Below, piece by piece: positions 1 to 64,000 of a stretch of DNA of 64,000 nucleotides. The notes below the pieces were generated by a model. The model was not told the origin of the DNA. It searched no databases and worked only from the letters and a program-made list of their open reading frames with translations. Origin of the DNA: Bifidobacterium thermophilum DSM 20210 (GTDB lineage: Bacteria > Actinomycetota > Actinomycetes > Actinomycetales > Bifidobacteriaceae); assembly GCA_000771265.1 (NCBI GenBank), contig JDUB01000005.1, positions 1-64,000 on the forward strand. The letters run 5' to 3'. A program made the translations under genes and the position numbers. Every line of letters begins with the position of its first letter. Within the stretch, counting starts at the first letter, position 1.

Positions 1-258
1 CAACACCCGCAGGAATCATCAGCAATAACCCCGGTTCCCATATGTCCGAGAAGTACCAAACTTTGAATACCGGGGACAGAAACTGTACAGAATGTTTGAC
101 AGTAGTGCGATACGCACCAGCAGCGTGACACGCAGAACAACACGCGTCACTGAAATTGGCACCTTCTATTAGACTGTTTATGGATATGTCCATACATCAT
201 GGCCTTGTGATCATCATGTGATTGCAAGGCCTACGGGATTCGTCCCACGGGAGAATAC
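1..258. other. Upstream region of the acyl-CoA synthetase gene
   Basis: No gene is supported here. A possible promoter is TTGGCA (156-161), a 17-bp spacer and TATGGA (179-184). The latter lies in the small palindrome TATGGA-TATG-TCCATA (179-194), which could be an operator overlapping the -10 element. The match to consensus is weak, so this is only a candidate. Confidence 0.3.
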
Positions 259-2082
259 ATGACGAGCAAGATCATCAAGGAATACACTGAGCCACTCACC
301 ACGCCGATCAATGCAGATCGCAGCATCTTCACCATCCTTGAGGATCGTGTCGAGCGGACTCCGGAAGATACACTGATTGAGTATCATGGCGCTGACGGCA
401 GCTGGCAGCACTTCACCGCCCTTGAATTCAAGGACAAAGTCGTTGCCTTGGCCAAAGGACTGATTGCACGCGGCATCATGCCAGGCGATTCTGTCGGCAT
501 CATCGCCCATACATCATGGCAATGGACTGCCCTTGATCTGGCCATCATGTCCATTGGCGCAGTCACCGTTCCGGTATATGAGACCAACTCTCCTGCACAA
601 GTCCGCATGATTTTCAACGATTCGCATGTGCGCATGGCTTTCGCCGAAGACGACGGCCAGCGTGACAAAATCGAGTCTGTCCGGCAGGAATGCCCTGAAC
701 TGGGAGACGTCTATGTCATTGCGATTGATGCACTTGACGCCATTGAGACTTTCGGCAAAGGCGTGTCCGATCGAGAGTTCTATGAACGTGCGCACGCTGT
801 CAAGGGTGACGATCTCGCGACCATCGTCTATACATCAGGTTCTACAGGTACTCCAAAGGGTATCGAACTGAGCCACGGAAATTTCGTATTCATCGTGATG
901 TCCGGCACCATCACCATGCCTGATGTCGTCACCAAGCCTGGTCGTCGTCTGTGGCTATTCCTCCCGCTAGCCCACGTCTTCGCTCGATACATGCAGTATG
1001 TGTGTTTCGCCGGGAATGTGACGCTCGGTCTGTCCAGCAATTTCAAGTCGATGCTCACCGATTTCCATGCATTCAAACCGACCTTCGTCCTTGCTGTGCC
1101 GCGAGTGTTCGAGAAGATCTACAATGCCGCCTCGCAGAAGGCCGGCAAAGGCACCAAAGGACGCATTTTCGCCCGTGCCACCAAAGTCGCGCGTGCATGG
1201 TCCCGTGCCCAGCAGAGCGTTAACATTCCGGTTTCTCTGCGGATTCAGCGTGCCATCTACAACCAGCTGGTATACAAGCAGATCATGGACGTCTTCGGCG
1301 GACAATGCGAATACGCGGTGTGTGGCGGCGCCCCTCTGGACATGTCCATCGCGCACTTCTTCAACGGCGTCGGTCTGCCGCTGCTGGAAGGCTACGGTAT
1401 GACTGAGACCTGCGCTCCTGCTTGCGTCAACCCGACGGTCGGCTATCGTATCGGCACATTGGGCAAGCCGTTCCAGGGAGTGAGTTTCGCAGTCGCCGAT
1501 GATGACGAGTTGTGCATCAAGAGCCCGGCCGTCTGCATCGGCTACCATAACCATCCCGAAATCACAAAGAGCCAGATTGTCGACGGATGGCTGCATACCG
1601 GCGATTTGGGAGATATCAGCGAAGACGGGTATATCAAAGTCACCGGGCGCAAGAAAGATATCATTATTACCGCAGGCGGCAAGAACATGTCTCCGGGCGA
1701 GGTTGAAGCCAGCGTCATGACATCTCCTGTTGTCGATCAGTGTGTGGTGATCGGTGACCGCAAGCCGTTCATCGCGGCACTGGTGACGATTGATTTGGCC
1801 GACGCCAATGCGTGGCTTGAATCTCAAGGTGCCGAACCGTGCAAGGATCTTGACGAAGCCAGTCGCAATCCGATTATCTACTCGGAGGTCGAGCGTGCGG
1901 TCAACAAGGCGAACGAGCTGGTATCCAGGGCTGAATCCATCAGGAAGTTCGAAATCCTGCCGGACACCTTCACCGAACAGAATGGCATGCTGACGGCGAG
2001 TCTCAAGGCGCGGCGCCAGGCGATTGTCGAGCATTACAAGGATCTGATTGATCATCAGATCTATGTGCCGCGTAAGAAATAA
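259..2082 (+). CDS. fadD: Long-chain fatty acid-CoA ligase (AMP-forming synthetase)
   Basis: 607-residue member of the ANL adenylating superfamily. It is expected to activate fatty acids with ATP and CoA, giving acyl-CoA, AMP and PPi, in the cytoplasm or at the membrane face. The P-loop-like motif YTSGSTGTPKG lies near residue 191, the YGMTET adenine-binding motif near 379, the TGDLG motif near 447 and the C-terminal lysine region GGKNMSP near 476, so both N- and C-terminal ANL subdomains are complete. GGGAG lies just before the ATG. A strong terminator follows and the gene looks monocistronic. The exact chain length cannot be read from sequence. In bifidobacteria, which lack beta-oxidation, a role in lipid recycling is more plausible than catabolism (inference). 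Confidence 0.9.
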   Translation: MTSKIIKEYTEPLTTPINADRSIFTILEDRVERTPEDTLIEYHGADGSWQHFTALEFKDKVVALAKGLIARGIMPGDSVGIIAHTSWQWTALDLAIMSIGAVTVPVYETNSPAQVRMIFNDSHVRMAFAEDDGQRDKIESVRQECPELGDVYVIAIDALDAIETFGKGVSDREFYERAHAVKGDDLATIVYTSGSTGTPKGIELSHGNFVFIVMSGTITMPDVVTKPGRRLWLFLPLAHVFARYMQYVCFAGNVTLGLSSNFKSMLTDFHAFKPTFVLAVPRVFEKIYNAASQKAGKGTKGRIFARATKVARAWSRAQQSVNIPVSLRIQRAIYNQLVYKQIMDVFGGQCEYAVCGGAPLDMSIAHFFNGVGLPLLEGYGMTETCAPACVNPTVGYRIGTLGKPFQGVSFAVADDDELCIKSPAVCIGYHNHPEITKSQIVDGWLHTGDLGDISEDGYIKVTGRKKDIIITAGGKNMSPGEVEASVMTSPVVDQCVVIGDRKPFIAALVTIDLADANAWLESQGAEPCKDLDEASRNPIIYSEVERAVNKANELVSRAESIRKFEILPDTFTEQNGMLTASLKARRQAIVEHYKDLIDHQIYVPRKK

Positions 2083-2106
2083 CGCCAATCAGTAGCTCCA
2101 ACGAGA

Positions 2107-2147
2107 CGAAAGCCGTCTGACGGGTTCCGACCGTCAGACGGCTTTCG
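2107..2147 (+). terminator. Hairpin terminator after fadD
   Basis: A perfect 17-bp inverted repeat (2107-2123 with 2131-2147, 7-nt loop) starts 25 nt after the fadD stop. There is only a weak T content downstream (gacttac), so it may be a hairpin stop or act in both directions. Confidence 0.75.
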
Positions 2148-2215
2148 ACTTACTATGGGGTGGAACTGCCCGGTGGCACCATGTGCGCCGCTACTGAAAC
2201 AAGGACAGGAGGGGT

Positions 2216-3271
2216 ATGAGCGAGCATCCAGACGTTGATGCTGTCCGAGGTGCACAAACAGAAGGCACCGATACTGCAGATGGATTGGCGCATTCCGCGT
2301 TCGCCGGTTCCGCAGCTGATGACCAGAGAATCGTTGCTCCGGTCGGCGTTGAGCACCGTGAAAGCGCGGATTCCGCCGTTTCCGACCGTTTGGCTGCATC
2401 CGACCGTCATATTGATTGTGCCGACAGCCGTACTGCCGGCCAAGTCACCGACCATATCGTCGGACACGATATTGACGGCGATTCTGCGTCCGCTTCCGGA
2501 TTCGTCTCTCACGTCTCAACCGAATCAAGGCGCGACCGTATCCTGACCGCCCTGCGGTGGGCATGGCCGAACACGCTGCCTGTCTTGACCGGATACCTGT
2601 TCCTGGGTATCACGTATGGGGTGTTGATGACCACTCACGGATTCCCGTTCTGGCTCCCCATCGTTACGTCATTGGTGATATACACCGGTTCGATGGAATT
2701 CCTCCTCGTGGGGATCCTGTCATCGTCGTTCAACCCTTTGTCTGCGCTCCTGACAGCTGTGGTGGTCGGGGCGCGCCACCTGTTCTATGGGATCGCAATG
2801 CTTGGCAAATACCGGAATATGGGTTGGAAAAAGCTGTATCTCATTTTTACGACGAGCGATGAGACATTCTCGGTGAATTATTCCGCCCGCATTCCGCGCG
2901 ACCGGCACGTGGACCGCGGATGGTTCTACTTCTGGGTTTCCTTCCTCGACCAGATGTACTGGGTCGTGGGATCAGCAGCAGGCGCGGTGTTCGGCAGTCT
3001 CATCACTGTGGATATCAGCGGTCTTGATTTCGTGATGACGGCGATGTTCATGGTGATTTTCCTGCAGCAATGGTTCCATGATGGCACATCGTTGCGCCAC
3101 GTATTGACCGACCATGTCTGCGAACTCATCGGGGTCGTGGGCTCGCTCGCCGCGTTGCTGGTGTTCGGTCCGGAACGCTTCATCATCCCCGCCATGGCTA
3201 TCATTCTTGTACTGCTGCTCGCGATACGCCGTCCGTTGGAACGCGGCATGAAACCTAAGGAACAACAATGA
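2216..3271 (+). CDS. azlC: AzlC-family branched-chain amino acid exporter, large subunit, with long N-terminal extension
   Basis: 351-residue inner-membrane permease. AzlC and AzlD form a two-subunit exporter of branched-chain amino acids and analogues. The conserved AzlC region starts near residue 104 (RRDRILTALRWAWP) and continues as hydrophobic segments to the end. Residues 1-103 are hydrophilic, rich in Ala, Asp, Ser and His, and absent from typical AzlC proteins of about 230-250 residues. The start is supported by GGAGGGG just before the ATG at 2216, so the extension seems to be translated. The stop overlaps the azlD ATG by 4 nt (ATGA), implying translational coupling. Confidence 0.85.
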   Translation: MSEHPDVDAVRGAQTEGTDTADGLAHSAFAGSAADDQRIVAPVGVEHRESADSAVSDRLAASDRHIDCADSRTAGQVTDHIVGHDIDGDSASASGFVSHVSTESRRDRILTALRWAWPNTLPVLTGYLFLGITYGVLMTTHGFPFWLPIVTSLVIYTGSMEFLLVGILSSSFNPLSALLTAVVVGARHLFYGIAMLGKYRNMGWKKLYLIFTTSDETFSVNYSARIPRDRHVDRGWFYFWVSFLDQMYWVVGSAAGAVFGSLITVDISGLDFVMTAMFMVIFLQQWFHDGTSLRHVLTDHVCELIGVVGSLAALLVFGPERFIIPAMAIILVLLLAIRRPLERGMKPKEQQ

Positions 3272-3591
3272 CTTGGCAACAGCAGCTGATCACGATACTC
3301 GTGGTGATTCTGGGCACGGTGGCCACACGGTTCACCCCATATCTCGTGTTTTCGGAAAACCGCCCGATACCGCCCGTCGTCAAGTATCTGGGCAAAGTGC
3401 TGGCGCCTGCGGTGTTCGGGCTGCTGATTGTCTATTGTCTGAGGAATGTGAGTGTCACTAGTGGCTCACACGGTTTGCCGGAACTCATCTCCTTGCTGGT
3501 CGTCACGGGATTATACGCGTGGAGACGTGACATGCTGACGCCGATGGTCGGGGGAACACTGTGCTATATGGTGCTCATCCACCTGTTGTAG
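3268..3591 (+). CDS. azlD: AzlD-family branched-chain amino acid exporter, small subunit
   Basis: 107-residue hydrophobic protein with about four membrane segments (roughly residues 5-20, 41-60, 70-85 and 90-106). Small AzlD proteins partner AzlC for export of branched-chain amino acids. The ATG overlaps the azlC stop codon, the usual azlCD arrangement. The conserved RFTPYL motif near the N-terminus is visible. It converges with the minus-strand membrane gene downstream. Confidence 0.85.
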   Translation: MTWQQQLITILVVILGTVATRFTPYLVFSENRPIPPVVKYLGKVLAPAVFGLLIVYCLRNVSVTSGSHGLPELISLLVVTGLYAWRRDMLTPMVGGTLCYMVLIHLL

Positions 3592-3634
3592 TGCGGTATC
3601 TGCTTGGCATGTACAATGCATGCAGCATTGCAGC

Positions 3635-3678
3635 TCCGCCCGGGTGCTGACAGATCGATTTGCCGACGCTCGGGCGGA
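3635..3678. terminator. Possible hairpin between convergent genes
   Basis: TCCGCCCG (3635-3642) pairs with CGGGCGGA (3671-3678), and the stem can be extended by wobble pairs. It lies between the convergent azlD and DUF308-type genes, where a shared terminator is expected. No T-run is seen on either side, so the call is tentative. Confidence 0.35.
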
Positions 3679-3704
3679 ACTATCTCTCGCGGCTGCTGCC
3701 GCGC

Positions 3705-4259
3705 TTACTGATTGTTGTTGTCCGCTGTTGTCGTATCCACGACAGTACGACGCGGATTCCGTATGATATCGATCAGGCCCAGCACGCCGTTGATGAGCAG
3801 CAACAGCCCGACGATCCGCCACAGCATGTCGTTCGCGCCTCCGGGATGGATCATGATGGCCAATCCGACGACGAGCGCGACAATATCAAGGATGACCATG
3901 CCAAGCTGCTGGGAGGCACGGCCTTCTCGCAAGACAGGCACCAGATCCAATGCCGCAGACACCATGATGATGATGCCCAGCGCCACAAACACCAATGAGA
4001 CGAACACGCCGGGCGAAATCAGGAATACGACACCGACCACAGCACATACCGCGCACGAGAACAGCGTCAGCGTTGACTCGTTGCCGGTTGTATTGTCGTC
4101 CGATTTGCGGGCTTTCAGACCGGTATAGCCGAGAAATACCGCGCACAGAATCAGCGCAACTCCCGTGAGCTGCACCAACAGCAGACTGGAATCCGGTTTG
4201 ATGAGTAGCAACGCGCCGAGAATCATGTACAGTATCGGTCTGATCATTGGTGAATTCAT
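3705..4259 (-). CDS. DUF308/HdeD-like membrane protein
   Basis: 184-residue integral membrane protein with about six hydrophobic segments arranged in pairs and a polar Asn/Thr-rich C-terminal tail. The repeated layout ([29 protein letters not shown]) is typical of the HdeD/DUF308 family, members of which are linked to acid resistance in enterobacteria. The function here is unknown. GAAAGGA lies 11 nt upstream of the chosen ATG; a second ATG four codons in is possible. It is alone on its strand. Confidence 0.65.
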
Positions 4260-4454
4260 GTTTGGCCGGTCCTTTCAACCACTTCGTCGATGAACATTTC
4301 AGTCTGGTCATCCACCATGGTACTCGTCGAGGCGTCTATCCAAGTCGTGTCAGCACACGATATCCGGTTATTTTTCTCGGCGTGTCGACGGGATAGAATG
4401 GCCATACACCGACATTCTACGTGCAAGAGCCATGACCATGAGAAAGGCAAGCTG

Positions 4455-4775
4455 ATGATCCTGACCACCACCCCCACCATCGAAGGCCACGCCATCGTCG
4501 AATACAAGCCCATCGTCTTTGGCGAAGTCGTCTCGGGCGTCAACGTCGTCAAAGACATATTCGCCGGAGCCAGGAACTTCTTCGGAGGCCGTTCTCAGTC
4601 ATACGAGGATGAACTCATGAAAGCGCGCGAGCAGGCGCTCAACGAGATGGCGCAACGCGCCCAACAGTACGGCGCGAACGCCGTAGTCGGCGTTGACATC
4701 GACTATGAGACTCTGGGCGAAGGCTCGAACATGCTGATGGTCACCGCGAGCGGCACGGCCGTCGTGGTCTCTTGA
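4455..4775 (+). CDS. YbjQ-family protein (DUF74, putative heavy-metal binding)
   Basis: 106-residue cytoplasmic protein of the YbjQ/UPF0145 family. The family signature is seen in [18 protein letters not shown] at the N-terminus and in the [17 protein letters not shown] region near residues 68-85. The family forms small oligomers; a metal-binding function has been proposed but not proven. The start at 4455 is chosen because AGAAAGG lies 7 nt upstream and the family normally begins here. An upstream in-frame start at 4290 would add 55 unrelated residues. It is divergent from the membrane protein gene on its left. Confidence 0.8.
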
Positions 4776-4969
4776 TGCTGACGGCACAGCGCAGCTCATT
4801 GCATATCTTCGAATAGAAGATTCCGCTTTGCATCCGCGGGCTGCATGGCGGAATATGTTCACCGAGTATGCCTTGGCTGCAGTATTACGGACAACGCGGA
4901 GGCGGTATGGGACGGCCCAACTACCGACCTAGCGCAAGCACTTTACGTACAAACAAAGGATGGCTTGAA

Positions 4970-5920
4970 ATGAGCGGGACTGAACCTACACTAACAGGAG
5001 CGACACAGGGGCACGGCAGGCGCGAATCGTCTGGTCGTGATGCTGTGCGCGGACATGATCTCAATCCCACCAGGAGCGAGACCCCGGCGATCAAGCTGTC
5101 CGGTGTCGAATTCCGCAGACGAGGCAGGGTGATTCTCACCGATGTGAACCTGACCATCGCTCGAGGGGAGAAATGGGTGTTGTTTGGCCCGAACGGCATC
5201 GGAAAATCCACGCTCGTCAACATGATGAGCACCAGAGGATTCCCCTCGGAGGGAACGGTTGACATTCTCGGCAACAGGCTTGGCAAAGTCGATGTGTTCT
5301 CATATCGCCCCCTGATTGGATTGAGCTCCGCGTCGCTCGCCAGGGAACTGCCCCCGCAGGAGGACCCGTTGGACGCAGTCGTCACCGCGCTCACGGCCAC
5401 CTTGGGCCGTTGGCGTGATACGTATACTCCCGAGGAGTATCAACAAGCGCGGCAGCTGATGGCCGAATTCAATATCTCCTATCTCGAGGGCAAGCAAATG
5501 TATCGCCTGTCTGAGGGGGAACGCACACGTGTACTCATCTGCCGTGCGCTGATGGCTGATCCTCAGCTGCTGATTCTCGACGAGCCGACAACAGGTCTTG
5601 ATTTGGGTGGTCGTGAAATCGCGCTTCGCGCGCTCGCCAGAATCGGCAGAGAAGACAGAGACCGGACCGTGGTGCTTGTGACGCATCGGCTGGAAGAAAT
5701 CCCCCAAGGGTTCGACCATGTCGCGATTATGGGCAGGCTTGAAGGCTCCGAGGCAGACGCTTACGAAACCAATGTCGCCGGGGGAGACCCGCAACCGGGC
5801 ACCATCGTCTACGCAGGTGATCTTGAGCGCGGATTTACCTCTGAACGGCTCAGCGGCATATTCGGTTTGCAGCTCAACGTCACCCATGAGCACGACAGGT
5901 GGGGTGCCTATGCCATCTGA
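4970..5920 (+). CDS. Orphan ABC transporter ATP-binding protein
   Basis: 316-residue single ABC ATPase. Walker A is GPNGIGKSTL (near residue 73), the signature is LSEGERTRV (near 180), Walker B is [12 protein letters not shown] (near 200) and the switch histidine is in VTHR. No membrane segment or permease gene is adjacent. The overall shape (short N-terminal leader, one ABC domain, C-terminal tail) resembles the soluble YlmA/ModF-like ATPases. The start at 4970 has AAAGGA 9 nt upstream; starting at 4868 would add 34 residues with no visible ribosome-binding site. The substrate is unknown. A downstream trmI gene begins 180 bp later. Confidence 0.75.
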   Translation: MSGTEPTLTGATQGHGRRESSGRDAVRGHDLNPTRSETPAIKLSGVEFRRRGRVILTDVNLTIARGEKWVLFGPNGIGKSTLVNMMSTRGFPSEGTVDILGNRLGKVDVFSYRPLIGLSSASLARELPPQEDPLDAVVTALTATLGRWRDTYTPEEYQQARQLMAEFNISYLEGKQMYRLSEGERTRVLICRALMADPQLLILDEPTTGLDLGGREIALRALARIGREDRDRTVVLVTHRLEEIPQGFDHVAIMGRLEGSEADAYETNVAGGDPQPGTIVYAGDLERGFTSERLSGIFGLQLNVTHEHDRWGAYAI

Positions 5921-6100
5921 TGCTGCATCGGATTCGCCATCCGGCCAGAGCTGGTTCGCGTGGAGACGATGATGGGCGATGATGACTGGAAACGATGACT
6001 CGTTCAAACGGGGAAGCGGGTACGCCGACGGGACTTCGCCGACGGCGATAGCATAGACACAGAGTAACGAACAGCGCGTAGTACGCGGGGAAAGGACAGT

Positions 6101-7222
6101 ATGCCGAACCGAGGAGTGTTGCAGGCCGGCGAGAAGGTGCAATTCACCGACCGGAAAGGCAAGCGGATCACCGACCAGCTGACCGTAGGCGGTACGACCC
6201 AAACCGAACACGGCTTGATCATGCATGACCAGATCATTGGGCGAACCGAGGGGATTGTGGTCACGACTGTCAGAGCGAAACGTGAGGCACAGATCAACCA
6301 ACAGCATCCCGAGCGTGATGAAGGCAAACCATGGAAGTCCGCGCGCGCGATCGGCGGGTGGGAGTACGCGGTGATGCGTCCGCGTCTGGCCGATTATGTG
6401 CTGTCCATGCCTAGGGGCGCGCAGATCATGTATCCGAAAGACATCGCGCAAGTCATCCAGTTGGGAGACATCAGGCGAGGCATGAGGGTTCTGGAGTCCG
6501 GTGCGGGGTCCGGGGCCATGAGTCTGAACCTGCTGGATGCCGTGGGGTGTGAGGGGTCGTTGACCACCATCGAAATGAGGCCGGAATTCGCGAAGGTCGC
6601 CCTCGGGAACGCCACCGTGTATTTCGGTGAGCGTCCTGGATGGTGGGATTTGCGCATTGGGGATTTTGACAGTGTCGCACGTGAACTGCCGGAGCATGCC
6701 TTCGACAGAATCGTGCTCGACATGCTTGATCCGTGGAATCGTCTGGAACAGGCGTATCGTGTCATCGCCCCCGGCGGGGTGCTTGTCGCCTACGTCACCA
6801 CGACCACGCAGTTGAGTCGTATGGCCGAGTCCCTGCGGCAGACGGGGGTGTGGACCGAGCCGGACATCCAGGAAACACTGGAACGCAGCTGGAAGGCCCA
6901 AGGTTTGGCTGTCCGCCCAGACCATCAGATGATTGGGCATACCGGCTTCCTCGTCGTCACCCGTGCCATGGCCGAAGGATGCCACGCATTGCATAAGCGG
7001 GATCGCGCCACGAAGGACACGACCACCGATGTCGACGAGTTGAGTGTGCAGCAACGTGCAGCGCAGCTCGAAGACTTGGAACTGCGCGATATCTCCGACA
7101 GAAAACTGCGCAAAGTTCTCCGCGATCTCGATGCGCAGGTCGCCAACATCTCCTCCGCACAATCAGGGCAGCAATCCAGCGCCGCCACATCCGCGGATGA
7201 TGCTTCCTCGGAGTTGGAATAA
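6101..7222 (+). CDS. trmI: tRNA (adenine-58-N1)-methyltransferase
   Basis: 373-residue class I SAM-dependent methyltransferase of the TrmI/GCD14 family, which makes m1A58 in the T-loop of tRNA. The SAM-binding motif LESGAGSGAMSLNLL is near residue 130 and DMLDPW near residue 207. The N-terminal small domain is present. The last 70 residues are charged and Ser/Ala-rich, an extension beyond the roughly 280 residues usual for mycobacterial TrmI. GGGAAAGGACAGT precedes the ATG. In many actinobacteria this gene lies beside the proteasome ATPase genes; none is seen here. The SixA-like gene follows after 28 bp, probably as one transcript. Confidence 0.88.
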   Translation: MPNRGVLQAGEKVQFTDRKGKRITDQLTVGGTTQTEHGLIMHDQIIGRTEGIVVTTVRAKREAQINQQHPERDEGKPWKSARAIGGWEYAVMRPRLADYVLSMPRGAQIMYPKDIAQVIQLGDIRRGMRVLESGAGSGAMSLNLLDAVGCEGSLTTIEMRPEFAKVALGNATVYFGERPGWWDLRIGDFDSVARELPEHAFDRIVLDMLDPWNRLEQAYRVIAPGGVLVAYVTTTTQLSRMAESLRQTGVWTEPDIQETLERSWKAQGLAVRPDHQMIGHTGFLVVTRAMAEGCHALHKRDRATKDTTTDVDELSVQQRAAQLEDLELRDISDRKLRKVLRDLDAQVANISSAQSGQQSSAATSADDASSELE

Positions 7223-7250
7223 GGACAAACCAAGTCGAAAGAGGCAGGAA

Positions 7251-7811
7251 ATGGCACAATCACTGAAGAACATCGCCAAGACAGCGGACCAATATCGGTA
7301 TGTGCTGCTGGTGATGCGTCACGCGAAAACCGAACCGGCGAATCTGGCAGGGGACCGTGCCCGTGAGCTGACGGACAAAGGCCGAAAACAGGCGAAAAAC
7401 GTAGCGCGTGGAATCCAGTCTCTCAGACTGGTTCCTGACCGAATCGCGTGCTCGGGGGCGGTCCGCGCCCAGCAGACGCTGGACCGGATGCTCAAGGTGT
7501 TCGGCGATGGGCCGCAGGTAGATTATCGGCAGAGCCTGTATGAGGGCGGAGTCCAAGCGGTGTTCGACGAAATCGCGCGCACGCCGGATAAATACCACAA
7601 ACTCATGGTCGTCGGCCATGAACCCACGGTATCCATCGCGTCCGAATGGATCGCATCGGAGTGTTCGGAGCAGTCGGTACTTGACCGGCTTCAGCTGGGG
7701 TTGTCCCCGGCATCGGTGGTGGTATTCGGATCCGATCAACCGTTCTCGAGCTGGCAGGTGCATGCGGCGGATTTGCTCGCAGTGCTCAATCCCAAGGATT
7801 TCAGCGACTGA
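7251..7811 (+). CDS. SixA-like histidine phosphatase
   Basis: 186-residue protein of the histidine phosphatase (phosphoglycerate mutase-like) superfamily. The catalytic motif is VMRHAKTEP (H24 as the expected phospho-acceptor), with the second active-site histidine in VVGHEPTV near residue 123. SixA removes phosphate from phosphohistidine in signalling proteins in E. coli; the substrate here is not known. The start at 7251 has AGAGGCAGGAA upstream and gives a family-length protein, whereas a start at 7044 would run through trmI. It is cotranscribed with trmI by spacing. Confidence 0.8.
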   Translation: MAQSLKNIAKTADQYRYVLLVMRHAKTEPANLAGDRARELTDKGRKQAKNVARGIQSLRLVPDRIACSGAVRAQQTLDRMLKVFGDGPQVDYRQSLYEGGVQAVFDEIARTPDKYHKLMVVGHEPTVSIASEWIASECSEQSVLDRLQLGLSPASVVVFGSDQPFSSWQVHAADLLAVLNPKDFSD

Positions 7812-8278
7812 GGCGTTCTGCTGCTAGGAATGAACAACGGCAAGTAATAGGTGCACCGGATAACGTGTGAGTGAGCATGAGGCGGCGTGGTCAGCTACGT
7901 TTGTAGTCATCTATGTCCGTGAGGATCGAGAACCATTTGCGTCGCATGGCAATAACTTATTCTTTGATATCAGGCCAAGTTTTTCATCTGACGGCCTTCG
8001 CAGCCTGATGCCGCCCAATCGGTTGATGGCAGCCGCTTTAGACGGCCGTGCGACGAGACCACATACCAACCGCCGAGACTGACGACAATCCGCAGAAAAC
8101 CGCGCTTTATACGAGGTGTCCGCCTGTTTGGCGCCGAAGCCGACAGTGTTTGGAATTCCATGGATATAAGTCAGTCTTATAACGACACCCATAATCGGCT
8201 GATGACCTTGTTACGCGGATTTTTGATATGGTGAGCGCGTTGCAATAGATATCCGTTTCGATTTTGGAGGACAGCCAT
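7812..8278. other. 467-bp intergenic region upstream of metE
   Basis: No convincing gene. Short ORFs such as 7867-8082 lack a family match and a good ribosome-binding site. The notable element is the palindrome TATAAG-N5-CTTATA at 8165-8181, listed separately. The metE ribosome-binding site GGAGG is at 8266-8270. I see no B12 or SAM riboswitch core that I recognise. Confidence 0.5.
8165..8181. promoter_or_regulatory. Palindrome TATAAG-N5-CTTATA upstream of metE (candidate LysR-type operator)
   Basis: A 6-bp perfect inverted repeat with a 5-bp centre, about 98 bp before the metE ATG. The AT-rich half-sites stand out in a GC-rich genome. Spacing and position suit a LysR-type activator box. The nearby LysR gene (22090-23013) resembles sulfur amino acid regulators and has GGATATAA in its own promoter region, so it is a possible ligand of this site (inference). 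Confidence 0.45.
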
Positions 8279-10585
8279 ATGACAGCACTGACTTCTGTTT
8301 CCGGGTTCCCGCGCATCGGCAGCAACCGAGAGCTCAAGAAGGTCATCGAGGGGTATTGGAAAGGCGCCAAGACGCTCGAGGACGTGCGTACCACTGCGAA
8401 GCAGCTGCGCGCCAACCATTGGAAGCTTCAGCAGGAAGCCGGCATCGACCTCATCCCCAGCAATGATTTCAGCTACTACGACCAGATGCTCGACACCGCG
8501 ATTTTGCTGGGCGCTGTCCCTGCACGGTACCAGCGTCTGGGCTTCGAACAGCCTGAGGACACGCTGTTCGCCATCGGCCGCGGCTATCAAGGTGACAAGG
8601 GCGACGTGACCGCGCTGCCGATGAAGAAATGGTTCACCACGAACTACCACTACATCGTTCCGGAAATCGAAAGCTTCACGCAAATCCACCTTGCCAGCAC
8701 CAAGCCCTTCGACGAATTCAACGAGGCGAAGGCGCTGGGCATCGTCACCAAGCCAGTGCTCATCGGCCCGTACACCTTCCTCAAGCTCGCACGCGACCCG
8801 CAGGCAGAAGAACTCGAATTCGACCGCGGCCTGATCAACGACATCGCCTCCGTCTACGCGCAGGTGCTCGGCAAGTTCGCCGAGCTCGGCGCCCAGTGGG
8901 TGCAGTTCGACGAGCCGTACCTTGTGCTCGACAAGGAAGACGGCGATGTCGAACTGTTCAAGAGTCTGTATTCCAAGATCCTGCCCGCACGCGAAGGCAA
9001 GATCAAGCTGCTGCTCAACACGTACTTCGGTCACATCGCCGATATCTACGAAACCGTGAACCTGCTGGGCTTCGACGGCATCGGGCTTGACCTGATCGAA
9101 GGCAAGGACGAGAACCTCGCCGCCGTGGACAAGTACGGCGTCGCCGAGGGAACGACCGTCTTCGCAGGCGTCGTCAACGGGCGCAACATTTGGCGCAACA
9201 ACTACGCCGTCAGCCTCGGTGTAATCGACGCGCTGCACACCAAGACCGACAACATCGCCGTGTCCACCGCATGCTCCCTGCTGCACGTGCCGTTCAGCAC
9301 CGAAGGGGAGACTGGCCTCGAGCCGCAGGTGCTCAAGCATTTCGCATTCGCCGTGGAAAAGCTCGGCGAACTGCACGATATCGCGGTGTTGGCTGACCAG
9401 GACGATACCGCACGCCGCGACGCCAAGGCACTCGCCGACAACCAGGCGCTGTTCGACGGCACCCGCGTCACCCCGGACCAGGCTGTCGCCAAGCGTCTCG
9501 CCGCGCTGACCGCCGACGATTTCGTTCGTCAGCCCGCTCGCGCGGAACGCCAGAAGCTGCAGCGTGAGGCACTCGGCCTGCCGCTGCTGCCGACCACCAC
9601 CATCGGCTCCTTCCCGCAAACCAAGGAAGTGCGCGCCGAACGTGCACGCCTGCGCAAGGGTGAAATCACCCGTGAACAGTACGACGAGTTCATCAAGCAG
9701 CAGATTGACGAATGCATCAAGCATCAAGAGCAGATTGGTCTCGACGTGCTCGTCCACGGCGAATTCGAACGCAACGACATGGTCGAATACTTCGGCCAGC
9801 ATCTCAACGGCTTCCTGTTCACCAAGAACGCATGGGTGCAGTCCTATGGCACCCGTTGCGTGAAGCCTCCGATCGTGTGGGGCGACGTCTCCCGCGCCGA
9901 GCCGATTACCGTCGCATGGAGTGCCTACGCGCAGTCGCGCACCAAGCATGTCATGAAGGGCATGCTCACCGGCCCGGTGACCATCCTCAACTGGTCCTGG
10001 CCGCGTGAGGACGTCAGCCATGAACTGCAGACCCAGCAGCTGGCGCTCGCCATCCGCGACGAAGTGCTCGACTTGGAGAAGGCCGGCATCAAGGTCATCC
10101 AGATCGATGAAGCCGCCCTGCGTGAGAAGCTGCCGCTGCGCAAGAGCGACTGGCACAAGAAGTACCTGGACTGGGCGATTCCGGCGTTCCGTCTTGTGCA
10201 CTCCGCCGTCAAGCCCACCACGCAGATTCACACGCATATGTGCTATTCGGAGTTCAACGACATCATCTGCGATATCGACGCGATGGATGCGGACGTCATC
10301 TCCTTCGAAGCCTCCCGTGGCGATTTGGTCGTGCTCGACGCCATCCATGACGCGAACTTCGAGACCGAGGCCGGCCCCGGTGTGTACGACATCCACTCGC
10401 CGCGCATCCCGAGCGAAGCGGAGATCGAGCATCGCATCGACGAAATTCTCGCCAAAATGGACGTCAACAAGGTGTGGATCAACCCCGACTGCGGTCTGAA
10501 GACCCGTGGCAACGCGGAAACTTGGCCGAGCCTGGAGCATCTGGTCGCCGCCGCCAAGGCGGTGCGCGCACGACTGGGGAAGTGA
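8279..10585 (+). CDS. metE: Cobalamin-independent methionine synthase
   Basis: 768-residue 5-methyltetrahydropteroyltriglutamate-homocysteine methyltransferase, which transfers the methyl group from methyl-THF to homocysteine to make methionine without B12. Both halves of the double barrel are present: the N-terminal domain begins [15 protein letters not shown], and the catalytic C-terminal domain has TTIGSFPQT and the zinc ligands H653-x-C655 and C738. Length matches the family (about 750-770). GGAGG at 8266-8270 sets the ATG at 8279; a TTG at 8264 is a poorer choice because it would overlap the ribosome-binding site. metF follows with a 1-nt gap, so methyl-THF supply and use are co-expressed. 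Confidence 0.97.
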
Positions 10586-10586
10586 C

Positions 10587-11456
10587 ATGCACCAGCCGAT
10601 GTTCTCCATCGAGGTGTTCCCGCCCAAGCGCAACGCGCCGGTGGGAACCATCTACGACACGCTCGACGGGTTGCAGGGGCTCAACCCCGACTTCATTTCG
10701 GTGACCTACGGAACCGGCAAGTCGTCTGACCGGACGGCGACCGCGCGCATTGCGAACACCATCCGCAAGGAGTATGACATTCCTGCCGTCGCCCACCTGA
10801 CCGCGCAGTACACCACGCGGGAGCAGGTCGACGAGGCACTTGACATGTTCAGGCAAGCGGGGGTGTCCGCGGTGCTCGCGCTGCGCGGCGACCCGGTGCC
10901 CGATCGCGAACCCGCGGGGGCGTTCGAACATGCCAGCGATCTGGTCGCATACATTCGCGAGCATGACCCGGATATGACGATTTTCGGGGCATGCTACCCA
11001 GAGTGTCATCCGCAAGCGAGCGACCTTGACGAGGACATACGCAATCTCAAAATCAAGGTTGACGCGGGCGCAAGCCACCTGATTTCCCAGTTGTTCTACG
11101 ACAACGCGGACTTCTACCACTTCCTTGACAAGGCGCGTGCCGCAGGCATCGATGTGCCAATCGAGGCGGGTATCATGCCGGTGACCAATGCCAAGCAGAT
11201 TAGGCGCATGGTGCGCATGTGCTCGTCACGTGTGCCGCTGCCCCTGGAATCCCTGCTTGACAAGTGGAGCGACGACCCGAAGACACTCAAACAGGCGGGT
11301 ATCATCTACGCATCGAACCAGATCGCCGACCTTGTTGCCCACGGTGTCGACGGAGTGCACCTGTACTCGATGAACAAGCCGGCTGTCACCAGGCAGATCT
11401 GGCACAACATCGAGGACCTGTTCTCGCCCGGGCAAACGGGCACAGACTTCGCCTGA
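10587..11456 (+). CDS. metF: 5,10-methylenetetrahydrofolate reductase
   Basis: 289-residue flavoenzyme that reduces methylene-THF to methyl-THF, the methyl donor for MetE. The N-terminal FSIEVFPPK and later SVTYGTG segments are typical of the MTHFR barrel, as are HLTAQY and ALRGD (near residues 70 and 97). The ATG is one base after the metE stop, with GGGGA within the end of metE as ribosome-binding site. A longer frame beginning at 10506 would overlap metE and is not needed. A terminator hairpin follows after about 15 bp, closing a two-gene metEF operon. Confidence 0.95.
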   Translation: MHQPMFSIEVFPPKRNAPVGTIYDTLDGLQGLNPDFISVTYGTGKSSDRTATARIANTIRKEYDIPAVAHLTAQYTTREQVDEALDMFRQAGVSAVLALRGDPVPDREPAGAFEHASDLVAYIREHDPDMTIFGACYPECHPQASDLDEDIRNLKIKVDAGASHLISQLFYDNADFYHFLDKARAAGIDVPIEAGIMPVTNAKQIRRMVRMCSSRVPLPLESLLDKWSDDPKTLKQAGIIYASNQIADLVAHGVDGVHLYSMNKPAVTRQIWHNIEDLFSPGQTGTDFA

Positions 11457-11471
11457 GTAATCTATTGCAAC

Positions 11472-11522
11472 AAGCCGGCGGACGGGCGCACCATTGCGGT
11501 GTGACTGTCCGCCGGCTTCTTA
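11472..11522 (+). terminator. Terminator after metF
   Basis: AAGCCGGCGGAC (11472-11483) pairs perfectly with GTCCGCCGGCTT (11507-11518) around a 23-nt loop, followed by CTTAT. Its loop contains GCGGTGTGACTG, which resembles the units of the hairpin array just downstream. Confidence 0.75.
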
Positions 11523-11590
11523 TGTGGCGGGCGGGATTGATTCCGACGAAGAGCTCTGTGGTGGTGGATGAGTGTGGTATTCGCCCGCAG

Positions 11591-11827
11591 TGCGACTGCC
11601 TGGTTGCAGCGGCGGCGGTTATGCGTGAGCGCAGAGGTCTGCGGTGTTGAATCGGCCTGTGGTGTGACTGCTCGGTTACATTGTGTGGGGAGATAGACGT
11701 GGACTATGGCTGTTGCATCACGGTATCGGCCTGTGGTGCGACCGTCCGGTCGCATGCGGCGGCGATAGGTGGGGATTGAATCAACACAACACTTGGTATC
11801 TGTCCGTGGTGCGATCAACAGGTCACA
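11591..11827. repeat. Degenerate tandem array of four hairpins, period about 73 bp
   Basis: Four units start at 11591, 11663, 11737 and 11810 (spacings 72, 74, 73). Each has a 7-bp stem and a 4-nt loop: TGCGACT/GGTTGCA, TGTGACT/GGTTACA, TGCGACC/GGTCGCA and TGCGATC/GGTCACA. Stem position 3 changes from C-G to T-A in a compensatory way and other changes keep wobble pairs; the fourth unit has one mismatch. Conserved GTGGTG or similar precedes the last three stems, and GGCGG-like sequence follows. No protein is encoded. It lies between the metF terminator and glnE. Confidence 0.65.
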
Positions 11828-11914
11828 CGGCGGGCCGTAATCAAGTTGCCGTCATATCAGGCCCGTATTCCCCGCATCGGCGGGATTCGGCGGCATCGGC
11901 GGTATATTGGAACT

Positions 11915-14900
11915 ATGGATTCATCACCGGCATTTCCTTTCAGCACCCGTGATCTCATCCATATCGGATTCCAACGGTTGGACGAGGCGCGATCGGCTTT
12001 TTCGACACTTAACGAGTACGGCATCGGCGCCGACCATATCCGCCCGATCGCCGACGCATTGGCGAGCGCCCTCGACCCGGACACCGCAATCGACAATCTC
12101 ATCGGCATACTCGACGGCCTGCCGCAGGACGATGACAGCGTGCGTCGCATCCTCGAAGACGCCACCGCCGCGCGTAGGCTCATCGCCGTGCTCGGGGCGA
12201 GCGACAAACTGGGTAAACTCATGCGCACCCGAGCCGACCTTGTCCGCGCCGCGGCCTTAGACCCCTGCCATAGTTGCGACTATAACCGTCCGCAACGGTT
12301 CGCCAAGCTCCTCGACGCGGTACAAGCCAAAACATTGGAACTTACCGACACACAGGAGGACGGCCAGACACATCTGGCGTACGAATCATCCCTGCCGTTG
12401 CCGGAGGCCACCGACCGCCTGCGTGCCGCCTACCGCCGCCAGCTTGCCGCGATCGTCGCCGTTGACGCCACCGCCGAACAGCCGTGTGACATTCAGCCGC
12501 GAATCAGTAAAGCGCTGTCGGACCTCGCGGATGCCGCGCTCGAGGCGGCGCTCGCCATCGCCCGTCATGAGACCCCGGACAGTGCACGATGCCGGTTCAG
12601 CGTTATCGGCATGGGCAAACTCGGCGCTCAGGAATTGAACTACGTTTCCGATGTAGATCTAATTTACGTGGTTGAACCCACCGACGCTGACACCGGTACG
12701 ACCACGCTCACCCGCATCGGCACCAGAATGGGCACTATGCTGCAACGCGTCTGCCAATCCGTCATCATGGGTTCCAGCGAACCTCCATTATGGCAGATTG
12801 ACGGCGGGCTTCGGCCTGAAGGCAAGGATGGCCCGCTGGTCCGCCGGCTCGAATCGCATCGCAGCTACTACGAGCAGTGGGCGCAGAACTGGGAATTCCA
12901 GGCGCTGCTCAAAGCCCGGCCGGCCGCAGGCGACAGCGAACTGTCACAAACCTACTTGGAGATGACCCGGCCGTTCGTCTGGTCCGCTTCGAAACGCGAC
13001 AATTTCGTCCAGGACTGCCAGCAGATGCGCCAGCGCGTCGAACGGCTTATCCCCGACAATCTCAAAGACCGTGAAATCAAACTTGGCCGAGGCGGCTTGC
13101 GGGACGTTGAATTCACCGTGCAGATGCTCCAGCTCGTCCACGGGCGCTCCGACACCACACTACGTAAACGTGGCACGCTGGACGCACTCAAGGCGCTCGC
13201 CGACGGCGGATACGTCTCGCGTAAGCAGGCGACGCTATTGGCGCAGGATTACCGGTTCGAACGCGTGCTCGAACACCGCCAGCAGATGTGGGAACTCAAG
13301 CGCACCCACCTGTTCCCGGACCTCGGAACCGGCAATATCGGCGGCCTAGAACGCAAACGGGACGTCGACATCGACGCGCTTAGCCACAATGAGGAACTCC
13401 GCCGGCTCGCGCGTGCCTTCGGCCTGCATCCCGAGGAGCTCGTAGAACGCTACGACGAGACGCGGCGCGAAGTCAGGCGTCTGCACCTAGACATCTATTA
13501 CCGACCGATGCTGCCGATCAGCGCGCGCATGGATGACGACCAGATTACCCTGTCCGACCAGGCGACCCGCGAACGGTTCGAATCCATCGGTTTCGCCGAC
13601 CCCGACGCCGCCATGCGCCACGTCAAGGCGTTGACCGACGGCCTGTCACGCGCCGCCCGCATCAACCGCATCCTCCTGCCTGCCGTCCTCCAGTGGCTCG
13701 GGCAAGGGCAGAACCCGGATATGGGTCTGCTCAACTGGAGACGATTGGAAGAGCATTTCGGCGAAGACAGCGACTATCTCGGCTTCCTGCGCGACTCCCA
13801 ATCCGCAGCGCAACGGCTGTGCCACGTCCTGTCCAACTCGCGTTTCCTGGGCGACGCGCTCAACCGTTCGGTCGAATCCGTGACCTGGCTGGGCGACGAT
13901 GACGAACTCAGGCCTCGCACCCGAGCCAGCCTCGACGTGCAATGCGACGGCATCATCACCCGCAACCGGTCGAGCCTCAAAGACGCAGCCACGCTGTTGC
14001 GCGCTATGAGACGGCACGAGATCGAACGCATCGGATTGGGCTGGATGAGCGGTGTCATCGACGAAGACACCACCCTCACCGGCATGACCGACGTGTATGA
14101 CGCGATCATCGATGCGGCCTTGCGCTGGGCGTTGGAACACCGCCGTACCATGATGGGTCTGGACGCATATCCGGCGGATATCGCCGTCATCGGCATGGGA
14201 CGCTACGGCGGCAGGGAAATCAACTTCAGCTCCGACGCCGACGCGATTCTCATCTACCGAGCCAACGGCACGGGAGATACCGGACAGGGAACGCCGGACG
14301 AGGCACTCGCCGCCTCCTACGCCAGACAGGTCACTGATGACGTGCGTTCCCTGCTGCAAGGCCCGTGCACGTTGGAGCCACGCATCGACCTTGACCTCGA
14401 CTTGCGGCCGGAAGGCAAGAACGGCCCGCTCATCCGCTCGTACGCCTCATGCGAGGAATACTACGGGTCCTGGGCGAGTACTTGGGAAAGCCAGGCGCTG
14501 ATCCGTGCGCGGTATGCGGCGGGGGACGGCACGCTCGCCCATGATTTCCTTGACAATATCGCCAATCCGCTGCGCTATCCGACGGCACCGCTCAACGGGC
14601 AGCAGATCGGTGAAATCCGCAAGCTCAAAGCCCGTATGGAAGCTGAACGGCTGCCCAGGGGCGTGCGCCGCGACCGGCACCTTAAACTCGGCAAGGGCGG
14701 ACTGTCCGACGTGGAATGGACCGTGCAGCTGCTGCAACTGGAGCATGCCGGAACCTGTCCCGAGTTGCGCACCGGGTCCACGATGGACGCGCTTGACGCG
14801 CTCGAAACCCAAGACATGCTCGGACGCAAGGACGCGGACACGCTGCGTCGCGCATGGCGGATCTGCACCGCGGCCCGCAACGGCAACTACCTGTGGTCCG

Positions 14901-15070
14901 GACGTGCCGCGCGCGCGGACATCCTGCCTGACGACCTCGATTCGCTCGGTGGAATGGCCGTATATCTCGGGTATGGGGCCAATCGCGGCCAGCAATTTGA
15001 AAACGACATCCTCGCCTTGATGCGCCAATGCCGTGAGGTCGTGGAACGTCTGTTCTACGGGCAGCAGTAA
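11915..15070 (+). CDS. glnE: Bifunctional glutamine synthetase adenylyltransferase/adenylyl-removing enzyme
   Basis: 1051-residue GlnE, which adenylylates glutamine synthetase when nitrogen is plentiful and removes AMP when it is scarce. Two nucleotidyltransferase domains are present: GMGKLGAQELNYVSDVDL near residue 232 (removing domain) and GMGRYGGREINFSSDADA near residue 760 (transferase domain). Each is followed by an RPEGK-(D/N)-GPL motif, and the SDxD metal-binding residues are intact in both. The start at 11915 is chosen over 11846 because the family begins close to here; no strong ribosome-binding site is visible for either, so the start is uncertain. It stands alone between metF and pyrB. 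Confidence 0.93.
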   Translation: MDSSPAFPFSTRDLIHIGFQRLDEARSAFSTLNEYGIGADHIRPIADALASALDPDTAIDNLIGILDGLPQDDDSVRRILEDATAARRLIAVLGASDKLGKLMRTRADLVRAAALDPCHSCDYNRPQRFAKLLDAVQAKTLELTDTQEDGQTHLAYESSLPLPEATDRLRAAYRRQLAAIVAVDATAEQPCDIQPRISKALSDLADAALEAALAIARHETPDSARCRFSVIGMGKLGAQELNYVSDVDLIYVVEPTDADTGTTTLTRIGTRMGTMLQRVCQSVIMGSSEPPLWQIDGGLRPEGKDGPLVRRLESHRSYYEQWAQNWEFQALLKARPAAGDSELSQTYLEMTRPFVWSASKRDNFVQDCQQMRQRVERLIPDNLKDREIKLGRGGLRDVEFTVQMLQLVHGRSDTTLRKRGTLDALKALADGGYVSRKQATLLAQDYRFERVLEHRQQMWELKRTHLFPDLGTGNIGGLERKRDVDIDALSHNEELRRLARAFGLHPEELVERYDETRREVRRLHLDIYYRPMLPISARMDDDQITLSDQATRERFESIGFADPDAAMRHVKALTDGLSRAARINRILLPAVLQWLGQGQNPDMGLLNWRRLEEHFGEDSDYLGFLRDSQSAAQRLCHVLSNSRFLGDALNRSVESVTWLGDDDELRPRTRASLDVQCDGIITRNRSSLKDAATLLRAMRRHEIERIGLGWMSGVIDEDTTLTGMTDVYDAIIDAALRWALEHRRTMMGLDAYPADIAVIGMGRYGGREINFSSDADAILIYRANGTGDTGQGTPDEALAASYARQVTDDVRSLLQGPCTLEPRIDLDLDLRPEGKNGPLIRSYASCEEYYGSWASTWESQALIRARYAAGDGTLAHDFLDNIANPLRYPTAPLNGQQIGEIRKLKARMEAERLPRGVRRDRHLKLGKGGLSDVEWTVQLLQLEHAGTCPELRTGSTMDALDALETQDMLGRKDADTLRRAWRICTAARNGNYLWSGRAARADILPDDLDSLGGMAVYLGYGANRGQQFENDILALMRQCREVVERLFYGQQ

Positions 15071-15231
15071 GCTCCTGGCAGGCTTGGGGCAAGCTGACGC
15101 GACCGGTCCCGGCGAACCCGCGGTGACTCCGTGGCGCCGGGCCAACCCGCGCCGAACGCGAGTGTGCCGCGAGCTTGGCCGCAAGCCGCCGGCATGTCCC
15201 TGAATCGTCCTACAGTTGGCTAGGTCACATA

Positions 15232-15243
15232 AGGTGGCCACCT
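15232..15243. promoter_or_regulatory. Palindrome AGGTGGCCACCT upstream of pyrB
   Basis: A perfect 12-bp palindrome 20 bp before the pyrB TTG start, just upstream of the ribosome-binding site GGAAGGTGAG. It could be an operator for the pyrimidine operon, or a hairpin near the ribosome-binding site. No PyrR attenuator that I recognise is visible. Confidence 0.35.
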
Positions 15244-15262
15244 CTCAACAGGAAGGTGAGCC

Positions 15263-16294
15263 TTGTCTGAACTCAGCACTCAGTTGCCGGCAAACGGCGT
15301 TCCCCAAGAAGTCGAATCGTCCATGGTCGGCAAAAGCGTGGTCACGCTTGACGATTTGACGACATCCCAGATTGTCGATTTGCTCCATAAAGCGCAGTAC
15401 ATCGAAACGCATCGTCATGAGGTGGCGCATACCTGCGACGGCAGGGTGCTGGCCACCCTTTTTTATGAGCCCAGTACACGCACGCGTCTGAGCTTCGAAA
15501 CGGCGATGCTCCGGCTCGGCGGCCATGTGATTGGTTTCGCCGGCGCCCAATTGTCCTCCGTGACCAAGGGCGAATCCATCGCCGACACCGTGAAAACCGT
15601 GTCCAATCTCGTCGACGTCATCGCGATGCGTCACCCCAAGGAAGGCGCTGCGCTCGTGGCGGCCCGCGCGGCCAAGGACTTCGGCATCCCCGTCATCAAC
15701 GCTGGTGACGGCGGACACATGCACCCCACCCAGACGCTCGCCGACCTTGCGACTATCACCTCGCGTTATGGCAGAATCACCGGCCTGACCATCGGCCTGT
15801 GCGGCGATCTGACGTTCGGCCGTACCGTGCATTCACTGGTCGAGACCCTGTGCCGGTTCGGCAACGTGAACTTCGTGCTCATCAGCCCCGACGAGCTCAA
15901 GATGCCCCGGTATGTGATCGACCGCATCAAACGCGCCCCCTCATGCACCTACACCGAAGTGCGCGACCTCGCCGCCGTGATCGGCGACCTTGACGTGCTG
16001 TACATGACCCGCGTGCAGAAGGAACGCTTCTTCAACGAGGACGACTACCTGCGCCTGCGCGACACCTACATTCTTGACGAAGCGAAACTCCAGCGCGCCA
16101 AGCCGGACATGGCCGTGCTTCACCCGCTGCCGCGCGTCAACGAAATCTCCGTGGACGTCGACCATGACCCGCGCGCCGCCTACTTCGAACAGGTGCACAA
16201 CGGCATGCTCATGCGCATGGCGTTGGAAAGCTCGGTCGTCGGCGACACGCTGCCCGGATATGAGGAATGGAAGAACCAGGAGGTCCACGCCTGA
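15263..16294 (+). CDS. pyrB: Aspartate carbamoyltransferase catalytic subunit
   Basis: 343-residue enzyme joining carbamoyl phosphate and aspartate, the first committed step of UMP synthesis. The carbamoyl-phosphate loop FYEPSTRTRLSFE begins at residue 67, and HPLPRV near the C-terminus is also diagnostic. The start is TTG, with GGAAGGTGAG immediately upstream. Its stop overlaps the pyrI ATG (TGATG), so the catalytic and regulatory subunits are translationally coupled. It is the first gene of a seven-gene pyr operon. Confidence 0.97.
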   Translation: MSELSTQLPANGVPQEVESSMVGKSVVTLDDLTTSQIVDLLHKAQYIETHRHEVAHTCDGRVLATLFYEPSTRTRLSFETAMLRLGGHVIGFAGAQLSSVTKGESIADTVKTVSNLVDVIAMRHPKEGAALVAARAAKDFGIPVINAGDGGHMHPTQTLADLATITSRYGRITGLTIGLCGDLTFGRTVHSLVETLCRFGNVNFVLISPDELKMPRYVIDRIKRAPSCTYTEVRDLAAVIGDLDVLYMTRVQKERFFNEDDYLRLRDTYILDEAKLQRAKPDMAVLHPLPRVNEISVDVDHDPRAAYFEQVHNGMLMRMALESSVVGDTLPGYEEWKNQEVHA

Positions 16295-16713
16295 TGGAAG
16301 TCACCAGCATTCGCAACGGCATCATCATCGACCACGTGCCCGCGGGCACCGCGCTCAAAGTGCTGCAATATCTCAAAATCGACCCGACCAGCACGAAGCT
16401 CGCGCTCATCATGAACACGGACAGCCGCCAGTACGGTTCGAAGGACATCATCAAGATCGAAGACGCGGGGGATTTGAACCTCGACGTGCTTGGCTTCATT
16501 GCGCGCCAGGCGACCATCGACATCGTGCGCGGCGGCAAGATCGTGCGCAAGGAGAGGCCGAATCTGCCTGAACACATGGTCAACGTCATCAAATGCAAGA
16601 ATCCGCGGTGCGTGACCACCACGGAACGCGGGATCGACCAGATGTTCCATCTGGTGCACTCGGAACGCCAGGAATACCGTTGCGACTATTGCGACGAGGA
16701 AGCCAAGCTCTGA
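16294..16713 (+). CDS. pyrI: Aspartate carbamoyltransferase regulatory subunit
   Basis: 139-residue zinc-binding regulatory chain that binds CTP or ATP and tunes PyrB. The four zinc cysteines are visible as C101-x4-C106 and C130-x2-C133, the same spacing as the E. coli chain. The N-terminal allosteric domain contains LKVLQYLKI. The ATG at 16294 overlaps the pyrB stop and has AGGAGG about 10 nt upstream. It implies feedback control of the pathway at the first enzyme. Confidence 0.95.
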   Translation: MEVTSIRNGIIIDHVPAGTALKVLQYLKIDPTSTKLALIMNTDSRQYGSKDIIKIEDAGDLNLDVLGFIARQATIDIVRGGKIVRKERPNLPEHMVNVIKCKNPRCVTTTERGIDQMFHLVHSERQEYRCDYCDEEAKL

Positions 16714-16743
16714 GCCGCGCCGCGAGCGCCGAGGAAAGGAACG

Positions 16744-18180
16744 ATGAGTATGCTCACGCTGCACGACATCCGCGTCTGGGACACGGGGGAGAGGATCGAC
16801 CTCGTGATCCCCGGCACGGACGCCCAGCGCTACTTCGACGAGCCGGGAGCCGTGTCTGACGGCGAGTTCGACGCCTCCGGGCTGACCGTGGCACCGGGAT
16901 TCGCCGACCCGCACGTCCACTTCCGCGATCCGGGACAGACCTACAAGGAATCCATGCGTTCCGGGTGTGCTGCGGCGGCCTCAGGTGGCTATACGCGGGT
17001 GCTTATCATGCCGAACACGTTGCCCGCGATGGACGGCAAACCCGCCCGACCGGGAACGCCCGGCGCGGATGACGTACTCGCCGCCGGTGCCCGTGACACC
17101 ATCGACTATCTTCAGCATTACGACGCGACCCATGATGGCGCGCTGCCCGCACGCTACGACCTGTGCGTGTGCGCGTCCGTGGATCGTGCCGGAGCACAGG
17201 CCACTGACCCCGAGAATTGGCGAGTGCACCTGCCCGGTGTCGGCGATGATACAAAAGACCAATACCAGTTGGCGCATCCGGTCACCGCGATCAGCGATGA
17301 CGGCGCGGCCGTCCCGGACGCGATTCTCGACCAGGTGCTTGCCAACGCGAAAGCCACTGGACTCTACCTCATCGAGCATTGCGAACACCATGACAGCGGT
17401 ATCATCAACGAGGGCCCGGTCAGCCGCAAGCTTGGCGTGCCCGGCATCCCCGAGAACACCGAGCTGCGCATCGTCACCCGTGATATCGAAGCTTCGCGGC
17501 GCACCGGCGTGCACGTGCATTTCCAGCATGTGAGCACCGCCGGGTCGTTCGAGGCGATTCGCGCAGCCAAGGCGGAAGGCCTGCCCATCACCTGCGAGAC
17601 CGCACCGCATTATCTTGCATTGAGCGACGAGGCGATTCTCACCTACGGCGTCATGGCGAAAATGAACCCGCCGCTTCGTTCCGAAGCAGACCGCAGGGCC
17701 ACCGTCGCAGCGATTGCGGACGGGACGGTCGACCTGATCGCCACCGACCACGCCCCGCACGCGCAAGATGAGAAGGCCGCGGGCCTTGAACAGGCGCCGA
17801 ACGGAATCATCGGCCTTGAATGCGCGTACGGCGTATGCCATCGGGTGCTGGTGGACGGCGGCTACATCTCCGAACAGCGGCTCATCGAACTCATGTCCGT
17901 GGCTCCGGAGCACCTCATGGGGCATACGCCGACCGACGTGGCCGGACTGCTGAATACCTCCTCGCGATGCGCGACCAAACGCACCCTGGACCTTGCTGCG
18001 GTGGAGCACCACGAAACCGTGGATTTGGCGATTCTCGACACCTCCCGGCACTGGACCGTGGACAAGAACCGCTTCCATTCCAAGGCGCGCAACACGCCGT
18101 TCGACGGCTGGCAGGTCACCGGCCTGCCGCTCGCCACTATCATCGGCTCGCGGCTGGTGTTCTCCCGTATCGGAGCCTGA
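16744..18180 (+). CDS. pyrC: Dihydroorotase
   Basis: 478-residue class I dihydroorotase of the amidohydrolase superfamily, cyclising carbamoyl-aspartate to dihydroorotate. The metal-binding motif DPHVHFRDPGQT has D55, H57 and H59, and a later ATDHAPH segment supplies the catalytic aspartate. GAGGAAAGGA lies before the ATG at 16744 (a second ATG two codons on is possible). It is 30 bp after pyrI in the pyr operon. The length is somewhat greater than the usual 425-440 residues. Confidence 0.94.
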   Translation: MSMLTLHDIRVWDTGERIDLVIPGTDAQRYFDEPGAVSDGEFDASGLTVAPGFADPHVHFRDPGQTYKESMRSGCAAAASGGYTRVLIMPNTLPAMDGKPARPGTPGADDVLAAGARDTIDYLQHYDATHDGALPARYDLCVCASVDRAGAQATDPENWRVHLPGVGDDTKDQYQLAHPVTAISDDGAAVPDAILDQVLANAKATGLYLIEHCEHHDSGIINEGPVSRKLGVPGIPENTELRIVTRDIEASRRTGVHVHFQHVSTAGSFEAIRAAKAEGLPITCETAPHYLALSDEAILTYGVMAKMNPPLRSEADRRATVAAIADGTVDLIATDHAPHAQDEKAAGLEQAPNGIIGLECAYGVCHRVLVDGGYISEQRLIELMSVAPEHLMGHTPTDVAGLLNTSSRCATKRTLDLAAVEHHETVDLAILDTSRHWTVDKNRFHSKARNTPFDGWQVTGLPLATIIGSRLVFSRIGA

Positions 18181-18237
18181 ACCGGCAACCGTCGCAATAC
18201 CCAAGCCACATGCTCACAGCGTTTTGAAAGAAGGCAC

Positions 18238-19203
18238 ATGGACAAGCTCATCGAAGCGATCAATACGACGCACAATCCAAGCGTCGTCGGGCTCGACCCG
18301 ACCGACCAGGTGGTGCCGGCGCAGCTCATCGACTCCTTCCACGAGGAGGTCGCCGACCAAGTCGATGACCCGGCTGAAATCCCCGCCATGCAGCGTGCGG
18401 TCGCATATTTCGAGTTCAACCGCGCGATTATTGACGCGATCGCGGGCATCGTGCCTGCCGTCAAACCGCAAATCGCGATGTATGAAGCCTTGGGGCCCGC
18501 CGGCATCGACACCTATGAGATGACCTGCGAATACGCGCAATCCCAAGGCCTGTACGTACTCGGGGATATCAAGCGTGGCGATATCGGCTCGACGGCCGCC
18601 GCCTACGCGCGGCATCTGGGCGGGCTCAACGCGCAGGACGGCGACGCGCTCGACCTGTGGCATGAGGACGCCGTCACCGTCAACCCGTATCTGGGCACGG
18701 ACGGCATCACCCCGTTCGTGGACGCGGCCAAGGCAGCCGACAAGGACCTGTTCGTGCTGGTACGCACCTCCAACCCGTCCAGCAAGGAAATCCAAGAGCT
18801 CGAGCTCGCCGACGGGACACGCCTGTACGAGCGTGTCGCCGACCTCGTCGAGCAGTGGGGCGCCGAAACGCTTGGTGCATCCGGATACACGCGTGTCGGC
18901 GCGGTCGTCGGTGCAACCCACCCTGAGCAAGGCAAACAGTTGCGCGAACGCATGCCGCATACCTTCTTCCTAGTCCCCGGCTACGGGGCGCAAGGCGGCA
19001 CCGCGCAGGATGTCGCCGGCATGTTCGATACCGAAGGCTCCGGGGCGATTGTCAACTCGTCGCGCGGCATCATCGGCGCATGGCGCAAGAACGGCGGATA
19101 CGACGAGAGCATGTCCGCCGACGATGCGCTCGCCTTGGTCGCCACCAGCGCCCGGGACGCGGCAATCGCCATGCGGGACGACCTGGAGGCCGCGCTCGCC
19201 TGA
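18238..19203 (+). CDS. pyrF: Orotidine 5'-phosphate decarboxylase (type 2)
   Basis: 321-residue decarboxylase producing UMP, the last step of the pathway. The catalytic Asp-Lys array is DIKRGDIGSTA beginning at D110, with K112, and the longer subfamily 2 architecture (about 270-320 residues) typical of actinobacteria is seen. The late motif LVPGYGAQGG binds phosphate. AGAAGGCAC precedes the ATG. It sits between pyrC and pyrK although it acts last in the pathway. Confidence 0.94.
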   Translation: MDKLIEAINTTHNPSVVGLDPTDQVVPAQLIDSFHEEVADQVDDPAEIPAMQRAVAYFEFNRAIIDAIAGIVPAVKPQIAMYEALGPAGIDTYEMTCEYAQSQGLYVLGDIKRGDIGSTAAAYARHLGGLNAQDGDALDLWHEDAVTVNPYLGTDGITPFVDAAKAADKDLFVLVRTSNPSSKEIQELELADGTRLYERVADLVEQWGAETLGASGYTRVGAVVGATHPEQGKQLRERMPHTFFLVPGYGAQGGTAQDVAGMFDTEGSGAIVNSSRGIIGAWRKNGGYDESMSADDALALVATSARDAAIAMRDDLEAALA

Positions 19204-19328
19204 CACACCGCGTAACACGGCGAAACACCGAAGCAATAGAATGCACCCGTCGGCGGACGCCTCGCACGTTCAGCCGCATAGGTTCAGCCACCCACAGCTA
19301 CCAAGCCCAACAGCCCAAAGGAGAGGCA

Positions 19329-20153
19329 ATGCCCAACGCAACGTTTATCCCAACCTTCGACGTGACCGCCGAAGCATCCCGTGCGGGACGCTTCCCCGGC
19401 AGGCGCACCGTACCGGTGGTGGATAACCGCAGATTGTCGGATGGCATCTATCGACTTACCTTCCGCGACAGCTACATCGCGGGACATGCCAAGCCGGCCC
19501 AGTTCGTGGATCTGTATTCCGCGGATCCCACGCGCCTGATGCCGCGGCCGTTCGGCGTCAGCGAAGTCGAGGGCGATGACGTGAGCCTGATCTTCGCGGT
19601 CGTTGGCAAGGGCACCGAGGAGTTCTCCCGGCTGGCAGCAGGCGATACCGTCGATGTCATGGGCCCCTTGGGGCGCGGATTCGACATGAAAGCCGCCGCG
19701 AACTATGTGCTGGTGGCGGGTGGTCTCGGCGTGCCACCGCTGCTGTATGCCGCCCAGAAGCTCGCGTTGCGTGATGACGCGACCGCGACCGCCGCGTTCG
19801 GGTATCGTGACGAACGCTTCGCCGACGAACTGGTGGCAAAATACGCGGAACGTGTGGAAAGCATCACAAACGCGCAAGGCAATGTCGTCGATCTGCTTGA
19901 TTCGATCGAGGATTCGCTGGTCAACGGGGAACTGCCCCCGGTCATCCTGTCCTGCGGCCCGATGCCGATGATGCGTGCCGTCGCCTCCTGGGCGGTCGCG
20001 CGCGATATCCCATGCCAGTTGAGCCTCGAGGCGCGTATGGGCTGTGGGTACGGCACCTGCTACGTGTGCGTCGTCGACACGGCGGAGGGACGGCAGAAAG
20101 TGTGCGTTGCCGGCCCGGTATTCACCCCGGAACAACTCGGATGGGACAAGTAG
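19329..20153 (+). CDS. pyrK: Dihydroorotate dehydrogenase electron-transfer subunit
   Basis: 274-residue FAD and [2Fe-2S] protein that passes electrons from the catalytic subunit PyrD (class 1B) to NAD. The iron-sulfur cysteines are C239, C244, C247 and about C259 in the C-terminal segment CGYGTCYVC; an NAD-binding region (VLVAGGLGVPPLL) lies near residue 128. The ATG at 19329 is chosen because AAAGGAGAGG lies directly upstream; a longer reading from 19080 would overlap pyrF. Confidence 0.93.
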   Translation: MPNATFIPTFDVTAEASRAGRFPGRRTVPVVDNRRLSDGIYRLTFRDSYIAGHAKPAQFVDLYSADPTRLMPRPFGVSEVEGDDVSLIFAVVGKGTEEFSRLAAGDTVDVMGPLGRGFDMKAAANYVLVAGGLGVPPLLYAAQKLALRDDATATAAFGYRDERFADELVAKYAERVESITNAQGNVVDLLDSIEDSLVNGELPPVILSCGPMPMMRAVASWAVARDIPCQLSLEARMGCGYGTCYVCVVDTAEGRQKVCVAGPVFTPEQLGWDK

Positions 20154-20166
20154 AGGTCAAGGCACG

Positions 20167-21123
20167 ATGCAGGAGCAGCAGATGGACAAGCAGATCAACG
20201 TTTACGAACCGCACGAATGGAAGCACAGCACCATCGTCGCCGGCGTCGAGTGGAAGAACCCGGTGGGCACCGCCTCAGGCACGTTCCAGTATGACGCGTG
20301 CCACTGGTTCTACGATGTCAGCCAGATGGGCGCGGTAACCACCAAGGGCGTTTCCCCGGTCCCATGGGAAGGCAATCCCGGGCCGCGTACGGCCGAAACC
20401 CCGGCCGGCACGGTCAATTCGGTCGGCCTGCAGAACCCGGGTGTCGACCATTATCTCGTCGACGAGCTGCCCAAGCTCAAGAAGGAAGGCGCGACGGTTG
20501 TCACCAATGTGGCCGGCCATTGCGATGACGACTACGCCGAAGTGGTCGCCAAACTTGCCGATTGCCCTGCGGACATGCTGGAAATCAATGTGAGCTGCCC
20601 GAATGTCACCCACGGCGGCATGAGCGTGGGCACCGACCCGGTAGCACTCAACCGGCTGATCACCCGCTTGCGTCATATCACCTCGAAACCCTTGATTGTG
20701 AAACTCACCCCGAATGTGACGGATATCGTCCCGATCGCGAAAGCCGCGGTGGACGGCGGTGCCGACGCGTTGAGCATGATCAACACGCTGGTCGGCATGC
20801 GTATCGACATCCGCACGGGCGAGCCGATTCTCGCGAACCGCACGGGTGGCGTGTCCGGGCCGGCGATTCTCCCGATCGGCCTGAGCTTCGTATGGCGTGT
20901 GCGCCAGGCGTTGCCCGATATTCCGATCATCGGCATTGGCGGCATCGATTCCGGTGAAAAAGCCTTGGAATACCTGTATGCCGGGGCGAACGCCGTCGAG
21001 GTCGGTGCTGTGGCGTTGTATGAGCCGACCGCTCCGATGCGTGTGGCCCGCGAATTGGACGACCTGCTGGACTCCCGGCCCGAGCTTGCCGCGAAACTCG
21101 CCGCAGGCCAGACTTGGCGGTGA
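20167..21123 (+). CDS. pyrD: Dihydroorotate dehydrogenase, class 1B catalytic subunit
   Basis: 318-residue FMN enzyme oxidising dihydroorotate to orotate. The segments NPVGTASGTF, NSVGLQNPG, ISC-type motif EINVSCPNV (cysteine active-site base of class 1 enzymes) and GIGGI are all visible. It needs PyrK, encoded just upstream. Two starts are possible: ATG at 20167, and ATG at 20182, which has AGGAG 6 nt upstream. The first is used here. Confidence 0.93.
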   Translation: MQEQQMDKQINVYEPHEWKHSTIVAGVEWKNPVGTASGTFQYDACHWFYDVSQMGAVTTKGVSPVPWEGNPGPRTAETPAGTVNSVGLQNPGVDHYLVDELPKLKKEGATVVTNVAGHCDDDYAEVVAKLADCPADMLEINVSCPNVTHGGMSVGTDPVALNRLITRLRHITSKPLIVKLTPNVTDIVPIAKAAVDGGADALSMINTLVGMRIDIRTGEPILANRTGGVSGPAILPIGLSFVWRVRQALPDIPIIGIGGIDSGEKALEYLYAGANAVEVGAVALYEPTAPMRVARELDDLLDSRPELAAKLAAGQTWR

Positions 21124-21231
21124 CGGTCAACCCCCTTGCGGTACCCTGATGTTCCGGAAACCGTCTGCACCCAGTGCAGGCATCGGCCGTGCCCTAGAGT
21201 ACGGCCGAATAAAGAAAGGACCCTCTGACCT

Positions 21232-21936
21232 ATGACTGAGCAGAAAGTGCCGCTCGACCGGAGATTCACCTCGTTCCTCTTGCAATCGCAGGCATTGAAG
21301 TTCGGAGATTTCACTCTGAAGTCAGGCCGTCGCTCACCGTATTTCATCAACGCGGGAGCCTTCGACACCGGTCGTAAAATTGCTTTGCTTGGCTCGTTCT
21401 ACGCTGAGAAGATCAACACCGCAATTGCGGACGGAACCCTGCCCAGGGATATTGATACCGTGTTCGGGCCAGCGTACAAGGGCATCCCGCTGGCGGTTTC
21501 CACGGCAATCGCTCTGACCGCGCAATACGATATGGGCGTCGGCTACACCTTCGACCGCAAGGAGCGCAAGGATCATGGCGACGGCGGCATGTTCGTCGGG
21601 ACCCAGCTGCGTGACGGCATGAAAGTGCTGCTTGTCGACGATGTGATGACCGCGGGAACTGCCGTGCGCGAGGTCGTGCCCAAGCTGCGCGAGGCGGCCG
21701 ACGTGCAGATTGTCGGACTGGTGTTGTCGGTCGATCGCATGGAGAAAACGCGGGACAGCAATATTTCCGCCGTCGCCGCCGTGCAGCAGGAGTTCGGCTT
21801 CCCGGTCGTTTCCATCGCGAACGTGCGTGAGATTTTCGATGCGGCGTCGCATATGACCGGCGATGATGGCCTGCCGCTGCTTGACGAGGACATCAAGACG
21901 CGCGCCAAGGAATATCTCGACACGTATGGTGCGTGA
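21232..21936 (+). CDS. pyrE: Orotate phosphoribosyltransferase
   Basis: 234-residue type I PRTase making OMP from orotate and PRPP. The PRPP-binding motif [13 protein letters not shown] is near residues 132-145, and [10 protein letters not shown] is the flexible catalytic loop. AAAGAAAGGACC lies upstream of the ATG. It is separated from pyrD by 108 bp, so it could have an additional promoter, but there is no terminator between them. It closes the operon, followed by a strong terminator. Confidence 0.95.
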
Positions 21937-21971
21937 ACCGCATGATGTGATTCGTGTGTCACTGCGACGAC

Positions 21972-22016
21972 GGCCGGCCGGGAACCCCATATGGGTGTTC
22001 CCGGCCGGCCTTATCG
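21972..22016 (+). terminator. Terminator after pyrE
   Basis: GGCCGGCCGGGAAC (21972-21985) pairs with GTTCCCGGCCGGCC (21997-22010), with further pairing towards the loop, followed by TTATCGTT. It closes the pyr operon and lies before the convergent LysR gene. Confidence 0.8.
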
Positions 22017-22089
22017 TTATTGCGTTCGTGTCGGTATGCGACGTCCTCACATCCGGTGAGCGTCGAGTGAATTCTTGCGCCTTGCGGGA

Positions 22090-23013
22090 TTAGTCGATGA
22101 GCTTGTACCCGTGGGAGGCGATTACCGTACGCAGCTTGTCCAGATAGGTCTGCGCGGCGGTCGAGAGTTTCGCACGCTCGTTGGTGATCCAGCCAAGCAG
22201 CATCGTCTCGTCCGTGTCCAGCGGCACGGTGACGATCTTCTCATTGTTGAGGTCGCCGTTGTCGATGCCCGTGCACACGGTGTAGCCGTTGAGACCGATG
22301 ATGAAGTTGAGAATCGTCGCACGGTCGGTCACGTTGATCTGCTTGGGGGAGTACTCCGGCCACACCGCTTCCTCGGCGAAATAGAAGCTGCCCTCGGAGC
22401 CTTGTTCATACTGGATGAACGGGAAGGGCTTGAGGTCTTCCATCGTGACTTTTTTCTTGCCGGCCAGCGGATTGTCACGCGAGATGAACACATGCAGGTT
22501 CGCGCGGAACAGCGGGTGGAACACGAGATGCTTCTCTCGCAGCAGCTTGTTGATCACATTTTTGTTGAAATCGGACAGATACAGGATGCCGATTTCGGAC
22601 TGCATGTTGGCGACCTGGTTGATGATGTCCTTGGTGCGTGTCTCGCGGATGGTGAACTCGTATTCGTCGGATTTGATTGAGTTGATCATTTCGACGAACG
22701 CTTCGACAGCGAACATGTAATGCTGGGTCGAGACGCTGCACAGCTGCTTGCGCGGCTTCGCGTTCTTGTAGCGTTCCTCGAGCAGTGAGGCCTGGTCGAG
22801 CACCTGACGGGCGTAGGTGAGGAATTCCGCGCCGTCCACGGTCAGCGCGATGCCCTGGGAGGATCGGGTGAAGATCTCGATGCCCAGCTCGTGCTCCAGT
22901 TCCTTGACCGACGAACTCAAGGCCGGTTGCGAGACATACAGCTCGTGGGAGGCCTCGTTCATCGAACCACATTCGACGATTTTGACGATATATTTCAGTT
23001 GCAGGAGAGTCAT
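22090..23013 (-). CDS. LysR-family transcriptional regulator, sulfur amino acid regulator-like
   Basis: 307-residue LysR regulator: winged HTH at residues 1-60 (SMNEASHELYVSQPALSSSV) and a periplasmic-binding-like effector domain. In the effector domain, STQHY, EIGILYL, the PLAGKKKVTMEDL stretch and NVTDRATIL recall, from memory, the CysR/CmbR/MtaR group that controls cysteine and methionine genes in streptococci and lactococci. That would suit metE control in this window, but the actual targets are not shown. There is no Shine-Dalgarno before the ATG, and a TATAAA box ends 8 nt upstream (23022-23027), suggesting a leaderless mRNA. It converges on the pyr operon and is unlikely to regulate it by position alone. 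Confidence 0.85.
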   Translation of the reverse strand: MTLLQLKYIVKIVECGSMNEASHELYVSQPALSSSVKELEHELGIEIFTRSSQGIALTVDGAEFLTYARQVLDQASLLEERYKNAKPRKQLCSVSTQHYMFAVEAFVEMINSIKSDEYEFTIRETRTKDIINQVANMQSEIGILYLSDFNKNVINKLLREKHLVFHPLFRANLHVFISRDNPLAGKKKVTMEDLKPFPFIQYEQGSEGSFYFAEEAVWPEYSPKQINVTDRATILNFIIGLNGYTVCTGIDNGDLNNEKIVTVPLDTDETMLLGWITNERAKLSTAAQTYLDKLRTVIASHGYKLID

Positions 23014-23089
23014 AAGAGGATTTTATATCACGAGGATGTCAAGAATCGGACGGTTATATCCACATGCTGGTGTTGCCCTCAACACCGGA

Positions 23090-23788
23090 TCAGATCCGCA
23101 CGCCCAACGATTGCAGCTCGTGTCTGGCGTGCGTTGCGTCATCGAACAGGAACGCACGCATGCCCACGGATTTCGCCCCCTCGACATTGCGCGGCGTATC
23201 GTCGAAGAACACGCTGGATGCGGGGTCGGCGATACCGAAACGGCCCAAAGCCAGACGGTAGAAGCCCGCGTTCGGCTTGAACTGCTTCTCCACGCCCGAC
23301 ACCACGGTCCCGTCGAGCAGCTCCTTGAGCTGTGGGAACTTGTCGAACGCGAAGTGGAAGGTCTCATACGACCAGTTCGTCAACCCCCACACGCCGTATC
23401 CGGCGGCCTTCAAATCCTTGAGGAGCGATTCCGTGCCCGGGATGACCCGCGTCAGGGAATCGTCGTAGCGGGCGATGTAGTCGGCAAAGATATCGGCGAT
23501 GTCATCCCCGTGGTCGCGCCTGACATCCGGGAGGATATCCGCGAGCGCCTCACCGTGATCCATACGGTCCTCATAATCGAAGAAGCCATACGGGTCGTCC
23601 GGTGCACAGATGCGGTCGACCAGACTGTCGGGGTAGCGGCCGCGCAACGCGGCACCACACTGCCAGTCGATCAGGACACCGCAGAAATCGAACACGACAT
23701 CGCTGATTGCCGCAGCTTCATGTTCCGTGGGCTCTGCGTGCTTCGTGCCGTCCTGCGGTCCTGCCGTCTGCGTTGCCAGTGTCGTCAT
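23090..23788 (-). CDS. HAD-superfamily hydrolase (subfamily IA)
   Basis: 232-residue haloacid dehalogenase-like hydrolase. Motif I is DFCGVL, where the usual second Asp is a Cys, as in the YihX-like FxGVL group; motif II is LTNWS, and the C-terminal motif is VFFDDTPRNVEGA. These proteins usually remove phosphate from small sugars or nucleotides; the substrate is unknown. GGAAGGGAC precedes the ATG. It lies on the same strand as the LysR gene, with 76 bp between them. Confidence 0.8.
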   Translation of the reverse strand: MTTLATQTAGPQDGTKHAEPTEHEAAAISDVVFDFCGVLIDWQCGAALRGRYPDSLVDRICAPDDPYGFFDYEDRMDHGEALADILPDVRRDHGDDIADIFADYIARYDDSLTRVIPGTESLLKDLKAAGYGVWGLTNWSYETFHFAFDKFPQLKELLDGTVVSGVEKQFKPNAGFYRLALGRFGIADPASSVFFDDTPRNVEGAKSVGMRAFLFDDATHARHELQSLGVRI

Positions 23789-23964
23789 GCTGTCCCTTCC
23801 TATGAGCCTCGGCGATGGTCACCGACGGCGCGCGTCATTCATCAGTCAGCTCCGCCAGCGACGAAGCCCGCACCACAGTCTAGCGGCAGCGGCCCCCGGA
23901 CTTGCGTAGACCGGCGTATCGGGGATATGAACATCTCGGGAACGTATCGCAAACAGGACGTGGC

Positions 23965-24672
23965 TCACTCTTCGCCTGGTTGAAACACCTGGACGTACAG
24001 GATCTGTGTGTTTTCGTCCGCGCATCCGGTGAGGCCCGTGGCATCGAGGCTGATGGCGTCCGTCTGGTCCGGCGGATAGATGAGCATCGTGTCAGCAGCT
24101 GTCGGCGTGCAATCCGCGGCATCGAAATTCTCGGCGTTCACGATGCGCAGGGCGCTGTGCGCGGATTGCCCCGGCTTGAGTGTGATCGTGGAGGCGGTGA
24201 CCGTGCTGTCGCGCTTCGCTGCCGCGCCGATTTGCGTGTCCCCGTGACGCAGCGAAACGCCCGGATACCCGCGCAACGTGCAGGTTTGCGAACCGGAATT
24301 GGTCAACACCAGATACGGGTAGGAGCTTCCCGCGCCCCCGCCCGCGCCTTGTGTCAGCTTCGCGGTCAGTTCCTTCGTGGTGCATGCGCCGGTAGCGGCG
24401 GCGGAAGCGGAGGCTGATGCCGAGGTGGACGGTGAGGATGCCGACGCGGTGGAGGAGGGGGATTGCGAAGCTGCGGGGGACGATGCTGAGGCGGACGGGC
24501 TGGCATCCGTTCCGGATGTCGAACCGCACGCGCACAGGGAGCCGGCCATCACCGCCGCACTCAATGCGATTGCCGCCCACGCCCGAGCCGGGGAATGAGC
24601 CCCGGACCGCCGTGATGAACCGGCACCGGACGACAAACCGTTGGAACCATTGCCATGTCGGGAAACGATCAT
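23965..24672 (-). CDS. Secreted lipoprotein with DUF4232 domain
   Basis: 235-residue exported protein. Residues 1-55 are a long, charged then hydrophobic signal region (ARAWAAIALSAAVMAGSL) ending in CAC, with a lipobox-like cleavage before the second cysteine. A Ser/Ala-rich linker follows (residues 60-95), then a DUF4232-type domain starting near CTTKELTAKL, with paired cysteines such as QTCTLRGYPGV. DUF4232 proteins are common actinobacterial surface proteins of unknown function. The start at 24672 is supported by GGAAGGA 7 nt upstream; a start at 24741 has no such site. Confidence 0.75.
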   Translation of the reverse strand: MIVSRHGNGSNGLSSGAGSSRRSGAHSPARAWAAIALSAAVMAGSLCACGSTSGTDASPSASASSPAASQSPSSTASASSPSTSASASASAAATGACTTKELTAKLTQGAGGGAGSSYPYLVLTNSGSQTCTLRGYPGVSLRHGDTQIGAAAKRDSTVTASTITLKPGQSAHSALRIVNAENFDAADCTPTAADTMLIYPPDQTDAISLDATGLTGCADENTQILYVQVFQPGEE

Positions 24673-24801
24673 GATATGTCCTTCCTCAGCGAAGCGCACA
24701 AACTCTTCTACCATTCTCCTACTGTTGACGCATACGACCACGTCATGGCTTCATTGTACCTGTACCGTCGCTGGAAATGGGGAACCTGACGTTCGCGGGT
24801 T

Positions 24802-26613
24802 TCACCCGATGAGCTTGGCGATGGCCTGCGGAATGACGCGTATCACATCGCTTGCAATAATTGGCTCGCCGGCAACATACCCGGTATTGCGCTCGCCGGC
24901 ACCGTAGATCTCGGGCGCGCGCCACCCACATTGCGTCGCATGCGAGGCGATGGCTGCCGCCAGACCGTGCAGATACACGGCCGCGGCGACGGTGTCGGCC
25001 ACCGCGGGGGTGTCATCGGGTGATCCGGACACATCGGACTGGGACAGCAACGCTCCAATCATGCCGGCGAGTACGTCTCCCGCGCCGGCTGTGCCCAGCC
25101 ATGCGGGGGCTCGCCCGCACAGGAGGATCCGCGTACGGTTGTTGTCGTACGGGTCGGTTCCGGCGATGACACTGATTGCGCCTTTGAGCACAACCGTCGC
25201 ACCGGTGCGTTCATGGGCGAGCTGCGCATACCGGACGGGCGCCGACATCACCTGGTCGGCTGTAACCGGCCCGTTTATGGCATCGAGTCTGGTCAACAAG
25301 CCCGCCAACTCCCCGGCGTGCGGGGTAATCACCACATTGCCGGGAACCCGGGCGGGCAGCAGGTCGAGCGCGCCGGCGTCCACGACAATGGGCGGCATCG
25401 CGTCAGGGTGGGTGTCCTTCATTGCCGCATTACCACCGTCGTCGTTGGTTCCTGACTCGTCAGTGAGCGCATAATGTGCCAGCAGTCGTGTTATCGTCTC
25501 ACGTTGGATATCGTCACCGTCTGCTGTGTCCGTGGACGCGGGGACGCCCGAACCGACGACCCAGGCGTTCACATGCCCTTTGCCGATGACCGCTTCCGGC
25601 AGCGCCTTCAACACGAGATCCTGTGCGCGTTGCGGGCCGAGATAGCGTACCATGCCGATGCCGGATCTTGCGGCTGCGCTGGTCCCCAGAACCGCAGCCC
25701 CCGGATATCGCGTCGACCCGGTGACCAGCCCAACGACTCCGCGCGTGTATTTCATGTCATGTACGGACGGCACGAGAATCGCGGAGGAAGCGAGGTCGGC
25801 GTCCATCATTTCCGCAGCGGGTTCGGCTTCGTCGATATCGAACCCGAAATCGACGAGTGTGACTTTGCCACAGGCGTACGCTGCGGGAGGCAGCATGGCG
25901 CACGGCTTGAGGGCGCCGAACATCACGGTCCGGTCAGCAGTAAGGTACGGACCGGGGAGTGTACCATCGTCCACGCCGATACCCGAAGGCGTGTCCACCG
26001 CCAATACCAGCGGCCGTTCGCCCGGATGGTCTTGGATCGTCTCGGAACCAGTCCGCCCGTCGATACCCCACGAATCCAATAACGCCGACGTCAATGTCGC
26101 CGCGATACCGTGCAATGCGCCGGAAACCCCTATCCCCGTCATTGCATCCATGACAAGATCCGCCTGATTGACCAGATCGACGGCTACGCGGAGACGCTCA
26201 CCGGCTTCGCCTGCGGAGAAACCGGTGACGCAACCGGGGATTTCGGCTTCCGGGTCAAGGACCAGCACACGTCCGCCGCTATGTGCGAACGCTGCGAAAC
26301 CGGCGTCATGCAGGCCCCGTCCGACGGCGACCACCGTGACCTGGGCGTCCTCTCCGGCAAGTTGCGCCGCGGCGAACAAGCCGTCGCCGCCGTTGTCGCC
26401 GGCTCCGGCGAGTACGACCACATTGGCGTCCTCGAGCGCTACGCCTTGGGCGCCGAGCATGCGTTTGGCCTCATGCGCGGCGGCTGCCGCAGCCATACGC
26501 ATCAGTGGGACGCCGTCATCCAACAGCGGCCGCTCCAGTTCACGTACCGTGTCCGCGGCATATGCGTTGAATCTAAGCATTTGCAGGCGTTCATGATCGA
26601 TGCTCTCACCCAT
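24802..26613 (-). CDS. nnr: Bifunctional NAD(P)H-hydrate epimerase/dehydratase
   Basis: 603-residue fusion of two NAD(P)HX repair activities that return damaged, hydrated NAD(P)H to normal cofactor. The N-terminal half is the epimerase (YjeF_N; VVLAGAGDNGGDGLFAA near residue 66). The C-terminal half is the ADP-dependent dehydratase of the ribokinase fold (VITPHAGELAGLL near 426 and GTAGAGDVLAGMIGALL near 511). Both halves look complete. GGAAAGGGGCC lies upstream of the ATG at 26613. It is divergent from the SGNH hydrolase gene. Confidence 0.9.
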   Translation of the reverse strand: MGESIDHERLQMLRFNAYAADTVRELERPLLDDGVPLMRMAAAAAAHEAKRMLGAQGVALEDANVVVLAGAGDNGGDGLFAAAQLAGEDAQVTVVAVGRGLHDAGFAAFAHSGGRVLVLDPEAEIPGCVTGFSAGEAGERLRVAVDLVNQADLVMDAMTGIGVSGALHGIAATLTSALLDSWGIDGRTGSETIQDHPGERPLVLAVDTPSGIGVDDGTLPGPYLTADRTVMFGALKPCAMLPPAAYACGKVTLVDFGFDIDEAEPAAEMMDADLASSAILVPSVHDMKYTRGVVGLVTGSTRYPGAAVLGTSAAARSGIGMVRYLGPQRAQDLVLKALPEAVIGKGHVNAWVVGSGVPASTDTADGDDIQRETITRLLAHYALTDESGTNDDGGNAAMKDTHPDAMPPIVVDAGALDLLPARVPGNVVITPHAGELAGLLTRLDAINGPVTADQVMSAPVRYAQLAHERTGATVVLKGAISVIAGTDPYDNNRTRILLCGRAPAWLGTAGAGDVLAGMIGALLSQSDVSGSPDDTPAVADTVAAAVYLHGLAAAIASHATQCGWRAPEIYGAGERNTGYVAGEPIIASDVIRVIPQAIAKLIG

Positions 26614-26841
26614 GGCATGGCCCCTTTCCTATCATTGGCGTCCAGGCCCGCTGCGCACGGCATCAGGACTGCTCTTCCAACTGTAGTCCCTTTCCGGGTG
26701 AATCATGCTCCACCCGTTCCCTTGTTTGCAGCAGCATACAGCAAGAAAACCCGGCTTAAGGTGTTCGTCTCCCCTAGGGCGGTACAGTGGTGGGGATGAG
26801 CGAATCGGCGAACAGCCGGGAGAAGACCAGGGAGCGTGGGC

Positions 26842-27549
26842 ATGAACGTAGTGGCGGCTGCTGAAGCGTTATGGGCGCAGCATACAATCCATCTTGATCC
26901 TGAGCCGCAGGGGGAGCGGCACGGTGTCGTCAACACCGATGATCCCGGTGACGCGTTGTCGTTCGTTGCCGTGGGTGATTCGATGATCGCCGGCTGCGGG
27001 GTCGAGAACCAGTCCGAGGGATTCACACCCGCCATGGCAGCAGTGTTCTCCAATATGCTCGACAGGCCGGTTGACTGGCGTGCCGTCGGCAAGCTTGGCG
27101 CCACGATGCGCCGCGTTCGATACCGTCTGCTCCCGCAGGTCGATCACCATGCCGATCTCATGGTGTTGTGCGCCGGTTCGAACGATTTGATGGCACGCAG
27201 GACCATCGCCCAGTGGCGTGACGACCTGTCAGCGTCGATCGACCTGGCCAAGGGGCGCGCCGACCATGTGGTCGTGTTCAGTGCCGCCCAGCTGTACCGC
27301 AGTCCTTCGCTGGGACGGTCATTGCGTCACGTAATCGCGGACATGACCGACGAGCAGACGCAGACCAGCCGTGAGATCTGCGAACAGCATGGCGTCAGGT
27401 TCCTTGACATGACCCACGAGGATGTGCACGCCGATCGAGACGATTTCTACGCGCACGACCATTTCCACCCCAGCGCATACGGGTACCGGTGCATGGCGGA
27501 ACGCGTCGGACAGCTGCTCGACGGATGGATGACCTCCGAACTGCGATAG
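26842..27549 (+). CDS. SGNH/GDSL-family hydrolase
   Basis: 235-residue esterase or lipase-like protein. The catalytic serine is in GDSM (S47), the block III Asn in GSND (near residue 112) and the Asp-His pair in D206-x2-H209 (DHFHP). No signal peptide or membrane segment is visible, so it is probably cytoplasmic. The substrate is unknown. The ATG at 26842 has GGGAG 7 nt upstream; a GTG two codons earlier is an alternative. Confidence 0.8.
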   Translation: MNVVAAAEALWAQHTIHLDPEPQGERHGVVNTDDPGDALSFVAVGDSMIAGCGVENQSEGFTPAMAAVFSNMLDRPVDWRAVGKLGATMRRVRYRLLPQVDHHADLMVLCAGSNDLMARRTIAQWRDDLSASIDLAKGRADHVVVFSAAQLYRSPSLGRSLRHVIADMTDEQTQTSREICEQHGVRFLDMTHEDVHADRDDFYAHDHFHPSAYGYRCMAERVGQLLDGWMTSELR

Positions 27550-27561
27550 CACCGGTTGGCG

Positions 27562-27600
27562 GCTATGGGTCCGCAACGCTGTAGCCGCAGAACCCATAGC
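27562..27600. terminator. Hairpin between convergent SGNH hydrolase and ABC-F genes
   Basis: GCTATGGGT (27562-27570) pairs with ACCCATAGC (27592-27600), with partial inner pairing. It lies between convergent genes and could terminate either; no T-run is obvious. Confidence 0.5.
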
Positions 27601-27628
27601 ACAGGGCTCCGTTGGCCCAGTGCCACGG

Positions 27629-29230
27629 TTATTCTTCGGCGACGAGCTCTAAATACCCGTCGTTCCACAGGTCCTCGTCGCCGTCGGGCATGAGCAGGAC
27701 ACGTTCCGGGTTCAACGCCTCGACGGCCCCTTCATCGTGGGTGACCAGTACGATCGCCCCCTCGTATTTCGCAATCGCCTTGAGGATTTCGTCGCGGGAG
27801 ACGGGGTCGAGGTTGTTGGTCGGCTCATCCAACAGCAACACGTTCGCACGGGACGTTACCAGCGTGGCGAGCGCCAATCGGGTTTTCTCACCGCCAGAGA
27901 GCACTTTCGTCGGCTTCATCACGTCATCGCCGGAGAAGAGGAAACTGCCCAGAATCGAACGCGTATGCGTGTCGTCAAGCTCGGGAGCCACATGCTGGAG
28001 ATTCTCCAACACCGTCGCATCCATATCAAGCGTGTCGTGCTCCTGAGCGAAATACCCGATCTTGCAACCGTGCCCATACACCACTTCGCCGGTATCCGGC
28101 TGCTCCTCACCGGCCAAAATCCGCAACGTCGTCGTCTTGCCGGCGCCGTTATAGCCGAGAATCACGACTCGTGAACCCTTGTCGATTGCCAGATTGATAC
28201 CCGCGAACACGATATTGGACCCGAAGGCCTTGGAAATATCCTTCGCCATAATCGGGGTACGGCCGCAAGGCGCCGGTTCCGGGAAGCGGATGTCGGCGAC
28301 TTTCTCCTTCTTCTCCGCCTCGCTTGTCTCTGCGAGCAACCGTTCGGCGCGGCGCATCATATTCTGTGCGGCGACCGCCTTCGTGGCCTTCGCATGTAGC
28401 CGGATGCCTTGCTTCATCAGGCGTTCCGCCTTCTTCTCCGCGACCTCGCGCTCACGGCGACGACGCTCCTCGTCGACCACACGCTGGTGCAGATAGGCCT
28501 TCCAGCCCAGCGAATACATGTCAATCTGGCCAAGCTGGGCGTCCAAATGCCACACCTTGTTCACAACCTCATCCAGCAGCTCCGTGGAGTGGGAGATCAC
28601 CAAGAAACCGCCTTCGAAGCGCTTGAGATAGCCACGCAGCCACTCAATCGAATCAGCATCCAAATGGTTCGTCGGCTCGTCGAGAATCAGCGTGTCAGCG
28701 TCGGAGAACAAGATGCGCGCCAGCTCGATGCGTCGCCGCTGGCCACCGGACAATGTGCCCAGCTGCTGCTGCATCACCTCTTGCGGCAGACCCAGGCTAT
28801 CGGCCATCGAAATCGCCTCGGACTGGGCGGCATACCCGCCGGCCTTCTCAAAATCCTGCATGGCCTTGTCATACCGGTTCATCGCCTTGGTCATCACATC
28901 AGGGTCAGGATCGGTCATATCCTTTTCCGCCTTGCGCAAACGCGAAATGATCGTCGCGATATCACGGGCGCTCATCATCCTGTCCAACGCGGTCTGCGTA
29001 GGGTCGGCGGCATGCGTGTCCTGGGGAAGATACCCAAGCTTGCCGGAAATGCGAACAGAACCCGCGGCGGGGAGCATATCACCGGTGATCACGCGCGTCA
29101 GTGTCGTCTTGCCTGCGCCGTTCCGGCCGACAAGACCAATCTTGTCGCCTTTGACGACATGGAAATCAGTGGGATGCAGCAATGTGCGCGCACCGATCTG
29201 AATCTCCAGTCCCTTCGCCTCGATAGCCAT
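27629..29230 (-). CDS. ABC-F family ATPase
   Basis: 533-residue protein with two ABC domains and no membrane segment, as in translation factors such as EttA and in Uup. Walker A motifs are [10 protein letters not shown] (near residue 35) and [10 protein letters not shown] (near 355). Signatures are [12 protein letters not shown] and [12 protein letters not shown], and Walker B motifs are [11 protein letters not shown] and [11 protein letters not shown]. Between the domains is a charged helical linker (about residues 250-310), the part that reaches into the ribosome in this family. Which ABC-F subgroup it belongs to, and whether it protects against antibiotics, cannot be decided here. It is divergent from uvrA. 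Confidence 0.88.
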
Positions 29231-29357
29231 GCCAACCTGCCGTTTCTTTCATCATCCGGGTCAAAGTCCAACGGGTTATCTTACCCATGGGGCGCCGACG
29301 TGCCGGGCATGGCATGGCGCGACACGCGCGGAGCTCGCCTGCGGTTCAACCCAATAT

Positions 29358-29371
29358 CGAACATCTGTTCG
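29358..29371. promoter_or_regulatory. LexA (SOS) box upstream of uvrA
   Basis: CGAACATCTGTTCG is a perfect CGAAC-N4-GTTCG palindrome, the LexA-binding consensus of Gram-positive and actinobacterial genomes. It lies 60 bp before the GTG start of uvrA, with a candidate -10 TATCCT at 29392-29397, so repression by LexA is expected. Confidence 0.85.
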
Positions 29372-29430
29372 AATTTCGTCGTGCTTGCCTGTATCCTAGA
29401 ACCCAGTACCAGACGTATCGGAGGCAAGAC

Positions 29431-32421
<2,991 letters not shown>

Positions 32422-32463
32422 ACCTCAGGAAACTCCGGGAAACCGGGAACGGCATGGGCGCGG

Positions 32464-32479
32464 GACGTACATGTACGTC
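32464..32479. promoter_or_regulatory. Perfect 16-bp palindrome upstream of uvrC
   Basis: GACGTACATGTACGTC is a perfect 16-bp palindrome, 55 bp before the uvrC ATG and 42 bp after the uvrA stop. It does not match the LexA consensus. It could be an operator for another regulator. Confidence 0.45.
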
Positions 32480-32533
32480 AACGCACCGGAACCGGAACGC
32501 GACAGGTAACCATGGAAAGGAACCGACGAGCAG

Positions 32534-35032
32534 ATGGGCATCATCGAGCGCCACAGCCCTGATCGCTGGCGTGCCACAGCCAAGGGGATTCTGGCCGAGC
32601 AGGCTGCACAGGGGCATGATTCCACTACTGTGGACGGCCCTGCAGGCGACGCAACTGGCGGCAAGGTGGGCGCGTCGTGGGGCGTGAACGCGAACGGGGC
32701 TCCGCTGCTTGGCGACTCACGAGACCTTTTCCGCCCGAAAACCGGTGACATTCCCGCGGAACCCGGTGTATACAAGTGGCGTGACAGCGAAGGCAGGGTC
32801 ATTTACGTCGGTAAGGCGAAGAACCTGCGTAACCGTCTGACGAACTATTTCCAGCCCCTTGACCAGCTGCATCCTCGCACCCAGACCATGGTGCTCACCG
32901 CACGAAGCTTGGAATGGACGGTGGTCGGCACTGAGCTTGAGGCGCTGACCCTCGAATACACATGGATCAAGGAATTCGACCCGCGGTTCAATGTCGTGTT
33001 CCGTGATGACAAAACCTATCCGTACCTCGCCGTCTCGGTGGGGGAAAGCGTGCCGCGCGTATGGGTGACGCGCAGCAGAAAACGGCGCGATACCAGGTAT
33101 TTTGGCCCATATGCGAAGGTGTGGGATCTTCGGCACAGCCTGGACAGGCTACTTAAGACCTTCCCGGTGCGCACATGCTCGGACGGGGTGTTCAACAAGG
33201 CGCGTCTCACCGGTAGGCCATGCCTGCTCGCCTCCATCGGCAAATGTTCCGCACCTTGCGTCGGACGTATCAGCGAGGCCGACCATCGCCGCCAATGTGA
33301 GCGGCTGGTCGGTGTGCTCACCGGAAGGGTCGGTAAAACATACATCGCCCAGCTCGGCCGGGAGATGAAAACGGCGAGCGACGACCTTGATTTCGAACGC
33401 GCTGCAAGGCTGCGGGACGAAATCGCGATGCTGCAAACCGTCATGCAGCAAAATTCCGTCGTTCTCGACCAGGATGTGGACGCCGACGTCTTCGGCCTGT
33501 CATCTGACGAGCTTGAAGCGTCGGTCCACGTGTTCTTCGTCAGGGATGGATCGATTCGCGGCGAACGCAACTGGACCGTCGAACGTGTCGAGGATATCGG
33601 GGATGACGAACTGATGTCCGATCTCATCGTCCAGGTGTATGCCGATTTACTCCATGAACGCGGTAGCGGACAAAGCTCCCGTACCGGCGAGGGCGCCCAG
33701 CCAATCAATGTTCTAGAGCGCAGGGACGCTATCGGAGCCACCCAGAGCGTCACCGCTTCGGACAGCCTCACCAGGGCGCAGGCGACAAGAACCCGCCACG
33801 AGCGGTTGGAACAAACCGGCCGCGCTGACTTGCTCGCTCCGATCGCTCCGGTGCCGCGGGAAATCCTCATGCCCATCGAGCCGGCAAGACGGGCTGACCT
33901 CGAGGCATGGCTCAGCGGCGAACGCGGATCGCTGGTCACGATTCGGGTCCCTGGTCGCGGCGAAAAACGGACCCTGATGGAACGCGCCAACGACAACGCC
34001 GCCCAAGCGTTGCAACGCAGCAAAATGAGCAGAATCAGTGACATCGGCGCCCGCACCCAAGCGATGAACGACGTCGCGGACGCGCTCGGATTGCCCCAGG
34101 CGCCGCTGCGCATCGAATGCTACGACATCTCCAACACCATCGGAGGCGCCTATCAGGTGGCGTCGATGGTGGTGTTCGAAGACGCCATCGCCAAGAAATC
34201 CGAATACCGCCGCTTCGCCATCCGCGGTGATGACGGCAAAGGCGCGCTCGACGACTTGAGCGCACTGTATGAGACTCTGACCAGACGATTCCGCCACGGA
34301 AATATCGCTGGCGACTCCGGTGACAGCATGGACAACGAGCGCAGAATCCGGCAAGCCGAACAGCATGCGTCCGAACAGCATACGTCCCTCGTCACAGACC
34401 GGTCTGAAACTGGCAACGGCGAACCGGCAGGTATGGCGACGACGGCAGAAGCTGCCGGTGCGTCGGGGTCTGCCGGCGTGTCCGGTTCTGCGCAGCCGAT
34501 CCTGGCGCAGCACACGGTCAACCAGGACGCCGTACAGGATGCCGCCGTGGACGAAGTCATCCAACAGAACACCCAACGGCGTCATTTCGCCTATAAACCG
34601 AATCTCGTCGTGGTCGATGGCGGCAAACCCCAGGTCATGGCGGCGGCGAAGGCATTGCATGACTGCGGGGTCGACGATGTCGCCATATGCGGTCTTGCGA
34701 AGCGTCTCGAGGAAGTGTGGGTCCCGGATGACGACTATCCGATCATTCTCCCGCGCCAATCCGAAGGTATGTACCTGTTGCAACGCGTGCGCGACGAATC
34801 GCACCGATTCGCCATCACCTACCATCGTCAGACACACAGAAAAGGGTCTTTGCGTTCCGCGCTCGACGACATTCCGGGCATCGGGCCGTCCTACCAGAAG
34901 CGTCTGCTCAACGCGTTCGGATCGGTCAGGGCAATGCGCGAGGCGAGTATCGAACAGCTCGAACAGGTTAAGGGCGTCGGCCACGCCAAGGCCGAAGCCG
35001 TGTACGCGGCGCTCCACGCGAAGGACGAGTGA
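32534..35032 (+). CDS. uvrC: Excinuclease ABC subunit C
   Basis: 832-residue dual-incision nuclease of excision repair. In order: an N-terminal extension (1-64), the GIY-YIG nuclease (GVYKWRDSEGRVIYVGKAKN, about 75-95), the UVR UvrB-binding motif (DLDFERAARLRDEIA, near 280), the RNase H-like 5' nuclease (IECYDISNTIGGAYQVASM near 525 and LVVVDGGKPQV near 688) and paired helix-hairpin-helix motifs at the C-terminus (IPGIGPSYQKRLL). About 100 low-complexity residues (about 585-685) split the nuclease domain. UvrC is usually 600-700 residues. AAAGGA lies 12 nt upstream of the ATG, rather far, so a later start is possible. Confidence 0.94.
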   Translation: MGIIERHSPDRWRATAKGILAEQAAQGHDSTTVDGPAGDATGGKVGASWGVNANGAPLLGDSRDLFRPKTGDIPAEPGVYKWRDSEGRVIYVGKAKNLRNRLTNYFQPLDQLHPRTQTMVLTARSLEWTVVGTELEALTLEYTWIKEFDPRFNVVFRDDKTYPYLAVSVGESVPRVWVTRSRKRRDTRYFGPYAKVWDLRHSLDRLLKTFPVRTCSDGVFNKARLTGRPCLLASIGKCSAPCVGRISEADHRRQCERLVGVLTGRVGKTYIAQLGREMKTASDDLDFERAARLRDEIAMLQTVMQQNSVVLDQDVDADVFGLSSDELEASVHVFFVRDGSIRGERNWTVERVEDIGDDELMSDLIVQVYADLLHERGSGQSSRTGEGAQPINVLERRDAIGATQSVTASDSLTRAQATRTRHERLEQTGRADLLAPIAPVPREILMPIEPARRADLEAWLSGERGSLVTIRVPGRGEKRTLMERANDNAAQALQRSKMSRISDIGARTQAMNDVADALGLPQAPLRIECYDISNTIGGAYQVASMVVFEDAIAKKSEYRRFAIRGDDGKGALDDLSALYETLTRRFRHGNIAGDSGDSMDNERRIRQAEQHASEQHTSLVTDRSETGNGEPAGMATTAEAAGASGSAGVSGSAQPILAQHTVNQDAVQDAAVDEVIQQNTQRRHFAYKPNLVVVDGGKPQVMAAAKALHDCGVDDVAICGLAKRLEEVWVPDDDYPIILPRQSEGMYLLQRVRDESHRFAITYHRQTHRKGSLRSALDDIPGIGPSYQKRLLNAFGSVRAMREASIEQLEQVKGVGHAKAEAVYAALHAKDE

Positions 35033-35119
35033 TTCGGCTACCATGGGCAATGCCGGAAACGTCGTCACCGAACGGGTGCGCGGCATGAAGACACGATTGG
35101 AACACGGGGAGGCACACGC

Positions 35120-36148
35120 ATGATGGATATCGAGGATTCCGCGGGAGCTCCGATTACCGGCAACCAGTGCGCGGTGCTCGGCAAGCCGATTAGGCATTCA
35201 CTCTCGCCGACACTGCATCAGGCAGCCTACCGTGCGCTCGGCCTCGCCGGCACGTGGTCGTATCACCGCTACGAGATCGACGAGAATCATCTTGGGCCGT
35301 TTCTGTCAGGTCTTGATTCGAGTTGGCGAGGTCTGAGCCTCACCATGCCGTTGAAACGCACCATCCAGCCGTACGGACTTCCCTCCAATATGTGGGCGCG
35401 CAGGCTTGCCGTCGCCAACACCGTGGTCTTCGACTGGGACGAGCCCGGCATCCCCGGCCCGGCGCGAGAACACGGCCTTCCCTTGATGCGCCTGTATAAC
35501 ACGGACGTTGACGGCATCGACCTCGCCATCCGCCACGCGTGGCAGACGGCAGGAGCGGATATGCGACCCCAGAGGCATGGTATGCACGCGTTGGTCATCG
35601 GCAACGGGAACACCGCGATGTCCGCGATTGCCGCATTGTCTCAGTTGACCTCTCCGGGGGGAGCAGTGGTACGGCGTATCACCGTAGCCGCACGCCATCC
35701 AGAGCATAATGCGGACATCGTCGCACTTGCCGAGCATCGAGACAACGGCAGATTGTCGGGCATCGGCATCGACGTCGACATCATCGTGCTCGACCGTGTC
35801 CCTGAGACGATCGCCGATTGCGATATCGTCATTTCGACGATCCCGTCGAGGGCCGCGGATCCCATTGCGGACGCCTTGGGTGAAGCCGGAGCCATGGTAC
35901 ACGGCACTTTGCTCGACGTCGCCTATGATCCACGTCCCAGCGCATTGAACCGCGCTTGGTCGCAGGCGGGCGGCCTGTCCATCGGCGGCGAGGACATGCT
36001 CCTGTATCAAGCCATCGGGCAGGTATGCCTGATGACCGGCAGGGGAGCGGAACGCTGGAACGGGGATCAGCCGGCAGCCATGGCGGAAGTCGATGCCCCG
36101 CTGGAAGATGCAATGAGAGAAGCGTTATTGGAGGCACTGAATGGCTGA
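35120..36148 (+). CDS. aroE: Shikimate dehydrogenase-like protein
   Basis: 342-residue NADP-dependent shikimate dehydrogenase family protein. Substrate-binding residues are present: HSLSPTLH, the catalytic Lys in MPLKRTI and the Asp in NTDVDG; the late Gln is in LYQAIGQ. The nucleotide loop reads VIGNGNTAMSA rather than the common GAGGAA. It is longer than E. coli AroE (272) and may be a paralogue rather than the main biosynthetic enzyme. GGGGAGG lies upstream of a double ATG (35120 and 35123). The stop overlaps the rapZ start by 8 nt, so the two are coupled. Confidence 0.75.
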   Translation: MMDIEDSAGAPITGNQCAVLGKPIRHSLSPTLHQAAYRALGLAGTWSYHRYEIDENHLGPFLSGLDSSWRGLSLTMPLKRTIQPYGLPSNMWARRLAVANTVVFDWDEPGIPGPAREHGLPLMRLYNTDVDGIDLAIRHAWQTAGADMRPQRHGMHALVIGNGNTAMSAIAALSQLTSPGGAVVRRITVAARHPEHNADIVALAEHRDNGRLSGIGIDVDIIVLDRVPETIADCDIVISTIPSRAADPIADALGEAGAMVHGTLLDVAYDPRPSALNRAWSQAGGLSIGGEDMLLYQAIGQVCLMTGRGAERWNGDQPAAMAEVDAPLEDAMREALLEALNG

Positions 36149-37082
36149 AACGAGCGAACAAAGCCCTGCGACCGCCGCCACGGGAAATGGCGATCGACCG
36201 GATCCCGCCGATTCTTTCGAGGTGCTGCTCATCACCGGTATGAGCGGAGCCGGACGCACGCATGCCGCGGATGCACTCGAGGACATGGGGTGGTACGTTG
36301 TCGACAATATGCCCCCGAAACTCCTGATTCCGTTGGTCGATATGATGACATCCTCCGGTTCGAAGGTCCACAAGCTCGCAGCCGTGGTGGATGTTCGTTC
36401 GCGCAGCTATTTCGACGATTTGTCTGAGGTGCTCAGTCATCTTGATGACCTGGGTGTCAAAACACGCATCCTGTTCCTCGATGCCAGCAACGAAGTGCTG
36501 ATCAAACGGTACGAGTCCGTACGTCGCCCACATCCGCTCCAACATGGCAACCGGCTGATCGACGGCATTCTCGAAGAACGTACGTTGCTCGCCAATCTCA
36601 AGGAACATGCGGATATGGTGATCGACACGTCGTCGCTCAGTATCCATCAGCTGTCCACCAAACTGTATGAGGCGTTACTCGGCTCCGGCCCCACCACGGT
36701 TTCGGTCCACATCTTCAGTTTCGGGTTCAAATACGGCATCCCGATCGATGCCGATTTCGTGGCGGATGTCAGATTCCTGCCTAATCCGTACTGGGTGCCT
36801 TCCCTGCGTGAGCTTACCGGTCTGGACAAACCGGTCAGCGACTATGTGCTCTCGAGCAAGGGTGCCAAGGAGTTCCTTGACGCCTACCAGCGAGCCATCA
36901 GTATCGCCATCGACGGTTACGCCAGGGAAGACAAACATTATGTGACCATAGCCATCGGCTGTACCGGAGGTCAGCATCGTTCAGTGGCCATGAGCAATGC
37001 ACTTGCCGAGCGTCTGCGCGCGCAAGGATTGTCCGTGACGGTGTCCGCGCGCGAGCTGCATCGCCATCTGCATCAGGCCTGA
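36141..37082 (+). CDS. rapZ: RNase adapter protein RapZ (YvcJ family)
   Basis: 313-residue nucleotide-binding protein. In E. coli RapZ governs glucosamine-6-phosphate synthesis through small RNAs; in Gram-positives the role is less clear. The P-loop region reads GMSGAGRTHAADAL from G33, with Arg in place of the usual Walker A Lys. The FSFGFKYGIP motif and the GCTGGQHRSV motif near the C-terminus are conserved. It overlaps the aroE-like gene upstream and precedes whiA, as is standard in actinobacteria and firmicutes. Confidence 0.9.
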   Translation: MAETSEQSPATAATGNGDRPDPADSFEVLLITGMSGAGRTHAADALEDMGWYVVDNMPPKLLIPLVDMMTSSGSKVHKLAAVVDVRSRSYFDDLSEVLSHLDDLGVKTRILFLDASNEVLIKRYESVRRPHPLQHGNRLIDGILEERTLLANLKEHADMVIDTSSLSIHQLSTKLYEALLGSGPTTVSVHIFSFGFKYGIPIDADFVADVRFLPNPYWVPSLRELTGLDKPVSDYVLSSKGAKEFLDAYQRAISIAIDGYAREDKHYVTIAIGCTGGQHRSVAMSNALAERLRAQGLSVTVSARELHRHLHQA

Positions 37083-37234
37083 CCGCATGGCGAAAAGCCC
37101 CAAGCTGAATTTACACGGCTTGTCGTAATCTTGTCCAAGATATTGGATATCACAGTTACACGTTGCCACCTTGCCGGATTATGCCGGCATGTTGCAGAGG
37201 CAGTGAAGAGAAACAGGAAGTAGGAGGTTGGCTC

Positions 37235-38257
37235 TTGGCTCTTCTCGATGATGTCAATAGCGAACTCGCCACGATTAACGATGACCTGCCAGCTGCAATG
37301 GTGGCTCAGGCGGCCGCCATGTTCCAATTTGGCGGCGGTCTGCGTCAGACCAGCAGCAAACAGGTCGTGTTGTTCGCACAGTTCGATTCGCTGGAAGCGG
37401 CGAAATGGCTGCACAATGCCATTGTCAACCAGTTCCAGCACCAGGCTCAGGAAGTCGCGAAGAGACAGCCGTTGCACGAGCAGAACGGTGCCAAGCAACC
37501 GAAATTTGACGCTGTCATCAAGTCGGTCCGCCGTAAGACCCCGCAGGGTCAAATCATCCAGCGGTACAACGTCGTCGTCGATCATGGGGCTATGGGACTA
37601 GCTGTCTGGCTGGGACTGTACAATCCGCGCATCCATCGCGTGGTTCGTGGCCTGCCGCCCGAGATCGTGAACGGGAAAATCCCGCAGATCAAAGCCGCAT
37701 GGCGTGGTGCGTTCATGGCCCACGGCCGTATCTCGGACATCGGCACGGCCGGCTATCTCGAGGTCATCTGCCCCACCCATGAGGCGGCATTGGCTCTCCA
37801 AGGCGCAGCTCATCGTCTGGGCATCAGTGCGAAAACACGTCAGGTGCGCAGCTCGGAGCGTGTGACTCTTCGTGATCCTGACGCCATCGAACGGCTGCTC
37901 AACCTGATTGGCGCACCCCAGTCCGCAAGGGAATGGACCGGCAAGCGCACCGACGGCGAACCGCGAGGCAAGACGAATCGTCTGGCGAATTTCGATGACG
38001 CCAATATGCGCCGCAGCGCGAAAGCCGCGGCCGAAGCGACCGAAAAAGTGCGCAACGCCTTCGAAATCCTCGGCGACGATATTCCGCCGAAACTGCGTGC
38101 GGCGGGACAGCTTCGCCTCGATCACCGTGACGCCAGCCTGGAGGAACTCGGCCGCCTTGCTGATCCCCCAATCAGCAAAGATGCAATCGCAGGGCGCATC
38201 CGGCGGCTGCTGCAGAAAGCGGAGAAAGTCCAGAATGCGCGGCAACAGGGGTTGTGA
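37235..38257 (+). CDS. whiA: WhiA-type DNA-binding regulator
   Basis: 340-residue WhiA. The family has a LAGLIDADG-like N-terminal domain and a C-terminal helix-turn-helix, and controls sporulation or cell division genes in actinobacteria. FGGGLRQT near the N-terminus matches the family pattern of FAGGL, and the C-terminal HTH includes [17 protein letters not shown]. The start is TTG at 37235, with GGAGG 7 nt upstream; the preceding residues do not fit the family. A YvcK-type gene, usually found between rapZ and whiA, is absent. Confidence 0.9.
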
Positions 38258-38294
38258 GCCTCTCGTTTCGCGACACGGTTGCGTTTCCCACTTT

Positions 38295-38340
38295 GACGGC
38301 GTCATCCTTCTCGCTGCACGCGAAGGATGGCGTCTTTTGT
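38295..38340 (+). terminator. Terminator between whiA and pgk
   Basis: CATCCTTC pairs with GAAGGATG around a loop containing GCTGCACG, with outer pairing of GACG with CGTC, followed by TTTTG. It separates whiA from pgk, so pgk needs its own promoter; a candidate -10 TATCAT is at 38355-38360. Confidence 0.65.
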
Positions 38341-38429
38341 TCTTCGTTGCCTGTATCATCGCAATTGGCGTAGTCACGTCACCATCTTCCCGCATGGCCT
38401 GTGTGGCATGCGGTTAGGAAAGGATATTC

Positions 38430-39635
38430 ATGAAGACACTGAAGGATCTTGGAGATCTCAAGGGCAAGCGCGTTCTCGTCCGCGCGGATTTCAACGTTCC
38501 GCTGGACGGCACCACGATCACCGATGACGGCCGTATCCGTGCCGCCCTGCCGACCATCAAGGCTTTGCGCGCCGACGGCGCCAAGGTCATCCTCATGGCG
38601 CATCTCGGCCGTCCGAAGGGCAAGGTTGTTCCTGAACTGTCTCTCGCGCCGGTTGCCAAGCGTCTTGGTGAGCTGCTGGGTGTCGATGTCCCGCTCGCCG
38701 AGGACACCTATGGCCAGGACGCCCATGCCAAGGTCGCGGCGATGAACGACGGTGACGTCGTGCTGCTGCAGAATGTGCGTTTCAACCCTGAGGAGACCAG
38801 CAAGGACGAAGCCGAGCGCGACGCCTATGCGAAGAAGATCGCCGAACTCGGCGACGTGTTCGTCTCCGACGGCTTCGGTGTCGTGCACCGCGCCCAGGGC
38901 TCCAACTACTCCATCGCCAAGTTCCTGCCTTCCGCGGCCGGCCTGCTCGTCGAGAAGGAAGTTAAGGCGCTGTCCCGCGCCACCGAGAACCCGGAACGCC
39001 CGCTGACGGTCGTGCTCGGCGGTTCCAAGGTCTCCGACAAGCTCGGCGTCATCGAGAACCTGCTCGGCAGCGCCAACCGTCTGGTCATCGGCGGTGGCAT
39101 GGTCTATACCTTCCTCAAGGCCAAGGGCTATGAGGTCGGCACCTCGCTGCTCGAGGAAGATCAGCTCGAAACGGTCAAGGGCTACATCCAGACCGCTGAG
39201 AAGACCGGTGTCGAGCTCGTGCTTCCGACCGATATCGTCGTGAACGCCGGCTTCCCGGCTGGTGACACCCCGATTGCACCGGAGGTCGTCAAGGCGGATG
39301 CCATCCCGGCTGACAAGATGGGTCTGGACATCGGCCCGGATTCCCAGAAGCTGTTCCACGACAAGATCGTCGATTCCAAGACGGTCGTGTGGAACGGCCC
39401 GATGGGTGTCTTCGAAGTCGCTCAGTTCGCTGAGGGCACCCGCGCTGTGGCGCAGGGTCTGGTCGATGCGACCAAGGCTGGTGCGTTCACCATCGTCGGC
39501 GGCGGCGATTCCGCTTCTGCCGTGCGCAACCTCGGCTTCCCGGAGGATGGCTTCTCCCACATCTCCACCGGTGGTGGCGCTTCCCTTGAGTTCCTCGAGG
39601 GCAAGGAGCTTCCGGGGCTGAAGGTGCTCGAGTAA
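38430..39635 (+). CDS. pgk: Phosphoglycerate kinase
   Basis: 401-residue glycolytic kinase making ATP from 1,3-bisphosphoglycerate. The N-terminal [11 protein letters not shown] and the C-terminal nucleotide-binding GGGDSASAV are diagnostic, as is WNGPMGVFE. The length is normal. AGGAAAGGATATTC lies upstream of the ATG. Codons are strongly biased (CGC/CGT, CTG/CTC, AAG), as for highly expressed genes. In many actinobacteria gap sits just upstream, but here it is whiA. Confidence 0.97.
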
Positions 39636-39654
39636 TTCGCATGTACGGCGAACC

Positions 39655-39696
39655 GTGTGCGGGCATGTCGTGACCGGCGTGCCCGCACACGTGTTT
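39655..39696 (+). terminator. Hairpin after pgk
   Basis: GTGTGCGGGCATG (39655-39667) pairs with CGTGCCCGCACAC (39678-39690), with one wobble, followed by GTGTTTCC. It probably reduces read-through into tpiA. Confidence 0.7.
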
Positions 39697-39763
39697 CCCG
39701 GTGTCGTGCACGTATCGTCACCGGAAAAGTGGTGTCGGGGTTGTTGACAAAGATGGAGATGGT

Positions 39764-40570
39764 ATGGCGGTGAATCGGATTCCGCTGGTCGCGGGGAACT
39801 GGAAGATGAACTTCAATCATCTCGAGGCGACCTATTTCGTCCAGAAATTCGCATGGCTGTTGCGGGACGCGCATGTGGACCCGCGCACGTGCGAGGTCGC
39901 GTTGATGCCGTCGTTCACGTCGATTCGCAGTGTCCAGGTGCTGGTCGAAGCCGATGATCTGCCCATCAAGTATGGCGCGCAATCCGTGTCCGTGACTTCG
40001 CAAGGGGCGTTCACCGGTGACGTTTCCGCAGATATGCTGGCGGCGCTGGGTTGTTCATATGTGATTGTCGGCCATTCGGAGCGACGCAAATACCATCCGG
40101 AAGATGACGCGAATATCGTCGACCAGGTCCGCGCCGTGCTCGCAGCTGGTATGCGGCCCATCCTGTGCGTGGGCGAAAGCTACGAGGAACGCAAGCAGGG
40201 CATCGAGCTTGATTTCGCCGTCGGCCAAGTGCGGGATGTGACCCGTGACCTGTCTGTGGAAGAGGCCACGAAGCTGCTGATTGCTTATGAGCCGGTTTGG
40301 GCGATTGGCACCGGCATGGTGGCCACCCCGCAGTCAGCCCAGGATGCAGCCAAGGCGATTCGTGACGATATCCGTGAGACCTTCGGCGATGAGACAGCCA
40401 CGAGCCTGCGTATCTTGTACGGCGGGTCGGTGACCTCCAAGAATGCGTCCCAATTGATCACCCAACCCGATGTCGATGGTTTCCTGGTCGGTGGCGCGTC
40501 CTTGCATCCGGAGGAACTCGCCAAGATTGTACGGCTTGTGGCGAAATCCGGGGCGTCTGGCCGCAAGTAG
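39764..40570 (+). CDS. tpiA: Triosephosphate isomerase
   Basis: 268-residue glycolytic isomerase interconverting DHAP and glyceraldehyde 3-phosphate. Active-site residues are in NWKMN (K13), GHSERR (His near 101) and AYEPVWAIGTG (Glu near 176), with the phosphate loop ILYGGSV. The ATG at 39764 gives the family N-terminus and has GGAG upstream; a start at 39701 would add 21 residues. Confidence 0.96.
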   Translation: MAVNRIPLVAGNWKMNFNHLEATYFVQKFAWLLRDAHVDPRTCEVALMPSFTSIRSVQVLVEADDLPIKYGAQSVSVTSQGAFTGDVSADMLAALGCSYVIVGHSERRKYHPEDDANIVDQVRAVLAAGMRPILCVGESYEERKQGIELDFAVGQVRDVTRDLSVEEATKLLIAYEPVWAIGTGMVATPQSAQDAAKAIRDDIRETFGDETATSLRILYGGSVTSKNASQLITQPDVDGFLVGGASLHPEELAKIVRLVAKSGASGRK

Positions 40571-40714
40571 CGCGGGGCCGCGCTCGACGGGATTGGTTTG
40601 GTACAGTATATCCTTGCCGTTTGTCAGGGTGCCTTGCCCCTTTCGGGGTTAGCATGCCAAAATCCCGCGGTTGCGCTATGCTTAGACAAGTTACACACAA
40701 TGGAGGTTCAACTC

Positions 40715-40975
40715 GTGTCAGGTTTGGCTGTTCTCAAGCTGGTTATCCAGATTCTGGTCGTTGTACTCAGCTTCCTGTTGACGCTGCTCATTCTTATGCA
40801 CAAGGGCAAGGGCGGCGGCCTTTCCGACATGTTCGGCGGCGGTCTCACTCAGAACGCGGGCTCTTCAGGCGTCGCCGAGAAGAACCTGAACCGTTGGACG
40901 GTGATCATCGCGGTGCTTTGGGTCGCTCTGATTATCACCCTCGATTTGTTCACTAAATTCAATATCGGCGGCTGA
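40715..40975 (+). CDS. secG: Preprotein translocase subunit SecG
   Basis: 86-residue inner-membrane protein assisting SecYE. Two membrane segments (about residues 5-27 and 62-80) flank a glycine-rich cytosolic loop (HKGKGGGLSDMFGGG) typical of SecG. The GTG at 40715 has GGAGG 8 nt upstream (40702-40706); an ATG at 40700 would overlap that site. The pgk-tpiA-secG order is conserved in actinobacteria. Confidence 0.92.
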   Translation: MSGLAVLKLVIQILVVVLSFLLTLLILMHKGKGGGLSDMFGGGLTQNAGSSGVAEKNLNRWTVIIAVLWVALIITLDLFTKFNIGG

Positions 40976-41094
40976 ATCGTTGCGAATTCCGGCACACAGA
41001 CGACACGTTTGCAGTCTCGCCGGTTCCTTCGCTATCGTCACGGTAATTCAGCACGATAGATATCAGCGGATATCAGTCCAGCATCGTCATGAAA

Positions 41095-41131
41095 CCGCCC
41101 TGCTTCCCATGCGGAGACAGGGCGGATTTTG
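41095..41131 (+). terminator. Terminator after secG
   Basis: CCGCCCTG (41095-41102) pairs with CAGGGCGG (41118-41125) and is followed by ATTTTGT. It lies about 120 bp after secG. Because it is an evident terminator, an upstream start for the next gene at 41089 is ruled out. Confidence 0.8.
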
Positions 41132-41238
41132 TATCCATCGGCATATCACATGCTCGGCCCAACTCACCGTTCCCCAGGAAGCAATCGTGCAACGGCGGCA
41201 ATCCCATGCATCGGTCGGTTGGGGGAAAGGAAGCAACA

Positions 41239-42189
41239 ATGATTGAGGCGGCATCATCATCCCAATCGGGGACAGACACCACCCCCGAGCGTCCCGAACA
41301 TGGGGACCGACTTGAACATGGTGCACCCATGAATCCCGATAATAACCGGGACCGCTGCGATACGCCCGTGCGTTTGGTCGTCGCCGATCTTGATGGAACG
41401 TTGATGCACGATGCCCCGACTTTCGAGGAACGGTATCTCACTGAGCATTCCATCGACGCCGTGTGGCGGATGCATGACGCGGGCGTTCGATTCGCCGTTG
41501 CGACGGCGCGCCCGGTGAGCACTGGATTCGATGTCGTCGACAGACTGCCAGTCGACGCGTGCATCTACCTCAACGGGGCACTGATCGACACCAATCCGTC
41601 TGCGTCCGACGTCGATATGCTCACCAGCGGTGTACTGCCCGATGACGGGCATCTGATGAAAATCGGGTTCTCATCCCGACGCGCATGCGAGGTGTGCAGG
41701 TATCTTGTGCATGAATTGCCGGGGTTGAAGATCGGCATCGTCATGGATGACGTCCGGTACACGAATTTTGACGTCAGCGTCTACTGGAAAACGCAGACCT
41801 TCGTCATTACGGATTTCACGGACGTACCCGATGGCGTTGCCGACAAGATCATCATCTTTCCCGATCCGTACCAGTGGTCGGTGTTGGGTAGGCTCGTCCC
41901 GGACGATTTTTCGGTGAGCATCTCCGAAGGATCAATGTGGATGCTGATGAACCCGCAGGCGAACAAGGAACGGTCGCTGGAACGGATTTGCGCGTCGATG
42001 AATATTCCGCTGTCGCAGACTGTTTCATTCGGCGACGATCTGATTGATATCGCGATGATGCGGCGCTCGGGAACCGGTGTAGCGGTGTCGAATGCGAATC
42101 CCAAGGTGTTGGCAATCGCGGATGACATCTGCCCATCGAATAATGAGGATGGTGTGGCCCAATGGATTGAACGGCACTGGGGGATGTAA
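41239..42189 (+). CDS. Cof-type HAD phosphatase
   Basis: 316-residue HAD hydrolase of the Cof/IIB group, which dephosphorylates sugar phosphates and cofactor precursors. Motif I is VVADLDGTLM (near residue 51) and motif IV is FGDDLIDIAMM; the IIB cap lies between them. The first 45 residues are polar and probably disordered. The ATG at 41239 has GGAAAGGAAG upstream; an internal ATG at 41329 is another option. The substrate is unknown. Confidence 0.8.
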   Translation: MIEAASSSQSGTDTTPERPEHGDRLEHGAPMNPDNNRDRCDTPVRLVVADLDGTLMHDAPTFEERYLTEHSIDAVWRMHDAGVRFAVATARPVSTGFDVVDRLPVDACIYLNGALIDTNPSASDVDMLTSGVLPDDGHLMKIGFSSRRACEVCRYLVHELPGLKIGIVMDDVRYTNFDVSVYWKTQTFVITDFTDVPDGVADKIIIFPDPYQWSVLGRLVPDDFSVSISEGSMWMLMNPQANKERSLERICASMNIPLSQTVSFGDDLIDIAMMRRSGTGVAVSNANPKVLAIADDICPSNNEDGVAQWIERHWGM

Positions 42190-42243
42190 GCATCTTCCAA
42201 TGGTACGAGCATCCCAAATGACGATGGTGATGCCCCCGGAATC

Positions 42244-42348
42244 GAATTGAACTTCCTGCAACGCTGTATAGTTCAATTTCAGACTTATCGGTTCATTGTT
42301 TCCTGGAGTTGTGCTATAGTTCCTGATAAGATTGAACATACGTTGAAC
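42244..42348. promoter_or_regulatory. Cluster of TTGAAC-like half-sites before the HTH-aminotransferase gene
   Basis: Half-sites ATTGAAC (42246-42252), GTTCAAT (42271-42277), GTTCATT (42291-42297), ATTGAAC (42331-42337) and GTTGAAC (42342-42348) lie within 105 bp directly before the start. GAATTGAAC and GTTCAATTTC form an inverted pair. A candidate -10 TATAGT lies at 42315-42320. Autoregulation by the HTH domain of the downstream product is a reasonable guess. Confidence 0.5.
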
Positions 42349-42359
42349 TCTGGAGTGTT

Positions 42360-43898
42360 ATGGCAGAAGGATTGTTCGCACAACGGCTCACCCAGGCGAT
42401 GAACCAACGCCACCTCAAGCAGATAGACATCGTCAGGCGTGCACCCGAATTCGGCGTGCATCTTGGCAAAAGCCATGTCAGCCAGTATGTGAGCGGAAAA
42501 ACCGTCCCGCGTACTGAAACAGTCAACGCCTTGGCTGATATGCTCGGCGTGAGCGCCTCGTGGCTGATGGGGGACAGCGACGAGATGACCCGCAGGAAGC
42601 CGGATGCTTCCACATCCCCGGAATCCGGCGAAGGCTCGCCTGAGCATCTCGACGTTAAGGCTGCATCAACGAAAGGAACCACCATGCGGCATTTCGGCAA
42701 GTCATCGAAGCTTGATAACGTGCTCTATGATGTCAGAGGACCTGTTGTCGACGAAGCGGCGCGAATGGAAGCCTCCGGGACCCATGTCCTCAAGCTCAAT
42801 ATCGGCAATCCGGCGCCGTTCGGCTTCCGCACGCCTGATGAAGTCGTATACGACATGGCGCAGCAACTGACCGATTGCGAAGGCTATTCCGATTCGAAAG
42901 GCCTGTTCTCAGCCCGCAAGGCGATCATGCAATACGCGCAGCTCAAGAATATCCCGAATGTCAGCATCGACGGGATTTACACCGGCAACGGTGTGAGTGA
43001 GCTGATCAATCTGAGCATGTCGGCGTTGCTTGACAACGGTGATGAGGTGCTGGTGCCTTCGCCTGATTATCCGTTGTGGACGGCGTGCGTCACGCTGGCG
43101 GGCGGTACGGCCGTGCATTACGTGTGTGACGAGCAGTCGGAATGGTATCCCGATATCGAGGATATGCGGCGCAAGATCACCGACCGTACGAAAGCGATTG
43201 TCATCATCAACCCGAACAATCCGACTGGCGCGTTGTACCCGCCGGAAGTGCTGCAGCAGATCGTTGAACTCGCCCGTGAGCATCAGCTCATGATATTCTC
43301 CGACGAAATCTACGACCGCTTGGTGATGGACGGTCTCAAGCACGTCTCCATCGCGTCCATGGCGCCTGACCTGTTCTGCGTCACCTTCTCAGGACTGTCG
43401 AAATCACACATGATTGCCGGATACCGCGTCGGCTGGATGGTGCTCAGCGGCAACAAGGAGATTGCGAAGGACTACATCGAGGGATTGAACATGCTGACGA
43501 ACATGCGCATCTGCTCGAATGTCCCTGCACAGTCCATCATCCAGACCGCGCTCGGCGGCCATCAGAGCGTCAACGACTATATCGTTCCGGGCGGCAGGAT
43601 TTACGAGCAGCGCGAATACATCTATGAGGCATTGAACTCGATTCCGGGCGTGTCGGCGGTCAAGCCGAAAGCCGCGTTCTACATCTTCCCGAAGCTGGAT
43701 GTCAAACGCTTCGGTATCAAGGACGACGAGAAGTTCGCGCTGGATTTGTTGCGCGAGCAGAAGCTCCTCATCGTGCAGGGCAGTGGGTTCAATTGGCAGC
43801 AGCCCGATCATTTCCGTGTGGTCTATTTGCCGAGAATCGAAGTGCTCAAGGACGCCACCGCCAAACTGCGCAATTTCCTGGCCACCTATCATCAATAA
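42360..43898 (+). CDS. HTH (Cro/CI-type)-aminotransferase fusion
   Basis: 512-residue two-part protein. Residues 1-75 are an XRE-type HTH (RLTQAMNQRHLKQIDIVR, SHVSQYVSGKTVPRTE, MLGVSASWLMG). A polar linker (76-108) leads to a complete fold-type I class I/II aminotransferase (about 109-512) with GNPAPFGF, the NPNNPTG motif and the PLP lysine K348 in SGLSKSHMIAGYRVGW. The catalytic part resembles alanine-type aminotransferases (AlaA-like). Unlike MocR regulators, the HTH is not GntR-type. An internal ATG at 42684 (residue 109) has AAAGGA 6 nt upstream and would give a 404-residue stand-alone aminotransferase. The fusion could sense an amino acid or PLP state (inference). Confidence 0.88.
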   Translation: MAEGLFAQRLTQAMNQRHLKQIDIVRRAPEFGVHLGKSHVSQYVSGKTVPRTETVNALADMLGVSASWLMGDSDEMTRRKPDASTSPESGEGSPEHLDVKAASTKGTTMRHFGKSSKLDNVLYDVRGPVVDEAARMEASGTHVLKLNIGNPAPFGFRTPDEVVYDMAQQLTDCEGYSDSKGLFSARKAIMQYAQLKNIPNVSIDGIYTGNGVSELINLSMSALLDNGDEVLVPSPDYPLWTACVTLAGGTAVHYVCDEQSEWYPDIEDMRRKITDRTKAIVIINPNNPTGALYPPEVLQQIVELAREHQLMIFSDEIYDRLVMDGLKHVSIASMAPDLFCVTFSGLSKSHMIAGYRVGWMVLSGNKEIAKDYIEGLNMLTNMRICSNVPAQSIIQTALGGHQSVNDYIVPGGRIYEQREYIYEALNSIPGVSAVKPKAAFYIFPKLDVKRFGIKDDEKFALDLLREQKLLIVQGSGFNWQQPDHFRVVYLPRIEVLKDATAKLRNFLATYHQ

Positions 43899-44015
43899 TC
43901 AGCCAAAAGCTGAAACCGTGGTCCCTGATGCTACGGGAACCGAATGCCCGTGTGTGATGGCGGCGTAACCGCGTGGCCATCGCATAATCCGGCGACCCTC
44001 AGTGTGCGTGTTCCA

Positions 44016-44203
44016 TAGCCGATTTGTGCCAGTCCACAAACCGGCTACGCTGCGTGAGTGGATTCCGTCATCAGTTTGTGTTGCATTACAAACTAGCTAC
44101 GCCGGAACCCCCTTTTCCGCAACCAGTTTGTTATGGGGTACAAACTGGTTACGCTGGGACGGCCCTTATCGTCGCCAGTTTGAGTAACACTACAAACTCG
44201 CTA
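44016..44203. repeat. Tandem array of four degenerate hairpins, period about 52 bp
   Basis: The stems start at 44016, 44073, 44121 and 44177; the shared cores (ATTTGT or AGTTTGT) lie at 44022, 44073, 44125 and 44177, spaced 51-52 bp. Stems are 13 bp with one mismatch (44016-44028/44035-44047), 8 bp (44073-44080/44087-44094), 11 bp perfect (44121-44131/44140-44150) and 6 bp (44177-44182/44193-44198). Each is followed by GCTACGC or a variant (TTACGC, GCTATGC). Outer stem pairs covary. On the minus strand each unit is led by GTAG or GTAA, reminiscent of REP-type elements. Confidence 0.75.
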
Positions 44204-44283
44204 TGCTGACGTCGTGATATTCATAGCTGGTTGGTGCAGCGGCGGACGTTTTCCCTCCTTGGCTCGACCTGAATATGCCGCTT

Positions 44284-44334
44284 CTTTCTGTTCCACCGAC
44301 GCTGACAGTAGTCTCACGTCGGTGGAACAGAAAG
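44284..44334. repeat. Perfect 18-bp inverted repeat with 15-nt loop
   Basis: The left arm 44284-44301 (beginning CTTTCTGTTCC) pairs perfectly with 44317-44334. There is no T-run on either side, so it is not a typical terminator. It may be a palindromic element or the fold of a small RNA. Confidence 0.6.
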
Positions 44335-44344
44335 GTCAGGTGTG

Positions 44345-44364
44345 CTGTGACAACGATGTCACAG
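44345..44364. repeat. Palindrome CTGTGACA-N4-TGTCACAG
   Basis: A perfect 8-bp inverted repeat with a 4-bp centre. It contains TGTGA and TCACA but with 8 bp between them, not the 6 bp of CRP-type sites. It lies far from any start, so an operator role is doubtful. Confidence 0.4.
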
Positions 44365-44462
44365 ATAGGCGTCATCAGCAAACAGAAGATTACCGACCTG
44401 TAAGTCCCACATAGCACCGCGTCTCACCGAGCCAGCATGTGTCGATATCAGTTTCCGTCCAA

Positions 44463-44512
44463 AACGCAACTGGCCCCGCCTCCCAAAGTGGGGAAGCGGG
44501 GCCAGTTGCGTT
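44463..44512 (-). terminator. Terminator of tal
   Basis: A perfect 17-bp inverted repeat (44463-44479 with 44496-44512), followed on the minus strand by TTTTGG. It lies about 40 bp beyond the tal stop. Confidence 0.85.
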
Positions 44513-44553
44513 ATTGCTCTACTGATGAGTTACATCAGCGTGGATTCATAGTC

Positions 44554-45657
44554 TCAGCCGTTGACGCGGTCGATACCGGACTGGACATCAGCCAGCACGG
44601 AATCCCAAGAGGCGATGAACTTGGCGACACCGTCAGCCTCGAGCTGGTCGGTGACATCCTTGATGTTGATGCCCAGGGCAGCGAGCTTGTCCATGATGGC
44701 CTGAGACTCCTCATAGGTGCCCTTGATGGACGGAGCGCCGTTGCCGTGATCGGCGAGAGCGTTCAGGGTCTTCTCCGGCATGGTGTTGACCACGTGCGGA
44801 GCGACGAGCTCGTCGACATACTTGCAATCGGAGTACGCGGCGTTCTTGGTGCCGGTGGAAGCCCACAGCGGACGCTGCTTCTTGGCGCCCTTGGCCTCGA
44901 GAGCAGCCCAGCGAGGATCGTTCGCGAACTTATCCTCGAAGAGCTTGTAAGCCAGACGAGCGTTGGCGACAGCGGCCTTGCCTTCGAGGGCCTTGGCCTC
45001 GTCGGAGCCGTTGGCTTCGAGCAGCTTGTCGACAGCGGTGTCCACGCGGGACACGAAGAAGGAAGCGACGGAGCCGATGTGCTTGAGGTCGTGGCCGTTG
45101 GCGTCAGCCTGGGCGATGCCCTCGATGAAGGCGTCGATGACCTGCTCATAGCGCTCGATGGAGAAGATCAGCGTCACGTTGACGGAGATGCCCTTGGCGA
45201 GCGTGGCGGTGATAGCCGGAAGGCCCTCGAGGGTCGCCGGGATCTTGATCATGGCGTTCGGGCGGTTGACCTTCTCCCACAGTTCCACAGCCTGCTTCTC
45301 GGTGGCTTCGGTCTCATGGGCAAGACGCGGGTCCACTTCGATGGAGACGCGGCCGTCGACGAAGTCTGTGGCCTCGGCGATATCACGGAAGATATCGGTC
45401 GCGTTGCGCACGTCGGTGGTGGTCAGCTCGCGCACGGCGGTCTCAACGTCGACCTTACCGAGCTCCTTGAGCTGCGCATCGTACGGGCCGACCTGGGAGA
45501 GGGCCTTCTGGAAGATGGACGGGTTGGTGGTCACGCCAACGACGTTCTTGTTCTTGATGAGGTCCTGCAGGGAGCCGGACTCGATGCGGGTGCGGGACAG
45601 GTCGTCCAGCCAAATGGAAACACCGTTGTCGCTGGTGCGCTGAGTTGCTTCAGTCAT
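44554..45657 (-). CDS. tal: Transaldolase
   Basis: 367-residue transaldolase transferring dihydroxyacetone units between sugar phosphates, forming a Schiff base at a lysine. The lysine is K138 in NAMIKIPAT, with the N-terminal VTTNPSIF motif near residue 42. In bifidobacteria it works with transketolase and phosphoketolase in the bifid shunt, converting fructose 6-phosphate and erythrose 4-phosphate towards pentoses. The gene follows tkt on the same strand (117 bp apart), with AGGAGTAACACA before its ATG. Its codon bias suggests high expression. Confidence 0.96.
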   Translation of the reverse strand: MTEATQRTSDNGVSIWLDDLSRTRIESGSLQDLIKNKNVVGVTTNPSIFQKALSQVGPYDAQLKELGKVDVETAVRELTTTDVRNATDIFRDIAEATDFVDGRVSIEVDPRLAHETEATEKQAVELWEKVNRPNAMIKIPATLEGLPAITATLAKGISVNVTLIFSIERYEQVIDAFIEGIAQADANGHDLKHIGSVASFFVSRVDTAVDKLLEANGSDEAKALEGKAAVANARLAYKLFEDKFANDPRWAALEAKGAKKQRPLWASTGTKNAAYSDCKYVDELVAPHVVNTMPEKTLNALADHGNGAPSIKGTYEESQAIMDKLAALGINIKDVTDQLEADGVAKFIASWDSVLADVQSGIDRVNG

Positions 45658-45706
45658 GTTGTGTTACTCCTTGATATTCCTAGATGGGAACACATTTATT
45701 CTATAT

Positions 45707-45755
45707 GGAAGGGTACCTTGAGGTTTCCTTTACGCGAACGTCTTGGTACCCTTCC
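45707..45755 (-). terminator. Hairpin between tkt and tal
   Basis: GGAAGGGTACC (45707-45717) pairs perfectly with GGTACCCTTCC (45745-45755). It lies 20-68 bp after the tkt stop. There is little T-run, so it may attenuate rather than end transcription, letting tal share the tkt promoter in part. Confidence 0.6.
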
Positions 45756-45774
45756 GTGGTGGAAATGAACGGAA

Positions 45775-47874
45775 TCAGGCGTTCACTTCGGCGATGGAAG
45801 CCTTGGCAGCCTCCACGACGTGCTCGGCGGTGATACCCAGATCGATCATGTTCTGGGCGCCGTCACCCTGCAGGCCGAACTGCTCGATGGAGATGGCCTT
45901 GCCGTAAGCGCCGAGGTACTTGTACCACGGCATGGCAACGCCGGCCTCGATGGAGACGCGGGCCTTGACGCCGGCCGGGAGGATTTCCTCCTTGTACTCG
46001 TCGTCCTGCTCCTCGAACCATTCCATGGACGGGAAGGACACAACGCGGGCCTTGATGCCTTCAGCGGCGAGGGTCTTGGCGGCGGCCACGGCCCACTGGA
46101 CCTCGGAGCCGGAAGCCATGACAATCACGTCCGGGGTGCCCTCGGTGTCGACGAGGACGTAAGCGCCCTTGCGGACACCGTCCTTCGCCTTGTCCTTAGT
46201 CTCGGCGAGCGTCGGCACACCCTGGCGGGTGAGGATCATTGCGGTCGGCAGGGTGTTCTTCTTCTCGAAGAAGTAACGGTAGGCCTCTGCGGTCTCGTAG
46301 GCGTCGGCAGGACGCACGACCTCGAGCTGCGGCATGGCGCGGAAGGCGGCCAGATGCTCGATCGGCTGGTGGGTCGGGCCGTCCTCGCCGAGGGCGACGG
46401 AATCGTGGGTCCACACGTACAGGTTCGGGATCTCCATGAGTGCGGCCAGACGCACAGCCGGACGCTCGTAATCGGAGAACTGGAAGAACGTGCCGTTGAA
46501 CGGGCGGGTGTCGGAGCCGAGCAGGATGCCGTTGGTGATGGCACCCATCGCGAACTCGCGCACGCCGAAGTGCAGCTGGCGGCCGTATTCGGACTGCTCA
46601 GGCCAAGTGCGGGTCTCGTCGGAGGACGGACCGAAGGACTTTGCGCCGTTGATGTTGGTGTTGTTGGAGCCACCAAGATCGGCGGAACCGCCCCACAGCT
46701 CAGGCATGACCTCAGCGATGGCGTTGAGGACCTGGCCGGAGGACTTACGAGTGGCGACACCCTTGCCGACTTCCTGAGCTGCTTCGAAGGCGTCGATGGC
46801 CTCGTCGAAGCCTTCAGGCAGTTTGTGTGCCTTGATGCGCTCATACAGGGCGGCCTTGTCCGGGTTGGCCTTCTGCCAGGCGGCGAACTTCTCGTCCCAC
46901 TCCTTGTGGGCCTCGAGGCCGCGCTCGGCGACCTTACGGGCATGGGCGAGGGCTTCCTCGTCGATCGGGAAGTCGACGTCCGGGTCGAAGCCGAGTTCCT
47001 TCTTCAGGCCGGCGACAGCCTCGGCACCGAGCTTGGAACCGTGGGAAGCCTCGTTGTTGGTCTTGCCCGGGGTCGGCCATGCGATGAGCGTGTCGACCTT
47101 GATGAAGTGCGGACGGTCGGTGACGGTCTCGGCCTTGTCGATGGCCGCGGCGAGCGCCTCGACGTCCTCCTTGTAGGAGCCGTCGGGCTGGATGAAGGAC
47201 ACTTCGTCGGTGTACCAGCCGTAAGCCTCGTAACGCTTGAGGATGTCCTCGGAGAAGGTGAGCTTGGTGTCGCCTTCGATCTGGATGTGGTTCGCATCGA
47301 AGATCACGAAGAGGTTGCCGAGCTTCTGGTTGCCAGCGAGCGAGCCGGCTTCGGAGGAAACGCCTTCCTCGACGTCGCCTTCACCGCAGATGACCCACAC
47401 CTTGTGGTCGAACGGGGAGGTGCCTTCGGCGGCATCCGGGTCGAGCAGACCGCGCTCGAAGCGCTGGCCGTATGCGAAACCGACGGCGGAAGCGAGACCC
47501 TGGCCGAGCGGGCCGGTGGTCATTTCGATGCCCGGGGTCAGGCCGTACTCAGGATGGCCCGGGGTGCGGGTGTCGGCGCCGCCGCGGAAGTACTTGAGGT
47601 CGTCCAGCGTCAGGCCGTAGCCAGAGAAGAACAGCTGCACGTACTGCGTGAGCGAAGCATGGCCACCGGAGAGGATGAAGCGATCACGTCCGGCCCACTT
47701 GGGATCGTTCGGATCGTGCTTGATGTAGTGCTGATACAGCGTGTAGGCAATCGGAGCCAGGGACACAGGGGAGCCGGGGTGGCCGTGTCCAGCACGCTCG
47801 ACGGCGTCGGCGGAGAGGACCTTCGCCATCTTGACGGCGCGCTCGTCCAATTCAGACCAGGTGAAATCGGTCAT
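45775..47874 (-). CDS. tkt: Transketolase
   Basis: 699-residue thiamine-diphosphate enzyme moving two-carbon units between sugar phosphates. Features seen are the GHPGSPVSLAPIAYTLY segment, the TPP motif near residue 158 (GEGDVEEGVSSEA), and the pyrimidine domain with the catalytic His region (HDSVALGEDGPTHQP). The ATG at 47874 gives the usual N-terminus, with GGAAGGAAAG upstream; a start at 47916 would add 14 residues. It is upstream of tal and divergent from hrcA. The pair is the non-oxidative half of the bifid shunt. Confidence 0.96.
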   Translation of the reverse strand: MTDFTWSELDERAVKMAKVLSADAVERAGHGHPGSPVSLAPIAYTLYQHYIKHDPNDPKWAGRDRFILSGGHASLTQYVQLFFSGYGLTLDDLKYFRGGADTRTPGHPEYGLTPGIEMTTGPLGQGLASAVGFAYGQRFERGLLDPDAAEGTSPFDHKVWVICGEGDVEEGVSSEAGSLAGNQKLGNLFVIFDANHIQIEGDTKLTFSEDILKRYEAYGWYTDEVSFIQPDGSYKEDVEALAAAIDKAETVTDRPHFIKVDTLIAWPTPGKTNNEASHGSKLGAEAVAGLKKELGFDPDVDFPIDEEALAHARKVAERGLEAHKEWDEKFAAWQKANPDKAALYERIKAHKLPEGFDEAIDAFEAAQEVGKGVATRKSSGQVLNAIAEVMPELWGGSADLGGSNNTNINGAKSFGPSSDETRTWPEQSEYGRQLHFGVREFAMGAITNGILLGSDTRPFNGTFFQFSDYERPAVRLAALMEIPNLYVWTHDSVALGEDGPTHQPIEHLAAFRAMPQLEVVRPADAYETAEAYRYFFEKKNTLPTAMILTRQGVPTLAETKDKAKDGVRKGAYVLVDTEGTPDVIVMASGSEVQWAVAAAKTLAAEGIKARVVSFPSMEWFEEQDDEYKEEILPAGVKARVSIEAGVAMPWYKYLGAYGKAISIEQFGLQGDGAQNMIDLGITAEHVVEAAKASIAEVNA

Positions 47875-48282
47875 AGGTGATCTACTTTCCTTCCAATACT
47901 TCGGGTGGCCGCGCATTCGGCTTGTGCCGCGCCACGGACGCCCTCACATTGCTCTTCCATGCTAACTATTGCATCAGACTTCGGGGTGCGCTTTTGGCGT
48001 GTTATGGCACATTCGTGTGCTCTTGTTGGTGCAAATGAACATGATGTTTGTGCGGATTTCCCTGTCGATGAACCGATTAGCACTCTCGACTCTGGAGTGC
48101 TAAGACAATACATATCGACTTCTCATCAGAAATCATGCCTGTGTCGTGTGCTCCGGTACACAAGCGCGCACCTGCCCGCCTGGACGGGAGACCGGCATGA
48201 TTCCAACAGAAGAACCCTCACGGAGCGTGAAACACGAGAACGACAAAGAAACACAGAAAAGAATGAATAAGGAGGCGCGCAT
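47875..48282. other. 408-bp divergent region between tkt and hrcA
   Basis: No gene is supported; an ORF at 47905-48270 runs across the CIRCE element and is unlikely to be real. It holds the CIRCE element at 48077-48103 and must contain promoters for tkt (minus) and hrcA (plus). The hrcA leader after CIRCE is about 180 nt. Confidence 0.6.
48077..48103. promoter_or_regulatory. CIRCE element (HrcA operator)
   Basis: TTAGCACTC-N9-GAGTGCTAA, a perfect match to the heat-shock repressor operator. It lies 180 bp upstream of the hrcA start, so hrcA and dnaJ are expected to be autoregulated by HrcA. Confidence 0.97.
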
Positions 48283-49365
48283 ATGACGCAATCGAGACGC
48301 ATGTTGGTCCTGCGCGCCGTGGTGGAGGACTACATCCGTTCGCAGGAGCCGGTCGGCTCGACATCGCTGACACGGAACCACCATCTCGGTGTGAGCTCGG
48401 CGACCGTGCGCAACGATATGGCCGCTCTGGAAGACGAAGGTTACCTGGTCCAGCCCCATACCTCCGCCGGCCGAGTGCCAACCGAAAAAGGATACCGATA
48501 CTTCGTTGACCGCTTGGCGACCGTCGTTCCGCTGTCACCAGCGCAACGCAGGGCGATCGGCAACTTCCTCGGCGGCTCCGTCAGCCTTGAGGACACCTTG
48601 CAGCGCGCCGCCCGATTGCTAGCCCGCATCACCGGGCAGGTGGCGGTCGTCGCCTCCCCGGCATTGTCGAAATCTACGCTCAGGCACGTCGAAATCGTCC
48701 CTGTATCCATGAACAAACTGCTTGCGGTCATCATCACTGATACCGGAAGAGTCGCCCAGCATACCTTGGAAGTGCACCCGTTGCCCTCGACCGAACTGCT
48801 CGCGACCTTCTCGGAGACGGTCAACGCGCGCTGTGTCGGGCAATCCCTGACCCTGGCAGCGAAAACAATCGTCGCCTTGGGCAAAACCGTCGAACACGGC
48901 GAACTGTCGGCACTGGCACAGGCACTGTCCCGCGCACTGACCAGCATGGCAGAAGACGAACAGGCAACCGACATGTATATGGCGGGTACATCGAAACTCG
49001 CCCATCAGCATTCCGGCACAGAGATGGCCCCGCTGCTCGACGCGCTCGAGGAACAGGTCGTCATCATGAGACTCATGAATTCACTAAGCGAGGAAGTCAC
49101 GGAAAACGGCGTGGGTGTCGCCATCGGATCGGAAACGCATACCCCCGAACTCATGCACGCCTCCGTCGTCACCAGCGGATACGGGCATATCAACGCGACA
49201 GTCTCCGAAGGCTCTGCCTCCGCGCAAGCCGGCAAGCCTGTCGCTTTTGTCGGGTCAATCGGTCCCACACATATGGATTACGTCACGACCATGGCCGCGG
49301 TCCGAGCGGTCGCCAGATACCTCACCGGAATCATCGGCGAAGACGCGACAGACGCAGACAGCTGA
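48283..49365 (+). CDS. hrcA: Heat-inducible transcription repressor HrcA
   Basis: 360-residue repressor that binds CIRCE and is kept active by GroEL. The N-terminal winged HTH (LRAVVEDYIRSQEPVGSTSL; VSSATVRNDMAALE) and the central YRYFVDRL motif are diagnostic. AAGGAGG lies 7 nt before the ATG. A CIRCE element sits upstream. It is 50 bp upstream of dnaJ in an hrcA-dnaJ operon; no grpE or dnaK is nearby. Confidence 0.96.
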   Translation: MTQSRRMLVLRAVVEDYIRSQEPVGSTSLTRNHHLGVSSATVRNDMAALEDEGYLVQPHTSAGRVPTEKGYRYFVDRLATVVPLSPAQRRAIGNFLGGSVSLEDTLQRAARLLARITGQVAVVASPALSKSTLRHVEIVPVSMNKLLAVIITDTGRVAQHTLEVHPLPSTELLATFSETVNARCVGQSLTLAAKTIVALGKTVEHGELSALAQALSRALTSMAEDEQATDMYMAGTSKLAHQHSGTEMAPLLDALEEQVVIMRLMNSLSEEVTENGVGVAIGSETHTPELMHASVVTSGYGHINATVSEGSASAQAGKPVAFVGSIGPTHMDYVTTMAAVRAVARYLTGIIGEDATDADS

Positions 49366-49415
49366 CATAGGGCTGTGACACAATACTTGCAGAAACCAAC
49401 CAAAGGAAATAAGCA

Positions 49416-50561
49416 GTGGCAGACTACTACGAGGTCCTGGGCGTGGAACGCACGGCCAGCGAAGAGGAAATCAAAAAGGCCTATCGCAAGATGAGCCGCA
49501 AATACCATCCTGATATCGCCGGTCCGGAATTCGAGGACAAATTCAAGGAGGTCAACAGCGCCTACGAAGTGCTGTCCAACCCCGACAAACGCCGGATGTA
49601 CGACCAGGGCGTCGACCCCAACGACCCGTCAAGCGGTTTCGGGTCCGGGGCAGCCGGTTTCGATATGGGCGATGTCGGCGACATCTTCGGACAATTTTTC
49701 GGCGGTGCTTTCGGCGGTGGCGCTTCGCAAGGCCCCACCCCGCGCACCCAGCCGGGAAGGGATGCGCTCGCCAGAACGTCCATTGACCTGAAAACCGCCG
49801 TGTTCGGTGGTGTCGCCCACGTGACTATCAACACCTTCGGCCTGTGTCAGGAATGCGGCGGATCGGGTGCCACAGAAGGCTCCCAGCCGGTGACATGCCC
49901 CGACTGCCACGGACAGGGGTACCGCCAGAAAGTCGTGCGCACGATGCTCGGCCAGATGATGACATCCGCGCCATGCGAACGTTGCGAAGGACACGGAACC
50001 ATCATCGAGCATCCATGCCCGGCGTGCATGGGGCATGGCCGCGTGCGTACCACACGTGACGTCGGCGTGACTGTCCCGGCGGGTGTCCACGACGACACCA
50101 GACTGCGTCTGCCGCATCAAGGAGAAGTCGGCGAAGGCGGCGGGGCCGCAGGCGACCTTTATGTCGACATCCGGGTCAAGCCTGACAAGCAATTCACTCG
50201 TGACGGCGATGACCTGCACTGCTGGGTGCAGATTCCGATGAGTTGGGCGGTGCTTGGACACGGGCTCGATATCGACACCTTCGATGGTTCGCAGCATCTC
50301 GACATTCCTGAAGGCTGCCAACCAGAACAAACCGTGACATTGAAGGGGCTTGGGGCGACCAAGCTTGGTGAGACGAACCGCGGCGACCTGATCATCCACG
50401 TCAATGTGGTCATTCCGACCAAGTTGAAGGACGATGAACGCCAGCTGATTGAGCAGTTTGGCGAACGTCACGACGGGGACAAACCGAAGGTCGAGCAAAG
50501 TTGCAAGCCGTTGAACGCGAAGAAGGGCTTCTTCAGCAAGCTGAAAGACGCTTTGGGCTGA
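49416..50561 (+). CDS. dnaJ: Chaperone DnaJ
   Basis: 381-residue type I DnaJ, which stimulates the DnaK ATPase. The J domain contains the HPD motif ([11 protein letters not shown], near residue 32), followed by a G/F-rich region ([12 protein letters not shown]) and four zinc CxxCxGxG motifs: [24 protein letters not shown] and CPACMGHG. The C-terminal substrate domains are complete. It is cotranscribed with hrcA. Confidence 0.96.
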
Positions 50562-50608
50562 TAGACCTGACATCCCGGATATGATGACGGTCCGGTGATT
50601 CAATAACG

Positions 50609-50663
50609 GTGCCCGTTTGCTGTTGATGGGTTTTCAGGATTCCCATCAACTGCAAACGGGCAC
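50609..50663. terminator. Bidirectional terminator between dnaJ and the fructosamine kinase-like gene
   Basis: A 22-bp inverted repeat (50609-50630 with 50642-50663, one mismatch, loop TTTTCAGGATT) between convergent genes. It is followed by ATTCGG, so it is mostly a strong stem. Confidence 0.8.
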
Positions 50664-50722
50664 ATTCGGTTGCGCACTGGCAAGGAACCCAGCCCGCCGT
50701 TCATTGTTATTTCAGCAAGGAG

Positions 50723-51514
50723 TTATTTCAACAATGAGTGGCACATCGAGCGGTATTCGCTGACATACCCGCCGCCGAAGAATACGCAGTGTCCGGCGAT
50801 GGGATAGAGCTGCCAGATGGTGATGCGGTCCTGCCATCCTGCCTTGAGCGGATGCACACGCTGATATCCATCGAGAATCTCGTGCAGATACGACATGCCG
50901 AACAGGTTCAACATCGCGAGATCCTCCTCCCGGTGTCCGCCATGGGCGGCCGGGTCGATGAGCACGGCTTGCACATCGCCGCTGTCCCGGGTCCACATGA
51001 CGTTGCCGCTCCACAAATCCCCGTGCACTCGCGCCGGCGCGTCGTCCGCGGCGCGTCCCAGCAGATCCGGCAGGCGGTCGATGACCTCATTGGTCAGTGC
51101 CAGGTCATCGTCGGTAAGCTCGCCGCGCTGGATGCCCAATTGCACCATCGGCCTGAGCCTGCCATCCGCCAGATAACTCACCGGATCGTCCCAGTCGCCG
51201 GTGTCCATCGGAACCGGGTCCTGCAGCGGGCCGAAATAGCACGTTCCCGTGTATCCATCCGGAGCCGACCCGAAATGCGCGGCGCCGGCGTCATGCATAT
51301 GGGCGAGCGCGGCCCCGAAATCGTATGCGGCTTTCGGCGTGGGCGAGCAGCCTTCGACACGCTCAATATCCAGCCAGTTGTCGCCCCATCCGTAGACGTC
51401 GACCACGCGCGGTCCGCCCTGGGCTTGGGCTTGACCCAACCATTGCAACCCGCGGCCCTCGCATTCGAAGAACCCGGCGGGAGCGAACATCCTGCTCTTG
51501 CGGTATTTCGCCAT
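50723..51514 (-). CDS. Fructosamine kinase-family protein
   Basis: 263-residue kinase of the fructosamine/ketosamine-3-kinase family, distant relatives of aminoglycoside phosphotransferases. The catalytic motif HGDLWSGNVMW (near residue 165) and the metal Asp in LIDPAAHGGHREEDLAML are visible. The family phosphorylates sugar-protein adducts for deglycation; the substrate here is unproven. The ATG at 51514 is preceded by AGGAGG. It is divergent from uppP. Confidence 0.85.
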   Translation of the reverse strand: MAKYRKSRMFAPAGFFECEGRGLQWLGQAQAQGGPRVVDVYGWGDNWLDIERVEGCSPTPKAAYDFGAALAHMHDAGAAHFGSAPDGYTGTCYFGPLQDPVPMDTGDWDDPVSYLADGRLRPMVQLGIQRGELTDDDLALTNEVIDRLPDLLGRAADDAPARVHGDLWSGNVMWTRDSGDVQAVLIDPAAHGGHREEDLAMLNLFGMSYLHEILDGYQRVHPLKAGWQDRITIWQLYPIAGHCVFFGGGYVSEYRSMCHSLLK

Positions 51515-51694
51515 ATGAACAACCTCCTGATCGGTTTATTCCAGTGTATGCCTTTCCCGGTGTGTGTGCTCTTTGCGGCAAAACCGAACCGTGTTGTGGA
51601 AATATGCGCACGGCCGGATAAAGTAGTCACGTCATCTGCTGTAAGCAATACTGACAACCAGATAGACAATCGATTCGACACGATAAGAGGGATC

Positions 51695-52615
51695 ATGAAT
51701 TTCTTCCAAGCGATTATTCTCGGCTTGGTGCAGGCGCTTACCGAATATCTTCCGGTATCGTCGAGCGCACATATTCGTATCATCGGCGAGCTGATGCTCC
51801 ACACCGATCCTGGGGCTGCGTTCACCGCGATTATTCAGCTGGGTACTGAACTCGCGGTGCTGTTGTATTTCCGACGTGATATCGCGCGCATTCTGTCACA
51901 CTGGTTCCGCTGCCTGTTCACCCGTCCGGTCACGGGGGACTGGAAGGAACGGTTCGGCACGCGGGACAGGGACGCGGCCGAAGGCTGGTACATCATCATC
52001 GGCACCATCCCAATCGTTGTGGCCGGTGTGCTGTTCCAGGACGCCATCGAGACCACGTTGCGCAACCTGTGGATTACGGTGACGGTGCTAATCATCTTCG
52101 GCGTCTTGCTGTGGGTGATTGATGCGAAGGCACCGCAGAAGAAGACGATTCGCGAGATGAACTGGAAAGAGGCGCTGATTTTCGGTATCGGACAGATGCT
52201 CGCTTTGATTCCTGGCGTGTCGCGTTCCGGCGGCACCATCACTTTCGGCCGTGCGATGGGATACACCCGTGAAGCTGCGGTGCGGGTGAGCTTCCTGATG
52301 GCGATTCCGGCGGTCTTCGGTGCAGGCATTCTGGAAACCGTGAAATCGGTGGGTTCGGCTGCTGCCGATCCGACCTTCCCGGGTTGGGGTGCGACCATCG
52401 CGGCGACTGTCGTCAGTTTCGTGGTCGGCTATGTTGTGATCATCGGCTTCCTGAAGTTCGTTTCGACGTTCTCATACCGCGCGTTCGCTATCTACCGTAT
52501 CGTGATCGCCGTTATCGTCGCGATTCTGCTGATCGCCGGCGCATTGCAGCCGATGGAGCAGACGACCAAGACGGCTGCGATTGAGATGGTCAACACCGTG
52601 ACGGCGATGTTCTGA
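51695..52615 (+). CDS. uppP: Undecaprenyl-diphosphatase
   Basis: 306-residue BacA-type integral membrane phosphatase that regenerates undecaprenyl phosphate for cell-wall synthesis. The family motifs LTEYLPVSSSAH near residue 17 and PGVSRSGGTITFGR near residue 175 are present, with eight or so membrane segments. The ATG at 51695 is chosen because AAGAGGG lies upstream and the family starts here; the long upstream reading from 50738 would overlap the kinase gene. Bacitracin resistance depends on this enzyme in other bacteria. Confidence 0.94.
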   Translation: MNFFQAIILGLVQALTEYLPVSSSAHIRIIGELMLHTDPGAAFTAIIQLGTELAVLLYFRRDIARILSHWFRCLFTRPVTGDWKERFGTRDRDAAEGWYIIIGTIPIVVAGVLFQDAIETTLRNLWITVTVLIIFGVLLWVIDAKAPQKKTIREMNWKEALIFGIGQMLALIPGVSRSGGTITFGRAMGYTREAAVRVSFLMAIPAVFGAGILETVKSVGSAAADPTFPGWGATIAATVVSFVVGYVVIIGFLKFVSTFSYRAFAIYRIVIAVIVAILLIAGALQPMEQTTKTAAIEMVNTVTAMF

Positions 52616-52771
52616 CCTACGTAAGGCTTTGGGTGCCGCCACGCACGTGGCGGGCGGCGAGGGCGTCATGCGTGTGGTTCCGCGGATTCGCGGATTCATA
52701 CGTGTGGCGCCCTTCGCATATCCGAAGAGCACTGTCTACCCTGAGCAGGCCTGTGGGTATCATGCCCTTCC

Positions 52772-53323
52772 ATGATGCAACATGTGGTTCACGGATTCGG
52801 CCCTGTATGGGACGAGGCTTCGCAAGTGCTTGTGCTGGGCAGTATGCCGAGCCCGAAATCAAGGGAGCGGGGCTTTTACTATATGCATCCCAGAAACCGG
52901 TTCTGGCCTGTGATGGCGGCGGTGTTCGGCGGCAATCCCGGGCGCGAGCCGGCCACGCGTGCGGCGTTCGCGTTGAACCATCATGTCGCATTGTGGGACG
53001 TGCTTGCCTCCTGTGATATTTCGGGGGCGAGCGACGGTAGCATCCGTAATCCCGAGCCCAACGACATCAGCATGATTCTGCGTGGCGCGCCGATACGGCT
53101 GGTGATGACCACTGGAAGCAAGGCTGGACAGCTGTACGTCAAATTTGTCGAACCCGGACTCGAACGGCTCGGTATTGATGTGGAGATGATGACAGTGGCG
53201 TCCACGAGTCCGGCAAATGCAGCCAAGTCGCTGGATGATCTGGTGTCGATTTATCGAGCGGCGTTCGCCCGTGCAGGGGTGCTTGGGGCGGGAGCCGATT
53301 GTGGCGGTGCATGCGGCAACTGA
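52772..53323 (+). CDS. DNA-deoxyinosine (hypoxanthine) glycosylase, UDG superfamily
   Basis: 183-residue single-domain protein of the uracil-DNA glycosylase superfamily. The motif LGSMPSPKSRERGFYYMHP followed by NRFWPVM matches the family 6 hypoxanthine-DNA glycosylase pattern; TTGSKAG and VASTSPAN lie in the later loops. Such enzymes excise deaminated adenine. ATG codons at 52772 and 52775 are equivalent starts. It fits the DNA-repair theme of the window. It converges with the downstream tRNA-Gly gene. Confidence 0.82.
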   Translation: MMQHVVHGFGPVWDEASQVLVLGSMPSPKSRERGFYYMHPRNRFWPVMAAVFGGNPGREPATRAAFALNHHVALWDVLASCDISGASDGSIRNPEPNDISMILRGAPIRLVMTTGSKAGQLYVKFVEPGLERLGIDVEMMTVASTSPANAAKSLDDLVSIYRAAFARAGVLGAGADCGGACGN

Positions 53324-53347
53324 CGTGTCCGCGGGCGGGAGAAGCAG

Positions 53348-53384
53348 GGCCGCGGAGGGGAAGCCTACAGTGGAAAACAAAAAA
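53348..53384. repeat. Left copy of a 37-nt inverted repeat beyond the tRNA terminators
   Basis: Its reverse complement matches 55072-55108 at 34 of 37 positions, including the T-run of each terminator and the shared TCCCCTCCGCGGCC. The two copies are in inverted orientation and bound the tRNA-PAC2 segment. Confidence 0.85.
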
Positions 53385-53406
53385 TCCCGGGCTTGACACC
53401 CGGGAT
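53376..53406 (-). terminator. Terminator of the minus-strand tRNA-Gly
   Basis: ATCCCGGG (53384-53391) pairs with CCCGGGAT (53399-53406), and on the minus strand is followed by TTTTTTG. A textbook intrinsic terminator just downstream of the tRNA gene. Confidence 0.9.
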
Positions 53407-53411
53407 GATGG

Positions 53412-53484
53412 AGCGGACAACGGGACTCGAACCCGCGCTCTCGACCTTGGCAAGGTCGCGCTTTACCAACTAAGCTATGTCCGC
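53412..53484 (-). tRNA. tRNA-Gly (anticodon GCC), copy 1
   Basis: 73-nt tRNA. The acceptor arm GCGGACA pairs with TGTCCGC, discriminator T, and the anticodon loop is TTGCCAA. CCA is not encoded. The sequence is identical to the plus-strand copy at 54648-54720. Confidence 0.97.
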
Positions 53485-53609
53485 ATGTTCTTCTGTCACA
53501 ACGTAACCGCACGACTTGGAACGTGGATTACTATAGCGTCATGTTGACCGGCCGACAAATCCACGGCGTGTCGGCCGGTCAACACGACTGCTGAAGGTGA
53601 ATCGCCGCT

Positions 53610-54437
53610 TTACTCCATGCGTTTGAGAAATGCCTCAGCCTCTTTGACCAGCTGTTCGGCTTGCGGCGTCCCGAGCGAGGCTATGGTGCGGGCGCGCTGG
53701 GCGAGGTCGTACTCGCGCTCTAGCTTGGCGATATACGCTGACAGCCGGTCGTCACATGCGGCGATTGTGGACGCCTTCATCTTCCATGTCTCCGCCCTCG
53801 CCGCCAGATCCTTGGTGTCAAGCGGCACGCCGAGAATCGTGGACAGTCCGTGCACAAGTTCCAATGTACCCTGCGCACACATATCCGTATTCATGTACTT
53901 GGGAATGGACACCCACATGGATGTCGTACGCATGTCAGCGTTGCAGGCCATCTGGTCAAGTATGGTGGTGATACCGATGGGGCCGCTGTATTCACGGTCG
54001 AGCTCGCAAGAGCAGGTGGCACTGGAAATGTCTACCGGCAGCGGCCTGGTGTGCGGGCATGCCGCGTACATCGAGCCGAGCGTGATGACATGGGTGACGT
54101 CGTAGTCCTCGGCGACATGCAGGACCTCCCTGCAATAGTCTTTCCAGTGATAATTCGGTTCGGGGGCGATCTGGACCAGAACGTGTAGGTCGGGGGAGAG
54201 GGTGATGTCGTAGAACGAGGTGTGCGGCCAGATGATGCGTGCCCGGCCGGTGATATGGCAGAGCATCGGGCGGGTGGCCTGGTAGTCGTAATAACCATCC
54301 GAATTGATTTCATGGATGAGTTTGGATTCGTAGTGGCCGATGAGGTAATGGATGACTTCGCTTGCGGCTTGGCTCGCATCGTTCCAGCCCTCGAAGGCGG
54401 AGATCATGAATGTCTCATGCATCGGTTCTGCTCTCAT
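53610..54437 (-). CDS. PAC2-family protein
   Basis: 275-residue protein of the PAC2 (proteasome assembly chaperone 2-like) family, common in actinobacteria, whose bacterial role is not settled. The start of the fold (FEGWNDASQAASEVI) and VITLGSMYAACPHTRPLPV are characteristic. The C-terminal 40 residues form a charged helix (EREYDLAQRARTIASLG). The start is uncertain: ATG at 54437 or 54422; upstream in-frame codons to 54560 lack family similarity. It lies between two inverted tRNA-Gly genes. Confidence 0.75.
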   Translation of the reverse strand: MRAEPMHETFMISAFEGWNDASQAASEVIHYLIGHYESKLIHEINSDGYYDYQATRPMLCHITGRARIIWPHTSFYDITLSPDLHVLVQIAPEPNYHWKDYCREVLHVAEDYDVTHVITLGSMYAACPHTRPLPVDISSATCSCELDREYSGPIGITTILDQMACNADMRTTSMWVSIPKYMNTDMCAQGTLELVHGLSTILGVPLDTKDLAARAETWKMKASTIAACDDRLSAYIAKLEREYDLAQRARTIASLGTPQAEQLVKEAEAFLKRME

Positions 54438-54647
54438 AGCCTCTAATGTATCTGTTCCTCGCGGTGTGTGCCGGCGCTTATGCCGGTGGTGAATCCTCTC
54501 AGCCCTTGGAAATATTGAGCTTTCCCTGCTGATGGGAACGACGACGGCAGAAAGCGACACGCCGAGGAAGGCACTCGATTTTGCAAATCACATGGATGTC
54601 GTTATAGTAATTACTCGTTGCTTCAAACACAGCAATGTGGTTGAAAC

Positions 54648-54720
54648 GCGGACATAGCTTAGTTGGTAAAGCGCGACCTTGCCAAGGTCGAGAGCGCGGG
54701 TTCGAGTCCCGTTGTCCGCT
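54648..54720 (+). tRNA. tRNA-Gly (anticodon GCC), copy 2
   Basis: 73-nt tRNA, identical to 53412-53484 on the other strand. First of four tRNA genes on the plus strand. Confidence 0.97.
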
Positions 54721-54748
54721 CTAAGGTCCGATGAGTTGACGACCTTAC

Positions 54749-54819
54749 GGTGGGTTAGCCAAGCGGTTAGGCAGCGGCCTGCAAAGCCGTATAGACGAGT
54801 TCGACTCTCGTACCCACCT
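54749..54819 (+). tRNA. tRNA-Cys (anticodon GCA)
   Basis: 71-nt tRNA. The acceptor GGTGGGT pairs with ACCCACC, discriminator T, and the anticodon loop is CTGCAAA. It lies 28 nt after tRNA-Gly. Confidence 0.96.
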
Positions 54820-54861
54820 CTGGCGAGGAAGGCGTAAGTCTTCCAAACCAAGACACAACCT

Positions 54862-54933
54862 GGGCGGTTGGCGCAGAGGTAGCGCACTTCCCTGACACGG
54901 AAGGGGTCACAAGTTCGAATCTTGTATCGCCCA
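54862..54933 (+). tRNA. tRNA-Val (anticodon GAC)
   Basis: 72-nt tRNA with acceptor GGGCGGT/ATCGCCC (one wobble), discriminator A, and anticodon loop CTGACAC. Closely related to the next tRNA-Val. Confidence 0.95.
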
Positions 54934-54967
54934 CGAGTCCGGAGGAATCCGGCTTTCTTCACCAATC

Positions 54968-55040
54968 GGGTGATTGGCGCAGCGGCTAGCGCACTTCCTT
55001 CACACGGAAGGGGTCGCAGGTTCGATTCCTGCATCACCCA
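54968..55040 (+). tRNA. tRNA-Val (anticodon CAC)
   Basis: 73-nt tRNA with acceptor GGGTGAT/ATCACCC, discriminator A, and anticodon loop TTCACAC. Last gene of the tRNA operon. Confidence 0.95.
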
Positions 55041-55050
55041 CATCATCAGG

Positions 55051-55079
55051 AACGTCACGCACAGCGTGGCGTTTTTTGT
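55051..55079 (+). terminator. Terminator of the tRNA operon
   Basis: AACGTCACGC pairs with GCGTGGCGTT (one mismatch), followed by a run of six T. Ends the Gly-Cys-Val-Val tRNA operon. Confidence 0.9.
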
Positions 55080-55108
55080 TTTCCGCTGTCGGCCTCCCCT
55101 CCGCGGCC
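55072..55108. repeat. Right copy of the 37-nt inverted repeat
   Basis: Reverse-complement partner of 53348-53384 (34 of 37 identical). It begins in the terminator T-run and runs on beyond it. Confidence 0.85.
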
Positions 55109-55760
55109 GGGTTATAGGCCAACATGTGTGTCCAGCGGCGCGCCAATGCATGGGACACGGTCGTCACCTACCCAACTGGTTGCGCCGGGATCATCGTCAG
55201 CGCCGTCGGTTTGTGAAGTGATTGCCCAAGATGCGTGTCCGGTTGTGGAGCGTACGACAGTTAGGATCATTGTTCCGGTAGTTGTGTGCGTCCTGTACAC
55301 CGTGGCATGCGCAACTGAACAGATATAGCCGGAAAGTATCGGCACTGCAGCGTGTTCCGCGCCTTACGCATGCCCGGACATATGTAAAGTGACATTCCGT
55401 CACCCAGACAGGCTGGAAGATCTCCTACCTAGCGTGAGACGTATGCCGGGGCATACACGGCACGGCATATCCGAACTCGCACATATACCTTGCATCGCAA
55501 CAGGTCCGTGTGGGTTTCAGGCACCCATGCCTGCCCGGTCCGAACCCACAGACCAGAAGACCCAAAACCGCGACACACCCGACAGCACAACCCTTCACAC
55601 CCAATTCCAGACACACAGATTGGGCAATGCTTGGCGGACATCCACAGTCTTCATGCCACACCGTTAAGCAATGTCGTGTCCCGCATTTACCGTAAACGAG
55701 GTAACACACAGTCCAGGCCTGCACCTTAGTACCGCGGGCCCCGATAGCAAAGGACACCTC

Positions 55761-57794
55761 ATGGCAGAACAAACCATCTCCATAACAGTCAACGGCGAAG
55801 TGAAGGAGGTGGATGCAAGCCAGACCGGCGTCGATCTCTTCAGCGACAACAAAGACATCATCGCTGTGCGTCTCAACGGCGAACCCCGTGACCTGTACAC
55901 CCCTCTTCACGATGGTGACAAGGTTGAGCCGATCGCCCTCGATTCCGAGGACGGTCTGGCCATCATGCGGCACTCCGCCACCCACGTCATGGCACAGGCC
56001 GTGCAGGAGATTCGTCCTGATGCCAAGCTCGGCATCGGTCCTGTCATCAAGGATGGCTTCTACTACGATTTCGACGTCAAGGATCCGTTCACTCCGGAGG
56101 ATCTCAAGGAAATCGAAAAGCGCATGCAGCGCATCATCAAGTCCTCCCAGTCCTTCCGCCGTCGCGTGGTCAGCGAGGAAGAAGCTCGCGCCGAAGAAGC
56201 TGGCCAGCCCTACAAGCTTGAGCTGATTGGCGCCAAGGAAGCCGAAATCGACGAAGCCGCGTCCACCGAGGTCTCCGGCAAGGGCGAGCTGACCATGTAC
56301 GACAATGTCGATCGTGAGGGCAATGTGGTGTGGAAGGATCTGTGCCGTGGACCTCACCTGCCGAACACGCGCTACATCAAGGCATTCAAGCTGGAACGCA
56401 CCGCAGCCGCATATTGGCGCGGCGATGAGAAGAACCCGATGCTTCAGCGTATCTACGGCACCGCGTGGGCGAGCAAGGACGACCTGAAGGCCTATATGTC
56501 CCGCATGGAAGAGGCTGCCAAGCGCGATCACCGCAAGCTCGGGCAGGAAATGGACTTGTTCTCCTTCCCGGAGGAGATTGGACCTGGTCTCGCCGTGTTC
56601 CATCCGAAGGGCGCCGCGGTCATCAACGCGATGGAGGATTACTCTCGCGAAATGCATCGCAAGGCCCATTACAGCTTCGTGCAGACCCCGCATATCACCA
56701 AGGGTGGCCTGTATGAGACATCCGGGCATCTGCATTGGTACAAGGACAATATGTATCCGCCGATGCGCGTTGACGAGGAACGTGATGCGGACGGCAACGT
56801 CACCAAGCAGGGCTTCGACTACTACCTCAAGCCGATGAACTGCCCGATGCACAATCTGATTTTCAAGTCGCGCCAGCGCTCGTACCGCGAACTGCCGCTG
56901 CGGCTGTTCGAATTCGGCACGGTGTACCGCTACGAGAAGTCCGGCGTGGTGCACGGCCTAACGCGAGTCCGCGGTCTGACTCAGGATGATTCGCATATCT
57001 ACTGCACACGCGAGCAGATGAAGCCTGAGCTTCGCCGCCTGCTCACCTTCGTGCTCAAGGTGCTCAAGGACTTCGGCCTCAACGACTTCTATCTGGAATT
57101 GTCGACCAAGGATCCCCACAAGTTCGTCGGCTCCGACGAGATCTGGGAGGAAGCGACCAATACGCTCGCCGAGGTCGCCAAGGAATCCGGACTCGAACTC
57201 GTCGACGATCCTGCTGGTGCCGCGTTCTACGGCCCGAAGATCTCTGTTCAGGCGCGCGATGCCATCGGCCGTACCTGGCAGGTGTCCACCATCCAGCTCG
57301 ACTTCAACTTGCCTGAGCGCTTCGGCCTCGAATACATCGCCGCCGATGGCACCCACCAGCGCCCGGTGATGATTCACCGTGCCCTGTTCGGCTCCATTGA
57401 GCGTTTCTTCGCCATCCTGCTCGAGCATTACGCCGGCGCCTTCCCGGTGTGGCTCGCCCCGGTGCAGGTCACGGGCATCCCGGTCGCCGACGAGTTCGCC
57501 CCGCATCTGCAGGCGTTCATTGACGATCTCGAGGAGAACCTCGTGCGCTGCGAGATGGACAACTCGGACGATCGCTTCGGTAAGAAGATCCGCAATGCGT
57601 CCAAGTCGAAAGTTCCGTTCACGCTTATTGCCGGTGAGGAGGACGTCAAGAAGAACGCTGTCAGCTTCAGGTTCCGTGACGGTAGCCAGCTCAACGGCGT
57701 GCCGGTGGACCAGGCTAAGGCGTGGATCCTCGAAGTCATCAAGAAGCGTGTCCAAGTGAACAACGCCGACGATTTCGCGGCCGCGACCAAGTGA
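55761..57794 (+). CDS. thrS: Threonyl-tRNA synthetase
   Basis: 677-residue class II synthetase. In order: an N-terminal TGS domain ([16 protein letters not shown], 1-65), the editing domain with [11 protein letters not shown] (near 73), the catalytic core with the zinc site around [12 protein letters not shown], and the C-terminal anticodon-binding domain. Motif 3 is [12 protein letters not shown]. Length is normal. AAAGGA lies 6 nt before the ATG at 55761; a start at 55671 would add 30 unrelated residues. The thrS-pgsA-patA-pimA order matches mycobacteria, except that the HIT-family gene between thrS and pgsA is missing. Confidence 0.97.
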
Positions 57795-57821
57795 CCCGTA
57801 CGGCATTGCGCTGAACGGGTT

Positions 57822-57852
57822 CGGGCGGCACTGGACATTTCAGTGCCGCCCG
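57822..57852 (+). terminator. Hairpin after thrS
   Basis: CGGGCGGCACTG (57822-57833) pairs perfectly with CAGTGCCGCCCG (57841-57852) around GACATTT. There is no T-run, so it may weaken rather than stop read-through to pgsA. Confidence 0.65.
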
Positions 57853-57892
57853 ATTCGCCTGCCGATAATCGACAAGAAAGGTATTGAAGACA

Positions 57893-58567
57893 ATGCTGGA
57901 ACATTGCCGGGGACTGTGGAAGAAACTGACCGAACCCATCGCCCGTGTCTGCGTGCGTATGCATATGAGCGCCAATGGCATCACCATCACCGGGTCGGTT
58001 CTGTCCATAGCGTTGTCCGTCGTGATCGGCATCACCGGTTGGATCATTCCGCTCGTGTTTTTCCTCGCGATTGTCGTGCTGTTCGATTCCCTGGACGGTT
58101 CTGTGGCCATGCTGACCACCGGGGGAACGAAATTCGGCGCATTCCTTGATTCAACCCTTGACAGAATCGCCGATTGGGCGGTTCTCATCGGCTGCATACT
58201 GATTTTCTATCTGCATAGCGACTGGTGGATGCACGGCGGATCCGGCGAGGACGTCATCTCTCATGTCGGCATCGGCTGCGCGCTCGTTTCCATCATGACC
58301 TCATTCGTCACCTCCTATGCCCGTGCCCGTGCGGAATCCGTGGGGTATGAGGCGAAAAACGGCATCGCGACACGCGCTGATCGCCTGTTCATCATCCTGG
58401 TCGGCATGTTCGTGACCGGATTGACCCATAACGGGCTGTGGCTTGCCATCGCGTTGGCGCTCTTGGCTGTGCTCGGCCTGATTACGGTGTTCCAGAGGAT
58501 TTTCGAAGTGCGGCGTCAGATGAAAGCCGATGAGCGGGATTCCAATATCGGCACCAACGAGCGGTAA
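57893..58567 (+). CDS. pgsA: CDP-alcohol phosphatidyltransferase (phosphatidylinositol phosphate synthase-like)
   Basis: 224-residue membrane enzyme expected to join CDP-diacylglycerol with inositol phosphate, the first step of PI and PIM synthesis, judged by its neighbours patA and pimA. The active-site pattern D-x2-D-G-x2-A ... G-x3-D-x3-D is seen in DSLDGSVAM and GAFLDSTLD, with Met where most family members have Arg after Ala. About six membrane segments. The ATG at 57893 is used; AGAAAGG lies about 11 nt upstream. An alternative role is phosphatidylglycerophosphate synthesis. Confidence 0.8.
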   Translation: MLEHCRGLWKKLTEPIARVCVRMHMSANGITITGSVLSIALSVVIGITGWIIPLVFFLAIVVLFDSLDGSVAMLTTGGTKFGAFLDSTLDRIADWAVLIGCILIFYLHSDWWMHGGSGEDVISHVGIGCALVSIMTSFVTSYARARAESVGYEAKNGIATRADRLFIILVGMFVTGLTHNGLWLAIALALLAVLGLITVFQRIFEVRRQMKADERDSNIGTNER

Positions 58568-58575
58568 CACCGGCC

Positions 58576-59601
58576 ATGCTTGACAGGGTCCTTATCTTCA
58601 TCGCCAAGCACGCCGGCATGCTGCCTGAGCGGCTGGTCAGGGGGCTGTTCCTGTTCGCCGCTGATATCGCTTGGCTGACGCGCGCCGGAGGCGTCAAGCA
58701 ATTGGAACGCAACCTGTCACACGTATTGCATGACCGCAACCGGTCTGAACATGACGGCGTATGGGCGGCAATCCAGAACAGGATGCATCTGCGGCATGTT
58801 TCCCACCGGGCGATGCGGTCCTATTTCACGTATTTCTCCGAAGCCATGACGGTCGGCGGCAGAAGCGATGAGTGCCTGAGTGCCCGTGTACGCGGGGCCG
58901 GCCCCGGGTGTGGGCTGATCATCGAATCCACGCGTGCGCAAGCCGGTTCGGCGCCCATCGCTATGGGACATCAAGGCAATTGGGATTACGCCGGGTATTG
59001 GGCGTATCGCGATGTCGCCCCGGTGACCACGGTCGCCGAACGGCTGAAGAACGAAGAACTGCTCAAGACTTTCGTGGACATCAGACGGTCCCTGGGCATT
59101 TCAATCCTGCTCACCGGTCAGCCCGGCCTGATCGGCAAACTGGAGGAAAAACTGGTCAAGCCGCATGTGGTGGTGCCGCTACTCGCAGACCGTGATCTGA
59201 GCCGTCACGGCGAATTCGTCCACGCCTTCGACTCGATGATTCGTGTGGCACGAGGGCCTGCAACCTTGGCCTATGACACCGGCTTGCCCCTGTATGTCGT
59301 CAATATGTATCGTGAACGTCTGCATGGAGAAAGACGCAGGACAGCCCGTACCCCATACGGGTATGTCTGCCATGTCAGCGCTCCAATCGATGTCGCCCGA
59401 TTCGCCGGTCTTCCCCGAGAACAGGCGATTCACGATATCAGCCAGGCGTGGGTTGACGTCTGGTCACGGGGAATCGCGCAGCATCCGCAGGATTGGCATA
59501 TGCTCCAGCCGATTTTCATTGAGGATCTTGACTTCTCGCGGCTCAAGGACGTGCCGGATGAAGTGCGTGCATTGATTGAACGTCGCCGCCGCGGCCTGTG
59601 A
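58576..59601 (+). CDS. patA: Phosphatidylinositol mannoside acyltransferase (LpxL/HtrB family)
   Basis: 341-residue membrane-associated acyltransferase of the LpxL/HtrB family. The catalytic HX4D motif is H132-QGNW-D137 in MGHQGNWDYAGY. In mycobacteria the homologue adds palmitate to the mannose of PIM. The position between pgsA and pimA supports the same role. The ATG follows pgsA by 8 bp, indicating one operon. Confidence 0.85.
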   Translation: MLDRVLIFIAKHAGMLPERLVRGLFLFAADIAWLTRAGGVKQLERNLSHVLHDRNRSEHDGVWAAIQNRMHLRHVSHRAMRSYFTYFSEAMTVGGRSDECLSARVRGAGPGCGLIIESTRAQAGSAPIAMGHQGNWDYAGYWAYRDVAPVTTVAERLKNEELLKTFVDIRRSLGISILLTGQPGLIGKLEEKLVKPHVVVPLLADRDLSRHGEFVHAFDSMIRVARGPATLAYDTGLPLYVVNMYRERLHGERRRTARTPYGYVCHVSAPIDVARFAGLPREQAIHDISQAWVDVWSRGIAQHPQDWHMLQPIFIEDLDFSRLKDVPDEVRALIERRRRGL

Positions 59602-59668
59602 CCGCTTCTCCGACGTTTGGCGGCGGTGTAGGCTATGACTATTGCCTTCCGACGGAAGAAAGGACATG

Positions 59669-60874
59669 ATGTCGAACGCAGATTTTCGCGACGGTACAGA
59701 CTGTGATATGCACGATCAGCACGATCCACTGCATGGCCGGAAACTACGCGTCGGCATCATATCGCCATATTCCTTCGAAACGCCGGGCGGCGTGCAGTTC
59801 CATATCCGTGATTTTGCGAAGGAACTGATTGCACGAGGCCACGAGGTCGAGGTCCTCGCGCCCGGACGACGGACCAACGATATGCCGTTGTGGGTGCAGA
59901 CGGTCGGTACCTCCTTTGCGATTCCCTACAACGGTTCAGTATCGCGGCTGAGTTATTTCGGATTCGTGGGGGCTCAAGTGCGTCGTTGGGTCAGACAAGG
60001 GCATTTCGACATCGTGCATCTTCATGAACCAGAGGCGCCGTCCCTGAGCCATAAGCCGTTGACCATGGTGCATCATCCTCCGTTGGTCGGAACTTTCCAT
60101 GCCGCGTTCAATGATTATCCATTTGCACTGCGTTTCTTCCAGGGCTATCTCAACCGGTATTTACGGCCGTTGGCCCACGCCATCTGTGTCAGCGATGCCT
60201 CCCGAACCGTCGCGCAACGGTATCTGCCGCAGGATATGCCCGTATCGGTGATTCCCAATGGCATCTCCACTCGCCAGTTTTCTCTTGCGACGCCCATACC
60301 CTCTTGGCAGGGCGACGACACCAGTCCCACCATCGGGTTTCTCGGCAGAATGGGGGAGGAGCGCAAAGGCTTTGCAGTGTTCTGCCGCGCGACCGCAAGG
60401 ATTCTCGACCAATACCCCGAGGCCCGGTTCCTGTGTGCAGGTGATGGCGAACGCGAAGGCAAAACCATCGTCAACACTGTCGACCCGTCCGGGCATCTGA
60501 TGGATCATATGGAATTCCTTGGCCGAATCAGTGACGACGATAAAGCGAGGTTCTATCGCTCGCTCAGCGTCTACGTGGCGCCCCAGACCGGCGGTGAAAG
60601 CTTCGGTATCGTGCTTGCCGAAGCGATGGCGGCGGGATGCCCTGTCGTGGCTTCCGATCTTCCTGCATTCGTGGCTGTCGCAGATGAAGGCCGTGCAGCC
60701 GCGTTGTTCGGCAACGGCGATGATCGTGATTGCGCTGCCGTGGTCTGTTCGTTGATCGCTGACCGTCAAACCCGTGAGTCACTTGGGCAAGCCGGGCAGC
60801 ACCGCGCATTGCAGTATGACTGGAGCAGCGTCGTAGACCAGGTGCTCGGCGTGTACGCCGAGGTCTTGTCTTGA
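59669..60874 (+). CDS. pimA: GDP-mannose-dependent phosphatidylinositol mannosyltransferase (GT4)
   Basis: 401-residue GT4 glycosyltransferase expected to add the first mannose to phosphatidylinositol. The N-terminal GVISPYSFETPGGVQFHIRD segment and the C-terminal nucleotide-sugar motif GGESFGIVLAEAMAAG (near residue 309) are typical. There is no membrane segment; it should act at the inner face. Of the double ATG at 59666 and 59669, the second has the better AAAGGA spacing. It follows patA by 65 bp. Confidence 0.88.
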   Translation: MSNADFRDGTDCDMHDQHDPLHGRKLRVGIISPYSFETPGGVQFHIRDFAKELIARGHEVEVLAPGRRTNDMPLWVQTVGTSFAIPYNGSVSRLSYFGFVGAQVRRWVRQGHFDIVHLHEPEAPSLSHKPLTMVHHPPLVGTFHAAFNDYPFALRFFQGYLNRYLRPLAHAICVSDASRTVAQRYLPQDMPVSVIPNGISTRQFSLATPIPSWQGDDTSPTIGFLGRMGEERKGFAVFCRATARILDQYPEARFLCAGDGEREGKTIVNTVDPSGHLMDHMEFLGRISDDDKARFYRSLSVYVAPQTGGESFGIVLAEAMAAGCPVVASDLPAFVAVADEGRAAALFGNGDDRDCAAVVCSLIADRQTRESLGQAGQHRALQYDWSSVVDQVLGVYAEVLS

Positions 60875-60925
60875 AAGCGCTTTACAATCGGTGTGTTTAT
60901 CGTACCCGTATCTGCTAGGAGCATT

Positions 60926-61684
60926 ATGTCAGGGCATTCCAAGTGGGCGACCACCAAGCATAAGAAGGCCGCCATTGACGCCAAGCGCGGCAAGCTGTTC
61001 GCGAAGCTGATCAAGAACATCGAGATCGCAGCCCGTCTGGGCGGCGGCGACCCCGACGGCAACCCGACGCTGTATGATGCGATCGTCAAGGCCAAGAAGG
61101 CATCCATGCCTGCCGACAACATCAAGCGCGCCGTCAAGCGTGGCTCTGGTGAGGAAGACGGTGCCGCCAACTACGAGGACATCGTGTACGAAGGGTATGC
61201 GCCTGCCGGCGTCGGCCTCATCATTGAATGCCTGACCGATAACCGCAACCGCGCCGCGGCTGAAGTGCGTTCCACACTGACCAAGGGCAACGGTTCCTTG
61301 GCCACGTCCGGCGCCGTGAGCTTCAACTTCGAGCGCAAGGGCCAAATCGAGGTGCCGTCCGAGGGCTTGGATTACGACAAGCTCTTCGAGATCGCAGCCG
61401 AAGCCGGCGCCGAGGACGTGTCCGACGACGGTGACGTGTTCAGCGTGATCACCGATCCCGCGGATCTCATCACGGTCCGCAAGGGTCTCCAGGAAGCTGG
61501 CATCGACTACGATTCCGCCGATCTGGTCATGATTCCGAAGAACGAGATTGAGCTCAGCCTCGACGACGCCCGCAAGGTGTCCAAGCTGATCGACAACCTC
61601 GACGACCTCGACGATGTCCAGAACATTTACAGCAACTGGACCGCATCCGACGAGGTGATGGCCCAATTGGAGGAAGAGGAGTGA
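60926..61684 (+). CDS. yebC: YebC/PmpR-family regulator
   Basis: 252-residue YebC-family protein. The N-terminus [16 protein letters not shown] and the [12 protein letters not shown] segment near residue 65 are family signatures. YebC proteins bind DNA in some species, and one branch is now tied to translation of proline-rich stretches. The ATG at 60926 has AGGAGC upstream. It precedes ruvC by 4 bp, as in many actinobacteria. Confidence 0.95.
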
Positions 61685-61688
61685 TCTG

Positions 61689-62270
61689 TTGATCATCCTT
61701 GGCGTTGATCCCGGCCTGACTCGGTGCGGGGTCGGCGTGGTGGAAGCCGGCGCATCACGCCGGCTTTCTTTTATCCATGTCGATGTCATCCGCACCAGCC
61801 CCGACACTTCCCAGGATTTGAGGCTGCTTTCGATTTACAACGGACTGGTTGATAAAATCGAACGCTTTGTCCCTGACACGGTATCCATTGAACGCGTGTT
61901 CGCGCAGGCCAATCGCAACACCGTGCTCGGAACCGCGCAGGCGGCGGGGATGGCCATGCTCGCTGCCGCACAGCGGGGGATACCCGTCGCTTTGCACACC
62001 CCGACCGAAGTCAAACTCGCGATCACTGGCAACGGCAAAGCGGACAAGCTCCAAGTCGAACGTATGGTCATGCGTATCCTGAACCTGTCCGAGATGCCCA
62101 CCCCGCCTGATGCCGCCGACGCGTTGGCGCAAGCGATGTGCCATGCGTTGAGGCCGGCAGGGGCGTTGCAGGGCGGCGAACGCGAGCAACATCTGACCGC
62201 TGCGCAACGACAGTGGGCGGTCGCAGCGCAGCGGGCGAAACGTCGCCGCGGAGTCGACCGCGGCATGTAA
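61689..62270 (+). CDS. ruvC: Holliday junction endonuclease RuvC
   Basis: 193-residue resolvase that cuts Holliday junctions. Catalytic acids are visible in [18 protein letters not shown] and [12 protein letters not shown]. The start is TTG at 61689, with GAGGAG about 8 nt upstream, within the end of yebC. It is cotranscribed with yebC; ruvA follows after 50 bp and has its own LexA box. Confidence 0.95.
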
Positions 62271-62275
62271 GCTAT

Positions 62276-62289
62276 CGAACAGATGTTCG
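62276..62289. promoter_or_regulatory. LexA (SOS) box upstream of ruvA
   Basis: CGAACAGATGTTCG, a perfect CGAAC-N4-GTTCG palindrome and the exact reverse complement of the box upstream of uvrA. It lies 32 bp before the ruvA ATG, so ruvAB should be SOS-induced separately from yebC-ruvC. Confidence 0.88.
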
Positions 62290-62320
62290 ATTGATGGTCA
62301 CACAGTCTGAAGGAGGCAAT

Positions 62321-62938
62321 ATGATCGCCATGCTTCATGGGCAGGTCGCAGCGGTCGGCCAGTCCGGGGTCGTGCTTGATGTCAGCGGTGTGGGCTTTGA
62401 CGTCCGTATGCCGCAGACTGATCTCGCCTCATTGCACTCAGAGCAATCCGCTACCGTGTACATCTCCATGGCGGTCACCCAGGATGCCATCACGTTGTAT
62501 GGATTCCTGTCGCCCGCTGAGAAAAAGATGTTCCTCCAGCTGCAAAAAGTGAGCGGTATCGGCCCGAAAGTCGCCCTTTCGCTCTTGTCCACCTTGCCTC
62601 CTGACCGTCTTGCCAGGGCGGTTGCCGACGGGGATGCCACTGCGTTGGCCAAAGCACCGGGACTCGGCAAGAAGGGGGCGCAGAAAATCATCCTGGAGCT
62701 TAAAGGCTCGCTTGATCTGTCCCAAGTCGAGGGTGCATCTGCCCCAGCTCAGTCGCCGGTGGACACGGGTGCCCAACAGGTCGTTGAAGGGCTTATCTCG
62801 CTTGGGTGGCGTCAGCAGGATGCCTTGGATGCCGTCGAACGCGCATGCCGCGACCACGATATTGAAACTCCGATAGGCGAGAAGGACGTGCCTCGTGTGC
62901 TCAAACTGGCGCTGACCGAACTTGACCGCGGGCGATAA
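62321..62938 (+). CDS. ruvA: Holliday junction branch migration protein RuvA
   Basis: 205-residue junction-binding subunit of the RuvAB motor. Domain I (MIAMLHGQVAAVGQSGVVLDV), the helix-hairpin-helix region (LQKVSGIGPKVALSLLS; APGLGKKGAQKIILELK) and the C-terminal RuvB-binding domain are all present. AGGAGG lies 4 nt before the ATG. The SOS box lies just upstream; ruvB starts 25 bp downstream. Confidence 0.96.
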   Translation: MIAMLHGQVAAVGQSGVVLDVSGVGFDVRMPQTDLASLHSEQSATVYISMAVTQDAITLYGFLSPAEKKMFLQLQKVSGIGPKVALSLLSTLPPDRLARAVADGDATALAKAPGLGKKGAQKIILELKGSLDLSQVEGASAPAQSPVDTGAQQVVEGLISLGWRQQDALDAVERACRDHDIETPIGEKDVPRVLKLALTELDRGR

Positions 62939-62963
62939 TGCATGAGAAGGGCACAGGTGAGAT

Positions 62964-64000
62964 ATGCGACAATCTGAAGACACGACGGTGAACAATGATG
63001 GCGCCAGGGAGGAATCCCTGCGTATGGTATCTTCGCAGCCATTGGACAGCGAGCCAGTGAGCGATGAGGAGCTGCGTCCCCATGTCCTTGAAGGGTTCAT
63101 CGGGCAGCCACGGCTCAAAGCACAATTGCAGCTGTTCCTTGACGCAGCACGCAAACGTGAGGTTCCCCCGGACCATATCCTCCTGGCGGGCCCCCCAGGG
63201 CTGGGCAAGACCACACTTGCCATGATCGTGGCCAACGAACTGGGCGTGCCGATCAGGGTGACTTCGGGGCCTGCCATCCAGCATGCGGGGGATCTCGCAT
63301 CCATTCTCAGCTCGTTGGACGCCGGAGAAGTGCTGTTCATCGACGAGATCCATCGTCTGCCTCGGCCGGCAGAGGAGCTGCTGTACATCGCCATGGAGGA
63401 TTTCCGTGTCGATGTCATGGTCGGCAAGGGGCCCGGTGCATCATCCATCCCGTTGACTTTGCCGCGCTTCACGGTGATTGGCGCCACCACAAGGGAAGGC
63501 ATGTTGCCTTCGCCGCTTCGGGCGCGTTTCGGTTTTACCGCGCATCTGGATTTCTATCCACATGAGGAGTTGGAGAAACTCATCGAGCGGTCCGCTTCGG
63601 TGCTTGGCGTGGAATTGGAAGAAGGCGCGGCGCATCAGCTATCCCTGAGATCCAGAGGGACGCCGCGTATCGCGAACCGGTTGCTGCGTCGTGTGCGCGA
63701 CTGGGCAATCGTCCATGATTTGGAAAGTGTGGACGTCGATGCGGTCACTCAGGCGCTGGCTCTGTACCAGATCGATTCCGAAGGATTGGACAGACTCGAT
63801 ATTGCCGTATTGCAGGCAATCTGCCGTAATTTCAACGGCGGACCAGTTGGCTTGAACAATCTGTCGGCGATGGTGGGTGAGGAATCGGAAACCGTGGAGA
63901 CGGTATGTGAGCCGTATCTTGTCCGCGAGGGATTCCTCGTACGCACTCCGAAAGGCCGTGTCGCAACGGCTAAGGCCTGGAGACATCTCGGCCTTGAACC
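62964..64000 (+). CDS. ruvB: Holliday junction DNA helicase RuvB (runs off the end)
   Basis: AAA+ motor of the branch migration complex; 345 complete codons fall within the window, no stop is reached and the C-terminus is cut. Walker A is GPPGLGKTT (near residue 75), Walker B is LFIDEIH, and sensor 1 is in IGATTREG. The winged-helix DNA-binding domain ([15 protein letters not shown]) is reached near the edge, so few residues should be missing. The first 35 residues are an acidic extension. GGTGAG precedes the ATG. Confidence 0.96.

Follow-up and report, generated by a model that had tools for sequence, protein, structure and literature searches.

A palindromic array between two convergent genes

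The window, a stretch of 64,000 nucleotides, carries a short array of tandem palindromes between two convergent genes, an HTH-aminotransferase fusion and tal (Table 1). Degenerate units in 52-bp phase had been described at this locus, and this description holds: the units are degenerate in sequence, their start-to-start distances are 52, 52 and 52 bp, and Tandem Repeats Finder reports a period of 52 at 44063-44203, counting 2.7 copies. The four hairpins drawn in the preliminary description fold better than shuffled sequences on either strand (z -1.9 to -5.9), but their register is shifted. Solitary copies elsewhere in the genome consist of a 44-bp palindrome, ACAAACTGGTTACGCT-N12-AGCGTAACCAGTTTGT, and its dyad centre is what had been taken for a spacer. 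In the window, a 44-bp unit and an 8-bp linker make up the 52-bp period, and the array extends over 44036-44235, ending at 44235 and not at 44203. The GTAG or GTAA that had appeared to lead each hairpin is part of a long arm (GCGTAACC).

Table 1. Features of the array and its surroundings in the window.
Feature	Position	Strand	Basis or remark
HTH-aminotransferase fusion, left convergent neighbour	42360..43898	+	ORF and gene call
Possible decayed family I unit, only the right half recognisable	43984..44027	.	In array phase; matrix score 6.6, below threshold
Family I palindrome, unit 1	44036..44079	.	Covariance model, 44.3 bits
8-bp linker	44080..44087	.	Read directly off the sequence
Family I palindrome, unit 2	44088..44131	.	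Covariance model, 49.2 bits
8-bp linker	44132..44139	.	Read directly off the sequence
Family I palindrome, unit 3	44140..44183	.	53.3 bits; closest of the units to the consensus
8-bp linker	44184..44191	.	Read directly off the sequence
Family I palindrome, unit 4	44192..44235	.	Covariance model, 42.1 bits
Diverged family II-like palindrome	44284..44334	.	Core ACCGACGCTGA; 18-bp arms, inverted repeat 100% complementary
tal (transaldolase; name from the preliminary description), right convergent neighbour	44554..45657	-	ORF and gene call

The locus has a counterpart in B. apri, where the array also comprises four units and the homologue of the aminotransferase is 94% identical; B. boum and B. 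thermophilum gave no match to the window array. The diverged palindrome to the right of the array stays under the scan threshold for family II, the second family described below, while its B. apri orthologue (L031:5926), in the same relative place, scores as family II. A further, weak and GC-rich family I-like unit (29 bits, E 1.5e-4) lies at 55171-55214 of the window, directly after four tRNA genes in a row. At gathering thresholds, Rfam models matched tRNAs and none of the units in the window and four loci.

A genome-wide family of palindromes

The window array belongs to a family that recurs across the genome, termed family I. Covariance-model searches of the window genome gave at least 150 strand-doubled matches, all such counts being lower bounds. 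A matrix scan of 46 fetched stretches and the window (388 kb) recovered 93 units at threshold, against zero in a single shuffle of the 388 kb. The 92 units kept (score of at least 22) form 56 intergenic clusters, and 31 of 36 neighbour intervals are exactly 52 bp; the stretches were picked around matches, and densities are not genome averages. Most clusters consist of a single unit (39/56), and four of the 56 hold four units or more. B. apri (genome G008, 100% identical to the named locus) has 147 units in 47 clusters at 35 loci.

A strict family I pattern occurs 51 times in the window genome, 84 times in B. apri, seven times in B. boum and nine times in B. thermophilum. It is absent from the other 185 of 189 genomes of the bacterial family, 108 of them Bifidobacterium, and the reversed-pattern control gave no copy. 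A looser, first model finds matches in 12 of 112 genus genomes (E<=0.001). One three-unit array in B. boum (L222, 1969-2116) is nearly letter-identical to one in the window genome (L146, 3081-3228), variable loops included, hinting at recent transfer or strong constraint.

The idea of a dispersed, REP-like palindrome family, which had been staked on finding copies in related genomes, is supported by many copies, also in relatives, many of them between convergent genes, and by the fact that clusters reach into called genes by 8 bp at most. REP, BIME and REPIN elements are short intergenic palindromes that occur in many copies and mosaic clusters, mostly on the 3' sides of genes, and are associated with RAYT transposases; in REP, a GTAG-type tetranucleotide lies outside the hairpin foot. 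The bifidobacterial palindromes resemble them in being dispersed, intergenic, numerous, joined in mixed-family clusters and mostly on the 3' side. They differ in their fixed 52-bp dyad spacing, in their confinement to one genus as far as searched, and in the GTAA or GTAG of family I, which lies inside the arm, with no conserved unpaired 5' tetranucleotide. The proposed mobilisation by RAYT enzymes found no backing: a search of the window genome for Y1_Tnp (PF01797) was empty, while the identical search was positive in 5 of 14 control genomes.

A second family and an apparently constant distance between centres

Family II is a 40-bp palindrome, CTTCTGCCGACGCTGA-N8-TCAGCGTCGGCAGAAG, often with the polar flanks AAC and CAG and mostly with 12-bp linkers. 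Among its 23 close intervals, 14 are 52 bp and the other nine 40 bp. As 44+8 in family I and 40+12 in family II each give 52, it seems to be the spacing from one palindrome centre to the next that is kept fixed. Neighbours of mixed type (I-II) lie 52 bp apart in 5 of 35 cases and 63 or 65 bp apart in seven, the remainder lying mostly at 84 to 102 bp. The orientation of family I relative to family II shows no bias (14 to 11), nor does that of family II relative to genes (10 to 7).

The family II pattern (12-base gap) is present in 16 of 112 genus genomes, with 64 copies in the window genome, 136 in B. apri, 86 in B. boum, 59 in B. thermophilum, 17 in G028, nine in G006 and at most four in each of the others; the reversed control yields at most one match per genome. 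A bridging variant, in which CAAACT is joined to ACCGACGCT, occurs in G028, G019 and G006, and eight of its nine intervals below 70 bp in the sampled stretches are 51 or 52 bp, the ninth being 62. With a model of all variants, matches appear in 31 of 112 genus genomes (E<=0.01), and 12 of the 112 have at least eight strand-doubled matches with a best E <1e-8.

Several observations concern the mixing and variety of these elements. Two units at L133 (2947-2990 and 3245-3288) are hybrids with a family II-like left arm and a family I-like right arm, which suggests exchange between families. On B. apri contig C34 (1000-32000; L195 and L196), arrays of the two families are packed unusually densely. 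Another intergenic palindrome, with the core GAGATNTTGAGA...TCTCAATATCTC, is found at L111:989-1026 and L131:2676-2711 and perhaps represents a further dispersed family. A CRISPR array was dismissed, since identity between neighbours at 52 bp is only 0.73 and solitary copies are common.

The RNA-level reading set out below has a serious rival in a DNA-bound protein array. A dimeric protein would occupy each dyad, and a spacing of 52 bp, about five helical turns, would align the proteins on one helix face, giving a cooperative nucleoid or boundary element. A cooperative protein array had been proposed in the preliminary description, and the 52-bp dyad spacing common to two palindromes of different length fits it, as do the 23 II-II intervals and the mixed intervals at 52 and at 63 or 65 bp. 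A similar idea is favoured for Bacillus repeats in the portion consulted of Subirana and Messeguer (PMC8161180). Against it, close I-I intervals in B. apri equal 52 bp in 42 of 93 cases, and the rest range from 50 to 129 bp with no clear helical rule; the sense-strand polarity reported below is unexpected on this account and points to RNA; and the binding protein is putative, the protein search having been limited to RAYT. We regard this array as possible but doubtful.

Age of the arrays and conservation of the arms

Neighbouring units are less alike at 52 bp (median identity 0.73, 73 intervals) than at other spacings (0.89, 54 intervals). Young-looking arrays occur in B. apri at 60, 61 or 87 bp, some of their linkers being 94-100% identical. 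Either 52 bp is the spacing that lasts, or 52-bp arrays are merely older. Unit number varies at orthologous sites (1 versus 5, for example, or 3 versus 1).

Most of the examined sites are old, because 26 of the 35 B. apri loci align to fetched window-genome loci, which had been chosen for bearing elements; nine do not. Over 13 orthologous unit comparisons (12 distinct window-genome units), divergence between the species is 4.6% in arms, 19.9% in loops and 25.8% in flanks. These results bear on the idea of a selfish repeat of the REP or MITE type, which an enzyme would have spread and slippage multiplied locally, and which would serve no function for the cell. Such a repeat would account for dispersed copies in related sequence families, for young arrays at many periods and for a strict-pattern copy number ranging from 7 to 84 among four close relatives. 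We nevertheless consider it improbable: the sites are mostly old, the arms diverge far less than the flanks, a fixed 52 in two families is unexpected, and no RAYT was found in the window genome. As to target-site duplications, a feature of MITEs, by-eye inspection of the flanks of solitary units showed no direct repeats.

An IS-like terminus, CTATAGGAACTAAACGTG, stands at eight contig ends (C1, both ends of C2, C6, C15, C17, C44 and C46), with a truncated ninth at C9 (L157-L164, L134); these termini are those of an unassembled multicopy insertion sequence. We make no case for targeting of the palindromes by this element: three of the nine sites, the truncated one included, lie next to or inside units and six do not.

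The pairing of the arms gives a divided picture. Outer stem pairs had been said to change together, yet there is no covariation of arm pairs within family I, and in array units agreement between the two halves is lower than for shuffled halves. At orthologous loci the preliminary idea of selected pairing is partly contradicted, paired changes being the exception: of 17 changed arm pairs in the 13 comparisons, 15 changed on one side only, and in the other two both sides changed with pairing kept. Half-sites conserved singly, without covariation, are in keeping with the DNA-bound array. In solitary units the halves match above shuffled halves in B. apri (n=13; arms P 0.0004, near flanks P 0.0002) and weakly in the window genome (n=38; near flanks P 0.016, arms P 0.08). 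From family to family the sequence differs and the dyad symmetry is preserved. In the cross-family test, whose related rows mean that few events are counted, 82 cells show change on both sides, where shuffling gives a mean of 35.8, and 0 of 500 shuffles reached 82; the number of pairs with two-sided change (12/18) is not unusual (113/500 shuffles).

Position relative to genes

With genes called by our own dicodon model, every one of the 56 clusters falls between genes: 23 in convergent, 25 in tandem and 4 in divergent settings, with 4 unassigned. Element-free gaps of at least 100 bp in the same loci comprise 17 convergent, 83 tandem and 34 divergent ones (convergent versus divergent, Fisher P 3e-5). 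In tandem settings the unit is closer to the end of the upstream gene in 16 of 25 cases in the window genome and in 17 of 20 in B. apri, and the elements are mostly in a 3' position. No common theme emerges from the flanking proteins: 19 of the 92 listed were scanned, of which 13 had Pfam matches, to unrelated kinds, and six had none at 1e-10. On the basis of these 19 proteins, we rejected the operator of a regulon.

Convergent and 3' placement, together with the A-stem-T layout of family I, in which ACAAACT would serve as the A tract and the right arm AGTTTGT, itself only partly T, as the T tract, recall bidirectional intrinsic terminators. This explanation is very improbable. No T tract follows the family II stem, and the sequence is conserved beyond what a terminator needs. 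Moreover, canonical terminator-like sites are at least as frequent in element-bearing as in element-free gaps in all four comparisons (10/46 vs 3/32, 8/27 vs 5/80, 15/42 vs 1/16 and 2/21 vs 3/44; lengths unmatched), which leaves replacement of terminators by the elements unsupported.

Strand polarity and a reading at the level of RNA

Beside co-directional genes, mismatched arm pairs on the sense strand are G-U far more often than A-C, with 71 versus 10 in the window genome and 139 versus 35 in B. apri; the two genomes share many sites, and their polarity results are not independent. The bias persists when counted by cluster (17 to 2, P 0.0007, in the window genome; 15 to 3, P 0.0075, in B. 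apri) and by pair position (9 to 2 and 12 to 0, respectively), several positions contributing. The sense strand is the better-folding one in 19 of 25 clusters of the window genome and 16 of 20 of B. apri, with mean advantages per unit of 4.3 and 6.8 kcal/mol. Control flanks show an advantage of 0.8 kcal/mol (P 0.16) in the window genome and a mean of 1.6 kcal/mol (P 0.006) in B. apri. For family II the G-U bias is weak (by cluster 4 to 2 and 6 to 4, with an inflated A-C tally; by position 7 to 2 and 11 to 2). In convergent settings 27 clusters gave a decision and 17 were ties; polarity follows the farther gene in 21 of the 27. The window array and its B. apri orthologue point in opposite directions (plus-strand G-U/A-C of 3/5 and 8/2).

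This polarity might come from a single asymmetry of the element combined with an orientation preference. Transcription-linked mutation is not favoured as its cause, because oriented intergenic sequence shows a GC skew close to zero (0.012, 0.004) and a mild skew of T over A (0.097, 0.072).

Tentatively, we read the arrays as transcribed tandem RNA hairpins near gene 3' ends, the best of the explanations considered. We postulate that read-through from a neighbouring gene would carry the array into RNA, where each unit would fold as a hairpin and the whole as a string of hairpins. Such a string would probably obstruct or direct the enzymes trimming mRNA at the 3' end, and selection would then act on the RNA fold rather than on the DNA. 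The 52-nt spacing may be the footprint of a putative factor that binds or processes successive hairpins. Local duplication would grow and shrink arrays, of which those at 52 nt would persist and those at other periods would not.

The reading as hairpin strings is supported by the sense-strand polarity beside co-directional genes, by the intergenic position of the clusters, their convergent excess and the proximity of units to the upstream gene's end, by the dyad symmetry kept across families, and by the transcription of 52-nt repeats in B. coagulans, as reported in the section consulted of PMC8625621. It is weakened by the lack of covariation in family I arms, by a convergent polarity that follows the farther gene and is opposed between the window and its orthologue, by the slight preference of control flanks for the sense strand, by the weak G-U bias of family II, and by the many sites shared between the two genomes.

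Relation to known repeats

We found no published report of these bifidobacterial palindromes in the open-licence literature, a scope that leaves out most subscription papers. In the parts consulted, the only palindromes named in the B. dentium genome paper are those of CRISPR (PMC2788695), and a B. breve transcriptome paper treats terminators (PMC5746004). An intergenic motif pair of Bifidobacterium animalis, GGGACAG(N)15TGTCCC, with 20 of 21 copies intergenic, is likewise a dyad motif between the genes of a bifidobacterium; it differs in sequence, and the consulted part of that paper leaves 52-bp arrays unmentioned (PMC5217627).

The closest known system is the tandem repeats of Bacillus and other Firmicutes, described in the consulted portion of Subirana and Messeguer (2021, PMC8161180) as having a constant size of 52 nt, variable sequence, several families per genome and an unexplained function, and as being restricted to Firmicutes. 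Shared features are the period of 52 (occasionally 51 or 53), the lack of a shared sequence, a unit number that varies between relatives, and several families per genome at one period, here I and II in the window genome and B. apri. By the length of 52 (51-53), the intervals that qualify are 31/36 in family I, 14/23 in family II (the other nine at 40) and 8/9 in three further genomes (51-52). A minimum of four tandem copies was set in the published search; the array in the window comprises four units, of which Tandem Repeats Finder counts 2.7, and four or more occur in 4 of the 56 clusters. The bifidobacterial elements differ in belonging to another phylum, the restriction to Firmicutes being the authors' observation and not a mechanistic definition, in being mostly single units (39/56) with short and degenerate arrays, and in their long palindromes, with arms of 15-16 bp or more. 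The gene-related polarity is a finding of the present analysis on the bifidobacterial elements.

Among the 18 consensuses of length 52 in Table 1 of PMC8161180, the only ones included in our test, 13 contain a significant dyad (P<0.05 versus letter shuffles); a few of the 18 are alike and not all are independent. The Bacillus and bifidobacterial cases are linked by period and dyad, not by sequence. A single conserved bacterial machine that works on hairpins of nascent RNA or on duplex might measure 52 nt in both Firmicutes and Bifidobacterium on palindromes unrelated in sequence and differing in length, a proposal that we hold to be rather unlikely.

The retention, in some bacteria, of tandem repeats that are exactly 52 nt long yet have no sequence in common is a puzzle raised in the literature. 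The bifidobacterial case extends the 52 rule beyond Firmicutes and makes the unit visible in its solitary state, and the apparently constant distance between centres renders the question testable in bifidobacteria through the length of the linker.
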